From contig CAJAQO010000218.1 in NCBI GenBank assembly GCA_903944085.1, positions 1 through 41,443 on the forward strand: a stretch of 41,443 bases of DNA, written 5' to 3'. The notes under the pieces were generated by a model. That model saw only the letters and a program-made list of their open reading frames with translations, did no database searches and had not been told where the DNA came from. This document shows, in pieces, positions 1 through 41,443 of this stretch; position 1 is the first letter of the stretch; the number at the start of each line of letters is the position of its first letter. A program made the translations under genes and the position numbers. This DNA comes from an uncultured Verrucomicrobia subdivision 3 bacterium (GTDB lineage: Bacteria; Verrucomicrobiota; Verrucomicrobiia; Limisphaerales; UBA11358).

Positions 1-3000
1 ACGTTTACCCCGAATCTTGTGTTCATCCCCAGCAATAACAATGACCGCGACGGCGACGGTTTCACCGACCTCGAAGAATACGACAACTGGCTGGCTGCGC
101 CGCACGCGCTCACCACGGTCACCAATGCCGTCGGCGTGGATCTGTATCAGCTCTGCGGCGAATCCGGCCATCTGGCGTTCGGCGTCACCAACGGCGTCCA
201 CGGTCTGATTTATCTTACTAATGTCCTGGGCTCCGTCACCAACCTTGGCGTTTACAGCAACAGCTTCGCCATCTTCACGCCGACCAACGGACCGGCTGGA
301 ACCAATTATTTCGGCTACGCGTCGTTCGGATTCTATGTGACCAATTTGGACACCGCCGCTTACTTTGGACCGGTGACGGTGAGCGTCGTGATCAGCGCCG
401 TGCCCATCCTCACCAATCCGCCGGTGGTCATCCACGAGCTGACCAGCGGAGTGGCCAGCAACCTCTGCAATGCTTTTGGCTCTGATTATTATCACATTGT
501 GGTCACCACCAATGATTATGGCGCGGTGTTTGAACTGGACAATCGCACCGGGCCAATGTCGCTCGCCGTTCGCTACGGACTGCCATTACCGTCGCTATCG
601 AAATATGATTACTTCACAAATGCGCCCGCACCGCCCGCGCCGGAAACCATCAGCGTATTGACGAATTCCACACCCGTGGCGCTGGCGCCAGGTGATTGGT
701 ATATGGCCGCAGTCAATGTTTCCGGCTCCAATGTTTGCTATACGGCATTGATTACCAAATTGAGCAACATCCTGCCGCCACAATTCCTCTATCCGACGAA
801 CACCACGACCAACGCCATTTTGGAAACCGTTTCGAATACCATTGTTTGCGTGGCTGTGGATAGCAATACACCGCCGCTGCCGCTGACGTTTGCGCTGGTA
901 AACTGGCCGGCGGGAATGACCATCACCAACGGCGTGATCTCCTGGACGCCCACCGAGGCGCAAGGACCGTCCACCAACACGGTGGCGGTGAGTGTGTCGA
1001 ACGGCGCGTTTAGCGTCACGAACACTTTCACGCTCATTGTGGAAGAGTCCAACCTGCCGCCGGTGTTTGTGCTGACGAACATTCCGAACCAGTTCATCAT
1101 CGGCACCAACACGCTGGTGGTGACCAATGCGGCGACGGATTCGGACATTCCGGTCAATGCGCTGAGCTACACTTTGCTCACGGCACCGAACGGAGCCGTC
1201 ATTGACACCAACGGAGTCATCACATGGACGCCCACGCTCGCGCAAATCGGCACCAATTATTTGTTCACCACCGTCGTCACAGACACGAATCCGTGGGCCG
1301 TCAACGCGCAGTCCTTGAGCGCCACCAATTATTTCTACGTCACGGTGCTGCCGCCGCTGGTGCCCGGCCTGCCGCAGACCAACGTTGTCGGCTCCAACAG
1401 CATCAGTTGGTTTGCCATCGTCGTGCCGACGAATGCGGTTTATGCCACGAACACTCTGATCTTCGCCACGCTGCCGGTGAACCTCTGGTTCAGCACGAAC
1501 GTGCCGCCGACCAACAATTACGAACTGCTGCTGAACCGCACCAACGGCAGCAGCGTGTTGAGCACCAACCTGGCAACCGCGCCGACCAACATCGTGCCGG
1601 GCGGAACTTATTTCCTCGGCGTGCAGAACACAAACAGCGTGGCGGTGACCAACGCGATTGAAGTGGATTTTGCGCTGGTCTTCCCGGTGTCGCCGACATT
1701 GCCGGTCATTCCCGACCAGGTCATCACCGCCGGCGACACGCTGGTCGTGACCAACACCGCCACGGACACGAACGCGAGCGCGGTGCTGATCTATTATCTG
1801 ACCAATTCCCCGACCGGTGCGGTCATCAGCACCAATGGCATCATCACCTGGGTGACGATGACCAACCTGGCACCGACGAATTATGTCATCACCACCGTCG
1901 TCACCGACACCAATGTGAATTTGAGCGCCACGAACAGTTTCAACGTCATCGTGCTGCCCGGTTTAATTGACGACAATCCGCAGACCAACGTCGTCGGCGC
2001 GAACGGCATCAACTGGTTTGCCGTCAAGGTGCCGCGCAACGCGGACCTGGCTACCAACTTCCTATTGTTCGCCAGCGCACCGGTGAATTTCTGGTTCAGC
2101 ACCAATGTGCCGCCGTCCGTCACCAACACCGCCGACTTTGAAATGCTCACCAATTCCATTGGCGGGTTGCGGGTGATTGACACGTTATCCGCGCCGCGGC
2201 TCGTGCCCGGCACGCGCTATTTCCTCGGCGTGCAAAACACCAACAGCTTCGCCGTGACCAACGTGGTCAAGGTGAAGTTCCATCTGGTGACGCCGGGAAC
2301 CAATCTCGTGTTCTTCAGCATCGTTCAGACCAACCTAGCCGGCGTGAATGGCTTCCTGCTCACCTGGTTTGCGCCGACCAATGACCAGTTCCATGTGCTT
2401 TGGACGCCGGCGCTCGTGCCGCCAAGCTGGACTAATTTCAACGGCGTCATCAGCGATGACGTCGCCCCGGTGCCGACGAATGGCGTGTTTCAATACTTCG
2501 ACGACGGCTCGCAAACCGGCGGCTTCGGCCCGACGCGATTCTATCGGCTCCTGCTGTTGAATTCGCCGACGAACACGGCGCCCGTTTTCCTGAATACGCC
2601 GACCACGTTGATTGCCACCCCGCAGGTGCCGTTTGTGTTCACCAATGCGGCGAAGGACTGGGATGTGCCCGCGCAGACCTTGACTTATTCGCTCAGCAAC
2701 AGTCTGGCCGGAATCAACGGTGCCATTATCAACTCGAACACCGGCGTCATCACTTGGACGCCGACGTCCGCGCAATCGGGTTTGACGAACATCCTCATCA
2801 CCATCGTCACCGACAATGGGGTGCCGGTGAAGAGCGCGACGAATGTCTTCAACGTGGTCGTCTCCATTCCCACAAATTCCGCCACGCCGTTTGCCGCCAC
2901 GCTGCCCGCACGAACGTTGTCCGGCACGACCGCGTTGTTGGGCGGCTTTGCCTCGCCAAACGGCCTGACCAGCTACGCCTGGTTTGACTGGGGCACCAGC

Positions 3001-4536
3001 GCCGGCTATGGCAATAGTTCGCAGCCGCTCGCGGTCGGCAACGGATTTGGCGTCGTCTGGATCACCAATCAAATCAACAACCTGATCGCCGGCCAGGTGT
3101 ATCACGCGCGGCTGGTCGTCAGCAATTCATTCGGCGTGGGCTACGGTTACGACCAGACTTTTGGTTCGGGCAATATCGTGGCGTGGGGCGACGATACTTA
3201 TGGTCAAACCGACGTGCCGACCGGCGTGAGCAACTTGGTTGGCGTTGCGGCCGGCGCAGAATTCAGCCTGGGGCTTTTGAATAATGGCTCGGTCACTGGC
3301 TGGGGTGATGACACCTATAACGAATTGGACCCGCTGCCCAGTTTGAGCAATATGACGGCGATTTCCGCCGGTGACGTATTTGCCTGCGCCTTGAAAAATG
3401 ACGGGACCGTAACTGCTTGGGGCATCAGCAACCAAGGCATTACCAATGTGCCGGCGGGCTTGAACCATGTGGTTGCGATTTCCGCCGGCAGCGTGCATAC
3501 GCTGGCGCTGAAAAACAACGGCCTGGTGACGGCCTGGGGCAGCAGTTTCTGGGTTTATGGCCAGTCCACCGTGCCGGCGGGCTTGAGCAACGTGGTGGCG
3601 GTGGCGGGCGGCGGCTTCTTCAGCATGGCGTTGAAAATTGACGGCACCGTTCAAGTTTGGGGCGATAATTCTTACGGCCAGACAAACGTCCCGGCCGGTC
3701 TGAACAACGTGGTGGCCATCGCGGCCGGGGCCAATCATTGCCTGGCTTTGAAACGAAACGGCACCGTGCTGGCCTGGGGCGGAAATGGTTTTGGCCAGAC
3801 GAATGTGCCGGCGGGCTTGAACCAGGTTGTCGCCATTGCGGCGGGCAGTGGTCACGATGTGGCCGTGAAGGCTGGCGGCAGTGTCGTCGCTTGGGGAGAC
3901 AACTCTTCGGGCGAAACCGATGTGCCCGCCGGGTTGACGAATGCGTATGCCCTGGCCATCGGGCCGGACTCGCTCCACAGCTTGCTGTTGAATTCATCGT
4001 TCCCGGTCAACGCCACGAATACGGCCCCGTTCTTCGTGAACTCGCCGACCAACCGCTTCCTCAATCCGCTGGTCACGCTTACCGTCACCAACAATGCCAG
4101 CGACGCGGACGTTCCCGCGCAGACCTTGACTTATTTTATCACCAACAGCCTGCCGGGAATCAATGGCGCGGTCATTGATCCGTTGAGCGGCATCATTACT
4201 TGGACGCCGACGCTCGCGCAAAGCGGCGTGACCAATGTCATCACCACGGTGGTTTCCGACAATGGCGTGCCGGCGGCCAGCGTGACCAATGCGTTCACCG
4301 TCATCGTGAATGCGCTGCCGCCGTTCAGCAGCGTCAGCGTGAACACCAACGGCGTGAACTTCCAATGGACGGCGTTCACCAACGAACAGTTCCAGATCCG
4401 CTGGACCACCAATCTCGCGCCGCCGAGCTGGACCCTGTTCCCGAACATTCTCACCTCGACCAACGGCATCTTCATGTTCGTGGACACCAACACGTCGCTG
4501 CTGATGAAGTTCTATGAGCTGATTCTGCTGCCGTAA
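1..4536 (+). CDS. Giant secreted Ig-like/RCC1-repeat protein, 5' end outside the window
   Basis: The frame is open from base 1, so the start lies upstream; the GTG at 19 is only the first start-like codon. About 1510 residues are visible. Counting from the GTG, residues 9-21 form a calcium-binding DxDxDG motif ([13 protein letters not shown]). Then come a region resembling pre-peptidase C-terminal domains and several He_PIG/cadherin-like Ig repeats, marked by [14 protein letters not shown]. About residues 1049-1323 contain seven RCC1-type repeats ([16 protein letters not shown] type), enough for one seven-bladed propeller. One more Ig repeat follows, then a C-terminal module (QFQIRW...PPSWT...FYELILLP). 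That module also occurs internally near residues 770-850. The protein is very rich in Asn and Thr and has few charged residues, as expected for an exported surface or adhesion protein. No enzyme motif is seen, and the exact role is unknown. Confidence 0.85.
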
Positions 4537-4615
4537 AATTTTCCGGCAACTCCGGCTTTGCTTTTCGCGCCGCGTGGCGTAGTGTGAATTTTCGTTTCGA
4601 CAGGAAATTCGCAAC

Positions 4616-7600
4616 ATGAGTAAAGAGTTCATCAAGATCGGCGGCGCGCGGGAGCACAATCTCAAAAACCTGACGCTGCAAATTCCGCGCGACAAGCTGG
4701 TGGTCGTCACCGGCCTGAGCGGCAGCGGCAAGTCGTCGCTCGCCTTCGACACGATTTACGCGGAAGGCCAGCGCAAATATGTCGAATCGCTTTCCGCCTA
4801 TGCGCGGCAGTTCCTCGACCAGTTGCAAAAGCCGGACGTGGATTTCATCGAGGGTCTGTCACCGGCGATTGCGATTGAGCAAAGAAGTTCCGGCAGCAGC
4901 CCGCGCTCGATCATCGCCACGACGACGGAGATTTTTGATTATCTGCGCCTGCTTTACGCGCACATCGGCCAGGCGCACTGCCCGGACACTGGCGTGCCGA
5001 TTTCCACGCAAAGCACGAGCGACATCGTGGATAAAATTCTCACGCTCCCGCCCAACACCAAGGTCATGCTGCTCGCGCCGGTCGTGCGCCGGCAGAAAGG
5101 CGAGTTCCGCGACGTGTTCGAGCGCCTCGGCCGCGAAGGTTTTGTGCGCGTGCGCGTGGACGGCAAGATTGCCGAACTCGGCGAGAACCTCGCGCGCATC
5201 AAGCTCGACAAAAAGAAATTCCACAACATCGAAGCGGTCGTTGATCGGCTGGTGATCGATGAAAAAATTCGCGTTCGCCTCGGCGACTCCGTGCAGACCG
5301 CGCTGCGCCTCGGCGAAGGCGTGATGTTCACGCTGCATCAATTGCCGGAAGAGTCCAAAGTCCAAAATCCAAAGTCCAAAGCCGGCGAAGCCGCCGCCAC
5401 TCCGCACTCCGCACTCCGCACTCCGCAATCGGCAGAATGGATCGAGACGCTTCATTCAAACAAGATGTGTTCGCCCGCGACCGGCAAAAGCTACGATCCG
5501 CCGACGCCGAAACACTTTTCCTTCAATGCCCCCGCCGGTGCGTGTCCCGTCTGCCACGGCCTCGGCCAGAAAATGGTTTTCGACGAGGCGCTCGTCGTGC
5601 CGGACATGGACTTGCCGCTCGACGGCGCGATCCAGCCGTGGCGGCGCGCGGGCAAGCGGCTGATCATTTATTACAAGGCGATGCTGCGTTCGGTCGCGGC
5701 CCATTTCAACGTCAGCACCGAGACGCCTTACAAGGATTTGCCGGATGATTTCAAAAAAATTTTGCTCCACGGCTCGGGCGCGGCGGACATTGATTTCAAC
5801 TTCTGGCGCGGCGGCAAGATCAGCACGATCACGCGTCCGTTTGAAGGCATTTTGCCCAACCTCGAACGGCTGGCGACGGACAGCGAAAGCGAATTCATCC
5901 GCAACCGGCTCAAGGCTTACATGACGCCGCAGTTCTGCGACGCTTGTCGCGGCAAAAGATTAAAGCCGGAAATTTTGGCGGTGACGATGGGTGGCGAGCA
6001 ATTCGTCTCCCAACTCAAAACTAGAAATTCAAAATTAAAAATTCCAGGATTGTCCATCATGGATGTCTGCGGCTTGTCTGTAGAAAAAGCCGATGAGTTT
6101 TTCGCCGCGCTCAAGCTGACGGAGTTTGAGCAGAAAATCGCCGCCGAAGTCGTCAAGGAAATCCGCGCGCGGCTCGGCTTTTTGAAAAATGTCGGCCTCG
6201 GCTACCTCACGCTGGACCGCGAGAGCGGCACGTTATCCGGCGGCGAGGCGCAGCGCATCCGGCTAGCCACGCAGATCGGCGCGGCGCTGGTCGGCGTGCT
6301 TTACGTTTTGGACGAGCCGAGCATCGGGCTGCACCAGCGCGACAATGACCGGTTGCTCGCGACGCTGAAAGGCTTGCGCGATTTGGGCAACACCGTTCTG
6401 GTGGTCGAGCACGATGCGGACACGATTCGCGCGGCGGATTACATTTTGGATCTCGGCCCCGGCGCGGGCGTTCACGGCGGCGAACTGGTGGCGGCAGGCA
6501 CGCTGCCAGAAATTCTCGCGGTGAAAAATTCCCTGACCGGCCAATATCTGACCGGCGAGCTGGCCATTGCGGTGCCGAAGAAAAGAATTGCGCCGACGGA
6601 GGAAAAAGGCTGGCTGGAAATCATCGGCGCAACGGAAAACAATTTGCAGAACATTGACGTGCGGATTCCGCTCGGCACGTTCACCTGCGTCACCGGCGTC
6701 AGCGGCTCCGGCAAAAGCACGCTGGTCAGCGACATTTTGCAGCGGGCGCTGTTCCGCAAGTTTTACGGTTCGAAGGAGCGACCCGGCGAACACAAGGCGC
6801 TGCGCGGTTTTGAAGGGCTCGACAAAGTCATCGTGATTGACCAGTCGCCGATCGGCCGCACGCCGCGCAGCAATCCGGCGACCTACACCGGGATGTTCAA
6901 TCACATCCGCGATTTATTTGCGAAGCTGCCGGCCGCGAAAGTGCGCGGCTACGAGCCAGGCCGATTTAGTTTCAATGTCAAAGGCGGGCGCTGCGAAAAA
7001 TGCGAGGGCGACGGCGTGCTGAAAATCGAAATGAATTTTCTGCCGGCGGTTTATGTGACGTGCGAGGCGTGCAATGGCAAGCGCTACAATCGTGAGACGC
7101 TGGAAATTGCTCACAAAGGCAAGAACATCGCGGACGTGCTGGACATGACGGTGGATGAGGCGGTGGATTTTTTCCGCGCGGTGCCGAAGATTTTCGATCC
7201 GCTGGCGACGCTCGGCGAAGTTGGCCTCGGCTACATCCACCTCGGCCAGCAGGCGACGACGTTGAGCGGCGGCGAGGCGCAACGCGTAAAGCTGGCGACC
7301 GAGCTGGCGCGCAAGGCGACGGGCAAGACGTTTTACATTTTGGACGAACCGACCACCGGCCTGCATTTTCACGACGTGGCCAAGCTGCTGGAGGTGCTGT
7401 TCAAACTGCGCGACGCGGGCAACACGCTGCTCATCATCGAGCACAACTTGGACGTGATCAAAACGGCGGACTGGATCATTGACCTCGGCCCGGAAGGCGG
7501 CTCCGGCGGCGGGAAAATTATCGCGGAAGGACCGCCGGAAAAAATCGTCCACTGCGCCGCGAGTTTCACCGGACATTATTTGAAAAGCGTTCTGGCTTGA
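4616..7600 (+). CDS. uvrA: UvrA, excinuclease ABC subunit A
   Basis: UvrA is the DNA-damage-recognition ATPase of nucleotide excision repair, acting with UvrB and UvrC in the cytoplasm. Both ABC modules are complete: Walker A at residues 33-41 (GLSGSGKSS) and about 694-702 (GVSGSGKST), with signatures TLSGGEAQR near 539 and 883. The third zinc module has all four cysteines (C793, C796, C816, C819). The CDACRGKRL motif of the insertion domain is present. The first zinc module looks incomplete: the C-terminal pair is present (C310, C313), but the N-terminal pair is C285-S-P-A-T, with one Cys. At 994 aa the protein is longer than the usual ~940. The extra length is largely explained by two low-complexity inserts at residues 247-274 and 466-480. 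The ATG at 4616 gives the canonical [18 protein letters not shown] start. No SOS box was identified. Confidence 0.97.
5352..5440 (+). repeat. In-frame low-complexity repeat insert in uvrA
   Basis: The DNA has two blocks: repeated TCCAAAGTCCAAAATCC units, then CACTCCG repeated in tandem. They are translated as SKVQNPKSK and [12 protein letters not shown]. UvrA proteins normally have no such stretch between the ATPase core and the first zinc module. The frame is kept, so the insert appears tolerated. Confidence 0.75.
6009..6052 (+). repeat. Second in-frame low-complexity insert in uvrA
   Basis: An AT-rich run of AAATTCAAAATTAAAAATTCC type is translated as [13 protein letters not shown] (residues 466-478). 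It lies just before the conserved [17 protein letters not shown] segment. Its base composition contrasts sharply with the GC-rich gene. It resembles the KTQNSKLKI-type repeat peptides seen dispersed in several bacterial phyla. Confidence 0.7.
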
Positions 7601-7722
7601 AAACGAATTGAACAACTGGGCAAGGAACCGGGTAAATCTTAGTGGTGCGTCGCCAGCTTGCTCGGATCAAAGCCATGGATTTCACCCTTTTGTCGTTCTG
7701 CGTGGTGGTTTAGATTTGACGC

Positions 7723-10326
7723 ATGTTTTTCTTACGGCGATGGCTTTTGATTTTGTGCGCGCTCATGGCGGGCAGCGGACAGCTTGGCGCCGCCGGCACA
7801 CGCGAGGATCGCGCCTATGCCGCCGCGCTTGACGCATTTCACGACAAATTTTACGACCGGGCCGAGACGGGACTGACGCAGTTTCTCCAAATCTATCGCA
7901 AATCCACCAACGCGCCGGCGGCGGTGCTGCTGCTGGCGCAGGCGGAATTTCATCTCGGAAAATTTACGGAGGCCGCCGCCCGGCTGACTGACACCAACAA
8001 TCTCGCGAGGGCGAATGCCGCAGGTCTGGCGGACCGCTATGTTTATTGGACGGGCGAGGCGCAGTTCGGCAACGGTGATTTTCAAGGCGCGGCAAAAACA
8101 TTTATCGCTCTGGCTGACGATTATCCTCGCTCGCCGTTGAGTTTGAATGCGGTGGTGACGGCGGCGGCGGCATTCGGAAAAACCACGAATTGGACGCAAG
8201 TGGACGACTTGCTCGACAAACCAAACGGGCGATTCCAGCGCTTGGCGCAATTGGATCCGGCCAGTGAGCCGGCCGCCAATGGACGCCTGTTGCAGGCCGA
8301 ATCAAAAATTTCACAAAAAAATTTCGCAGCGGCGATTGGGATTTTGACCCGGCTTGATCCGGCGACGCTCACGCCGGAACAGGACTGGAAACGGACGCAG
8401 CAACTTTACCGCGCCAGTCTGGGCGCAGACGATCTGGAAGCGGCACTGACCGCCTCGGCCAATCTGCTTCAAATCGCGCGGCAATACCATGGCGACGACT
8501 GGGGTATTCATTTGGCGGAAAGCGTGTCCGACCACGCCGACGTGCTCGAAAGACAAGGCCGCCTCAAGGAAGCCGCCGCCGCCTGGCAGGAAAATCTCAC
8601 CAACAGCGCGCCCGGCGAGCAGCAGCAGTTGGCGATTTTGAAAATGGCCGAATTGGCGGCCGCGCAAAACAATCTGGCGGACGCGACGGCGGGTCTGGAA
8701 AAACAGGTCGCACTGTTCACCAATTCGCCGGTGACGGAACTGGCGTTGCTGACGTTGGGCGAATTGTATTTAAAGGATTTCATCGCCCACCCGGCGGCAA
8801 CCAACCAACTCGCGGCCGCCCAGGCGAAATTCGACCAACTGCTCGACGCAGCCACCAACAGTCCGCTCGCCGGGAAGGCGTTTTGGAACCGCGGCTGGTG
8901 CCGCTGGTTCACCACCAATTATGCGGAAAGCCTGGCCGATTTCGCGAACGCGGCGCAGAAGCTGCCATTCTCCGAAGACTTGGCGGTGGCGCGATTTAAA
9001 ATGGCTGACGCGCAGTTTGCGCAAAAGGATTTTGCCGGCGCGCAGACCAATTATCTGGCGGTCCGAACCGATTTTGCCGCGCTGACGAACGTGAGCCGGA
9101 CGCTCGGCGCCCGCGCGCTTTACCAGATTGTCCGGGCGCGGTTGGAGTTAAAAAACGCCGCCGGCGCGGAAGCGGCGATGCGCCAGTTGCTGGCGGAATT
9201 TTCGACGAACACACCAGCCGACAGCAGCCGGCTGCTGGTCGGCGAGGGATTTTCCAATGGTGGCTCTCCGGCGAAAGCCCGCGAGGTGTTCCAGAAATTT
9301 GAAGCTGAACGCGCGGATTCACCGCTCAAACCGCAGGTGGCGTTTGCGGTCGCCAGAACTTTTGAACGGGAACAGAACTGGCCGGAAGCGGTCAGCCACT
9401 ACCAAAGCTGGCTGGAAAATTTTCCCACGAATGACCTGCGTCCGTCAGTCGAATACGCCCGCGACTGGGCGGTGTTCCAGACCGGTGATGAAACCGGCGC
9501 GTTTGAACAGTTCACCAACTTCATCAGCCGGTTTCCGACCAACTCGCTCGCGCCGCTGGCGCTGTGGTGGAAGGCGGATCATTTTTTCCGGCTCGGCGGC
9601 ACCAATTACGAGGAGGCGGAAAAAAATTACGAATTAATTTTCCAGAATTTTTCCACCAACGAGCTTGCCTATCCGGCACAAATGATGGCCGGCCGGGCCG
9701 CGATGGGCCGGCTGGGATACAAAGACGCCTGCACTTATTTCGTCGCGCTCATCAACACCAACAGTCCGGAGGACTTGAAGATCCAGGCGCGTTTTGCCTA
9801 CAGTGATGCCTTGCGGCAGATGGCCTCCTCGGACACGAACAACGACAACCTGGTGCTGGCGACGAATATTCTCAACCAAATCTGCCAGGCCAGTCCGACC
9901 AACCGGGCGGGCGCGCTGGCGTGGAGCGAGATCGGCGACTGCGACTTGCAACTCAACGCGCTCGACGCCGCCACGAACGCCTATGCGCAGGTTTTGAACT
10001 CGCCGGTCGCCGGCGCGGGACTGCGCTGCCGGGCGCAGGTCGGGCTGGGCATTGTCTTGGAAAAAAAGGCGGAAGGTTTGCCGGCCGCCGACCAGCCGCC
10101 GCTGCTCGCCTTGGCGCTGAAAAATTATCAGGACGCCTTTTATTCGGACGCGGAAATCAAGAACGCGTTGTGGACGAAAGAGGCCGGGCTGCAACTGCTC
10201 GCCCTCGCGGCCAAAACCGGCAGCCTGAAAGGCGACGACTTGGACGCGTTCATTACGCGCCTGAAAAAAATGTTTCCGCAATTGCAGGATTCCCCGGAAC
10301 TGAAACGGCTGGCGCTGAAAAACTGA
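7723..10326 (+). CDS. Secreted tetratricopeptide-repeat protein
   Basis: This 867-aa protein starts with a Sec signal peptide (FLRRWLLILCALMAGSGQLGAAG), so it should act in the periplasm or outer membrane. The rest is a long alpha-helical series of TPR units, for example FYDRAETGLTQFLQIY, FQGAAKTFIALADDYPRSP and WPEAVSHYQSWLENFPTND. Units of the form 'Ala-rich helix plus FP.N' resemble the YbgF/CpoB and BamD type of envelope TPR proteins, though it is much longer. No catalytic motif is seen. It lies 122 bp after uvrA and 42 bp before the Fe-S carrier gene. The ATG at 7723 fits the signal peptide. A scaffold role in the envelope is inference. Confidence 0.85.
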   Translation: MFFLRRWLLILCALMAGSGQLGAAGTREDRAYAAALDAFHDKFYDRAETGLTQFLQIYRKSTNAPAAVLLLAQAEFHLGKFTEAAARLTDTNNLARANAAGLADRYVYWTGEAQFGNGDFQGAAKTFIALADDYPRSPLSLNAVVTAAAAFGKTTNWTQVDDLLDKPNGRFQRLAQLDPASEPAANGRLLQAESKISQKNFAAAIGILTRLDPATLTPEQDWKRTQQLYRASLGADDLEAALTASANLLQIARQYHGDDWGIHLAESVSDHADVLERQGRLKEAAAAWQENLTNSAPGEQQQLAILKMAELAAAQNNLADATAGLEKQVALFTNSPVTELALLTLGELYLKDFIAHPAATNQLAAAQAKFDQLLDAATNSPLAGKAFWNRGWCRWFTTNYAESLADFANAAQKLPFSEDLAVARFKMADAQFAQKDFAGAQTNYLAVRTDFAALTNVSRTLGARALYQIVRARLELKNAAGAEAAMRQLLAEFSTNTPADSSRLLVGEGFSNGGSPAKAREVFQKFEAERADSPLKPQVAFAVARTFEREQNWPEAVSHYQSWLENFPTNDLRPSVEYARDWAVFQTGDETGAFEQFTNFISRFPTNSLAPLALWWKADHFFRLGGTNYEEAEKNYELIFQNFSTNELAYPAQMMAGRAAMGRLGYKDACTYFVALINTNSPEDLKIQARFAYSDALRQMASSDTNNDNLVLATNILNQICQASPTNRAGALAWSEIGDCDLQLNALDAATNAYAQVLNSPVAGAGLRCRAQVGLGIVLEKKAEGLPAADQPPLLALALKNYQDAFYSDAEIKNALWTKEAGLQLLALAAKTGSLKGDDLDAFITRLKKMFPQLQDSPELKRLALKN

Positions 10327-10368
10327 CGGCGTTTGACTTGCCGCCGGAATGAAACTAACTTGCCGCCG

Positions 10369-10710
10369 ATGACTGAAACCACTCACGAAACCATTCTGAC
10401 GCTAACCACTCGCGCGGCGGCGGAGGTGCGGGATATTTTGACCAAGCCGGAAAATGCCGGGAAAAATTTCCGCGTTTATGTCGAGCAAGGCGGCTGTTCG
10501 GGCATGCAATACGGCATGGTTTTCGACGAACAGCGCGACGGGGATTTTGTTTCCGAGCAGGGCGTGACGATTCTGGTGGATGCCATCAGCGCGCAATATC
10601 TGCGCGGCACGGTGGTGGATTTCAGCGACGCGCTGACCGGCGGCGGTTTCAAAATCACCAATCCGAACGCGAAGGAAAGCTGCGGCTGCGGCAAATCCTT
10701 TAACGCCTGA
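10369..10710 (+). CDS. A-type iron-sulfur cluster carrier (IscA/ErpA/SufA family)
   Basis: A 113-aa protein with the three conserved cluster-binding cysteines of A-type carriers: C43 in GGCSGMQYG, and C105 and C107 in the C-terminal ESCGCGKSF. These proteins receive [2Fe-2S]/[4Fe-4S] clusters from the Isc or Suf scaffold and pass them to apoenzymes. The family is clear but the subtype is not, so no symbol is given. The frame is open from a TTG at 10333, but the ATG at 10369 gives the normal family length and N-terminus (MTETTHETILTL). There is no isc or suf operon next to it. ThiC, a [4Fe-4S] enzyme, lies about 3 kb downstream. A strong hairpin follows the stop codon. Confidence 0.93.
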   Translation: MTETTHETILTLTTRAAAEVRDILTKPENAGKNFRVYVEQGGCSGMQYGMVFDEQRDGDFVSEQGVTILVDAISAQYLRGTVVDFSDALTGGGFKITNPNAKESCGCGKSFNA

Positions 10711-10722
10711 TTTTTTCCGTGA

Positions 10723-10763
10723 CAAAAAACGCCGTTCCGTTTTGCGCGGAACGGCGTTTCGAT
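10723..10763. terminator. Bidirectional rho-independent terminator
   Basis: A perfect 13-bp stem, AAACGCCGTTCCG (10727-10739) with CGGAACGGCGTTT (10747-10759), closes a 7-nt loop. There is an A run on the left and T-rich sequence on the right. It sits between the converging Fe-S carrier gene (ends 10710) and mgtA (ends 10775) and can serve both strands. Confidence 0.85.
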
Positions 10764-10774
10764 TTTCGCGGGAA

Positions 10775-13435
10775 TCAAATCCAGTTCTTCTTCACCAGCC
10801 ACGTCTTGATGACTTGCGTCAAGCCGACATAGCACAGGAGGGTGGTTGCCAGAATCGGCCAGAATTGCCACGGCAGCGGCACGAAATGCAGGATCGGCGC
10901 GAGCGGCGAGTAAGGCAGATAGCCGCCGATGGCCATGATCAAAATCGTGGTCATCGAAAGCTGCCAGCTCGAGCGCGATTGCACGAACGGAATCAGGTTG
11001 GTGCGGATGACGTGGATGATGAGCGTCTGCGTCATGATGGATTCCACGAACCAGCCGGTTTGAAACAGCGAGGCGGCATAGACTTTATCCGGGTCGGTGA
11101 CGCCGGCAAAACGCTGGGCCAGTTCCACCGGCAGCAAAGTGAGGTTGCTGCATTTGAAGAAAAACCACATGACGGCAAACGTGGTGTAATCGAAAATCGA
11201 ACTGATCGGGCCAATGAACACGATGAACCGCGCAATCTCGCCCATCGCCCACGGGCGCGGCTTGGCGATCTGCGACGGGGCGACGTTGTCAGTCGGGATC
11301 GGCACCTGCGAAAAATCGTAGAGCAGGTTGTTCGTGAGCAGTTGGATCGGCAGCATCGGCAGGAACGGCAGCCACGCGCTCGCGCCGAGCACGCTGAACA
11401 TATTGCCGAAGTTCGAACTCGCGCCCATGCGGATGTATTTCAAAATGTTGACGAACACTTTGCGGCCTTCGATCACGCCCTCTTCGAGCACCATCAAATC
11501 TTTTTCGAGCAGGATGACGTCGGCGGATTCCTTGGCGATGTCCACGGCGTTGTCCACGGAAATGCCCACGTCGGCGGCGCGCAAGGCCGGCGCGTCGTTG
11601 ATGCCGTCGCCCATGAAACCGACGACGTGCTTGTTGCGTTGCAGCGCGATGACGACACGTTTTTTGTGTGCTGGCGAAAGGCGGGCGAACACGTCCGTGG
11701 TTTCGACGGCCACGGCGAGCTGCTCGTCCGACATTTTTTCCACGTCGTTGCCGAGAACAATTTTTTCCGCATTAATGCCGACCTCGGTGCAGACTTTGCG
11801 CGAGACGAGATCGTTGTCGCCGGTCAGCACTTTGATCGTGATGCCTTGCTGCCGCAAAACGGAAATGGCTTTTTTCGCGGTGTCTTTAGGCGGATCCAGA
11901 AATGCGAGGTAGCCAGTCAGGACGAGTTCAACTTCGTCGGCTTTGGAATACGCGGTTTGCACACCGACTTTTTTATTTGCGATGGCCAGCACGCGGAAAC
12001 CGTCGCTGCTCAAATCGTTGACCTGCTCGATAAGGTTGCCGACAAGAATCGGCTCCATCGGAAAAATTTCACCGTCGCTTTCAAAGTGTGTGCATTTGGC
12101 AAATACCGCCTCCGGCGCGCCTTTGGTCAGCAACTGGCGCTGGCCGTCCGGGCCTTCGACCACCACCGACATCATGCGGCGCGAAAAATCAAACGGGATC
12201 TCGTCTGCCTTGGTGTATTTATCCACCGAGAGTTCGTGGTGAAGCTCGGTATATTTCAGCACGGCGCGGTCGAGGACATTTTTAAGGCCGGTCTGGAAAT
12301 GGCTGATGAGATACGCGTCACGCAACACTTCGGCGCTTTCGTTTTTGAAGACGTCGCAATGGATTTCCAAAATGACGTGGTCAATCGTGAGCGTGCCGGT
12401 CTTGTCGGTGCAGAGCACGTCCATCGCGCCGAAGTTCTGGATGGAGTGCAGCCGCTTGACGATGACTTTTTTCTTGGACATCGCCAGCGCGCCCTTGGAC
12501 AGGCAGACGGAAACAATCATCGGCAGCATTTCCGGCGTCAGCCCGACGGCGACGGCGAGCGAGAAGAAAAACGCCTCTTTCCAATTGTGCTTTGTGATGC
12601 CATTGATGAGAAATACCAGCGGCACCATCACCGCCATGAAGCGCAGCATGAGCCAGGTGAATTTTTTCACGCCCTTATCAAACGCCGTTTCCACTTGGGC
12701 GCCCGCGAGGCTGCCGGCGAGTTTTCCAAAATAAGTTTGCACGCCGGTGGCCACGATGACCGCCGTGGCCGAACCGCTCTCGACGCTGGTGCCGAGGAAG
12801 CAGATGTTCGTGTGTTCGATCGAGGAGACATTCGTGCGTGTGTCGCGGGCATCAGTTTTTTCAACCGGCATGGACTCACCGGTGAGCGTGGCCTGAATGA
12901 TGAAAAGATCCTTTGCCGACAGCAGCCGCACGTCGCCGGGAATCATGTCGCCGGCCGAGAGCTTCACGACGTCGCCGGGCACAAGTTGCTTGAGCGGAAT
13001 TTCCTTCGGCTGGCCGTCACGCACCACCGTGGCGGTGACGCTGATCATCGCTTTCAGTTTGGCGGCCGCGTTATCCGCTTTCGTTTCCTGGATGAAGCGC
13101 AGCGAAATGCCCAGCACCACCATCAAAACCATCAGCACGCCGCCGGCGATGTCCGAAGCGCCGCCCGCCGTCGCAAATGTGATGATCGCCAGCACCGACA
13201 GCAAAATCACCAGCGGATTCCGCACCGCGAGGTAAAGCCGTTGCAACCAGCCGTGATGCTTTTCTTCCGCCACCTGGTTGGGGCCGAATTTCTCCAACCG
13301 CGCCGCCGCTTCCGTCTCGGTCAGGCCGTTGGGCGTGGTCCCGTGCAGTTGCAGGACTTCGGAGGTTTCTTTGGTCGCGGCCTCGTTGACGAGATCGGAG
13401 ACGCGGGCGTTGTTGGGGGCGTTCAGGCTGGCCAT
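10775..13435 (-). CDS. mgtA: Magnesium-transporting P-type ATPase
   Basis: A P3B-type ATPase of the MgtA/MgtB family, which imports Mg2+ across the inner membrane. Visible motifs are TGESMPVEK (actuator domain), LCTDKTGTLT with the phosphorylated Asp about residue 344, GDGINDAPALRAADVGISV (hinge), and the subfamily hallmark LYDFSQVPIPTDNV in the late membrane segments. The length from the ATG at 13435 is 886 aa, close to the usual ~900. The frame extends to a TTG at 13468, but the ATG gives the natural start MASLNAPNN. The gene is divergent from thiC, about 360 bp apart. No Mg-sensing leader was recognised in the short 5' region. It shares a terminator with the Fe-S carrier gene. Confidence 0.96.
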   Translation of the reverse strand: MASLNAPNNARVSDLVNEAATKETSEVLQLHGTTPNGLTETEAAARLEKFGPNQVAEEKHHGWLQRLYLAVRNPLVILLSVLAIITFATAGGASDIAGGVLMVLMVVLGISLRFIQETKADNAAAKLKAMISVTATVVRDGQPKEIPLKQLVPGDVVKLSAGDMIPGDVRLLSAKDLFIIQATLTGESMPVEKTDARDTRTNVSSIEHTNICFLGTSVESGSATAVIVATGVQTYFGKLAGSLAGAQVETAFDKGVKKFTWLMLRFMAVMVPLVFLINGITKHNWKEAFFFSLAVAVGLTPEMLPMIVSVCLSKGALAMSKKKVIVKRLHSIQNFGAMDVLCTDKTGTLTIDHVILEIHCDVFKNESAEVLRDAYLISHFQTGLKNVLDRAVLKYTELHHELSVDKYTKADEIPFDFSRRMMSVVVEGPDGQRQLLTKGAPEAVFAKCTHFESDGEIFPMEPILVGNLIEQVNDLSSDGFRVLAIANKKVGVQTAYSKADEVELVLTGYLAFLDPPKDTAKKAISVLRQQGITIKVLTGDNDLVSRKVCTEVGINAEKIVLGNDVEKMSDEQLAVAVETTDVFARLSPAHKKRVVIALQRNKHVVGFMGDGINDAPALRAADVGISVDNAVDIAKESADVILLEKDLMVLEEGVIEGRKVFVNILKYIRMGASSNFGNMFSVLGASAWLPFLPMLPIQLLTNNLLYDFSQVPIPTDNVAPSQIAKPRPWAMGEIARFIVFIGPISSIFDYTTFAVMWFFFKCSNLTLLPVELAQRFAGVTDPDKVYAASLFQTGWFVESIMTQTLIIHVIRTNLIPFVQSRSSWQLSMTTILIMAIGGYLPYSPLAPILHFVPLPWQFWPILATTLLCYVGLTQVIKTWLVKKNWI

Positions 13436-13598
13436 AAAATCACAATTGTGCCTGACAAAATTAACCAATCAGCAGCGGAATGCCACGTTAAGTTTCGGTG
13501 AAAACCAATTTTCTTCCGCCGGTCGGTTCGTCCGCATAATCGTGAAGTCGAATGCGGGCGCTTGACGCTGTAGGTAAATCATTCTAGTTTGGCGTTGT

Positions 13599-15767
<2,169 letters not shown>

Positions 15768-15789
15768 ATCTGTTGAACTAATTTTCAAT

Positions 15790-16431
15790 ATGGCTTCAGA
15801 CGAACAGGATAAAGCGGAGAAACGCAGGCAAGAAATACTCAAGCAAATGGGCTTGGACGACGAATCGGTGCGTGAAAGCGTCGAATCTATGAAACGGTTG
15901 GAGGAACGAGCAGTAAAAGTAAGATGGTTTGGACTCCTTCTTGCGATTACTACTGCCATAACCGCTTTTTATTTCACTTTGTCATCTGATGTTTTTAGGT
16001 TTCACACGAGCAAAAATGACGACCTCATGTTGCTCGTGCAGAAGCAGCAAGAACAAATTACCACACTGGAAGCAGTCGTTAACCGCATGCAGACTAATTC
16101 ATTTGCTGTGACAAATGCTATTTCTAATCAGGCAACCCAATCTGTCGCTGACCACGAGAAGCGAATTAAAACTATCGAAGATGTCATCATGGAAAATCCT
16201 GAGAAGGCGATGGCACTGCCACTTATTCGCCAAGAACAGAAAGCTCTGGAAGAATCTCTGGTTTCCATAAAACATGAGGTTGAACAATCGTCCGAAACCT
16301 TGCGCTGGGCATTCGGATTAATTTTAACGAGTGCACTTACAATTGCGGGTATATTTGCCGGAATAATTTTCAAAAATAAAAAAGAGGAAACAGATTTAAG
16401 ACTTAAGATTCTTGCGAAGAAAAACGATTGA
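15790..16431 (+). CDS. AT-rich two-TM coiled-coil membrane protein of unknown function
   Basis: This 213-aa product (from the ATG at 15790, MASDEQDKAEKRR) has an acidic/basic N-terminal helix. A membrane segment follows at about 45-66 (WFGLLLAITTAITAFYF). The central region is a long helical coiled coil (KQQEQITTLEAVVNRMQ, VADHEKRIKTIEDVI, IRQEQKALEESLVSIK). A second membrane segment (FGLILTSALTIAGIFAGII) is followed by a short charged tail. I do not recognise the family. The DNA is clearly more AT-rich than its neighbours and uses different codons, which suggests acquisition. It follows thiC by 22 bp but is unlikely to be functionally linked. Confidence 0.75.
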   Translation: MASDEQDKAEKRRQEILKQMGLDDESVRESVESMKRLEERAVKVRWFGLLLAITTAITAFYFTLSSDVFRFHTSKNDDLMLLVQKQQEQITTLEAVVNRMQTNSFAVTNAISNQATQSVADHEKRIKTIEDVIMENPEKAMALPLIRQEQKALEESLVSIKHEVEQSSETLRWAFGLILTSALTIAGIFAGIIFKNKKEETDLRLKILAKKND

Positions 16432-16439
16432 TTCAGTCA

Positions 16440-16640
16440 GGCGCAGTTAGCTTGAGAATCCCAACGGGATTCCATCCTTCAGCTCAGGGTTGGCCCGCCA
16501 TGCGGGACTACTCCGGGTCATCCGCCAAAATAATCCTCCAAGACGCATGTGCCGACCAACCGCCACAGCGCCAGATCAATTTTTACCACGAAAAAATCCC
16601 GTGGTTCAATCAAGGCTGGTTGGGAAAGCCGTTAGATCTA
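16440..16640. repeat. Repeat-like noncoding block
   Basis: This part of the 16432-16910 gap contains AATCCCAACGGGATT (a palindrome with a 3-nt centre), then TTCAGCTCAGGGTTGGCCCGCC and GCGGGACTACTCCGGGTCATCCGCC. It has the look of a dispersed family found in Verrucomicrobia and Planctomycetes genomes. No gene is supportable between 16432 and 16843. 16641-16843 shows nothing recognisable. Confidence 0.4.
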
Positions 16641-16843
16641 CGCGAGCGTTCCGCCGCGTAGCCCCATTCCACACGTCGAACTTTGTAGACATGATCAAAA
16701 ATTTGTATTCCTCAAAATCATTGTCACCGCATCGCCTGAATGTGTCGTAACCGGCCTCAAAATGTTGGATTCTGAAGCCCACGCCCTGCACGTCGTCGGA
16801 CTAGTTCTGCAAGCCGCCAAAGCCGGTAAGCCAGTGACGGTGG

Positions 16844-16880
16844 TTAAAAACGGACGGGCTTCGTTGCAAAACCCGTCCGT
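16844..16880 (-). terminator. Rho-independent terminator of the 1087-aa surface protein gene
   Basis: Read on the minus strand, ACGGACGGG, a 13-nt loop and CCCGTCCGT form a perfect 9-bp stem (arms 16872-16880 and 16850-16858). A TTTTTAA run follows. It lies about 30 bp after the stop codon at 16911. Confidence 0.85.
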
Positions 16881-16910
16881 TGCGTGCATTTTTAATGCCC
16901 TTCTGATTGT

Positions 16911-19900
16911 TTATGGGCTGGTCACTTTGTAGAAACCCGCCGGTTTGTTCGTCGCCTGAACATCGGTGAACTGGTAGTTGCCCGCCGTGACTTCCGCCGG
17001 GTGGCCGAGATTCTGCCACTGGCTGAACGGCGAGGTCAGATTCGTGCTGCCCCAGATGGTGAACTGACCGCTGACACCGGGTGAGTTGGCAAAACCCAAT
17101 TTCAAGCCGGTCCCGAAGACACCGCCAGAATAGGTAACTCCCACCAAAGCGGGAGCCGTGATCGGTGCCACAGAAGCGGAGACTTTCAAGTTGTCAATGG
17201 CATAGCCCTGACCCGTGCCTTGGCCATAATAATTGATGGACCAGATCAACCACAGGGCGGCGTTTGGAGTCCACGGCGTGGCCAGAGCGAAATTGTTCGT
17301 GACTAAGTTGACTTGGTTGGCGGGCTGGCTGCCATCCGTTGCCAACACACTGCCGTCATTGGTCGGGAAACTGAATGCCAGCCCCGGCACACTGAAAGTG
17401 TTGGGAATATCCTGCGGTGCCGTGTTGGTCGCGGTGGGCTGCGAGACCAGCACAAAGCTGTTCGCCGTGGGATCAATTGCGTAGCTGAAGGACATGGTTC
17501 GCGCCGCTTTGTTATTGCGCCAGAGCTCACCGAGGAAGCTAAGGTTTATGTAATTGAGCGTATTGCTGGAGGTATTGACAAGCTTCACCCCAAAGGAACT
17601 TGAACCGGTGGAACTGGTGGAAAGCAATCCCAGCGCACGATTTGTTCCAACCATTCCGCCATTCACATCGAGCGAGCCGAAGTCAATCACCCCACCGGTG
17701 GATTGATCGCCCGGCTGGGCCCCAAACCGGGTGATGCCGTCAGGCAGCCCCGCATCGGCCCGATTGGTATCCGCCGCGCCATACCAGCCATTCATATTGG
17801 TCGCGCCCGCGGACAAGCCCAAGCCGCCAATATAGCTGTTGTTGATGACCGGGTAAGCAAAATCAAATGGATTTGCCAAAGAGTAAGCCACGCCATTGAT
17901 CAAACCCGGATCCAGCGGATTATTCAGACTGTTAATCGAAAGGCCGCTGCCGGTGGCGGTGCCATTGGCGGCGATGCCGATAAAACCAGGATCCGGCAGG
18001 CCATCGAAGTTCTGAGTATAAACCTGATTACTATAGGCCACCGAAGAATGGGCCGGAGGTAACATGACCGTCACCGAGGCCAGCGAACTGGTCACACTGC
18101 CGGCAAGATTAGAATACACTATGTAATAGTTGGTGGCAGTATCAACGCTAGTATTGGCATAAATGGTCAAAGCGGAGGTTCCAGCGCCATTGTAGGCACC
18201 ACTCGAACCCGAATATTCGCTGCCATCGGTCAACAGGGTCGTGCCCTTATACCACTGATAAGTCACAAGCTGCGTGGCCCCTGACTCATCTGCGTTCAAC
18301 GACGTCGGTGTGCCAACAAACGTGGTTACTGATTGCGGTTGGCCGGCGCTGATGGTTGCTTTCTGATAATTCACCGTCAGGATGTCCACCACATTGGAGG
18401 CAAAAGATGTGGAAGGATTCATGACCACGAGGTAGTAAATACCCGCGTCGTCAGGCGTAAGTAGATTGGAAATCGTCAACGAGGAAGTGGTTGAACCGGC
18501 ATATTTGACGCCGTCATCCGTAATCGCCACGCCGGACTTGTTATACCATTGATAAGTAAACGGCTGCGTGCCGCCGGCCGTAACTGGCGCGAAGGTCACG
18601 GTGCCACCAACAAAGGCCGTCACCCGGTTGGTGGAGCTAGTGATCACTGGCGGCACGGGAGTAATTGTCACGTTCAATGTCGCGATTGTGCTGGTGACGG
18701 CACCGTAGTTGTTCGTAATCACGCATTGATAAGTGTAATTATTGAAGTTCGTGGCCAGGCTGCTTAAATTCAACGTCGCATCAGTGGCCGATATAAGATT
18801 GGTGCCATTTTGGAACCATTGATAGGTCAAGGCATAGGCGGCTTGCGCCGCCACACTAAACGTCGCGGAGCCGCCGTTGGTCGTGCCATAATCAGTCGGA
18901 TTTGAGGTGATCAACGGGCGGAGGTCAGGGGTAAAATCAATACCGCCGAAAAACTCGTTGGTCGTGGCGGCGATGGCCAGCGTCTGCGCCACCAGATTAG
19001 TTCCCGGAGCGACACCGGTGTCCACGATTTTGATGAGTCGGTTGTTGTTCTGATGGCCGGCCGCAGTGTTGACTCCGAATCCGCCGGGGTAATTGGTGGC
19101 GGCCCCATTTTCCATGGTGGTGGCATAAACCACCGGATTAGCTCCGCTGAAATCCACGCAAATACCAAAACAACCTTGGTTGGCCGAAGCCTGCTTCAGC
19201 GTGCCAATATTTGTCGCGCTGAAATAATAGGGAGCCGGCGTCCAAGTGCCGCCGGCATTGACGAACTTCACCACGCCATATTTCTGATCCGCGCCATAGG
19301 CCACGGTATGCGCCGGGTCCATGTCAAAGTTTAGAATCTTCGTATAGTTCGCTCCCCAATTGATATAGAGATTGGTAAAAGAGAAATTAAAGTAGGGATT
19401 GGCAACATTCGGATCCCACGGCAGCGGCACCGGCGCGCCGCTGAAAGGATCTATAAAGTCATAAACGCCGCTCGTGGCCGCCACATAGAGCGTGCCGCCA
19501 ATGATGCGGGCCTGACCCGCCGCTTGAATGAACTGCTGCACTTCCTGCAAGTTGTCATTCGCGGCATTGTAATAAAGCGTGCCATCCAACTCGCCGCTGC
19601 CGACGCCGATGGCGGCAAAATTACCGGTGCCGTAGAAATTGGTGCCATCCGTGGAGGCAATGCCCGTCGGATTATCCTGGGTGCCCGGAGCCGAGCCGAG
19701 CGGAATACCAAACCAGCCCGTCGGCGTGGTCAGCACGCTGATGGCATTGGTAAACGCATCCAGCGTCACAATGCCGCGGTTGACGGTGGGATCGGTGGAA
19801 GGCTTGGCCGCAGTGGGGCTTAAGATATTGCCGACATAACCTTCCAAGCAGAGAAATTGACGGTCAACGGAGCGCGACAGACCGCCGCCTTCCGAACCCG

Positions 19901-20174
19901 CATGATGATTGATCCAAACCGAACCGGGCACGCTGGCATTGGTGGACATCGCCACCGAAAGCGCATTGCTGGAAGATTGATTGTTGGTTACGGTATCAAA
20001 CACCTGCACATAAGTCGGAGCCACCCGGGAGGTGACCATCGGATAATTCGTGTCGCTCGTGCCGCATTTGAACACGGCGATTTTCCCGGGCGGGAGGGTG
20101 GGCTGGATGATCTGCGACTGGGCCGCGATGCCGAGCATCGTGACCAAGCCTAGCAATGTGGATTTCTTGTTCAT
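16911..20174 (-). CDS. Secreted propeller / triple Ig-domain surface protein
   Basis: A 1087-aa protein with an N-terminal signal peptide (MNKKSTLLGLVTMLGIAAQSQ). Residues about 25-430 look like a beta-propeller or quinoprotein-like region (TVAYGADQKYGVVKF, ICVDFSGANPVVYATT, FFGGIDFTPDLRP). Three Ig-like domains follow, each with the YQW core: YQWFQNGTNLI, YQWYNKSGVAITDDG and YQWYKGTTLLTDGS, with GIYYLVVMN as the F strand of the second. Then comes a lectin/LamG-like region (QNFDGLPDPGF ... YAIDNLKVSA). The C-terminal module has SGQFTIWGSTNLT...SQW..L...YQFTDVQA..GFYKVTSP. This tail resembles the end of the giant protein at the left of the window. The propeller part resembles the PEP-CTERM protein at 22152. 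The role is unknown; a cell-surface or adhesion function is inferred. Confidence 0.85.
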   Translation of the reverse strand: MNKKSTLLGLVTMLGIAAQSQIIQPTLPPGKIAVFKCGTSDTNYPMVTSRVAPTYVQVFDTVTNNQSSSNALSVAMSTNASVPGSVWINHHAGSEGGGLSRSVDRQFLCLEGYVGNILSPTAAKPSTDPTVNRGIVTLDAFTNAISVLTTPTGWFGIPLGSAPGTQDNPTGIASTDGTNFYGTGNFAAIGVGSGELDGTLYYNAANDNLQEVQQFIQAAGQARIIGGTLYVAATSGVYDFIDPFSGAPVPLPWDPNVANPYFNFSFTNLYINWGANYTKILNFDMDPAHTVAYGADQKYGVVKFVNAGGTWTPAPYYFSATNIGTLKQASANQGCFGICVDFSGANPVVYATTMENGAATNYPGGFGVNTAAGHQNNNRLIKIVDTGVAPGTNLVAQTLAIAATTNEFFGGIDFTPDLRPLITSNPTDYGTTNGGSATFSVAAQAAYALTYQWFQNGTNLISATDATLNLSSLATNFNNYTYQCVITNNYGAVTSTIATLNVTITPVPPVITSSTNRVTAFVGGTVTFAPVTAGGTQPFTYQWYNKSGVAITDDGVKYAGSTTSSLTISNLLTPDDAGIYYLVVMNPSTSFASNVVDILTVNYQKATISAGQPQSVTTFVGTPTSLNADESGATQLVTYQWYKGTTLLTDGSEYSGSSGAYNGAGTSALTIYANTSVDTATNYYIVYSNLAGSVTSSLASVTVMLPPAHSSVAYSNQVYTQNFDGLPDPGFIGIAANGTATGSGLSINSLNNPLDPGLINGVAYSLANPFDFAYPVINNSYIGGLGLSAGATNMNGWYGAADTNRADAGLPDGITRFGAQPGDQSTGGVIDFGSLDVNGGMVGTNRALGLLSTSSTGSSSFGVKLVNTSSNTLNYINLSFLGELWRNNKAARTMSFSYAIDPTANSFVLVSQPTATNTAPQDIPNTFSVPGLAFSFPTNDGSVLATDGSQPANQVNLVTNNFALATPWTPNAALWLIWSINYYGQGTGQGYAIDNLKVSASVAPITAPALVGVTYSGGVFGTGLKLGFANSPGVSGQFTIWGSTNLTSPFSQWQNLGHPAEVTAGNYQFTDVQATNKPAGFYKVTSP

Positions 20175-20424
20175 GTTTTATTTTTGGATGTTGGAATTGA
20201 CTGGCCTCAAATTGAAGGAGAATTAAACCAGCCGTCGGTCACGAACTAATGGCCCGCAGGTTACATTCTTGCAACGTCCGCCCGGCCGCCGTTTTTTGTA
20301 ACCCAAACGTCACGGTTCCGCCGCCGGCTTGTGACAAGGTTCAGGCAGGATGGTTGCGCGTAAACGAAAGCGTCCGCACCAGAGACGAATTTTCCCAACC
20401 GAAACCACCGTGAAATTAAACATT
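20175..20424. other. Divergent promoter region, no distinct element recognised
   Basis: The 250 bp separate the divergent surface-protein and pseudopilin genes and must carry both promoters. I see no convincing -35/-10 pair. A short GGTTACA/TGTAACC inverted repeat (20259-20265 and 20297-20303) is present but is too short to call an operator. Confidence 0.4.
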
Positions 20425-21297
20425 ATGAAATTGCATCATAAGCGCAAGTATGGGTTTACATTGATTGAACTATTGGTGGTGATCGCCATCATAGCGATCT
20501 TGGCGGCGATGCTGTTGCCCGCCCTGGCGAAGGCGAAGGAAAAGGCCCAGCGCACCGCCAGCCTCAATAACCTCAAGCAGTGGGGACTGTCACAGACGAT
20601 GTATGTGGATGACTTTAATCAGACTTTTCCCATGACCAAGATCCCACAGGGTGTTGCCGGGGCGTCCTACATTGGCGGGTATAATGAAGACAATCCCACT
20701 TGGACCGATTTGGCCTACTTTTACACCCTCAACTTCGGCAACGACGCCTGGTTCAATGCGCTGCCATCTTATGTTGCGCAAAAGCCGCTGTCATATTATG
20801 CCATCCAACCGGGTGATGCCTTGGGCAACAAACCGGCTATTGATCAGTTTAACAATGCCAACAATATTTTTCGCTGTCCCAGCGCCATCATAGACCCACA
20901 GCTTCTCCCGCCCAACGCGCCAACATATTCCCGGGTTTTCTTTCGCTACGGCATGAATTCCAAAGCTCTTGACGGCATGCCCGCTTCCGTCCTGCGGCTC
21001 CGAACGCCCATGATCACAACCAGTCCTTCCAAGTTGGTGCTGTTTGATGAAGGCCGAACGATCACATCCGAAACTCCATTCTACGGCAGCGCCTCAAAGC
21101 AGGCGGATATTTGCAAGCCGCAAGTTTATACCACGGATTTGTCGTCCCGGCATGGCGGCGGTTCGAGTCTCACCTTTGCCGACGGCCACGCCGCCTGGTT
21201 CAAATACACCTACATGTGCGCGGACGCGGGCAGCAAGGCGGCCGATCCCGGAGTTCCAGACATCAGTTGGACTTACGATGGACATGTGGTTCCGTAA
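20425..21297 (+). CDS. Type II secretion/type IV pilin-like protein (Verrucomicrobia-type, H-x9-DG)
   Basis: A 290-aa protein from the ATG at 20425 ([10 protein letters not shown]). It has a class III prepilin signal: G followed by [17 protein letters not shown], with the Glu at position +5 of the mature protein needed for pilin assembly. The [20 protein letters not shown] continuation is the standard helix of the large pseudopilin family expanded in Verrucomicrobia, Lentisphaerae and Planctomycetes. The C-terminus has [20 protein letters not shown], the H-x9-DG motif of the family. The mature protein is probably anchored in the inner membrane or packed into a pseudopilus. The acid phosphatase gene follows 18 bp downstream, so the two may be co-transcribed. 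Confidence 0.92.
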
Positions 21298-21315
21298 CGT
21301 TTAAATTTTCGCGTA

Positions 21316-22029
21316 ATGAAATTCCCAAACAAAACGGCATGCCTCTCGCGGACACTGATTTTTGCGGCGATGTTCGCGCTCACCTGCGCGGGCGCGTTCG
21401 CCAAAGAATCCTCGCTTAATTATCTCAAGGCCGGCAAGCCCGAGGCCGCCACGCTGCTCGCGCCGCCGCCGCTCCCGGACTCGGCGGAACAGGCGGCGGA
21501 CATGGATGAAGTCCGCAGAGTTTATCACGCCGCCAGCGGTAATGACATCGCCGCCGCGTATGCGGAAAAGACATTTTCCGTTTTCAACTACACTGCCGCC
21601 GTGGGCGAATATTTCCAGTCCAACAATCTGCCCAAGACGGCCGCGTTTTTCGGGAAAGTCCAGTTGGATGCCGAAACCGTGACGGATTTGGGCAAGGATT
21701 TTTTCCAGCGGCCGCGGCCGTTCACCACCGACCCCAGCCTCGCCAACGGCAAGCTGGAAAAAAGTTTCAGCTATCCCAGCGGCCACTCCACCGAGTCCAT
21801 GGTGCTCGCACTGGTGCTCGCGGATTTGCTACCGGACAAGCATGACGTCATTCTCGCGCACGCCCGCCTGATCGGCTGGCATCGCGTGCAGATCGCGCGG
21901 CATTATCCGAGCGACATCTTTGCCGGGCGCGTCCTGGCGCAGGCCATCGTCAAACAGTTCCAGAAAAGCGACGCGTTCCAAAACGATTTTGCGGCGGTGA
22001 AGGCGGAGCTGGCCGCGGCACAAAAATGA
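21316..22029 (+). CDS. Class A nonspecific acid phosphatase (PAP2 superfamily), periplasmic
   Basis: A 237-aa protein with a Sec signal peptide (LIFAAMFALTCAGAFAKES). The three PAP2 active-site motifs are present in order: KDFFQRPRP (K-x6-RP), SYPSGHST (PSGH) and WHRVQIARHYPSDIFAG (SR-x5-H-x3-D type, here with Ala-Arg-His-Tyr-Pro-Ser-Asp). The spacing matches class A acid phosphatases such as PhoN/PhoC, which release inorganic phosphate from many phosphomonoesters in the periplasm. It lies between a pseudopilin and a PEP-CTERM protein on the same strand. Phosphate regulation is plausible, but no Pho box was identified. Confidence 0.93.
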   Translation: MKFPNKTACLSRTLIFAAMFALTCAGAFAKESSLNYLKAGKPEAATLLAPPPLPDSAEQAADMDEVRRVYHAASGNDIAAAYAEKTFSVFNYTAAVGEYFQSNNLPKTAAFFGKVQLDAETVTDLGKDFFQRPRPFTTDPSLANGKLEKSFSYPSGHSTESMVLALVLADLLPDKHDVILAHARLIGWHRVQIARHYPSDIFAGRVLAQAIVKQFQKSDAFQNDFAAVKAELAAAQK

Positions 22030-22151
22030 AATAAATGATTGAAACTGCAGCTCGCATGCGGAAAATAACAAGATATGGTTTATTTTTCACAACTCATGTT
22101 TTGTCATTCAGCCGGCAGATTATGAACAATAAAAACCAAACTAAAACTCCC

Positions 22152-23261
22152 ATGAAAAAACTCCTCGTCCCAACTTTACTTTTCGGCTCGTTCTTGGCGG
22201 CACAAGCCCAATTCACCGCCGGCGACCTCGTGGTATTGCGCGATGGCACCGGCGCGGCGGCGCTCTCCAGCGCCGGCACCGCGATTTTTCTGGATCAATA
22301 CACCACGCTCGGAACTTTCGTGAACAGCCTGGCAATTCCCGCCAGCGGAACCACCGCCTTGGTCAACAGCGGCACGGCGGGATCTGAAGGTGCTTTGAAC
22401 CTGTCCGCCAACGGCCAGTATCTGGTTTTCGCGGGCTACAACACGAACGCGGGCGTGGCTTCGATTGCCAGCACCACTGACGCGGCGGCTCCGCGCGGTG
22501 TCGCCACCGTGGATGCCAGTGGCGACTATTCTCTTTCTGCCACGACCAGCACTGCTTTCAGCGCCAACAATATTCGCTCTGGCGCGACGGATGGCAGCGG
22601 CAATTACTGGGCGGTCGGGGCCAACAGCGGCACGGTTTATATGGGAACCGGAACGCCGGCCTCCCTTTCCGGCACCGTGGCCAACAGCCGCGTCATTCAG
22701 GATATTGGCGGCAATCTTTTTTATTCCACCGGTTCGGGCGTCAATCCGGGCGGGCGCGGCATTTACGAAATCAGTGGCGCACCGACCTCCGGCGCGGCGG
22801 CCACAAATATTTTGCTGACGACCGGAACGCAGTTCGGCGCCGGGGCGAGCCCTTACGACTTTGCCTTTAATTCAGCCATGACCATTGCTTACGTTGCCGA
22901 TGCCAACTCCTTCACTAATTCCACAACCGTCGGCGGCGTCGAAAAATGGACGTTCAACGGCAGCGCCTGGGTGTTTAATTATTCACTTTCCCTGGGCACC
23001 AACGGCGCGGTTGGCTTGGCCGTGGATTTTAGCGGCAGCACGCCCGAAATCTTTGCGACCTCGGCCAACGGCCAAAGCCTGTTTGCGATTAGCGACACCA
23101 ATTCCACCGCCGCCGGCACGCTGCTCGACACCGCCTCGGCCAACGAAGCGTTTCGCGGGCTGGATTTTGCGCCCACCTCGGCACCCGAACCGTCCACGCT
23201 CGCGCTCGGCGGTTTGGGGCTCGCAGCCATCGCGCTGCTCCGGCGCAATCGGAAAGCCTGA
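22152..23261 (+). CDS. PEP-CTERM surface protein with propeller-like repeats
   Basis: From the ATG at 22152 (MKKLLVPTLLFGSFLAAQAQ) the product is about 369 aa with a signal peptide. An in-frame ATG at 22122 (MNNKNQTKTP) is an alternative start. The C-terminus is a textbook PEP-CTERM sorting signal: APEPSTLALGGLGLAAIALLRRNRKA split as PEP, hydrophobic helix, RRNRK. It should be processed by an exosortase, and extracellular anchoring is inferred. The mature part has repeated beta-rich units (ANSRVIQDIGGNLFYSTG, SPYDFAFNSAMTIAYVADA, GLAVDFSGSTPEIFATSANG, AFRGLDFAP) like a quinoprotein/propeller fold. These units align in order with the N-terminal part of the 1087-aa protein at 16911-20174. No enzyme motif is seen. 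Confidence 0.9.
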   Translation: MKKLLVPTLLFGSFLAAQAQFTAGDLVVLRDGTGAAALSSAGTAIFLDQYTTLGTFVNSLAIPASGTTALVNSGTAGSEGALNLSANGQYLVFAGYNTNAGVASIASTTDAAAPRGVATVDASGDYSLSATTSTAFSANNIRSGATDGSGNYWAVGANSGTVYMGTGTPASLSGTVANSRVIQDIGGNLFYSTGSGVNPGGRGIYEISGAPTSGAAATNILLTTGTQFGAGASPYDFAFNSAMTIAYVADANSFTNSTTVGGVEKWTFNGSAWVFNYSLSLGTNGAVGLAVDFSGSTPEIFATSANGQSLFAISDTNSTAAGTLLDTASANEAFRGLDFAPTSAPEPSTLALGGLGLAAIALLRRNRKA

Positions 23262-23280
23262 TTTTAAATTCTAAAACGCG

Positions 23281-23317
23281 AAACGCGCCGGTTCATCGCC
23301 GGCGCGTTTTTATTTTT
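23281..23317. terminator. Terminator between converging PEP-CTERM and DUF362 genes
   Basis: AAACGCGCCGG (23281-23291) and CCGGCGCGTTT (23299-23309) form an 11-bp perfect stem with a 7-nt loop, followed by TTTTTATTTTT. It is strong for the plus strand. It sits between two genes pointing at each other and may also act on the minus strand. Confidence 0.85.
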
Positions 23318-23337
23318 GCAAAATCAGCCGGCCAGCT

Positions 23338-24396
23338 TCACCGGATTTTCTCGATCTGAATCCGCGATGGATCATTCACGCCGAGCTGAAGCAGCACGGC
23401 GTTGGTGTAGATGCCGAAATTCGTCGGCATCGGCGGTGCCCCGAACAGCCGGCGTTCGATCATCAGTTCCTTGAGCGCCAGCGTGTCCAGCGCCACGGGA
23501 TCGCGGCCGAACCAGAGTTCGTTGCGCACGGTGGAAAATTGCAGGTAGCCCGCCGGGCCGCCTTCGTATTGGCCGAGCAGCGCATCGGTGACATGCAAAA
23601 CCACGCGGTCGCCGATCACCGGCAGCGCGTCAATTTCCGGCAGCGCGACGGCCAGCCGCTCGGCGTCGTTCTCAAACCGGCGCGTATTGTCAATGCTGCC
23701 GAGGCCGAGGCTGAAAAAATGGCCGCACACGCCGGCGGTGGTTTCGTTGATCAAAGGAGCGACGGAAATGATTTTGGTCATCTGCCGGCTCACCAGTTTG
23801 GAAACAAAGGATTTTTTCCCGAGGCTAAAATCCTTGTTGGTCTGGCCAAATTCTAAATCGCCCCAAACTAGTTGGCCGGTGACCGGCGAATCGGGCAGAT
23901 AAAAAGAATTCGTATCGTAGCCCTCCTCCGCCGCGCCGGCCACGCGCACGCCCAGCGCCCGGCCCAGGCTGAAAAATCCCGCCGCGCGCAAATCGCCCGC
24001 GCGCCGGTCCCAGATGACGATCTGTCCCGGCGGTTGGCCGGCGGCAAGCAGTCCCCGCACAATGGCCGCGACCACGGCGGGCCGCGTGCCGGACAACGGG
24101 CCGGGCGTTGAAAAAACTTTGATGCCGACGGTGTCGTTCGTGGCGACGAGGCTGCGCCAGGCTTCGCTCACGCTGGTCGTGCGCGTGAAAAAAGTCAGGC
24201 CGCGATTGAAGGCGGCGTCCACGCGCGCTTCGTTTGGCAAGTAGGCGTCGAGCAGGTTTTCGCCCTGCAACACCACGACGCGCACCGCCGAATTGGTGGC
24301 GTGCAGGGGAAAAAGTTCTTGCGCCCCGGCGGGAACCAGCCCGCCGAGCAGCGCGAATAATAACAATTGGAACTGTGCGATTCTTGACACTTGCAA
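23338..24396 (-). CDS. DUF362 domain protein, exported
   Basis: About 350 aa. An N-terminal signal segment (QFQLLLFALLGGLVPAGAQ) is followed by a DUF362-type body: VGIKVFSTPGP, GLLAAGQPPGQIVIWDRRAGDLRAAGF, VAPLINETTAGVCGHFFSLGLGSIDN, DRVVLHVTDALLGQYEGGP and FGRDPVALDTLAL. DUF362 proteins are often Fe-S or redox associated, but no ferredoxin-type cysteine cluster is seen here, so its chemistry is unknown. The start is uncertain: TTG at 24396 or GTG at 24390. The divergent TPR lipoprotein begins only 25 bp away, so the promoters must be very compact or overlap. Confidence 0.75.
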   Translation of the reverse strand: MQVSRIAQFQLLLFALLGGLVPAGAQELFPLHATNSAVRVVVLQGENLLDAYLPNEARVDAAFNRGLTFFTRTTSVSEAWRSLVATNDTVGIKVFSTPGPLSGTRPAVVAAIVRGLLAAGQPPGQIVIWDRRAGDLRAAGFFSLGRALGVRVAGAAEEGYDTNSFYLPDSPVTGQLVWGDLEFGQTNKDFSLGKKSFVSKLVSRQMTKIISVAPLINETTAGVCGHFFSLGLGSIDNTRRFENDAERLAVALPEIDALPVIGDRVVLHVTDALLGQYEGGPAGYLQFSTVRNELWFGRDPVALDTLALKELMIERRLFGAPPMPTNFGIYTNAVLLQLGVNDPSRIQIEKIR

Positions 24397-24420
24397 GCGC
24401 GGATGTTACCACCATCGCCG

Positions 24421-26202
24421 ATGCTGGCAAAAATAAATTCGGTGCGCGGCACAATTTTCGTTTTCGCGCTGGCGCTGCTCCTTTCCGGCTGCACGCCGGC
24501 GGGTCCACGCGCATTGTTGAAGGGCAAAAAATATCTCGATCACGGCGACACCGCTGCGGCCGTCGCGCAGTTCAGAAAAGCGACGACGCTGCTCGCGACC
24601 AACGCGAATGCGTGGAATTATTTCGGCGTGGCGCTGCAGCGCGCGGGTCAGCCAGAAGAGGCGGCGACGGCATATCAAACCGCGCTCAAGCTCGACCGCG
24701 ATCTCGTCGAGGCGCATTTCAATCTGGGCAGCCTGGCGCTGGAGCAAAACCGGCCGGACGTGGCGAAGACCGAATTCACGGCCTACACTTTGCGGCGGCC
24801 CAACGAGGCGGCGGGCTGGCTGAAGCTCGGTGCCGCGCAGTTGAAGGCCGGCGACACCATCCCGGCCGAGCGCAGTTTCAGCGCCGTGCTGGCGTTGAAG
24901 ACGAGCGAGGCCGAAGCTTACAACGGGCTGGGTTTGGCGAGCATCAAACTCGGCAAGCCGCGCGATGCCGCGCAATTTTTCATCGCCGCGCTGCAGTCGC
25001 GCGCCAGCTTTGCGCCGGCCCAGTTGAATCTCGCCACGGTCAACCAGCAGTATTTGCATGATAACAAGGCGGCGTTGGAAAATTACCGCAGCTATCTCGC
25101 GCTGACGCCGCGCCCGGCCAGTTATGACGAGGTCAAAGCCATCGTCGCCGGCCTTGAACAAAGTGACGTGGCGTCGGCCGTGATGGCGCCCGCCGTGGTG
25201 ATCAAAACCTCCGCGCCACCGCCGGAAGTGCGGCCTAGAATTGTGCCCGCGCCCACCCAGCATTTGACGGTTGCCAGCCGGCCGGAACCGGTGGAAAATC
25301 CGGTTCCGCGCATTCCCCGTCCAACGTTCGCTCCCAATCCAGCGCCGGCGCCTGTGGTAACGCCGGTGCCCGCGCAAGAAGTGCAAGTCCAGCCCGAGCC
25401 GCCCATCGTCACGACGCCAAAGTCGAATCCGCCGGTCGTCATCGCCACCACCCGCGCCACGAATCTCACTGCCGCCACCGAATCGCTGGAAGTGCCGATG
25501 CCCGAAGAAGAGCCAAAGCCTGGTTTCTGGCACCGGCTGTTCAAAGCCAGCAAGGCACCCAGCGCGGAAGAAACCAAGTATCGCGGCGAGGATTTGACGC
25601 CGATTCCCGCGACGCCGGAGCCGGCCCCGACCACCAAAGCGGCGGAGCCAAAACCGGCCGAAGTAAAGCACGTTTCCCCCGCAAGTTTTGCCCGTTACAA
25701 CTACACCTCGCCACGCAAGCCGATGGCCGGTGACCGGCGGGCTGCTGCCGGAGCATTCACCAAGGCGCGGCTGGCCGAGCAGGACGAAAAATGGCCGGAC
25801 GCCGAGCAATGGTATCAGTCGGCGGCGGAGACGGACCCGGCCTGGTTTGAGGCGCAATACAACACCGGCGTCATCGCGCACCGGCTGCGCAATTATACGC
25901 TTGCCCTGCCCCGCTACGAACTCGCGATCTCCCTCCAACCCGACTCGGTGGACGCCCGTTACAATTTCGCGCTCGCGCTCAAGGCGGCGGGCTATGTTCC
26001 GGACGCGGCGGAGGAATTCAAAAAAATTCTCGCGACCAATCCCGGCGAAGTCCGCGCGCATCTGGCATTGGCGAATCTCAGCGCCCAATCGCTGCGCGAC
26101 ACGGCGCAGGCGCGGCGGCATTATTTGAAAGTGCTCGAACTCCAACCGGACAATCCGCAGGCCGCCGACATCCGCTTCTGGCTCTCGGCCAATCCCAAAT
26201 AA
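24421..26202 (+). CDS. TPR lipoprotein with a long Pro-rich linker
   Basis: A 593-aa lipoprotein from the ATG at 24421. The signal is MLAKINSVRG...FALALLLSGC with a lipobox (LLSGC), Cys at about residue 24. Residues about 35-225 form a first TPR block (NAWNYFGVALQRAGQPEEAATAYQ, VEAHFNLGSLALEQNR, AEAYNGLGLASIKLGKPRDAA). Residues about 240-430 are a Pro/Ala/Val-rich low-complexity linker. The C-terminal 150 residues form a second TPR block (WYQSAAETDPAWFEAQYNTGVIAHRLRN, SVDARYNFALALKAAGYVPDAAEEF). Two helical scaffolds joined by a flexible spacer, tethered to a membrane, suggest an envelope assembly or bridging role; this is inference. An in-frame ATG at 24403 is another possible start but spoils the signal peptide. 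Confidence 0.88.
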   Translation: MLAKINSVRGTIFVFALALLLSGCTPAGPRALLKGKKYLDHGDTAAAVAQFRKATTLLATNANAWNYFGVALQRAGQPEEAATAYQTALKLDRDLVEAHFNLGSLALEQNRPDVAKTEFTAYTLRRPNEAAGWLKLGAAQLKAGDTIPAERSFSAVLALKTSEAEAYNGLGLASIKLGKPRDAAQFFIAALQSRASFAPAQLNLATVNQQYLHDNKAALENYRSYLALTPRPASYDEVKAIVAGLEQSDVASAVMAPAVVIKTSAPPPEVRPRIVPAPTQHLTVASRPEPVENPVPRIPRPTFAPNPAPAPVVTPVPAQEVQVQPEPPIVTTPKSNPPVVIATTRATNLTAATESLEVPMPEEEPKPGFWHRLFKASKAPSAEETKYRGEDLTPIPATPEPAPTTKAAEPKPAEVKHVSPASFARYNYTSPRKPMAGDRRAAAGAFTKARLAEQDEKWPDAEQWYQSAAETDPAWFEAQYNTGVIAHRLRNYTLALPRYELAISLQPDSVDARYNFALALKAAGYVPDAAEEFKKILATNPGEVRAHLALANLSAQSLRDTAQARRHYLKVLELQPDNPQAADIRFWLSANPK

Positions 26203-26305
26203 CGCGCAAGCAGGCCAAGGCCGGAAACATTTTTCCATCCGCCCACCCGCAATTCAGGCTGGACATTGAGCCGGCATTCGCCGATGTAGATTGCCCGAAA
26301 AATAA

Positions 26306-26875
26306 ATGATTAAGTTTTTTTTCAAAATCACCCGTTGGCTTGCCGGCGGCGCGCTGCTGCTCGGCCTCGCCGCCTGGTTTTATCCGGAAAAGTTTTTGAC
26401 CGTGGACAGCGGGCCGGCGACGGCGGACGTCATCATCGTCATCGGCGGCGGCTCGCATGAGCGGCCGTTGCGCGCGGCGGAATTATTTCAGCAGCACGCG
26501 GCGGCGCGCGTATTCATCACCGGTGCGGGCGACGACGGCATCAACCGGCAGTTATTGATCGCCCACGGCGTTCCGGCCCGCGCGATCGAGATCGAAAACC
26601 AATCCACCACCACGTGCGAAAATGCCGAGTTCACCCTCCGGCGACTGCGCGCGGAGCATGTCCAGCGTGCCATTCTGGTCACGTCCTGGTATCACGCGCG
26701 GCGGGCGGAGAAGACCTTCGCGCATTTTGCGCCGGAGCTGACTTTTTATTCGCGCCCGTCATATTTTGCGTTTGCCCGCGAGGACTGGAAAAAACTGGGC
26801 ATCAATAAACGGATGCGGCTGGAATTCTTGAAATTGCCGGGCTATTGGATTCGATATGGCATCAATCCAATTTGA
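26306..26875 (+). CDS. YdcF-like (DUF218) membrane protein
   Basis: A 189-aa protein with one N-terminal membrane segment (WLAGGALLLGLAAWFYP) and a DUF218 core: ADVIIVIGGGSHERPLRAAEL, RVFITGAGDD, VPARAIEIENQSTTTCENAEF and AILVTSWYHARRAEKTF. This is the YdcF/SanA/ElyC family, some members of which influence envelope and peptidoglycan precursor metabolism. The molecular activity is not settled. The soluble domain should face the periplasm. The gene stands alone after the TPR lipoprotein (104 bp gap). Confidence 0.9.
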   Translation: MIKFFFKITRWLAGGALLLGLAAWFYPEKFLTVDSGPATADVIIVIGGGSHERPLRAAELFQQHAAARVFITGAGDDGINRQLLIAHGVPARAIEIENQSTTTCENAEFTLRRLRAEHVQRAILVTSWYHARRAEKTFAHFAPELTFYSRPSYFAFAREDWKKLGINKRMRLEFLKLPGYWIRYGINPI

Positions 26876-27039
26876 ACTTCGGGATTAAAAATTGTAAAAA
26901 TTATTATGACTGCCGAGAGCAACCGGAGGTGAAATAGTGAAATGGCGCTGGAGGCGCGGTTTCACGGCTGCATGGGGACGGCAGTTGGGCTGCAAGGAGG
27001 GCTTTCAAATCAGCCAGGTCAAACTCGATTTTTACTGCC

Positions 27040-27290
27040 GGGACGCGCGCGCGAGGACGGAGCAAACCAAACGATTCCGCCTCGTAGCGATCCATGGGCT
27101 TGGCCTCAGCATGGACGGATAGTGGTCACTGCCCGTGCCGCGATGGCTGATGTAAAAATGACCGGTGGGGATCTGCTCCAAGGCGTCGAGGAGAAAATGG
27201 ACGAGGTGATCGGCGGGCAATCATTCGCGCAGATCACAAGGCAGGAATCGAGATTGACGAGATAGGCAGGCATGAAAATCAGAGCCTGTC
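27040..27290 (-). pseudogene. Decayed transposase N-terminus (IS1182/IS4-like)
   Basis: On the minus strand a broken frame reads QSRFLPCDLRE, stop, LPADHLVHFLLDALEQIPTG, then HFYISHRGTGSDHYPSML. This matches in style the N-terminus of IS1182/IS4-type transposases (LLPPDLREWLP.DHL...D.V.Q...Y.G.G...YPP.ML). The stop is a TGA where the family normally has Trp (TGG), consistent with a point nonsense mutation. After the PSML motif the match is lost. No terminal repeats or catalytic half are visible in 26876-27544, so it is an old fragment. Confidence 0.6.
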
Positions 27291-27544
27291 CGCAGCCTTT
27301 TCTTCAAGCAATATTCAACTTTTACTTCAGCAGCTAAGTCCGACAAGTTCCTGCTAAGTGCCATTCGGGGCAGTCCAGGTATTGAAAAAAGGCGGACCAG
27401 ACACTTAACCGGCGCAAACCAGATGGAATGATGGCCGAACCCGCAACGCAACATGGATTTAGGCTGGAATAAAACTAGGATTGCTCCCCTTTACCTGAGC
27501 TATTGCTCCTCGCGCGACAGAAACATTTCTGTCATGGGTTGCGT
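27291..27544. other. Noncoding stretch with no supported gene
   Basis: Apart from the transposase remnant, 26876-27544 has only short unsupported frames. 27291-27544 contains no element I can name. It is more AT-rich than the genes around it, consistent with decayed mobile DNA. Confidence 0.4.
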
Positions 27545-30500
27545 TTATTTCGCTTTGCCCCGCAAGTCCTGAAGATCCTGCTCCTTGCTCGTAAGCTGGC
27601 GCTGGAGCTGTTGCACCTGCTCCTTCAACTGCTTCACGTTTGCGGGTTCATTGCCGCCGTTGTCGAGAATGACCACCTGGCCACCGGTCGCCGGCGGTTT
27701 CGACGCAGCGGCATACTGCGCATCAAAATCAAGCGGCAGCAGCGGCGGCGTCGAGGCGATCCGTGCCTCGCCGGATTTGAGACCTTGAACCTGCGCCTTG
27801 ATGTGAATGACTCCGGGCGTGGTTTTTGCGCGCACCAAAACAGTGGCCGTGCCGAACTCGGTGCGAACCGGGATGGTATGGGACATCGGGCTGGAAACAA
27901 TTTCGCCCGGGCCTTCGACTTCAAAATAAACATATTCCTCGGCGAGCACTTTCGGCACGCCTTTGTTGTCCACGATCGTCGCGCGCACCGGCACGAAGTC
28001 CGAACCGTCCGCCGTCAGGCCGCAGCCGGCATCGTCCACCGTCACCTTCACGCCGGTGGTGCGCTCGGGATATTTTTTCACGATGCGAATCGCGACATTG
28101 GTGCCGATCAACCCTTCAGCAACCATTTCAATCTGGCCGGTTCGCTCGCGCCAATGGCTATTGATCTCCGAAAAATGAAAAACGTTCGTGAACGTGAACG
28201 GCGGATGCGGCATGTGGCGGTAATGTTCATCGGGCTTCTGTGTGCCTACCACCTTGCCGAGCCAAGTCAGGCGGACTTGTTCGCAATTGCAATAGATGAC
28301 CACGTTCGCATCGGAAACCTGGGTAAGCTCGTGGGTAATGTAGAGCATCGGACCGGTCTCGATGCCGGGCAGTTTATAATCGGGATCATACTGGCTCTGG
28401 AACAAATAATACGCGTAGCGCGGCAGGCGAAACTCGTCGAGGATTCCGCCCATGAACGGATCGGGATGGTAGCCGCGCTGATGGTCAATGCCGCACCAAA
28501 GCGCCGCGCCGAGACGGATGGGCGGCGCGGCGTAGCAGTCGTCGAGATCGTGCGCGCGAATCGCGGCTTGCTTGAGCAACGGGCCTTCGCCCCACTCGTG
28601 GTTCACGCGGGTCGTTGCGTTTTGCGAATAAAAATTATCCACCTCGCCGCCGTCGCCGTATTCCCGCGTGAAGGAATTGATCGTCCCGCTGTAGGAGCCG
28701 CCGTAATAGAAATCCAGTCCACCTTTTTCGGCCAGCCCCGCGTCCGTCACGGTGAACATTCCGGGAAACGGATATTCCGCATGCGCGATGACATTCATCT
28801 TGCCCAGCATCGCCGGCGGCTGGTTGTCTGTTTCATTGAGCGCGGTTTCCCAGAGCAGCATTGAAGGATGATTGCGGTCGCGGCGGACGAGATTGTGCGT
28901 GTCCTCGTAAATGCGCTGCTCGAAAACCGGATGCTGGTCGTTAAAAAATTGCCAGCCCGGATTGGCCGTTGTGACCAACATACCGAACTCGTCGCACGCA
29001 TCGTAAAACGCGGGCGACTGCGGGTAATGCGCCGCGCGGATGGCGTTCACGCCGCCTTCGCGCAGCAGCTTGATGTCGCGCCACTGGCTGGACTTGGGCA
29101 TGGCGTTGCCGACGTAAGCGTAATCCTGATGGTGGTTGACGCCGTTCAGCTTCACGCCGATAAATTTTTTGTTCACGAACAAGCCGGCTTGCCCACGCAT
29201 TTCAAACAGCCGGATGCCGAACCGTGTGCGCAACGTGTCTTGGACCTTGCCGTCCGCGACAATTTCCGTGCGGATGAAATGCAGATACGGATCGTCCGGC
29301 GACCAGAGCCGGATGTTTTTGGCCTCAAGCGCCTGCGTGATTTCCTGGCTCGCGCCGGCCGCGAGTTCCACCGGCTGTTCGCTGCGCAAAACTTCGCGAC
29401 CCTCCGCCGTCTCAAGAATGGTGCGGAGCGTGACGTTGCGCGGCGCGGCGGAGTCGTTCGCGATCTCGGTGCGGACTTCGAGCGACGCGTCGTTGCCATT
29501 AACATCCTTCACGCCCACAAACACGCCGCCGCCGGCCACCGTCTGGCTCAACTCCGTCAGCGTCACATGAACCGCCGACGTGCCGATCAAATAGGTGTCC
29601 CGGTAAATGCCGCCCATGTAGGTGAAGTCGAGATCATACTGCGGCTTGCCCGGCGGATAAGTCGGGTCGTTCGAGTTGTCCGCGCGCACGGCGATTAGGT
29701 TGTCCTTGCCGTCGGCGTGCAACCGCGAGCTGATCTCCGCCGCGAACGGCAGGTAGCCGCCAAAATGTTCCGCGACCTTCTGGCCGTTGACCCAGACCGA
29801 ACACTTGCCCATCACGGCTTCAAAATAAACATAAACCTTCCCGCCCGCCGCCGGTGGTGCAGCGCCAAAGCGTTTGCGATACCAGGCCGGCCCCTGATAA
29901 TTGCGGCAACCGCTGGCGTTTTCGCCCAAAATCTCCAAGCCGTGCGGCAGGTTGGCCGCCTCCCAAGATGTGTCGTCAAAATCCATTTTTTCCGCGCCGA
30001 CGGCATCCGCCTTCAGAAACCGCCAACCGGGATTAAAATTCTGCACCGTGCGAGCGCCGTCAGCTACGGGGAAAAATCCCGCCGTCGAAAATTGCGGCAC
30101 CGGTTTCGCCAGCGTGGCATCGGGAACATCGTCCACCGCCGCGTTGGCCCAGTCCGCGTGGTCGCCCTGAACGCCGTCGCCGCCGTCGGTGACGACCAAC
30201 CGCAGTTCCTCAACGCCGCTAACATCCAGAGCGATGTGTTTCGCCGCTTGCCCAAATCTCATCAAGCCGCTGTCGAACGCCAGCTTGCCATCGAGCAAAA
30301 CCCGGAACACCACCGAGCCCGTCGCGCCGCCTTCATCATCCACGCCCACGTCGGCGGCGAACTGCTTGTGTTTGCGATCCAGCTTAAAAATCATCTCGCC
30401 CGGCGCGTGCGTGCCCAAGCCCTTTTCGTAAGTCTTGCCGGCGATGGTGAGCGGCCGCCCGGTAATGCTCAAATCGGTCAACGTCTCGCGCCAGCCTTGC

Positions 30501-30634
30501 GTGACCGACACGGCCATGTCGGTGGTGAGGTATCGCCAGATGACCGGACTGGCACCGGCCACCGGTTCTTGGGCGGAAGCGATTTGCAGCCCGCGCAGCA
30601 TTCCGAACGCAATTAGTAATAACAGTCTTTTCAT
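27545..30634 (-). CDS. Secreted glycoside hydrolase family 2 enzyme with NPCBM-like domain and coiled-coil tail
   Basis: A 1029-aa protein with a signal peptide (LLLLIAFGMLRGLQIASAQ). Residues about 35-165 resemble an NPCBM carbohydrate-binding domain (KGLGTHAPGEMIFKLDRKHK). The GH2 sugar-binding, Ig-like and TIM-barrel domains follow. The likely acid/base is E601 in the LNETD motif, and the likely nucleophile is E680 in NHEWGEG. Conserved GH2 barrel segments are GVNHHQDYA, LREGGVNAIRAAHYPQSP and CDEFGMLV. The last ~30 residues (NVKQLKEQVQQLQRQ...) are a coiled coil, unusual for the family. A beta-galactosidase, beta-glucuronidase or related beta-exoglycosidase are the options; the substrate cannot be told from sequence. 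The ATG at 30634 fits the signal peptide. Confidence 0.93.
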   Translation of the reverse strand: MKRLLLLIAFGMLRGLQIASAQEPVAGASPVIWRYLTTDMAVSVTQGWRETLTDLSITGRPLTIAGKTYEKGLGTHAPGEMIFKLDRKHKQFAADVGVDDEGGATGSVVFRVLLDGKLAFDSGLMRFGQAAKHIALDVSGVEELRLVVTDGGDGVQGDHADWANAAVDDVPDATLAKPVPQFSTAGFFPVADGARTVQNFNPGWRFLKADAVGAEKMDFDDTSWEAANLPHGLEILGENASGCRNYQGPAWYRKRFGAAPPAAGGKVYVYFEAVMGKCSVWVNGQKVAEHFGGYLPFAAEISSRLHADGKDNLIAVRADNSNDPTYPPGKPQYDLDFTYMGGIYRDTYLIGTSAVHVTLTELSQTVAGGGVFVGVKDVNGNDASLEVRTEIANDSAAPRNVTLRTILETAEGREVLRSEQPVELAAGASQEITQALEAKNIRLWSPDDPYLHFIRTEIVADGKVQDTLRTRFGIRLFEMRGQAGLFVNKKFIGVKLNGVNHHQDYAYVGNAMPKSSQWRDIKLLREGGVNAIRAAHYPQSPAFYDACDEFGMLVTTANPGWQFFNDQHPVFEQRIYEDTHNLVRRDRNHPSMLLWETALNETDNQPPAMLGKMNVIAHAEYPFPGMFTVTDAGLAEKGGLDFYYGGSYSGTINSFTREYGDGGEVDNFYSQNATTRVNHEWGEGPLLKQAAIRAHDLDDCYAAPPIRLGAALWCGIDHQRGYHPDPFMGGILDEFRLPRYAYYLFQSQYDPDYKLPGIETGPMLYITHELTQVSDANVVIYCNCEQVRLTWLGKVVGTQKPDEHYRHMPHPPFTFTNVFHFSEINSHWRERTGQIEMVAEGLIGTNVAIRIVKKYPERTTGVKVTVDDAGCGLTADGSDFVPVRATIVDNKGVPKVLAEEYVYFEVEGPGEIVSSPMSHTIPVRTEFGTATVLVRAKTTPGVIHIKAQVQGLKSGEARIASTPPLLPLDFDAQYAAASKPPATGGQVVILDNGGNEPANVKQLKEQVQQLQRQLTSKEQDLQDLRGKAK

Positions 30635-31307
30635 CAGACGATTTATTCAAGTTGCCGCCAAGTTCGACAGTGTTTTCAAAACGGTGCGCCATGATTGGGC
30701 GGTCAGAACAGCGAGCCGCAAAACTTGCAAGGTGTGCCGGTTCAGCCAACTGGTTAAATGTTCACTGTTTTTTGATTGCACCGCAACCCCGCGAATATCA
30801 CCCGCTTTGCCGGTCATACATTGGTGATATTCTCCGCCACATTCACCCGGCCAAATTCTTCCCCTCGATCGCATTCCAAAAATTGCCGCAAAATGTAATG
30901 GCCGGAATGTGAGCCCGTGACTAGACTCGGTTCATGGCGCAGATTTCCAGCCATCTTCCCATATTTGTTCAGGACGCCGCTGTTGATTTCGACGCTGACT
31001 TTTTGGATTTGCGCCCCCCTCGACAACATCCTGAAAAACACGATTTTGACCGACTCCACCAATCCGCCGCTGGCTTTGAATAAATCCAAAAACTGCATGG
31101 GTTCAAATATGAGTCCGGTTATGTGGGGCGGCAAGTTTTCAAAAAGTGCCCTGTCCTGCTACTTCCGCCAAATTCAAAACAACGCCAACTGTTAGCCGCT
31201 GGCTTCCTCAAATTGCTGACTCCAATCCGAACCCATCTCAGACATCCATGGCCACCGGTTCCGGCACCTCGTCGCGGGGATATGGTGCCCGAAATTCTGG
31301 CCTGCGG
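30635..31307. other. Gene-poor stretch upstream of the GH2 gene
   Basis: About 670 bp without a supportable gene. Only frames of about 75-130 codons exist on either strand, none with a recognisable motif. It must hold the GH2 promoter near 30640-30700, but I cannot point to one. Confidence 0.4.
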
Positions 31308-31387
31308 GGCTGATTTCGGCGGTCAGGAGACTCGAACTTCTGGTGGGCTATCACCCACTGGCACTAATGCCTCCGCCGAAATCAGCC
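31308..31387 (-). other. 80-nt cloverleaf-forming inverted repeat, candidate structured RNA
   Basis: Perfect 15-bp outer arms, GGCTGATTTCGGCGG (31308-31322) and CCGCCGAAATCAGCC (31373-31387), enclose 50 nt. Read on the minus strand these 50 nt hold three further hairpins in order: GGCA-TTAG-TGCC; GTGGG-TGATAG-CCCAC; and CAGAAG-TTCGAGT-CTCCTG with one mismatch. The last loop, TTCGAGT, fits the tRNA T-loop consensus. The plan is that of a tRNA cloverleaf, but with a 15-bp acceptor-like stem, a 4-nt D-type loop and a 6-nt anticodon-type loop. It is therefore not a normal tRNA. It lies just beyond the terminator of the 57-aa ORF. Confidence 0.45.
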
Positions 31388-31388
31388 G

Positions 31389-31428
31389 CAAAAAAACCGG
31401 CGTCGGTTCCTCCACCTGAACGCCGGTT
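31389..31428 (-). terminator. Rho-independent terminator after the 57-aa ORF
   Basis: Read on the minus strand, AACCGGCGT, a 16-nt loop and ACGCCGGTT form a perfect 9-bp stem (arms 31420-31428 and 31395-31403), followed by a run of at least six T. It lies 45 bp after the small ORF's stop and supports that ORF being transcribed. Confidence 0.85.
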
Positions 31429-31472
31429 CCTGCGGTCAACCGTTGCACGCGAGGCAACGATTGCGGGTTGGC

Positions 31473-31646
31473 TTAATGCTGCTTGTGCGCCTGGCGGCGC
31501 GGAGCTTTCGGCGATGCCGGAGGCGTCGCGTGGGCAGGGGCGGTCGTTGGGGCCGTGGCCGGGGCGTTCGCGGGACATTTCTGCGCGCAAACCGGTGTGG
31601 CCGGGCTGGTCGCGGTCGTTGTTTTGGTGTTGTTTGATTCGTTCAT
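31473..31646 (-). CDS. 57-aa Ala/Pro/Thr-rich small protein, unknown function
   Basis: On the minus strand the ATG at 31646 opens a 57-codon frame ending at TAA (31473). The N-terminus is MNESNNTKTTTATSPATPV, then C-A-Q-K-C (a Cys pair), then Ala/Pro/Thr repeats (APATAPTTAPAHATPP) and a basic end (KAPRRQAHKQH). The upstream DNA is AT-rich, the stop is followed by a strong terminator, and the composition looks non-random. No signal peptide or membrane segment is seen. The family is not recognised. A low-complexity linker-like or nucleic-acid-binding role (basic tail) is only a guess. Confidence 0.5.
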   Translation of the reverse strand: MNESNNTKTTTATSPATPVCAQKCPANAPATAPTTAPAHATPPASPKAPRRQAHKQH

Positions 31647-32125
31647 AATAATTTAGATTTTCAGTTTTCTGGTTGTTTCTACTCAACCGGCTTTCCTCAA
31701 TGCATTCGACATGCCAATCCACATATGATGCCCCGATCATTGGAATTTGGCCGATTCCGATGGGGTCAACCTCAGAACTGGATTGTTGCAAATTCGTCGT
31801 TTACTAAATTTCATAATTTGAATGACGAGATTTCGTTCCCCGTGTCGTGCGGTCAAAAGTGCCATCGAAGAAATTTCCCGATGATTTCAGGGAGATTATG
31901 TGATTTTTTCCGATAAACGGATTTGCTGGATAGGTTCAAATGGCAGGTCGTCAGAATTTCGCGGCTGGTCAAACTCTGGCACGAACCAGCAATTTTGCGG
32001 TTCGATCTTGGTCGCGAGCGTGGAAAACCGCTCCACCGGGCGCGATGGATCGGAACAATTGTTGCGGAGTTGTTCGCAAAAGATGTCAAGCATGAGGCCG
32101 CTTTTGATTTATGATATTCAGGTGA
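31647..32125. other. Intergenic region before the sigma-54 activator
   Basis: An AT-rich stretch of about 480 bp that should hold the promoters of the 57-aa ORF (minus) and the activator gene (plus). A TGGCACG match at 31977-31983 has its GC pair one base too close for a sigma-54 promoter. No other element is recognised. Confidence 0.4.
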
Positions 32126-33802
32126 ATGAATCGGGCTGGCAACCCGAACGTCCACCTGAACATGCGCTTGGCATCTGATTACAGACCAGAATTTGAATCC
32201 CTGGCCAACCTTCTTTTGGAGGTGGCTCAGGAACGTTCCATGGACCAATTGTTCAAGAAAGTGGTTCAACGCCTCGCAGAACGGCCTCACGTTTTTCTAG
32301 CCAGCCTCTGGTTGCTGGACAAGGGTGATCTTTGCCCGACGTGTCTGCTGCAGGCACAATGTTCAGACCGGAGCCGGTGTCTGCACTTGGTTGCCAGCGC
32401 CAAATCCCCGCTCGAAACTGCGGACGACGCACATTGGAATAGAATCGCGGAAAAATCCACCCGAATTCCTTATGGCTACGAGGGGATCGGCCAGGTCGTC
32501 TCCACCGGTCAGCCTTTCGTCAACCTCAAACCCGGGCAGGACGTCAGTGGGATCGGCGAGAACAACTGGGCCGCACAGGTCGGAATCCGCGGTTTGGATG
32601 TGCAACCGATCATTTTTAATGGCGAGACACTTGGCGTGGTGGCACTTTATAGCCGGATCATAACGCCCACCCAAGGGCCGACGTGGGTGCGCATCTTCGC
32701 CAATCACATCGCCGCCGCCATCATCAACGTCCGCGCCTTTGAGGAAAACGAGCGGCTCAAGCATCAGCTTGAGTTGGAGAACACCTATCTGCGGGAAGAA
32801 GTCAACGAAGCCAGGGCGTTTGGTGGCATCATTGGTCAAAGTCAGGAATTAAAATGTTTATTGCGCCAGGTGGAAAAAGTCGCCCGCACCGACGCCACAG
32901 TTTTGATCCTCGGCGAATCCGGCACGGGCAAGGAACTGGTGGCGCGGGAAATCCATAAATGCAGCCGCCGCAATCAGCGGCCGCTGATTCGCGTGAATTG
33001 CGCGTCCATCCCGAAAGAATTATACGAGAGCGAGTTTTTTGGACATGTGAAAGGCGCCTTCACGGGGGCCTTGAAAGATCGCGCCGGGCGTTTTGAGGCC
33101 GCCGACGGGGGCACCATGCTGCTCGATGAAGTTGGTGAAATCCCACCGGAGTTGCAGAGCAAATTTCTCCGGGTATTGCAGGAGAAACAATATGAGCGGG
33201 TGGGCGACGAGCGGACACGAACCGTGGATGTTCGCATCATTGCCGCAACCAATCGCAATTTAAAGCAGGACGTTGAGGCGGGGCGGTTTCGCCAGGATCT
33301 TTACTATCGCCTCAATGTATTTCCCATCGAGGTTGCGCCACTGCGAAAACGCAAGGATGATATTCCCTCGCTGGCGGCGCATTTTCTTGACCAGGCGATT
33401 CGCCGGCTGAACGTGCCATCGGCCCGGCTCACGCCTGCGAACTTGGTTCAATTGCAGACCCATGACTGGCCAGGCAATGTGCGCGAACTGCAAAACACCA
33501 TTGAGCGCGCGTTGATCCTGGCCCAAAATGGTGTTTTGAATTTTGATTTCTCGAAGGACGAAGGCCGATCAATCAGCACCCCGGCTCCGGCCGCGACGGG
33601 CCAGTCTGCCGCCGCCATCCTGACCGACATTGAGTTTCGGCAACATGAGCGCGAGAATGTTCTTTTGGCACTCAACCAAGCCGGGTGGAAAATCTTCGGG
33701 CCGGGCGGCGCGGCCGAATTGTTGGGCTTAAAATCAACGACTTTGGTTTCGCGGCTGAAACGGCTCGGCATCACGAAGCCGTCGAAAAATTCTGCCAACT
33801 GA
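32126..33802 (+). CDS. Sigma-54-dependent transcriptional activator with GAF domain
   Basis: A 558-aa enhancer-binding protein. Residues about 20-205 form a GAF-type sensor carrying a cysteine group, C70-x2-C73-x5-C79-x5-C85 (DLCPTC...QCSDRSRC). A short coiled linker follows (about 205-230). The AAA+ domain has Walker A GESGTGKE (263-270), the sigma-54 contact loop GAFTGA (310-315), Walker B GGTMLLDE (328-335) and the R-finger region (DLYYRLNVFPIEVAPLRKR). The C-terminus is a Fis-type helix-turn-helix (AAELLGLKSTTLVSRLKRLGI). It should activate sigma-54 promoters, probably including that of the next two genes. The ATG at 32126 is one choice; ATG at 32162 (MRLASDY) is also possible. Confidence 0.95.
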   Translation: MNRAGNPNVHLNMRLASDYRPEFESLANLLLEVAQERSMDQLFKKVVQRLAERPHVFLASLWLLDKGDLCPTCLLQAQCSDRSRCLHLVASAKSPLETADDAHWNRIAEKSTRIPYGYEGIGQVVSTGQPFVNLKPGQDVSGIGENNWAAQVGIRGLDVQPIIFNGETLGVVALYSRIITPTQGPTWVRIFANHIAAAIINVRAFEENERLKHQLELENTYLREEVNEARAFGGIIGQSQELKCLLRQVEKVARTDATVLILGESGTGKELVAREIHKCSRRNQRPLIRVNCASIPKELYESEFFGHVKGAFTGALKDRAGRFEAADGGTMLLDEVGEIPPELQSKFLRVLQEKQYERVGDERTRTVDVRIIAATNRNLKQDVEAGRFRQDLYYRLNVFPIEVAPLRKRKDDIPSLAAHFLDQAIRRLNVPSARLTPANLVQLQTHDWPGNVRELQNTIERALILAQNGVLNFDFSKDEGRSISTPAPAATGQSAAAILTDIEFRQHERENVLLALNQAGWKIFGPGGAAELLGLKSTTLVSRLKRLGITKPSKNSAN

Positions 33803-33876
33803 GTCTCCCGCTTCAGGCTGTTGCGCCGCCCGGTTCCAGACGAAAGTTCGTAGTCAGCCTACGCGAAATTGGAATT

Positions 33877-33890
33877 TGCGAACCTTCGCA
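33877..33890. promoter_or_regulatory. Inverted repeat, candidate activator binding site
   Basis: TGCGAA-CC-TTCGCA is a perfect 6-bp palindrome, 70 bp upstream of the possible -24 element. This fits an enhancer site for a Fis-type activator dimer, but the distance and sequence are only suggestive. Confidence 0.35.
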
Positions 33891-33959
33891 GCCTCTCAGG
33901 GAACCATTTCAAAGGCTCCACTATGTTCGGGTTCAGCGACTTGCGCCTCAAAATGCGTT

Positions 33960-33975
33960 TGGCACGCGACATGAT
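33960..33975 (+). promoter_or_regulatory. Partial sigma-54-like promoter before the AhpD/HPr pair
   Basis: TGGCACG at 33960-33966 is a perfect -24 element. Four bases later comes ATGAT, against TTGCW expected at -12; the G is in place but the following C is A. It lies about 60 bp before the ATG at 34036 and right after the sigma-54 activator gene. The -12 mismatch makes it weak or false. Confidence 0.4.
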
Positions 33976-34035
33976 AAAAGAGTTCTGACGGTAAAAACAA
34001 ATACAAGTCGGAAACCATCGCAAACCAAAACAATT

Positions 34036-34611
34036 ATGTGGCGTTTAACTCCCATAGACGACGAACATTTTGTTCAGGCATTCCCAAGCATCGCCGGCAA
34101 GCGTCCACCTTCGGCCAACGATGAACCGTTTTTCCTCCGACTCCTGGCCAAATCGCCGGCATCCATGAAGGCTTACCTTCTGGCTGAAGAAGCGCTCGGG
34201 AATGGACGGCTGACACTCCATCAACGCGAGGAGATTTCGCTCGCCGTCGCGGAGATCAATGGCTCGAATTACTGTTTGGCGACGCACGAGCTGGCCGGCA
34301 AACAGGCGGGCTTAAGCGACGAGGAGGTCACACTGGCGCGGAAAGCCTGGTCAAACGACGCGAAAACCAAGGCCATGTTGCATTTTGTCCAAGCGGTCGT
34401 GCTCCAACGCGGCGAAATCAGCGACGATGACTTTTCGGCCCTGCGAACCGCCGGATTTGCCGAGGCTGAAATCATTGAGATACTGGCCAATGTCGTGCTG
34501 AACATTTTTACGAATTATTTCAACCTGCTCGCCCAGACCGATCTGGATCATCCCCTTTCAAGACCAGACTGGAAAGATCGGCCATACAATCTGCCAAATC
34601 AAAGCGCATGA
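34036..34611 (+). CDS. AhpD/carboxymuconolactone decarboxylase (CMD) family protein
   Basis: A 191-aa helical protein of the AhpD-like alkylhydroperoxidase/CMD superfamily. The active-site segment is REEISLAVAEINGSNYCLATHELA: the Glu and His are present (H84). Of the usual C-x2-C pair only the second Cys (C80) remains; the first position is S77. The family's peroxidase members need both cysteines, so it may be a CMD-like non-peroxidase or act differently. The frame is open far upstream to 33685, but the ATG at 34036 gives a normal length. Its stop overlaps the start of the HPr gene by four bases (ATGA), so the two are translationally coupled. Confidence 0.88.
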   Translation: MWRLTPIDDEHFVQAFPSIAGKRPPSANDEPFFLRLLAKSPASMKAYLLAEEALGNGRLTLHQREEISLAVAEINGSNYCLATHELAGKQAGLSDEEVTLARKAWSNDAKTKAMLHFVQAVVLQRGEISDDDFSALRTAGFAEAEIIEILANVVLNIFTNYFNLLAQTDLDHPLSRPDWKDRPYNLPNQSA

Positions 34612-34991
34612 GTGCAGTTTTAACATCTGACAATGTTCCACCAACGGCACCGCAGATTGCCATGCCGGTCGAGACCGGCACGGTCAGGCAGGTCTTTGTG
34701 CTTGAAAATCGCCAAGGCCTGCATTGCCGGCCGGCCGCATTGCTGATCAACACCATAAAGGACCTGGCGTGCGAAGTGAGGGTGGAAAGCAACGGGGCCG
34801 TCGCCAACGGGAGAAGTCTCTTCGATTTGATGAGTTTGGCGGCGGGCTTCAGAACGACAATTGCATTTACCATCACGGGGCCGGAGGCACAAAAAGCCAT
34901 GGCCGCAATCCAACGCCTCTTTGAGAATAGATTTGCCGAGGCCTACGATGAAGATCATCCATTGAGCAACGCACGGATGCCGGTTTTATAG
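34608..34991 (+). CDS. HPr-like phosphocarrier protein
   Basis: A 127-aa protein with the HPr fold (about residues 28-112) and a ~25-aa N-terminal extension. The phosphorylated His is H39 in GLHCRPA; the usual motif is GLHARPA, so the next residue is Cys40 here. The regulatory-Ser region reads NGRSLFDLMSLAAG, with S70 in the place of the HprK target Ser46. HPr transfers phosphate between enzyme I and IIA proteins or acts in regulation. No enzyme I, IIA or HprK gene is in the window. The start overlaps the CMD gene's stop (34608-34611). Both lie after a sigma-54 activator, reminiscent of PTS-Ntr links, but that is inference. Confidence 0.9.
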   Translation: MSAVLTSDNVPPTAPQIAMPVETGTVRQVFVLENRQGLHCRPAALLINTIKDLACEVRVESNGAVANGRSLFDLMSLAAGFRTTIAFTITGPEAQKAMAAIQRLFENRFAEAYDEDHPLSNARMPVL

Positions 34992-35175
34992 GTGATTTAC
35001 GAACCTCCTGACGATCAGCTTCGGTTCGAGTAGCGTGAAATTTGTGCGCTTTGAAAACGGTCAGAAGGAATCACTCCGGGAACATTTGGGAACACGATGG
35101 TTTGGCTTCACGACATCAGTCATGCCTATTGCACCGGCCGCGCGGCCGAATTGCTGAAACGTCATATAGCGCAGC

Positions 35176-35540
35176 TTAATTTGGCGGTCTGGCATCTGGG
35201 CGGCGGCGGCTCCACCACGGCGGTGCGACACGCCACAGCCATTGCGACCACTTCGGGTTGCCCCGCCAATCTTTTTTCCAATCCGCCAGCGACGGCAGGG
35301 TGACTTCTCCGTGTTTCGCATACGCCGGATGCACCGCCTTGGAATTATGCCCCAGCGCCGGTTGCGCGAACCGCTCCGGGAAGCTGCATTTCAAAGCCCT
35401 TTCCGCCCAAACGTATCTATAGCTGTGTAGTGAGATGCCCTGAATTCCCAGACCCTGGCAGCGTTGCTTGAACTCGGTTGCCCGGTCGCCGGAGCGAATT
35501 CTGGACAGATACGGGAACAACACCCCGGCGCTACTTTGGG
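35176..35540 (-). pseudogene. Tyrosine recombinase (integrase) C-terminal remnant
   Basis: On the minus strand the frame reads SGDRATEFKQRCQGLGI, then SLHSYRYVWAERA (the H-x2-R of the catalytic set), LGHNSKAVHPAYAKH (His/Trp-position residue plus the nucleophilic Tyr) and TLPSLADWKK. These are the last parts of a phage-type tyrosine recombinase catalytic domain. The N-terminal DNA-binding domain and the first catalytic Arg are absent, because upstream DNA changes to an AT-rich repeat. A nonsense read-through tail follows. It is an inactive remnant of a mobile element. Confidence 0.7.
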
Positions 35541-35544
35541 TGTT

Positions 35545-35623
35545 GTCCTAATCTTAATCTTGCTCTTAATCGTAAGAGTTGTTTGAAGCGGATTAAGATT
35601 ACGATGACGATTAGGCTTAGGAC
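35545..35623. repeat. AT-rich inverted repeat at the integrase remnant
   Basis: GTCCTAATCTTAATC (35545-35559) and GATTAGGCTTAGGAC (35609-35623) match as inverted arms in 13 of 15 positions. Between them lies a perfect small hairpin, CTCTTA-ATCG-TAAGAG (35563-35578). The 'TTAAGATTACGA' wording is of the same type as dispersed repeats in other genomes. It abuts the truncated integrase. Confidence 0.6.
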
Positions 35624-35789
35624 ATTGCCAGCATGCGTGTTTAATTGTCACATCGTTTACAAACTTGGACGAGGACGCGAGAAACCGATCCGCACGCTTT
35701 TACAGACCGGCTCTTACTGGTTAATCATTTCAGCCTGGCTTGAGGCGCAAAATAAAGCGAACCAGAATCAGGGATTTTACGGTTAAACT

Positions 35790-36200
35790 TCAGTGCCAAT
35801 AGCCGTATCCGCGATAATAGCCGCCATGATAATAACCCGGTCCCCAGCCCCACACCGGCCACGGATTAACATACACCGCCGGATAAACCGCCGGACTCTG
35901 CTCCACAACGGTGGTGGTGGTTGGGGCCGGCGACTTGTTGACAGAGGTGATCAGGGCATTGAGAACCGTCTCACTGACCCCGGCATTTTTCAGGGCGATG
36001 ATCTGGTCGGCGGTCAACGTGTAGCGAGTGCTGGAGTTTTGGATCTGGTTGACTATCACCGAATCGCTGACGTGGGCCTGCACCATGGATTGAACCTGCG
36101 CGATGGAAGGTCCCGGCGGCGGCCCGCTGACCGTGGTTGTGCGCGTCACGCAGCCGGTCAACAAAAGTCCCGCCAAAGGCCACAAGTATTTAATCTTCAT
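35790..36200 (-). CDS. Small lipoprotein with Tyr/Gly/Trp-rich tail
   Basis: A 136-aa protein from the ATG at 36200 (MKIKYLWPLAGLLLTGC). The lipobox LLTGC gives a lipidated Cys at about residue 17. The middle has VQSMVQAHVSDSVIVNQI and ADQIIALKNAGVSETVLNAL, helical repeats in the style of SHOCT-like or UBA-like units. The C-terminus is low-complexity and aromatic (PVWGWGPGYYHGGYYRGYGYWH). The family is seen as 'hypothetical lipoprotein' in many Verrucomicrobia; the function is unknown. The longer frame upstream is repeat DNA, not protein. Two small hydrophobic or regulatory units suggest envelope stress, but this is only a guess. Confidence 0.8.
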   Translation of the reverse strand: MKIKYLWPLAGLLLTGCVTRTTTVSGPPPGPSIAQVQSMVQAHVSDSVIVNQIQNSSTRYTLTADQIIALKNAGVSETVLNALITSVNKSPAPTTTTVVEQSPAVYPAVYVNPWPVWGWGPGYYHGGYYRGYGYWH

Positions 36201-36270
36201 CCCCGAATATAACAGGTTTAGGGCTTCAACGCAAACCCTTCGCCGAAGCGGTGCTGTCCTGATTTGAAGT

Positions 36271-36340
36271 GCGGCGACGCGTCGCCGCTGTCCGACTGGG
36301 AAACATGTCTCCCAGCTACAAAGCCCGGACATGTCCGCGC
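36271..36340. repeat. Triple-palindrome intergenic repeat
   Basis: Three palindromes follow each other: GCGGCGACGCGTCGCCGC (36271-36288, perfect), CTGGGAAACATGTCTCCCAG (36296-36315, one mismatch pair) and GCCCGGACATGTCCGCGC (36323-36340, one mismatch pair). The block lies upstream of the small lipoprotein gene and downstream of the GH30 gene. It looks like a dispersed intergenic repeat of this phylum. Confidence 0.7.
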
Positions 36341-36412
36341 ACTCCAAATTAGGAAACTGCCGCCGAATCGCGAAAGATCAGCCGGCGGTTGCAGACGAAC
36401 AAAGCGATCGCA

Positions 36413-37819
36413 TTACCAAAGATAGGTCCCCACGGCGCCGCCGTTCAGGGAAGCAACCGCCTGTCCATCCTGGCTATGGATATTGAATGTCTGGGGAGCC
36501 GGGCGATTGTTGAGCACAATCAAAATTCTTTTCCCGTCCGGAGTTTTGAAGGCCACGTTGGGCAGACTCTGCAAGTAGTTGGAGGCAATCCGAACCGAAC
36601 CCGGCCGGACGAATTTCGCGGCGTGCGCCATGATATAATAAGCCGCGTTGCGTGTCACCTGATTGCCATCAATGGTGACGGCTCCCAGACATCGGTCACA
36701 GCCACCCCGGTCGGTGTGCGGTTGGTATTTGGTATCGGCAGCCAGATTCCATTCCAATACGTTGCAACTCCAGTTGCGGGTCGCGCCAATGATCAAATCT
36801 CTGACGTGCTGATCCATCGCGTTTTTAATGCTGCTGCCCGCACCGACCCATTGCTCGGTAAAATAAAGATTTTTGTCCGGATGCGCGTTATGCACCTCGG
36901 TCAGCGCAGTGATCCTACCGGCGTATAAATGGAAAGCCGAGCCGGCCACATATTGTTTGACCGCCGGATCGTTTAGGATGGAGATCGGATATTCTGGATG
37001 GTCGCAATTGTGGTCGAACAAAATAATTTTGGTGTCAATCCCGGCGGCCTTGAATGCCGGGCCCAAATGGTTCTTGATGAAAATCGCCTCCTCGGGCGCC
37101 AGCATCAGCAGGCTGGGGTTGTTGTTGGGATTCAACGGCTCGTTCTGAACGGTGATCGCGTCGATTCTGATCCCCTCGGCTTTCATCTGCTCAACGTATT
37201 TTACAAAATACTTCGCATAGGCAGCATAAAACTCCGGCTTCATACTGCCGCCGCGAGTGTCCTGATTATCTTTCATCCAAGCCGGCGGCGACCAGGGCGA
37301 CCCTAAAATTTTAACGGCCGGATTGATCGCCAAAATTTCTTTTAAGACCGGAATCACATCCGCGCGGTCCGGGCCTAGGTTGAACTTCGTCAGGTTCGCA
37401 TCCGTTTCGCCGGCCGGCAAATCATCATAGGAAAAAGCATGGTCGTTCAAGTCGGAAGACCCAATGCTCAACCGCAGATAGCTGACGCCGATATTCGTGC
37501 CGTCGGTCGCGAAAAGTTCTTTCAAAAGCGCGGCACGACTCGTGGCGCTCATGCGCATCAGGTTCATGGCGCTGCCACCGGTCAGGCAACAACCAAAACC
37601 GTCCATGGTTTGGAACCGTTCAGCTTCATTCACCTCGATGGTTTGATTTCCGTTGGTGGCGTTTTCGAAGGCCAAGTCGGTGGTTTGGCTTTGAAACAAA
37701 ACTGATTGGTCCGGATCCGTCAGCCACAAATGAACCTGGGCAAAACCGCTCGCGGCGCTGGAGAACAAAGCCAGCAGCACGATGATATTCAGCGAAGCGC
37801 TTTTACGATTCGGCGGCAT
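36413..37819 (-). CDS. Secreted GH30 glycosidase (glucosylceramidase-like)
   Basis: A 468-aa GH30-type (clan A) enzyme. From the ATG at 37819 there is a signal peptide (LNIIVLLALFSSAASGFAQ). The acid/base Glu is E227 in TVQNEPLNP and the nucleophile E322 in YFTEQWVG. Other family segments are MDGFGCCLTGGSAMNL, GVSYLRLSIGSSD, ILGSPWSPPAWMKDN and HLYAG. The C-terminal beta domain ends QAVASLNGGAVGTYLW. GH30 covers glucosylceramidases, beta-1,6-glucanases and xylanases, so the substrate is open. It is the last gene of the tight minus-strand cluster; an ATG at 37891 would add a 24-aa non-signal leader. Confidence 0.93.
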   Translation of the reverse strand: MPPNRKSASLNIIVLLALFSSAASGFAQVHLWLTDPDQSVLFQSQTTDLAFENATNGNQTIEVNEAERFQTMDGFGCCLTGGSAMNLMRMSATSRAALLKELFATDGTNIGVSYLRLSIGSSDLNDHAFSYDDLPAGETDANLTKFNLGPDRADVIPVLKEILAINPAVKILGSPWSPPAWMKDNQDTRGGSMKPEFYAAYAKYFVKYVEQMKAEGIRIDAITVQNEPLNPNNNPSLLMLAPEEAIFIKNHLGPAFKAAGIDTKIILFDHNCDHPEYPISILNDPAVKQYVAGSAFHLYAGRITALTEVHNAHPDKNLYFTEQWVGAGSSIKNAMDQHVRDLIIGATRNWSCNVLEWNLAADTKYQPHTDRGGCDRCLGAVTIDGNQVTRNAAYYIMAHAAKFVRPGSVRIASNYLQSLPNVAFKTPDGKRILIVLNNRPAPQTFNIHSQDGQAVASLNGGAVGTYLW

Positions 37820-37900
37820 AATTTTTCGGCTTGGCAGCAATTCACCGCCGCTAAGATTTCTTTGCACTGGCTGCGAAAATAGTTGAGTCATTTCGCCGCG

Positions 37901-39238
37901 CTATCCGTTCAATGTCCAGCCTTCGCGATATTGGCGACTCAGGTAGGCATTGGCCTCAGGCGCATTGGTTACGCGGCCGGCCGCGCCGTCGTATTCGATC
38001 TTCTTTCCGACGCGGTAGGCGACGAGACCGAGCAGCATCTGTTCGATCATGTGGCCGGAGTATTCAAAGTCGCAGGAAGTTTTCAGCTTTCCTTTGCAGG
38101 CATCAAACCATTCCTTCTGGAAACCGCCCATCGGTGGCAGCACTTCGCTTTTGGCGCGCGGTTTGTAATACGTCAAATCCGATTCGTCGCCGAATGGCAG
38201 GATGATGCGGGAAGTGAAGTCCGCCACGACAAAACCTTTGGTGCCCTTGAACATTGCGCCGTGGTCAATTTTGGTGAGGTCAATGTAGGCCTTCGGAGAA
38301 TTGGGCATCGCGCCGCCCTGATACCAGCCCACATGAATCGGCCCGCGCCAGTTGTTCGCCGGATGTTCAAAATGAGTTTCCAGCGTTACCGGGCTGACTT
38401 CGGGATTGAACGCTTCGCCTTTGGCTTCGGCGGCCGTGGGCAATCCGGCGTCAACCACGTTCCAAACCAGATCCATCGTGTGGCTGCCCATGTCGCCGAC
38501 CTGGCCGTTGCCGAAATCCCAATACATGTTCCACTGCAAACAATTCGCGCCGGAGCCGCCGGAGAAATAACCGGGGTTGTAAGGATGAAACGGCGCGGGG
38601 CCAAGCCAGAGATCGTAGTGCAGATTGGACGGCGGCTCGCCGGCGGCGGGCAGATAGCCGGGGCGGCGGAGCTGGCGATTGCCCCAGGCGTAAGCGAGCG
38701 AGAGCTCACCAATCACACCATCATGAATGAGTTCGCGAAGGCGGTTGAAATTCTGAAACTCGTGGCGCTGGGTGCCGACTTGCGTGGCGAGCTTGCTTTT
38801 GTTCTTCAGATAATTTGCCCGGACAACGCGCGCTTCCTCGACGGTGTTCGCCAACGGTTTTTCGCAATAGACATGCAGGCCGCGATTCAACGCCCAGTTG
38901 GAGACGAAAGCGTGCGTGTGATCCGGCGAGCAGATGACCACGCCATCGAGCGCGAGCGCCTGGTGGTCGTCGAGCAGCTTCCGCCAGTCCACATAAGTCT
39001 TCGCATTGGGAAAATGTTTCGCGCCGAACGCCAGATGCTCCTCGTTCACATCACACAGCGCGACGACGTTCTGGGTCGCCAGCGCGCTAAAGTGCGCTTC
39101 ACCACGCCCCCAAGTGCCGATCAGCGCCAGATTGAGCTTGTTGCTCGGCGTGTCGGCACCGAAAAGTTTAAACTGCGTCACGACGAGCGGCGCGGCGGCG
39201 GCCAAGGCAGTGGAGGTGAGGAATTTTCGGCGGTTCAT
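37901..39238 (-). CDS. Gfo/Idh/MocA oxidoreductase, Tat-exported
   Basis: A 445-aa NAD(P)-dependent sugar oxidoreductase. The N-terminus has a twin-Arg signal (NRRKFLTSTALAAAAPLV), so it is likely exported folded with its cofactor. The Rossmann part shows LNLALIGTWGRGEAHFSAL, VALCDVN and SPDHTHAF. The family motif YCEKPLA follows; its Lys is catalytic. The C-terminal alpha/beta domain contains DMGSHTMDLVWNV. Such exported paralogues are numerous in Planctomycetes and Verrucomicrobia. The substrate is unknown; it is probably a sugar released by the neighbouring glycosidases. The gap to the GH30 gene is 81 bp. Confidence 0.94.
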   Translation of the reverse strand: MNRRKFLTSTALAAAAPLVVTQFKLFGADTPSNKLNLALIGTWGRGEAHFSALATQNVVALCDVNEEHLAFGAKHFPNAKTYVDWRKLLDDHQALALDGVVICSPDHTHAFVSNWALNRGLHVYCEKPLANTVEEARVVRANYLKNKSKLATQVGTQRHEFQNFNRLRELIHDGVIGELSLAYAWGNRQLRRPGYLPAAGEPPSNLHYDLWLGPAPFHPYNPGYFSGGSGANCLQWNMYWDFGNGQVGDMGSHTMDLVWNVVDAGLPTAAEAKGEAFNPEVSPVTLETHFEHPANNWRGPIHVGWYQGGAMPNSPKAYIDLTKIDHGAMFKGTKGFVVADFTSRIILPFGDESDLTYYKPRAKSEVLPPMGGFQKEWFDACKGKLKTSCDFEYSGHMIEQMLLGLVAYRVGKKIEYDGAAGRVTNAPEANAYLSRQYREGWTLNG

Positions 39239-39288
39239 AATATTTATTTTGGGGTTGAGTTCGGAATTGATGGAATTGCTTTTTTGAT

Positions 39289-40188
39289 TTACACGTCGCA
39301 AATGTTCACCGACTGCCGCAATGACGCCAGCGGATCAGAACGTTTCGGAACAAATTCCTGGGCGACGTAGCCCTTGAAACCGGTGTCCAAAATCGCCCGC
39401 ATGATGCGCGCCCAGTTCAGCTCCTGGGTTTCGTCAATTTCCGCGCGGCCCGGCACGCCGCCGGTATGATAGTGATCAAAGCATTGATGGTTTTCGCGAA
39501 TCGTGTCGCAGACATCGCCGTCCATGATCTGCATGTGGTAAATGTCGTAAAGCAATTTGAACCGTTCGGAGCTGAGGCGTTTCACCAATTCAACGCCCCA
39601 CGGCACATGGTCGCACTGATAATCCGGGTGGTTCCGCTTGCTGTTCAACAGCTCCATGCAGACCGTCACCTTCAATTTTTCAGCGAGCGGCAAAATGCGT
39701 TTCAAGCCGGCTTCGCAATTATCCAGACCTTGCGCATCGGCGAGTCCGGCGCGGTTGCCGGAGAAACAAATCAAGCGCTCGTAACCCGCGTCCGCCGTTT
39801 CCTTCAGCCGCTGTTCATAGGCCGGCACCAGTTTGTCGTGATGCTCCACGCGATTCCACGCTTTCGGAATGCCGCCAAGGCCGTCAATCGTCGGATTTGA
39901 AACCATCGAACACACCAGGCCGTATTTTTTGACCGTCTCAAATTCGCTGGGTTGGAGCAGGTCAATGGCAACGAGGCCCATGTCCTTGCCCGCCGCGCAA
40001 AGGTCGTCCAGCTTGACCTTGCTGTAGCACCAGCGGCACGCGCTGTGGCGGATGTTGCCTTTAAGCGGGACGGAAACCATGTCTGCGGCCTGTGCAAATT
40101 TGGGTAGCATTGTGGAAGCCGTGGCGGCAGCCACCGTGTAACCAGCAACCTTGTGAATGGCTGAACGGCGCGTCATTGGGGGCTTCAT
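39289..40188 (-). CDS. Tat-exported TIM-barrel protein (xylose isomerase-like / hydroxypyruvate isomerase-like)
   Basis: A 299-aa protein with a twin-Arg signal (TRRSAIHKVAGYTVAAATAS) and an AP-endonuclease-2-type TIM barrel (PF01261-like). Key segments are RHSACRWCYSKV, LICFSGNRAGL, CMELLNSK (metal Glu), LLYDIYHMQI (Asp and His), HYHTGGVPGR and GYVAQEF (Glu). The closest named family is hydroxypyruvate isomerase/sugar phosphate isomerase. The ATG at 40188 gives MKPPMTRRS; ATG at 40176 (MTRRS) is possible. It sits between the glycosidase and the oxidoreductase genes with short gaps, so one operon is likely. Confidence 0.92.
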   Translation of the reverse strand: MKPPMTRRSAIHKVAGYTVAAATASTMLPKFAQAADMVSVPLKGNIRHSACRWCYSKVKLDDLCAAGKDMGLVAIDLLQPSEFETVKKYGLVCSMVSNPTIDGLGGIPKAWNRVEHHDKLVPAYEQRLKETADAGYERLICFSGNRAGLADAQGLDNCEAGLKRILPLAEKLKVTVCMELLNSKRNHPDYQCDHVPWGVELVKRLSSERFKLLYDIYHMQIMDGDVCDTIRENHQCFDHYHTGGVPGRAEIDETQELNWARIMRAILDTGFKGYVAQEFVPKRSDPLASLRQSVNICDV

Positions 40189-40290
40189 ATTAATCCATTT
40201 ACCAAACTCACCAACCGTTGCAAACAAAATTCGCCAAGAAATCGGCTGGAAGTTATTCGTAGAGTTGTGTCACGAACCGCTTAAATCCCG

Positions 40291-41443
40291 CTACTTCTGG
40301 ATTTCAAAAATCTCTGGATGATTGCTCAATGACAACGCGATCGAGCTGACTTGGTTCAGGATCCGCATTGGCAACTGGCTCACCGTCGGATCATAAATCT
40401 TCACGGAAGCACAATTCACGGGCAGATTCACGTTGACCTGGTCCGAGCCGCCGGTAAACCGTTCGTCCCACAGGACCAATTCAAAAGTGCCGTCATGCTT
40501 CTGGAGCAGCAGGTCATGCACGGTTGCCGGCTGATTTGTCACCGAGTAGTTAAAAACTTCCGGCACTGAGATTGCGCGGTCGTCGGCCAAGATCGTCGTC
40601 AGATTATGCAAATAAACGGCGGCTTTTCGTGGCGAATAATCGGGTTTGAAAAATCCAAAGGTTTGATTGCCGCCCTCGTCGGAGCGGTCCCGCAAAAGAT
40701 AGATGGAGGTATAACTCCAGCCGCGCTTGAACTGGTCGAGATAGACGGTCAAGTAAAGCAAGGCTTGGACCTCCTCAGTAATATCCCCGGCGATAGTAAC
40801 ACCGGTTTCCGTCGTGACCCTCGGCAATTTCAAAAGGGCGGACTCCGCATAGCCACGAAAATGGTGTCCCCAGGTCAAGCCATGATTGCCATACAATCCG
40901 TCCACCCGGCAAGCCGCCGTTGGATCGGCGGCAATCCACGTTTGATTGTCGTGAAGTCCCGACCAGCCAGGATGCGTCAGGTAATTATGGCAGTTCGCAG
41001 CGTCGGCATATTTTGTGCCGTCGGGCATCAGACAACCGCCGGCGTTCGGGATGGTCAGAAATTGTAGTCCGACATTATCCGTCTCGGCCCCCATCTCGCT
41101 GGGACTCCAGACGGGATGATCTTTCAACTCCGGATCATTCTTAACCGTGCGGTAGAGTTCTGCCTGCAGCTTGGCGACTGGCAGCCAGGATAAATTCCTG
41201 CCGCCCGTCTGCCCGCCGTAAGTGACGCCCCAATTGTTCGGCTCATTGTTTCCTTCCAAGGCGATCAGCGCGTTCGCAGCCGCCAATTTTCTCGCCCCGT
41301 CAAGTAGCCGGACAAGATTCGTCCCGCCGCTCATAAGTCCATAGCTAAAACGCACGCCGGTTTGCCGATGCAATTCAATTAAATCCGCGACGGGCAGATC
41401 ACTTTCATAGCCCGCCCGCACCCAGCGAACGCCCAAAAACTTG
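40291..41443 (-). CDS. Clan A-like glycosidase, 5' part beyond the window
   Basis: The frame is still open at the right edge, so the gene starts upstream, outside the window. About 384 residues are visible. A likely acid/base Glu is in ALEGNNEPNNWG. A second Glu, in PRVTTETGVTIAG, is a candidate nucleophile. The spacing and the NEP motif fit a clan A (TIM barrel) glycosidase such as the GH39 group, but the exact family is not certain. A C-terminal beta domain ends KIYDPTVSQLPMRILNQV. It is the first gene of the GH/isomerase/oxidoreductase/GH30 run (102 bp gap to the next). Confidence 0.8.
   Translation of the reverse strand, partial: KFLGVRWVRAGYESDLPVADLIELHRQTGVRFSYGLMSGGTNLVRLLDGARKLAAANALIALEGNNEPNNWGVTYGGQTGGRNLSWLPVAKLQAELYRTVKNDPELKDHPVWSPSEMGAETDNVGLQFLTIPNAGGCLMPDGTKYADAANCHNYLTHPGWSGLHDNQTWIAADPTAACRVDGLYGNHGLTWGHHFRGYAESALLKLPRVTTETGVTIAGDITEEVQALLYLTVYLDQFKRGWSYTSIYLLRDRSDEGGNQTFGFFKPDYSPRKAAVYLHNLTTILADDRAISVPEVFNYSVTNQPATVHDLLLQKHDGTFELVLWDERFTGGSDQVNVNLPVNCASVKIYDPTVSQLPMRILNQVSSIALSLSNHPEIFEIQK

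Follow-up and report, generated by a model that had tools for sequence, protein, structure and literature searches.

The locus and its cloverleaf element

The window (the whole stretch of DNA analysed) is the 41,443-nt contig CAJAQO010000218.1 (GCA_903944085.1) of an uncultured Verrucomicrobia subdivision 3 bacterium (Limisphaerales; UBA11358). A gene for a glycoside hydrolase family 2 protein with an NPCBM domain lies at 27545–30634 on the minus strand. A GAF and sigma-54 activator gene lies at 32126–33802 on the plus strand, divergent from a 57-aa ORF, and the plus-strand stretch 33685–34991 has a carboxymuconolactone-decarboxylase-family frame and then an HPr gene. Elsewhere in the window, at 10727–10759, there is a perfect 13-bp inverted repeat with a 7-nt loop.

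At 31308–31387, two arms of 15 nt each (31308–31322 and 31373–31387) are 100% complementary to each other with 50 nt between them. We observed that both strands of this region fold into a cloverleaf made of a 15-bp closing stem and three hairpins. The predicted energy was −46.2 kcal/mol for the plus strand (z −7.28) and −45.5 kcal/mol for the minus strand (z −7.81), and on either strand none of the 200 dinucleotide shuffles was equally stable. The features are as follows.

31303–31392, minus strand: entire cloverleaf RNA as modelled, 90 nt, with the minus strand taken as the functional one
31373–31387, minus strand: 5′ strand of the closing helix P1, 15 bp unbroken (complementarity, covariation)
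31308–31322, minus strand: 3′ strand of P1 (complementarity, covariation)
31360–31371, minus strand: P2 hairpin in the D-arm position, with a variable loop (fold, covariation)
31343–31358, minus strand: P3 hairpin with the constant core GGNUGAYAGCC, kept in all 18 sequences of alignment A6
31324–31342, minus strand: P4 hairpin in the T-arm position, its loop following UNNRA in all 18 sequences
31395–31428, minus strand: conserved hairpin with GGAGGAA in its loop, between the ORF and the RNA (window's genus only, 7 loci)
31473–31646, minus strand: 57-aa ORF that precedes the RNA at each of the 7 genus loci

The third hairpin carries the loop TTCGAGT on the minus-strand reading (7 nt, 31330–31336), and its stem has one A-C mismatch. 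If up to two single mismatches are tolerated, P1 of the window extends to 22 bp. The initial annotation, made from the sequence alone, had described the perfect 15-bp arms with three hairpins in D, anticodon and T order, and had read TTCGAGT as a T-loop. The arms and hairpins held on complementarity and folding. The T-loop held on the minus strand, with its general UNNRA form present in 18 of 18 sequences. The middle hairpin, P3, does not have the form of an anticodon arm and resembles a variable arm.

Single-sequence folds gave the three-hairpin cloverleaf for the window and for 6 of 10 other loci (L053, L054, L055, L058, L061 and L075). The minimum free energy folds of the remaining four (L043, L044, L045 and L052) retained P1 with a rearranged interior.

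Relatives of the element in Verrucomicrobiota

A second full copy of the element was not found in the window's own genome. A blast search with 111 bases against 195 genomes (own genome included) gave six more strong matches of 88–91% identity. These came from five genomes, all of the window's genus, one of which (G026) holds two. For 52 of the 58 matching genomes only short matches were obtained (at most 39.2 bits), and these were disregarded. The aligned sequences of the genus retain the core and both strands of the stem.

We then relied on covariance models. R1, run on 320 genomes of the order, added the strong distant members G267 and G110; the same scan also matched a weak locus of G075 and a tRNA-Ser of G314. 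In 384 class genomes, R2 found G136, G120 and G070 as further members, together with three weak matches. R3, a model made from 18 sequences, gave 19 matches at E 0.01 in the 320 order genomes, and 18 once the tRNA-Ser of G314 was removed. The window's element scored 103.7, 98.8 and 86.9 bits with R1, R2 and R3, respectively; these models were built partly from the window's sequence itself. In 387 genomes drawn from the phylum, R3 gave four matches at E 0.01, namely the own genome, a plausible one in G538 and doubtful ones in G510 and G418.

The 18 carriers span six families, with six genomes from the window's genus, eight from family f23 and one each from f6, f9, f20 and f52. In the order scan, 17 of the 18 have a single copy, and the two copies of G026 are nearly identical and located on two contigs. 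The RNA is present in all eight f23 genomes searched (five genera, one place per genome). In the window's genus, carriers number only 6 of the 49 genomes scanned (seven matches minus a weak one in G004).

A search that does not depend on pairing was made with the pattern CGGATGATAGCCCGNNNGNGGTG, which covers only the core of P3 and the beginning of P4. Among 84,980 named species genomes it occurred at 10 loci, and the whole model matched nine of them with 47.8–71.1 bits. As the pattern is silent on P1 and P2, this result checks both helices without rewarding pairing. The nine loci belong to Pedosphaera sp. and to Verrucomicrobiales or Verrucomicrobia MAGs. They are identical letter by letter to elements already found, all among the 18, and so were not added to the counts. 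To date, all members of the family found in the genomes scanned come from Verrucomicrobiota around Pedosphaera. Because just 11–13 candidates are scored per genome in the large scans, failure to find the RNA does not prove its absence.

Several candidates were set aside. L047 (G314) is called tRNA-Ser by ARAGORN and was removed from the family. L049 (G004) retains the letters of P1 and P2 but not the P3/P4 core and was judged false. L056 scores in the range of 27–33 bits, is missing most of P4 and falls within an open frame; L057 and L076, in the same range, were judged doubtful on score. L067 (Leptospirales) was a pattern locus without a model match and was taken as chance. One pattern match on a viral contig (L068) showed no such fold by eye in the 201 surrounding bases, where no model was run, and two further patterns had no match on viral contigs. 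Six plasmid records had short matches, the best covering 29%, and contained no copy.

Two further loci deserve description. L046:1501–1601 (G075) is a long palindrome with GGCTGATAGTCC inside and scores about 31 bits; its core letters are similar, P4 is not kept, and its relatedness is unresolved. L055:1501–1590 (G538, another family of the class) is a tentative distant member with 40.6 bits against R3. It has a 7-bp acceptor-like stem, a T-arm of the form UGGGG-UUCGAUU-CCCCA and the P3 core GGATGATAGCC, followed by an interrupted outer stem. Its fold has a z of −1.97, with 8 of 200 shuffles equally stable, and a 174-aa open frame, the meaning of which is untested, runs across it.

Covariation, conserved loops and strand

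In 17 distinct sequences, pairing holds for 94.3% of the cells, and both-side changes occur in 25 of 32 pairs, compared to 19.0 in shuffles. The number of both-side cells was 140 against 53.6, and the covariation score was 0.651 against 0.213, with controls of slid partners giving 0.061–0.176. None of the 500 shuffles reached any of the five measures. At the first step, with the sequences of the genus plus G267 and G110, 20 of 32 pairs already changed on both sides (shuffle mean 5.4). Taken by themselves, the seven genus sequences give only modest covariation: 2 of 32 pairs changed on both sides against 1.5 in shuffles, a level reached by 262 of 500, and the covariation score of 0.121 compares with 0.086 in shuffles, 9 of 500 of which attained it. 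The criterion for a structured noncoding RNA, compensatory stem changes beyond those of shuffles, was met; its both-side count was unmet with the genus alone.

The models used to collect the rows of alignments A5 and A6 favour paired sequences; this bias is checked by the pattern search described above and by a model-free alignment, A7. From A7 (MAFFT and RNAalifold, 16 sequences) P1, P3 and P4 were recovered, with both-side changes in 22 of 29 pairs. P2 was not predicted by RNAalifold on this alignment, and the A7 sequences were nevertheless trimmed at ends defined by the model. In A6, the row of L040 is identical to another and was counted once, while A7 is without L040 and L048. L075 (G222) is a family member absent from both. 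L046, L047, L049, L055, L056, L057, L067, L068 and L076 are all excluded from the alignments behind the covariation counts (A5, A6 and A7); L046 stood in A4, an alignment left unused.

The four helices differ in how they are conserved. In P1, 15 of the 19 modelled pairs change on both sides and three never vary; its length is 18–25 bp in 17 of 18 sequences (at most two single mismatches allowed) and 13 in L058. All three pairs of P2 change on both sides and 91.7% of its cells are paired, with variable loops. In P3, two of four pairs change on both sides and the core GGNUGAYAGCC is invariant. In P4, five of six pairs change on both sides, one pair is unpaired in 7 of 17 sequences, and the UNNRA loop pattern is constant; the exact loop UUCGAGU is limited to the seven genus sequences among the 18. 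In all 18 sequences, the pentaloops of P3 and P4 both have U as the first residue and A as the last. No constant GG is available in the P2 loop of the 18 sequences for a tRNA-style pairing with the T-loop. On the modelled strand there are 34 G-U cells against 12 A-C cells, and this excess favours the minus strand, although 13 of the 34 come from one U-G pair.

These data show a four-helix cloverleaf with a long closing helix that remains paired even as most of its base pairs are replaced, with a P2 arm of variable loop, a constant P3 core and a constant T-loop pattern in P4. A covariance search of relatives had been named beforehand as the test of the initial annotation, and the homologues do keep the stems through compensatory changes.

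The 57-aa ORF, the upstream hairpin and other neighbours

The initial annotation had pointed to a neighbouring 57-aa ORF, and this claim held (31473–31646, kept in the genus). On the strand they share, 80 nt separate its stop codon from the modelled element downstream, and the distance is 73–89 nt across all seven genus loci. The ORF is 57 aa long at five loci and 55 aa at L042; at L048, where the contig ends nearby, 46 aa are readable. The product is rich in Ala, Thr and Pro, has the conserved end RRQxRKQH (RRQAHKQH in the window) and has no Pfam match. Between G008 and G041, the ORF shows 2, 1 and 12 changes at the three codon positions, which supports it as coding. The more distant comparison of the window with G042 (28, 17 and 36 changes; 39 non-synonymous and 9 synonymous codons) supports it more weakly. 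A protein search of 49 genus genomes found the ORF in five, all carriers of the RNA; it missed the ORF of G026, which is present beside its RNA. The C-terminal motif was absent from all 14 loci of other families. Unfiltered tblastn with the low-complexity ORF peptides gave only scattered matches (best E 7e-6), which were taken as compositional.

The hairpin at 31395–31428 keeps its stem largely intact in the seven genus loci, and 4 of its 13 predicted pairs show both-side changes. A T-run follows it in the window only, among the seven. The hairpin is missing from the terminator scan, which, with its loop limit of 8, could not have listed it. The terminator proposed by the initial annotation thus held only in part: the hairpin is conserved, its role as a terminator is unproven and we regard it as doubtful. 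GGAGGAA in its loop resembles the GGA-loop sites of CsrA-type regulators.

The initial annotation had also considered transcription of the area plausible, and this was not shown: no promoter was found in a scan of 31200–32130, and there are no RNA data. Promoter scores upstream of 18 elements (including the tentative L055) showed no significant excess over those downstream (Wilcoxon P 0.37) or over those of the reverse strand upstream (P 0.067). The matrix was made from textbook frequencies. Good promoters occurred mainly in f23, a subgroup noticed post hoc.

In the eight f23 members and L061, conservation ends at the ends of P1, and the flanks are not conserved (by eye). The f23 RNA follows a GlnRS gene in L053, L054, L059 and L075 (Pfam) and in L062 (sequence reading), with polA further out in L054 and L063 (Pfam). 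Neighbours in other families are a response regulator and DUF1328 (L045), a tRNA-Gly (L052) and a YpsA-like gene (L044). As the neighbours vary between families, no partner gene is indicated. In the genus, a Zn_ribbon_9 gene is immediately downstream of the RNA in L003 and L006, and the start region of this gene aligns in the remaining genus loci (by eye). A protein search of the window's genome located the zinc-ribbon gene on contigs C308 and C83 and not in the window; the element is intact without it, and the RNA is therefore independent of that gene. Open frames of 75–134 aa overlap several other elements, and their coding status is untested.

Comparison with known RNAs

No Rfam 15 family reached its gathering score at the element, in the window or at the loci tested. 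At 31200–31500, with E up to 10, there were four matches, the best of 17.2 bits and all far under the gathering scores. ARAGORN found no tRNA in the window and called none of 20 elements; the tRNA model RF00005 (threshold 29 bits) was not met at the element, in the window or at the tested loci, where the only Rfam tRNA match was the tRNA-Gly beside L052. The initial annotation had likewise excluded a normal tRNA.

The element nevertheless shares with tRNA the UNNRA-type T-loop on its third arm, and with class II tRNA-Ser the cloverleaf order and, in the window's genus, the T-loop UUCGAGU. The layout, consisting of a closing helix, a hairpin in the D-arm position, a variable-arm-like hairpin and a T-arm, is that of a tRNA minus the anticodon arm. 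P3 has 4 bp and a near-fixed 8-nt loop, unlike the 5-bp stem and 7-nt loop of an anticodon arm. A 7-bp acceptor and a free CCA end are also missing, and the closing helix is mostly 18–25 bp. Without an anticodon arm and a free acceptor end, the RNA as it stands could be neither charged nor used for decoding. The variable arm of the genome's own tRNA-Ser(UGA) (GGGTGAAAGCCC) resembles P3, whereas the other three tRNA-Ser found differ. Alignment of the window's 3′ half (P3–P4) with this tRNA scored 19, against a mean of 11.4 and a maximum of 18 in 300 shuffles, which is weak. The tRNA likeness was compared over 11 loci, ten of them long-variable-arm tRNAs. Either descent from tRNA-Ser or convergence is possible.

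Other tRNA-like RNAs were also considered. The mascRNA-menRNA family (RF01684), known from mammals, is a small tRNA-like cloverleaf with a T-loop. It lacks the long closing helix, and its best score was 25.0 bits (E 0.82) against a gathering score of 42.5, for the tentative L055 only. In bacterial Y RNA (YrlA), both RNA ends form a long stem that is capped by a tRNA-like module. Y RNA models gave nothing at gathering score, and nothing at E up to 5 over 19 loci. The identity with Y RNA was rejected after a TROVE search, in which Ro60 was not found in five of the six genus carriers. Matches to Ro60 (TROVE, PF05731) occurred in 2 of 49 genus genomes and in one carrier (G008), with none in the window's own draft genome. 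This search was confined to the genus, and carriers in other families were outside it.

The two conserved U...A pentaloops also recall the double T-loops of T-box stem I, RNase P and the L1 stalk, an interdigitated motif described previously (PMC4810234). In the element, however, the pentaloops sit in two hairpins of a four-way junction and their docking is unproven; no T-box or RNase P match was found by Rfam in the window and the loci tested. No account of this RNA was found in the open-access literature searched, including the main text of PMC2864571, and most subscription papers were outside that search. To our knowledge, tRNA-like RNAs beyond tRNA and tmRNA are few in bacteria.

Alternative explanations

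The closest rival holds that the P3 (UGAYA) and P4 (UNNRA) loops intermesh into a flat stacking platform of the kind known from RNase P, T-box stem I and the L1 stalk of the ribosome, so that the RNA would itself grip the tRNA elbow and be a tRNA-binding RNA, not a mimic. The U and A at the ends of both pentaloops fit this idea. However, residue 4 of P3 is a pyrimidine, the closing pair of a P3 T-loop would be A-C in 15, C-C in 2 and G-C in 1 of the 18 sequences, a GAYA tetraloop with a closing U-G pair is an equally good reading of P3, and there is no 3D evidence; we consider it unlikely. Similarly improbable is a tRNA-like signal for 3′-end mRNA processing after the 57-aa ORF, guiding cleavage by RNase P or RNase Z or protecting the message, the role that mascRNA has for MALAT1. 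The ORF precedes the RNA in 7 of 7 genus loci, and the mascRNA-menRNA score of L055, although under the gathering score, points the same way. Against it, the ORF motif occurs in 0 of 14 loci of other families, and the long P1 would leave RNase P or Z no single-stranded acceptor end (an inference).

There is still less in favour of a cis-acting leader (riboswitch or attenuator) of a downstream gene, which in the genus would be that of the C4 zinc-ribbon protein. The Zn_ribbon_9 gene just 3′ of the RNA in L003 and L006, and its aligned start region elsewhere in the genus, support it. The window, however, has an intact element without an intact zinc-ribbon gene, although a remnant of the gene start is not excluded, and in other families the RNA is followed by a different gene or by one of opposite orientation. 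A mobile or structural DNA palindrome (MITE-like, or a recombination site) with no RNA role is equally remote. Its long inverted repeats, the lack of fixed neighbours between families, its presence in 6 of 49 genus genomes, the two copies in G026 and the palindromic weak match L046 with similar core letters would suit it. The absence of a second full copy from the own genome, the single copy in 17 of 18 carriers, the place after GlnRS in five of eight f23 members, the conserved loops and the excess of G-U over A-C cells do not. A decayed tRNA-Ser gene is all but excluded. The 3′ half does align with the genome's own tRNA-Ser(UGA) just above the shuffle maximum, but decay yields neither compensatory changes across six families nor presence in 8 of 8 f23 genomes, and UUCGAGU is limited to the genus. 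Ancient descent from tRNA-Ser remains possible. The initial annotation had offered a tRNA-like RNA, a decayed tRNA and a mobile palindrome side by side; the compensatory changes, the lack of a second copy and the presence throughout f23 favour the tRNA-like RNA over the other two.

A probable helix-sealed tRNA-like RNA

A structured RNA is by far the best reading, because of the covariation, the constant loops and the eight of eight f23 genomes; the fold is well supported, with transcription inferred. It is likely to be a new family, absent from Rfam 15, within the loose kind of tRNA-like RNAs, and its function is inferred. Our preferred explanation is a noncoding RNA gene on the minus strand, probably encoding a stand-alone RNA that presents a tRNA-like surface. 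We place this at a probability of about 0.6, with both transcription and function inferred.

According to this stand-alone reading, the RNA would be transcribed by itself, for which there is no transcript evidence. The long P1 helix would seal the 5′ and 3′ ends and stabilise the molecule, and P4 may stack on P1, by analogy with the T-arm on the acceptor arm of tRNA. The P3 loop and the P4 T-loop would be the working surface, docking on each other or onto a partner. In that role the RNA may imitate a tRNA, or it may bind a factor whose normal target is the tRNA elbow or the long variable arm.

A bolder reading, which we hold at clearly less than even odds, is that this is a new bacterial RNA class that uses the chemistry of the tRNA elbow in a helix-sealed cloverleaf acting in trans. 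Its two constant, T-loop-like hairpins would mimic the tRNA elbow or else hold on to it in the manner of RNase P and T-boxes, and, with its likeness to a serine-type variable arm, its target would be the tRNA-binding machinery of Pedosphaera-like bacteria. The family is defined by its structure and not by its neighbours, is present in every f23 genome searched and has a compact constant core, which makes its function directly testable.
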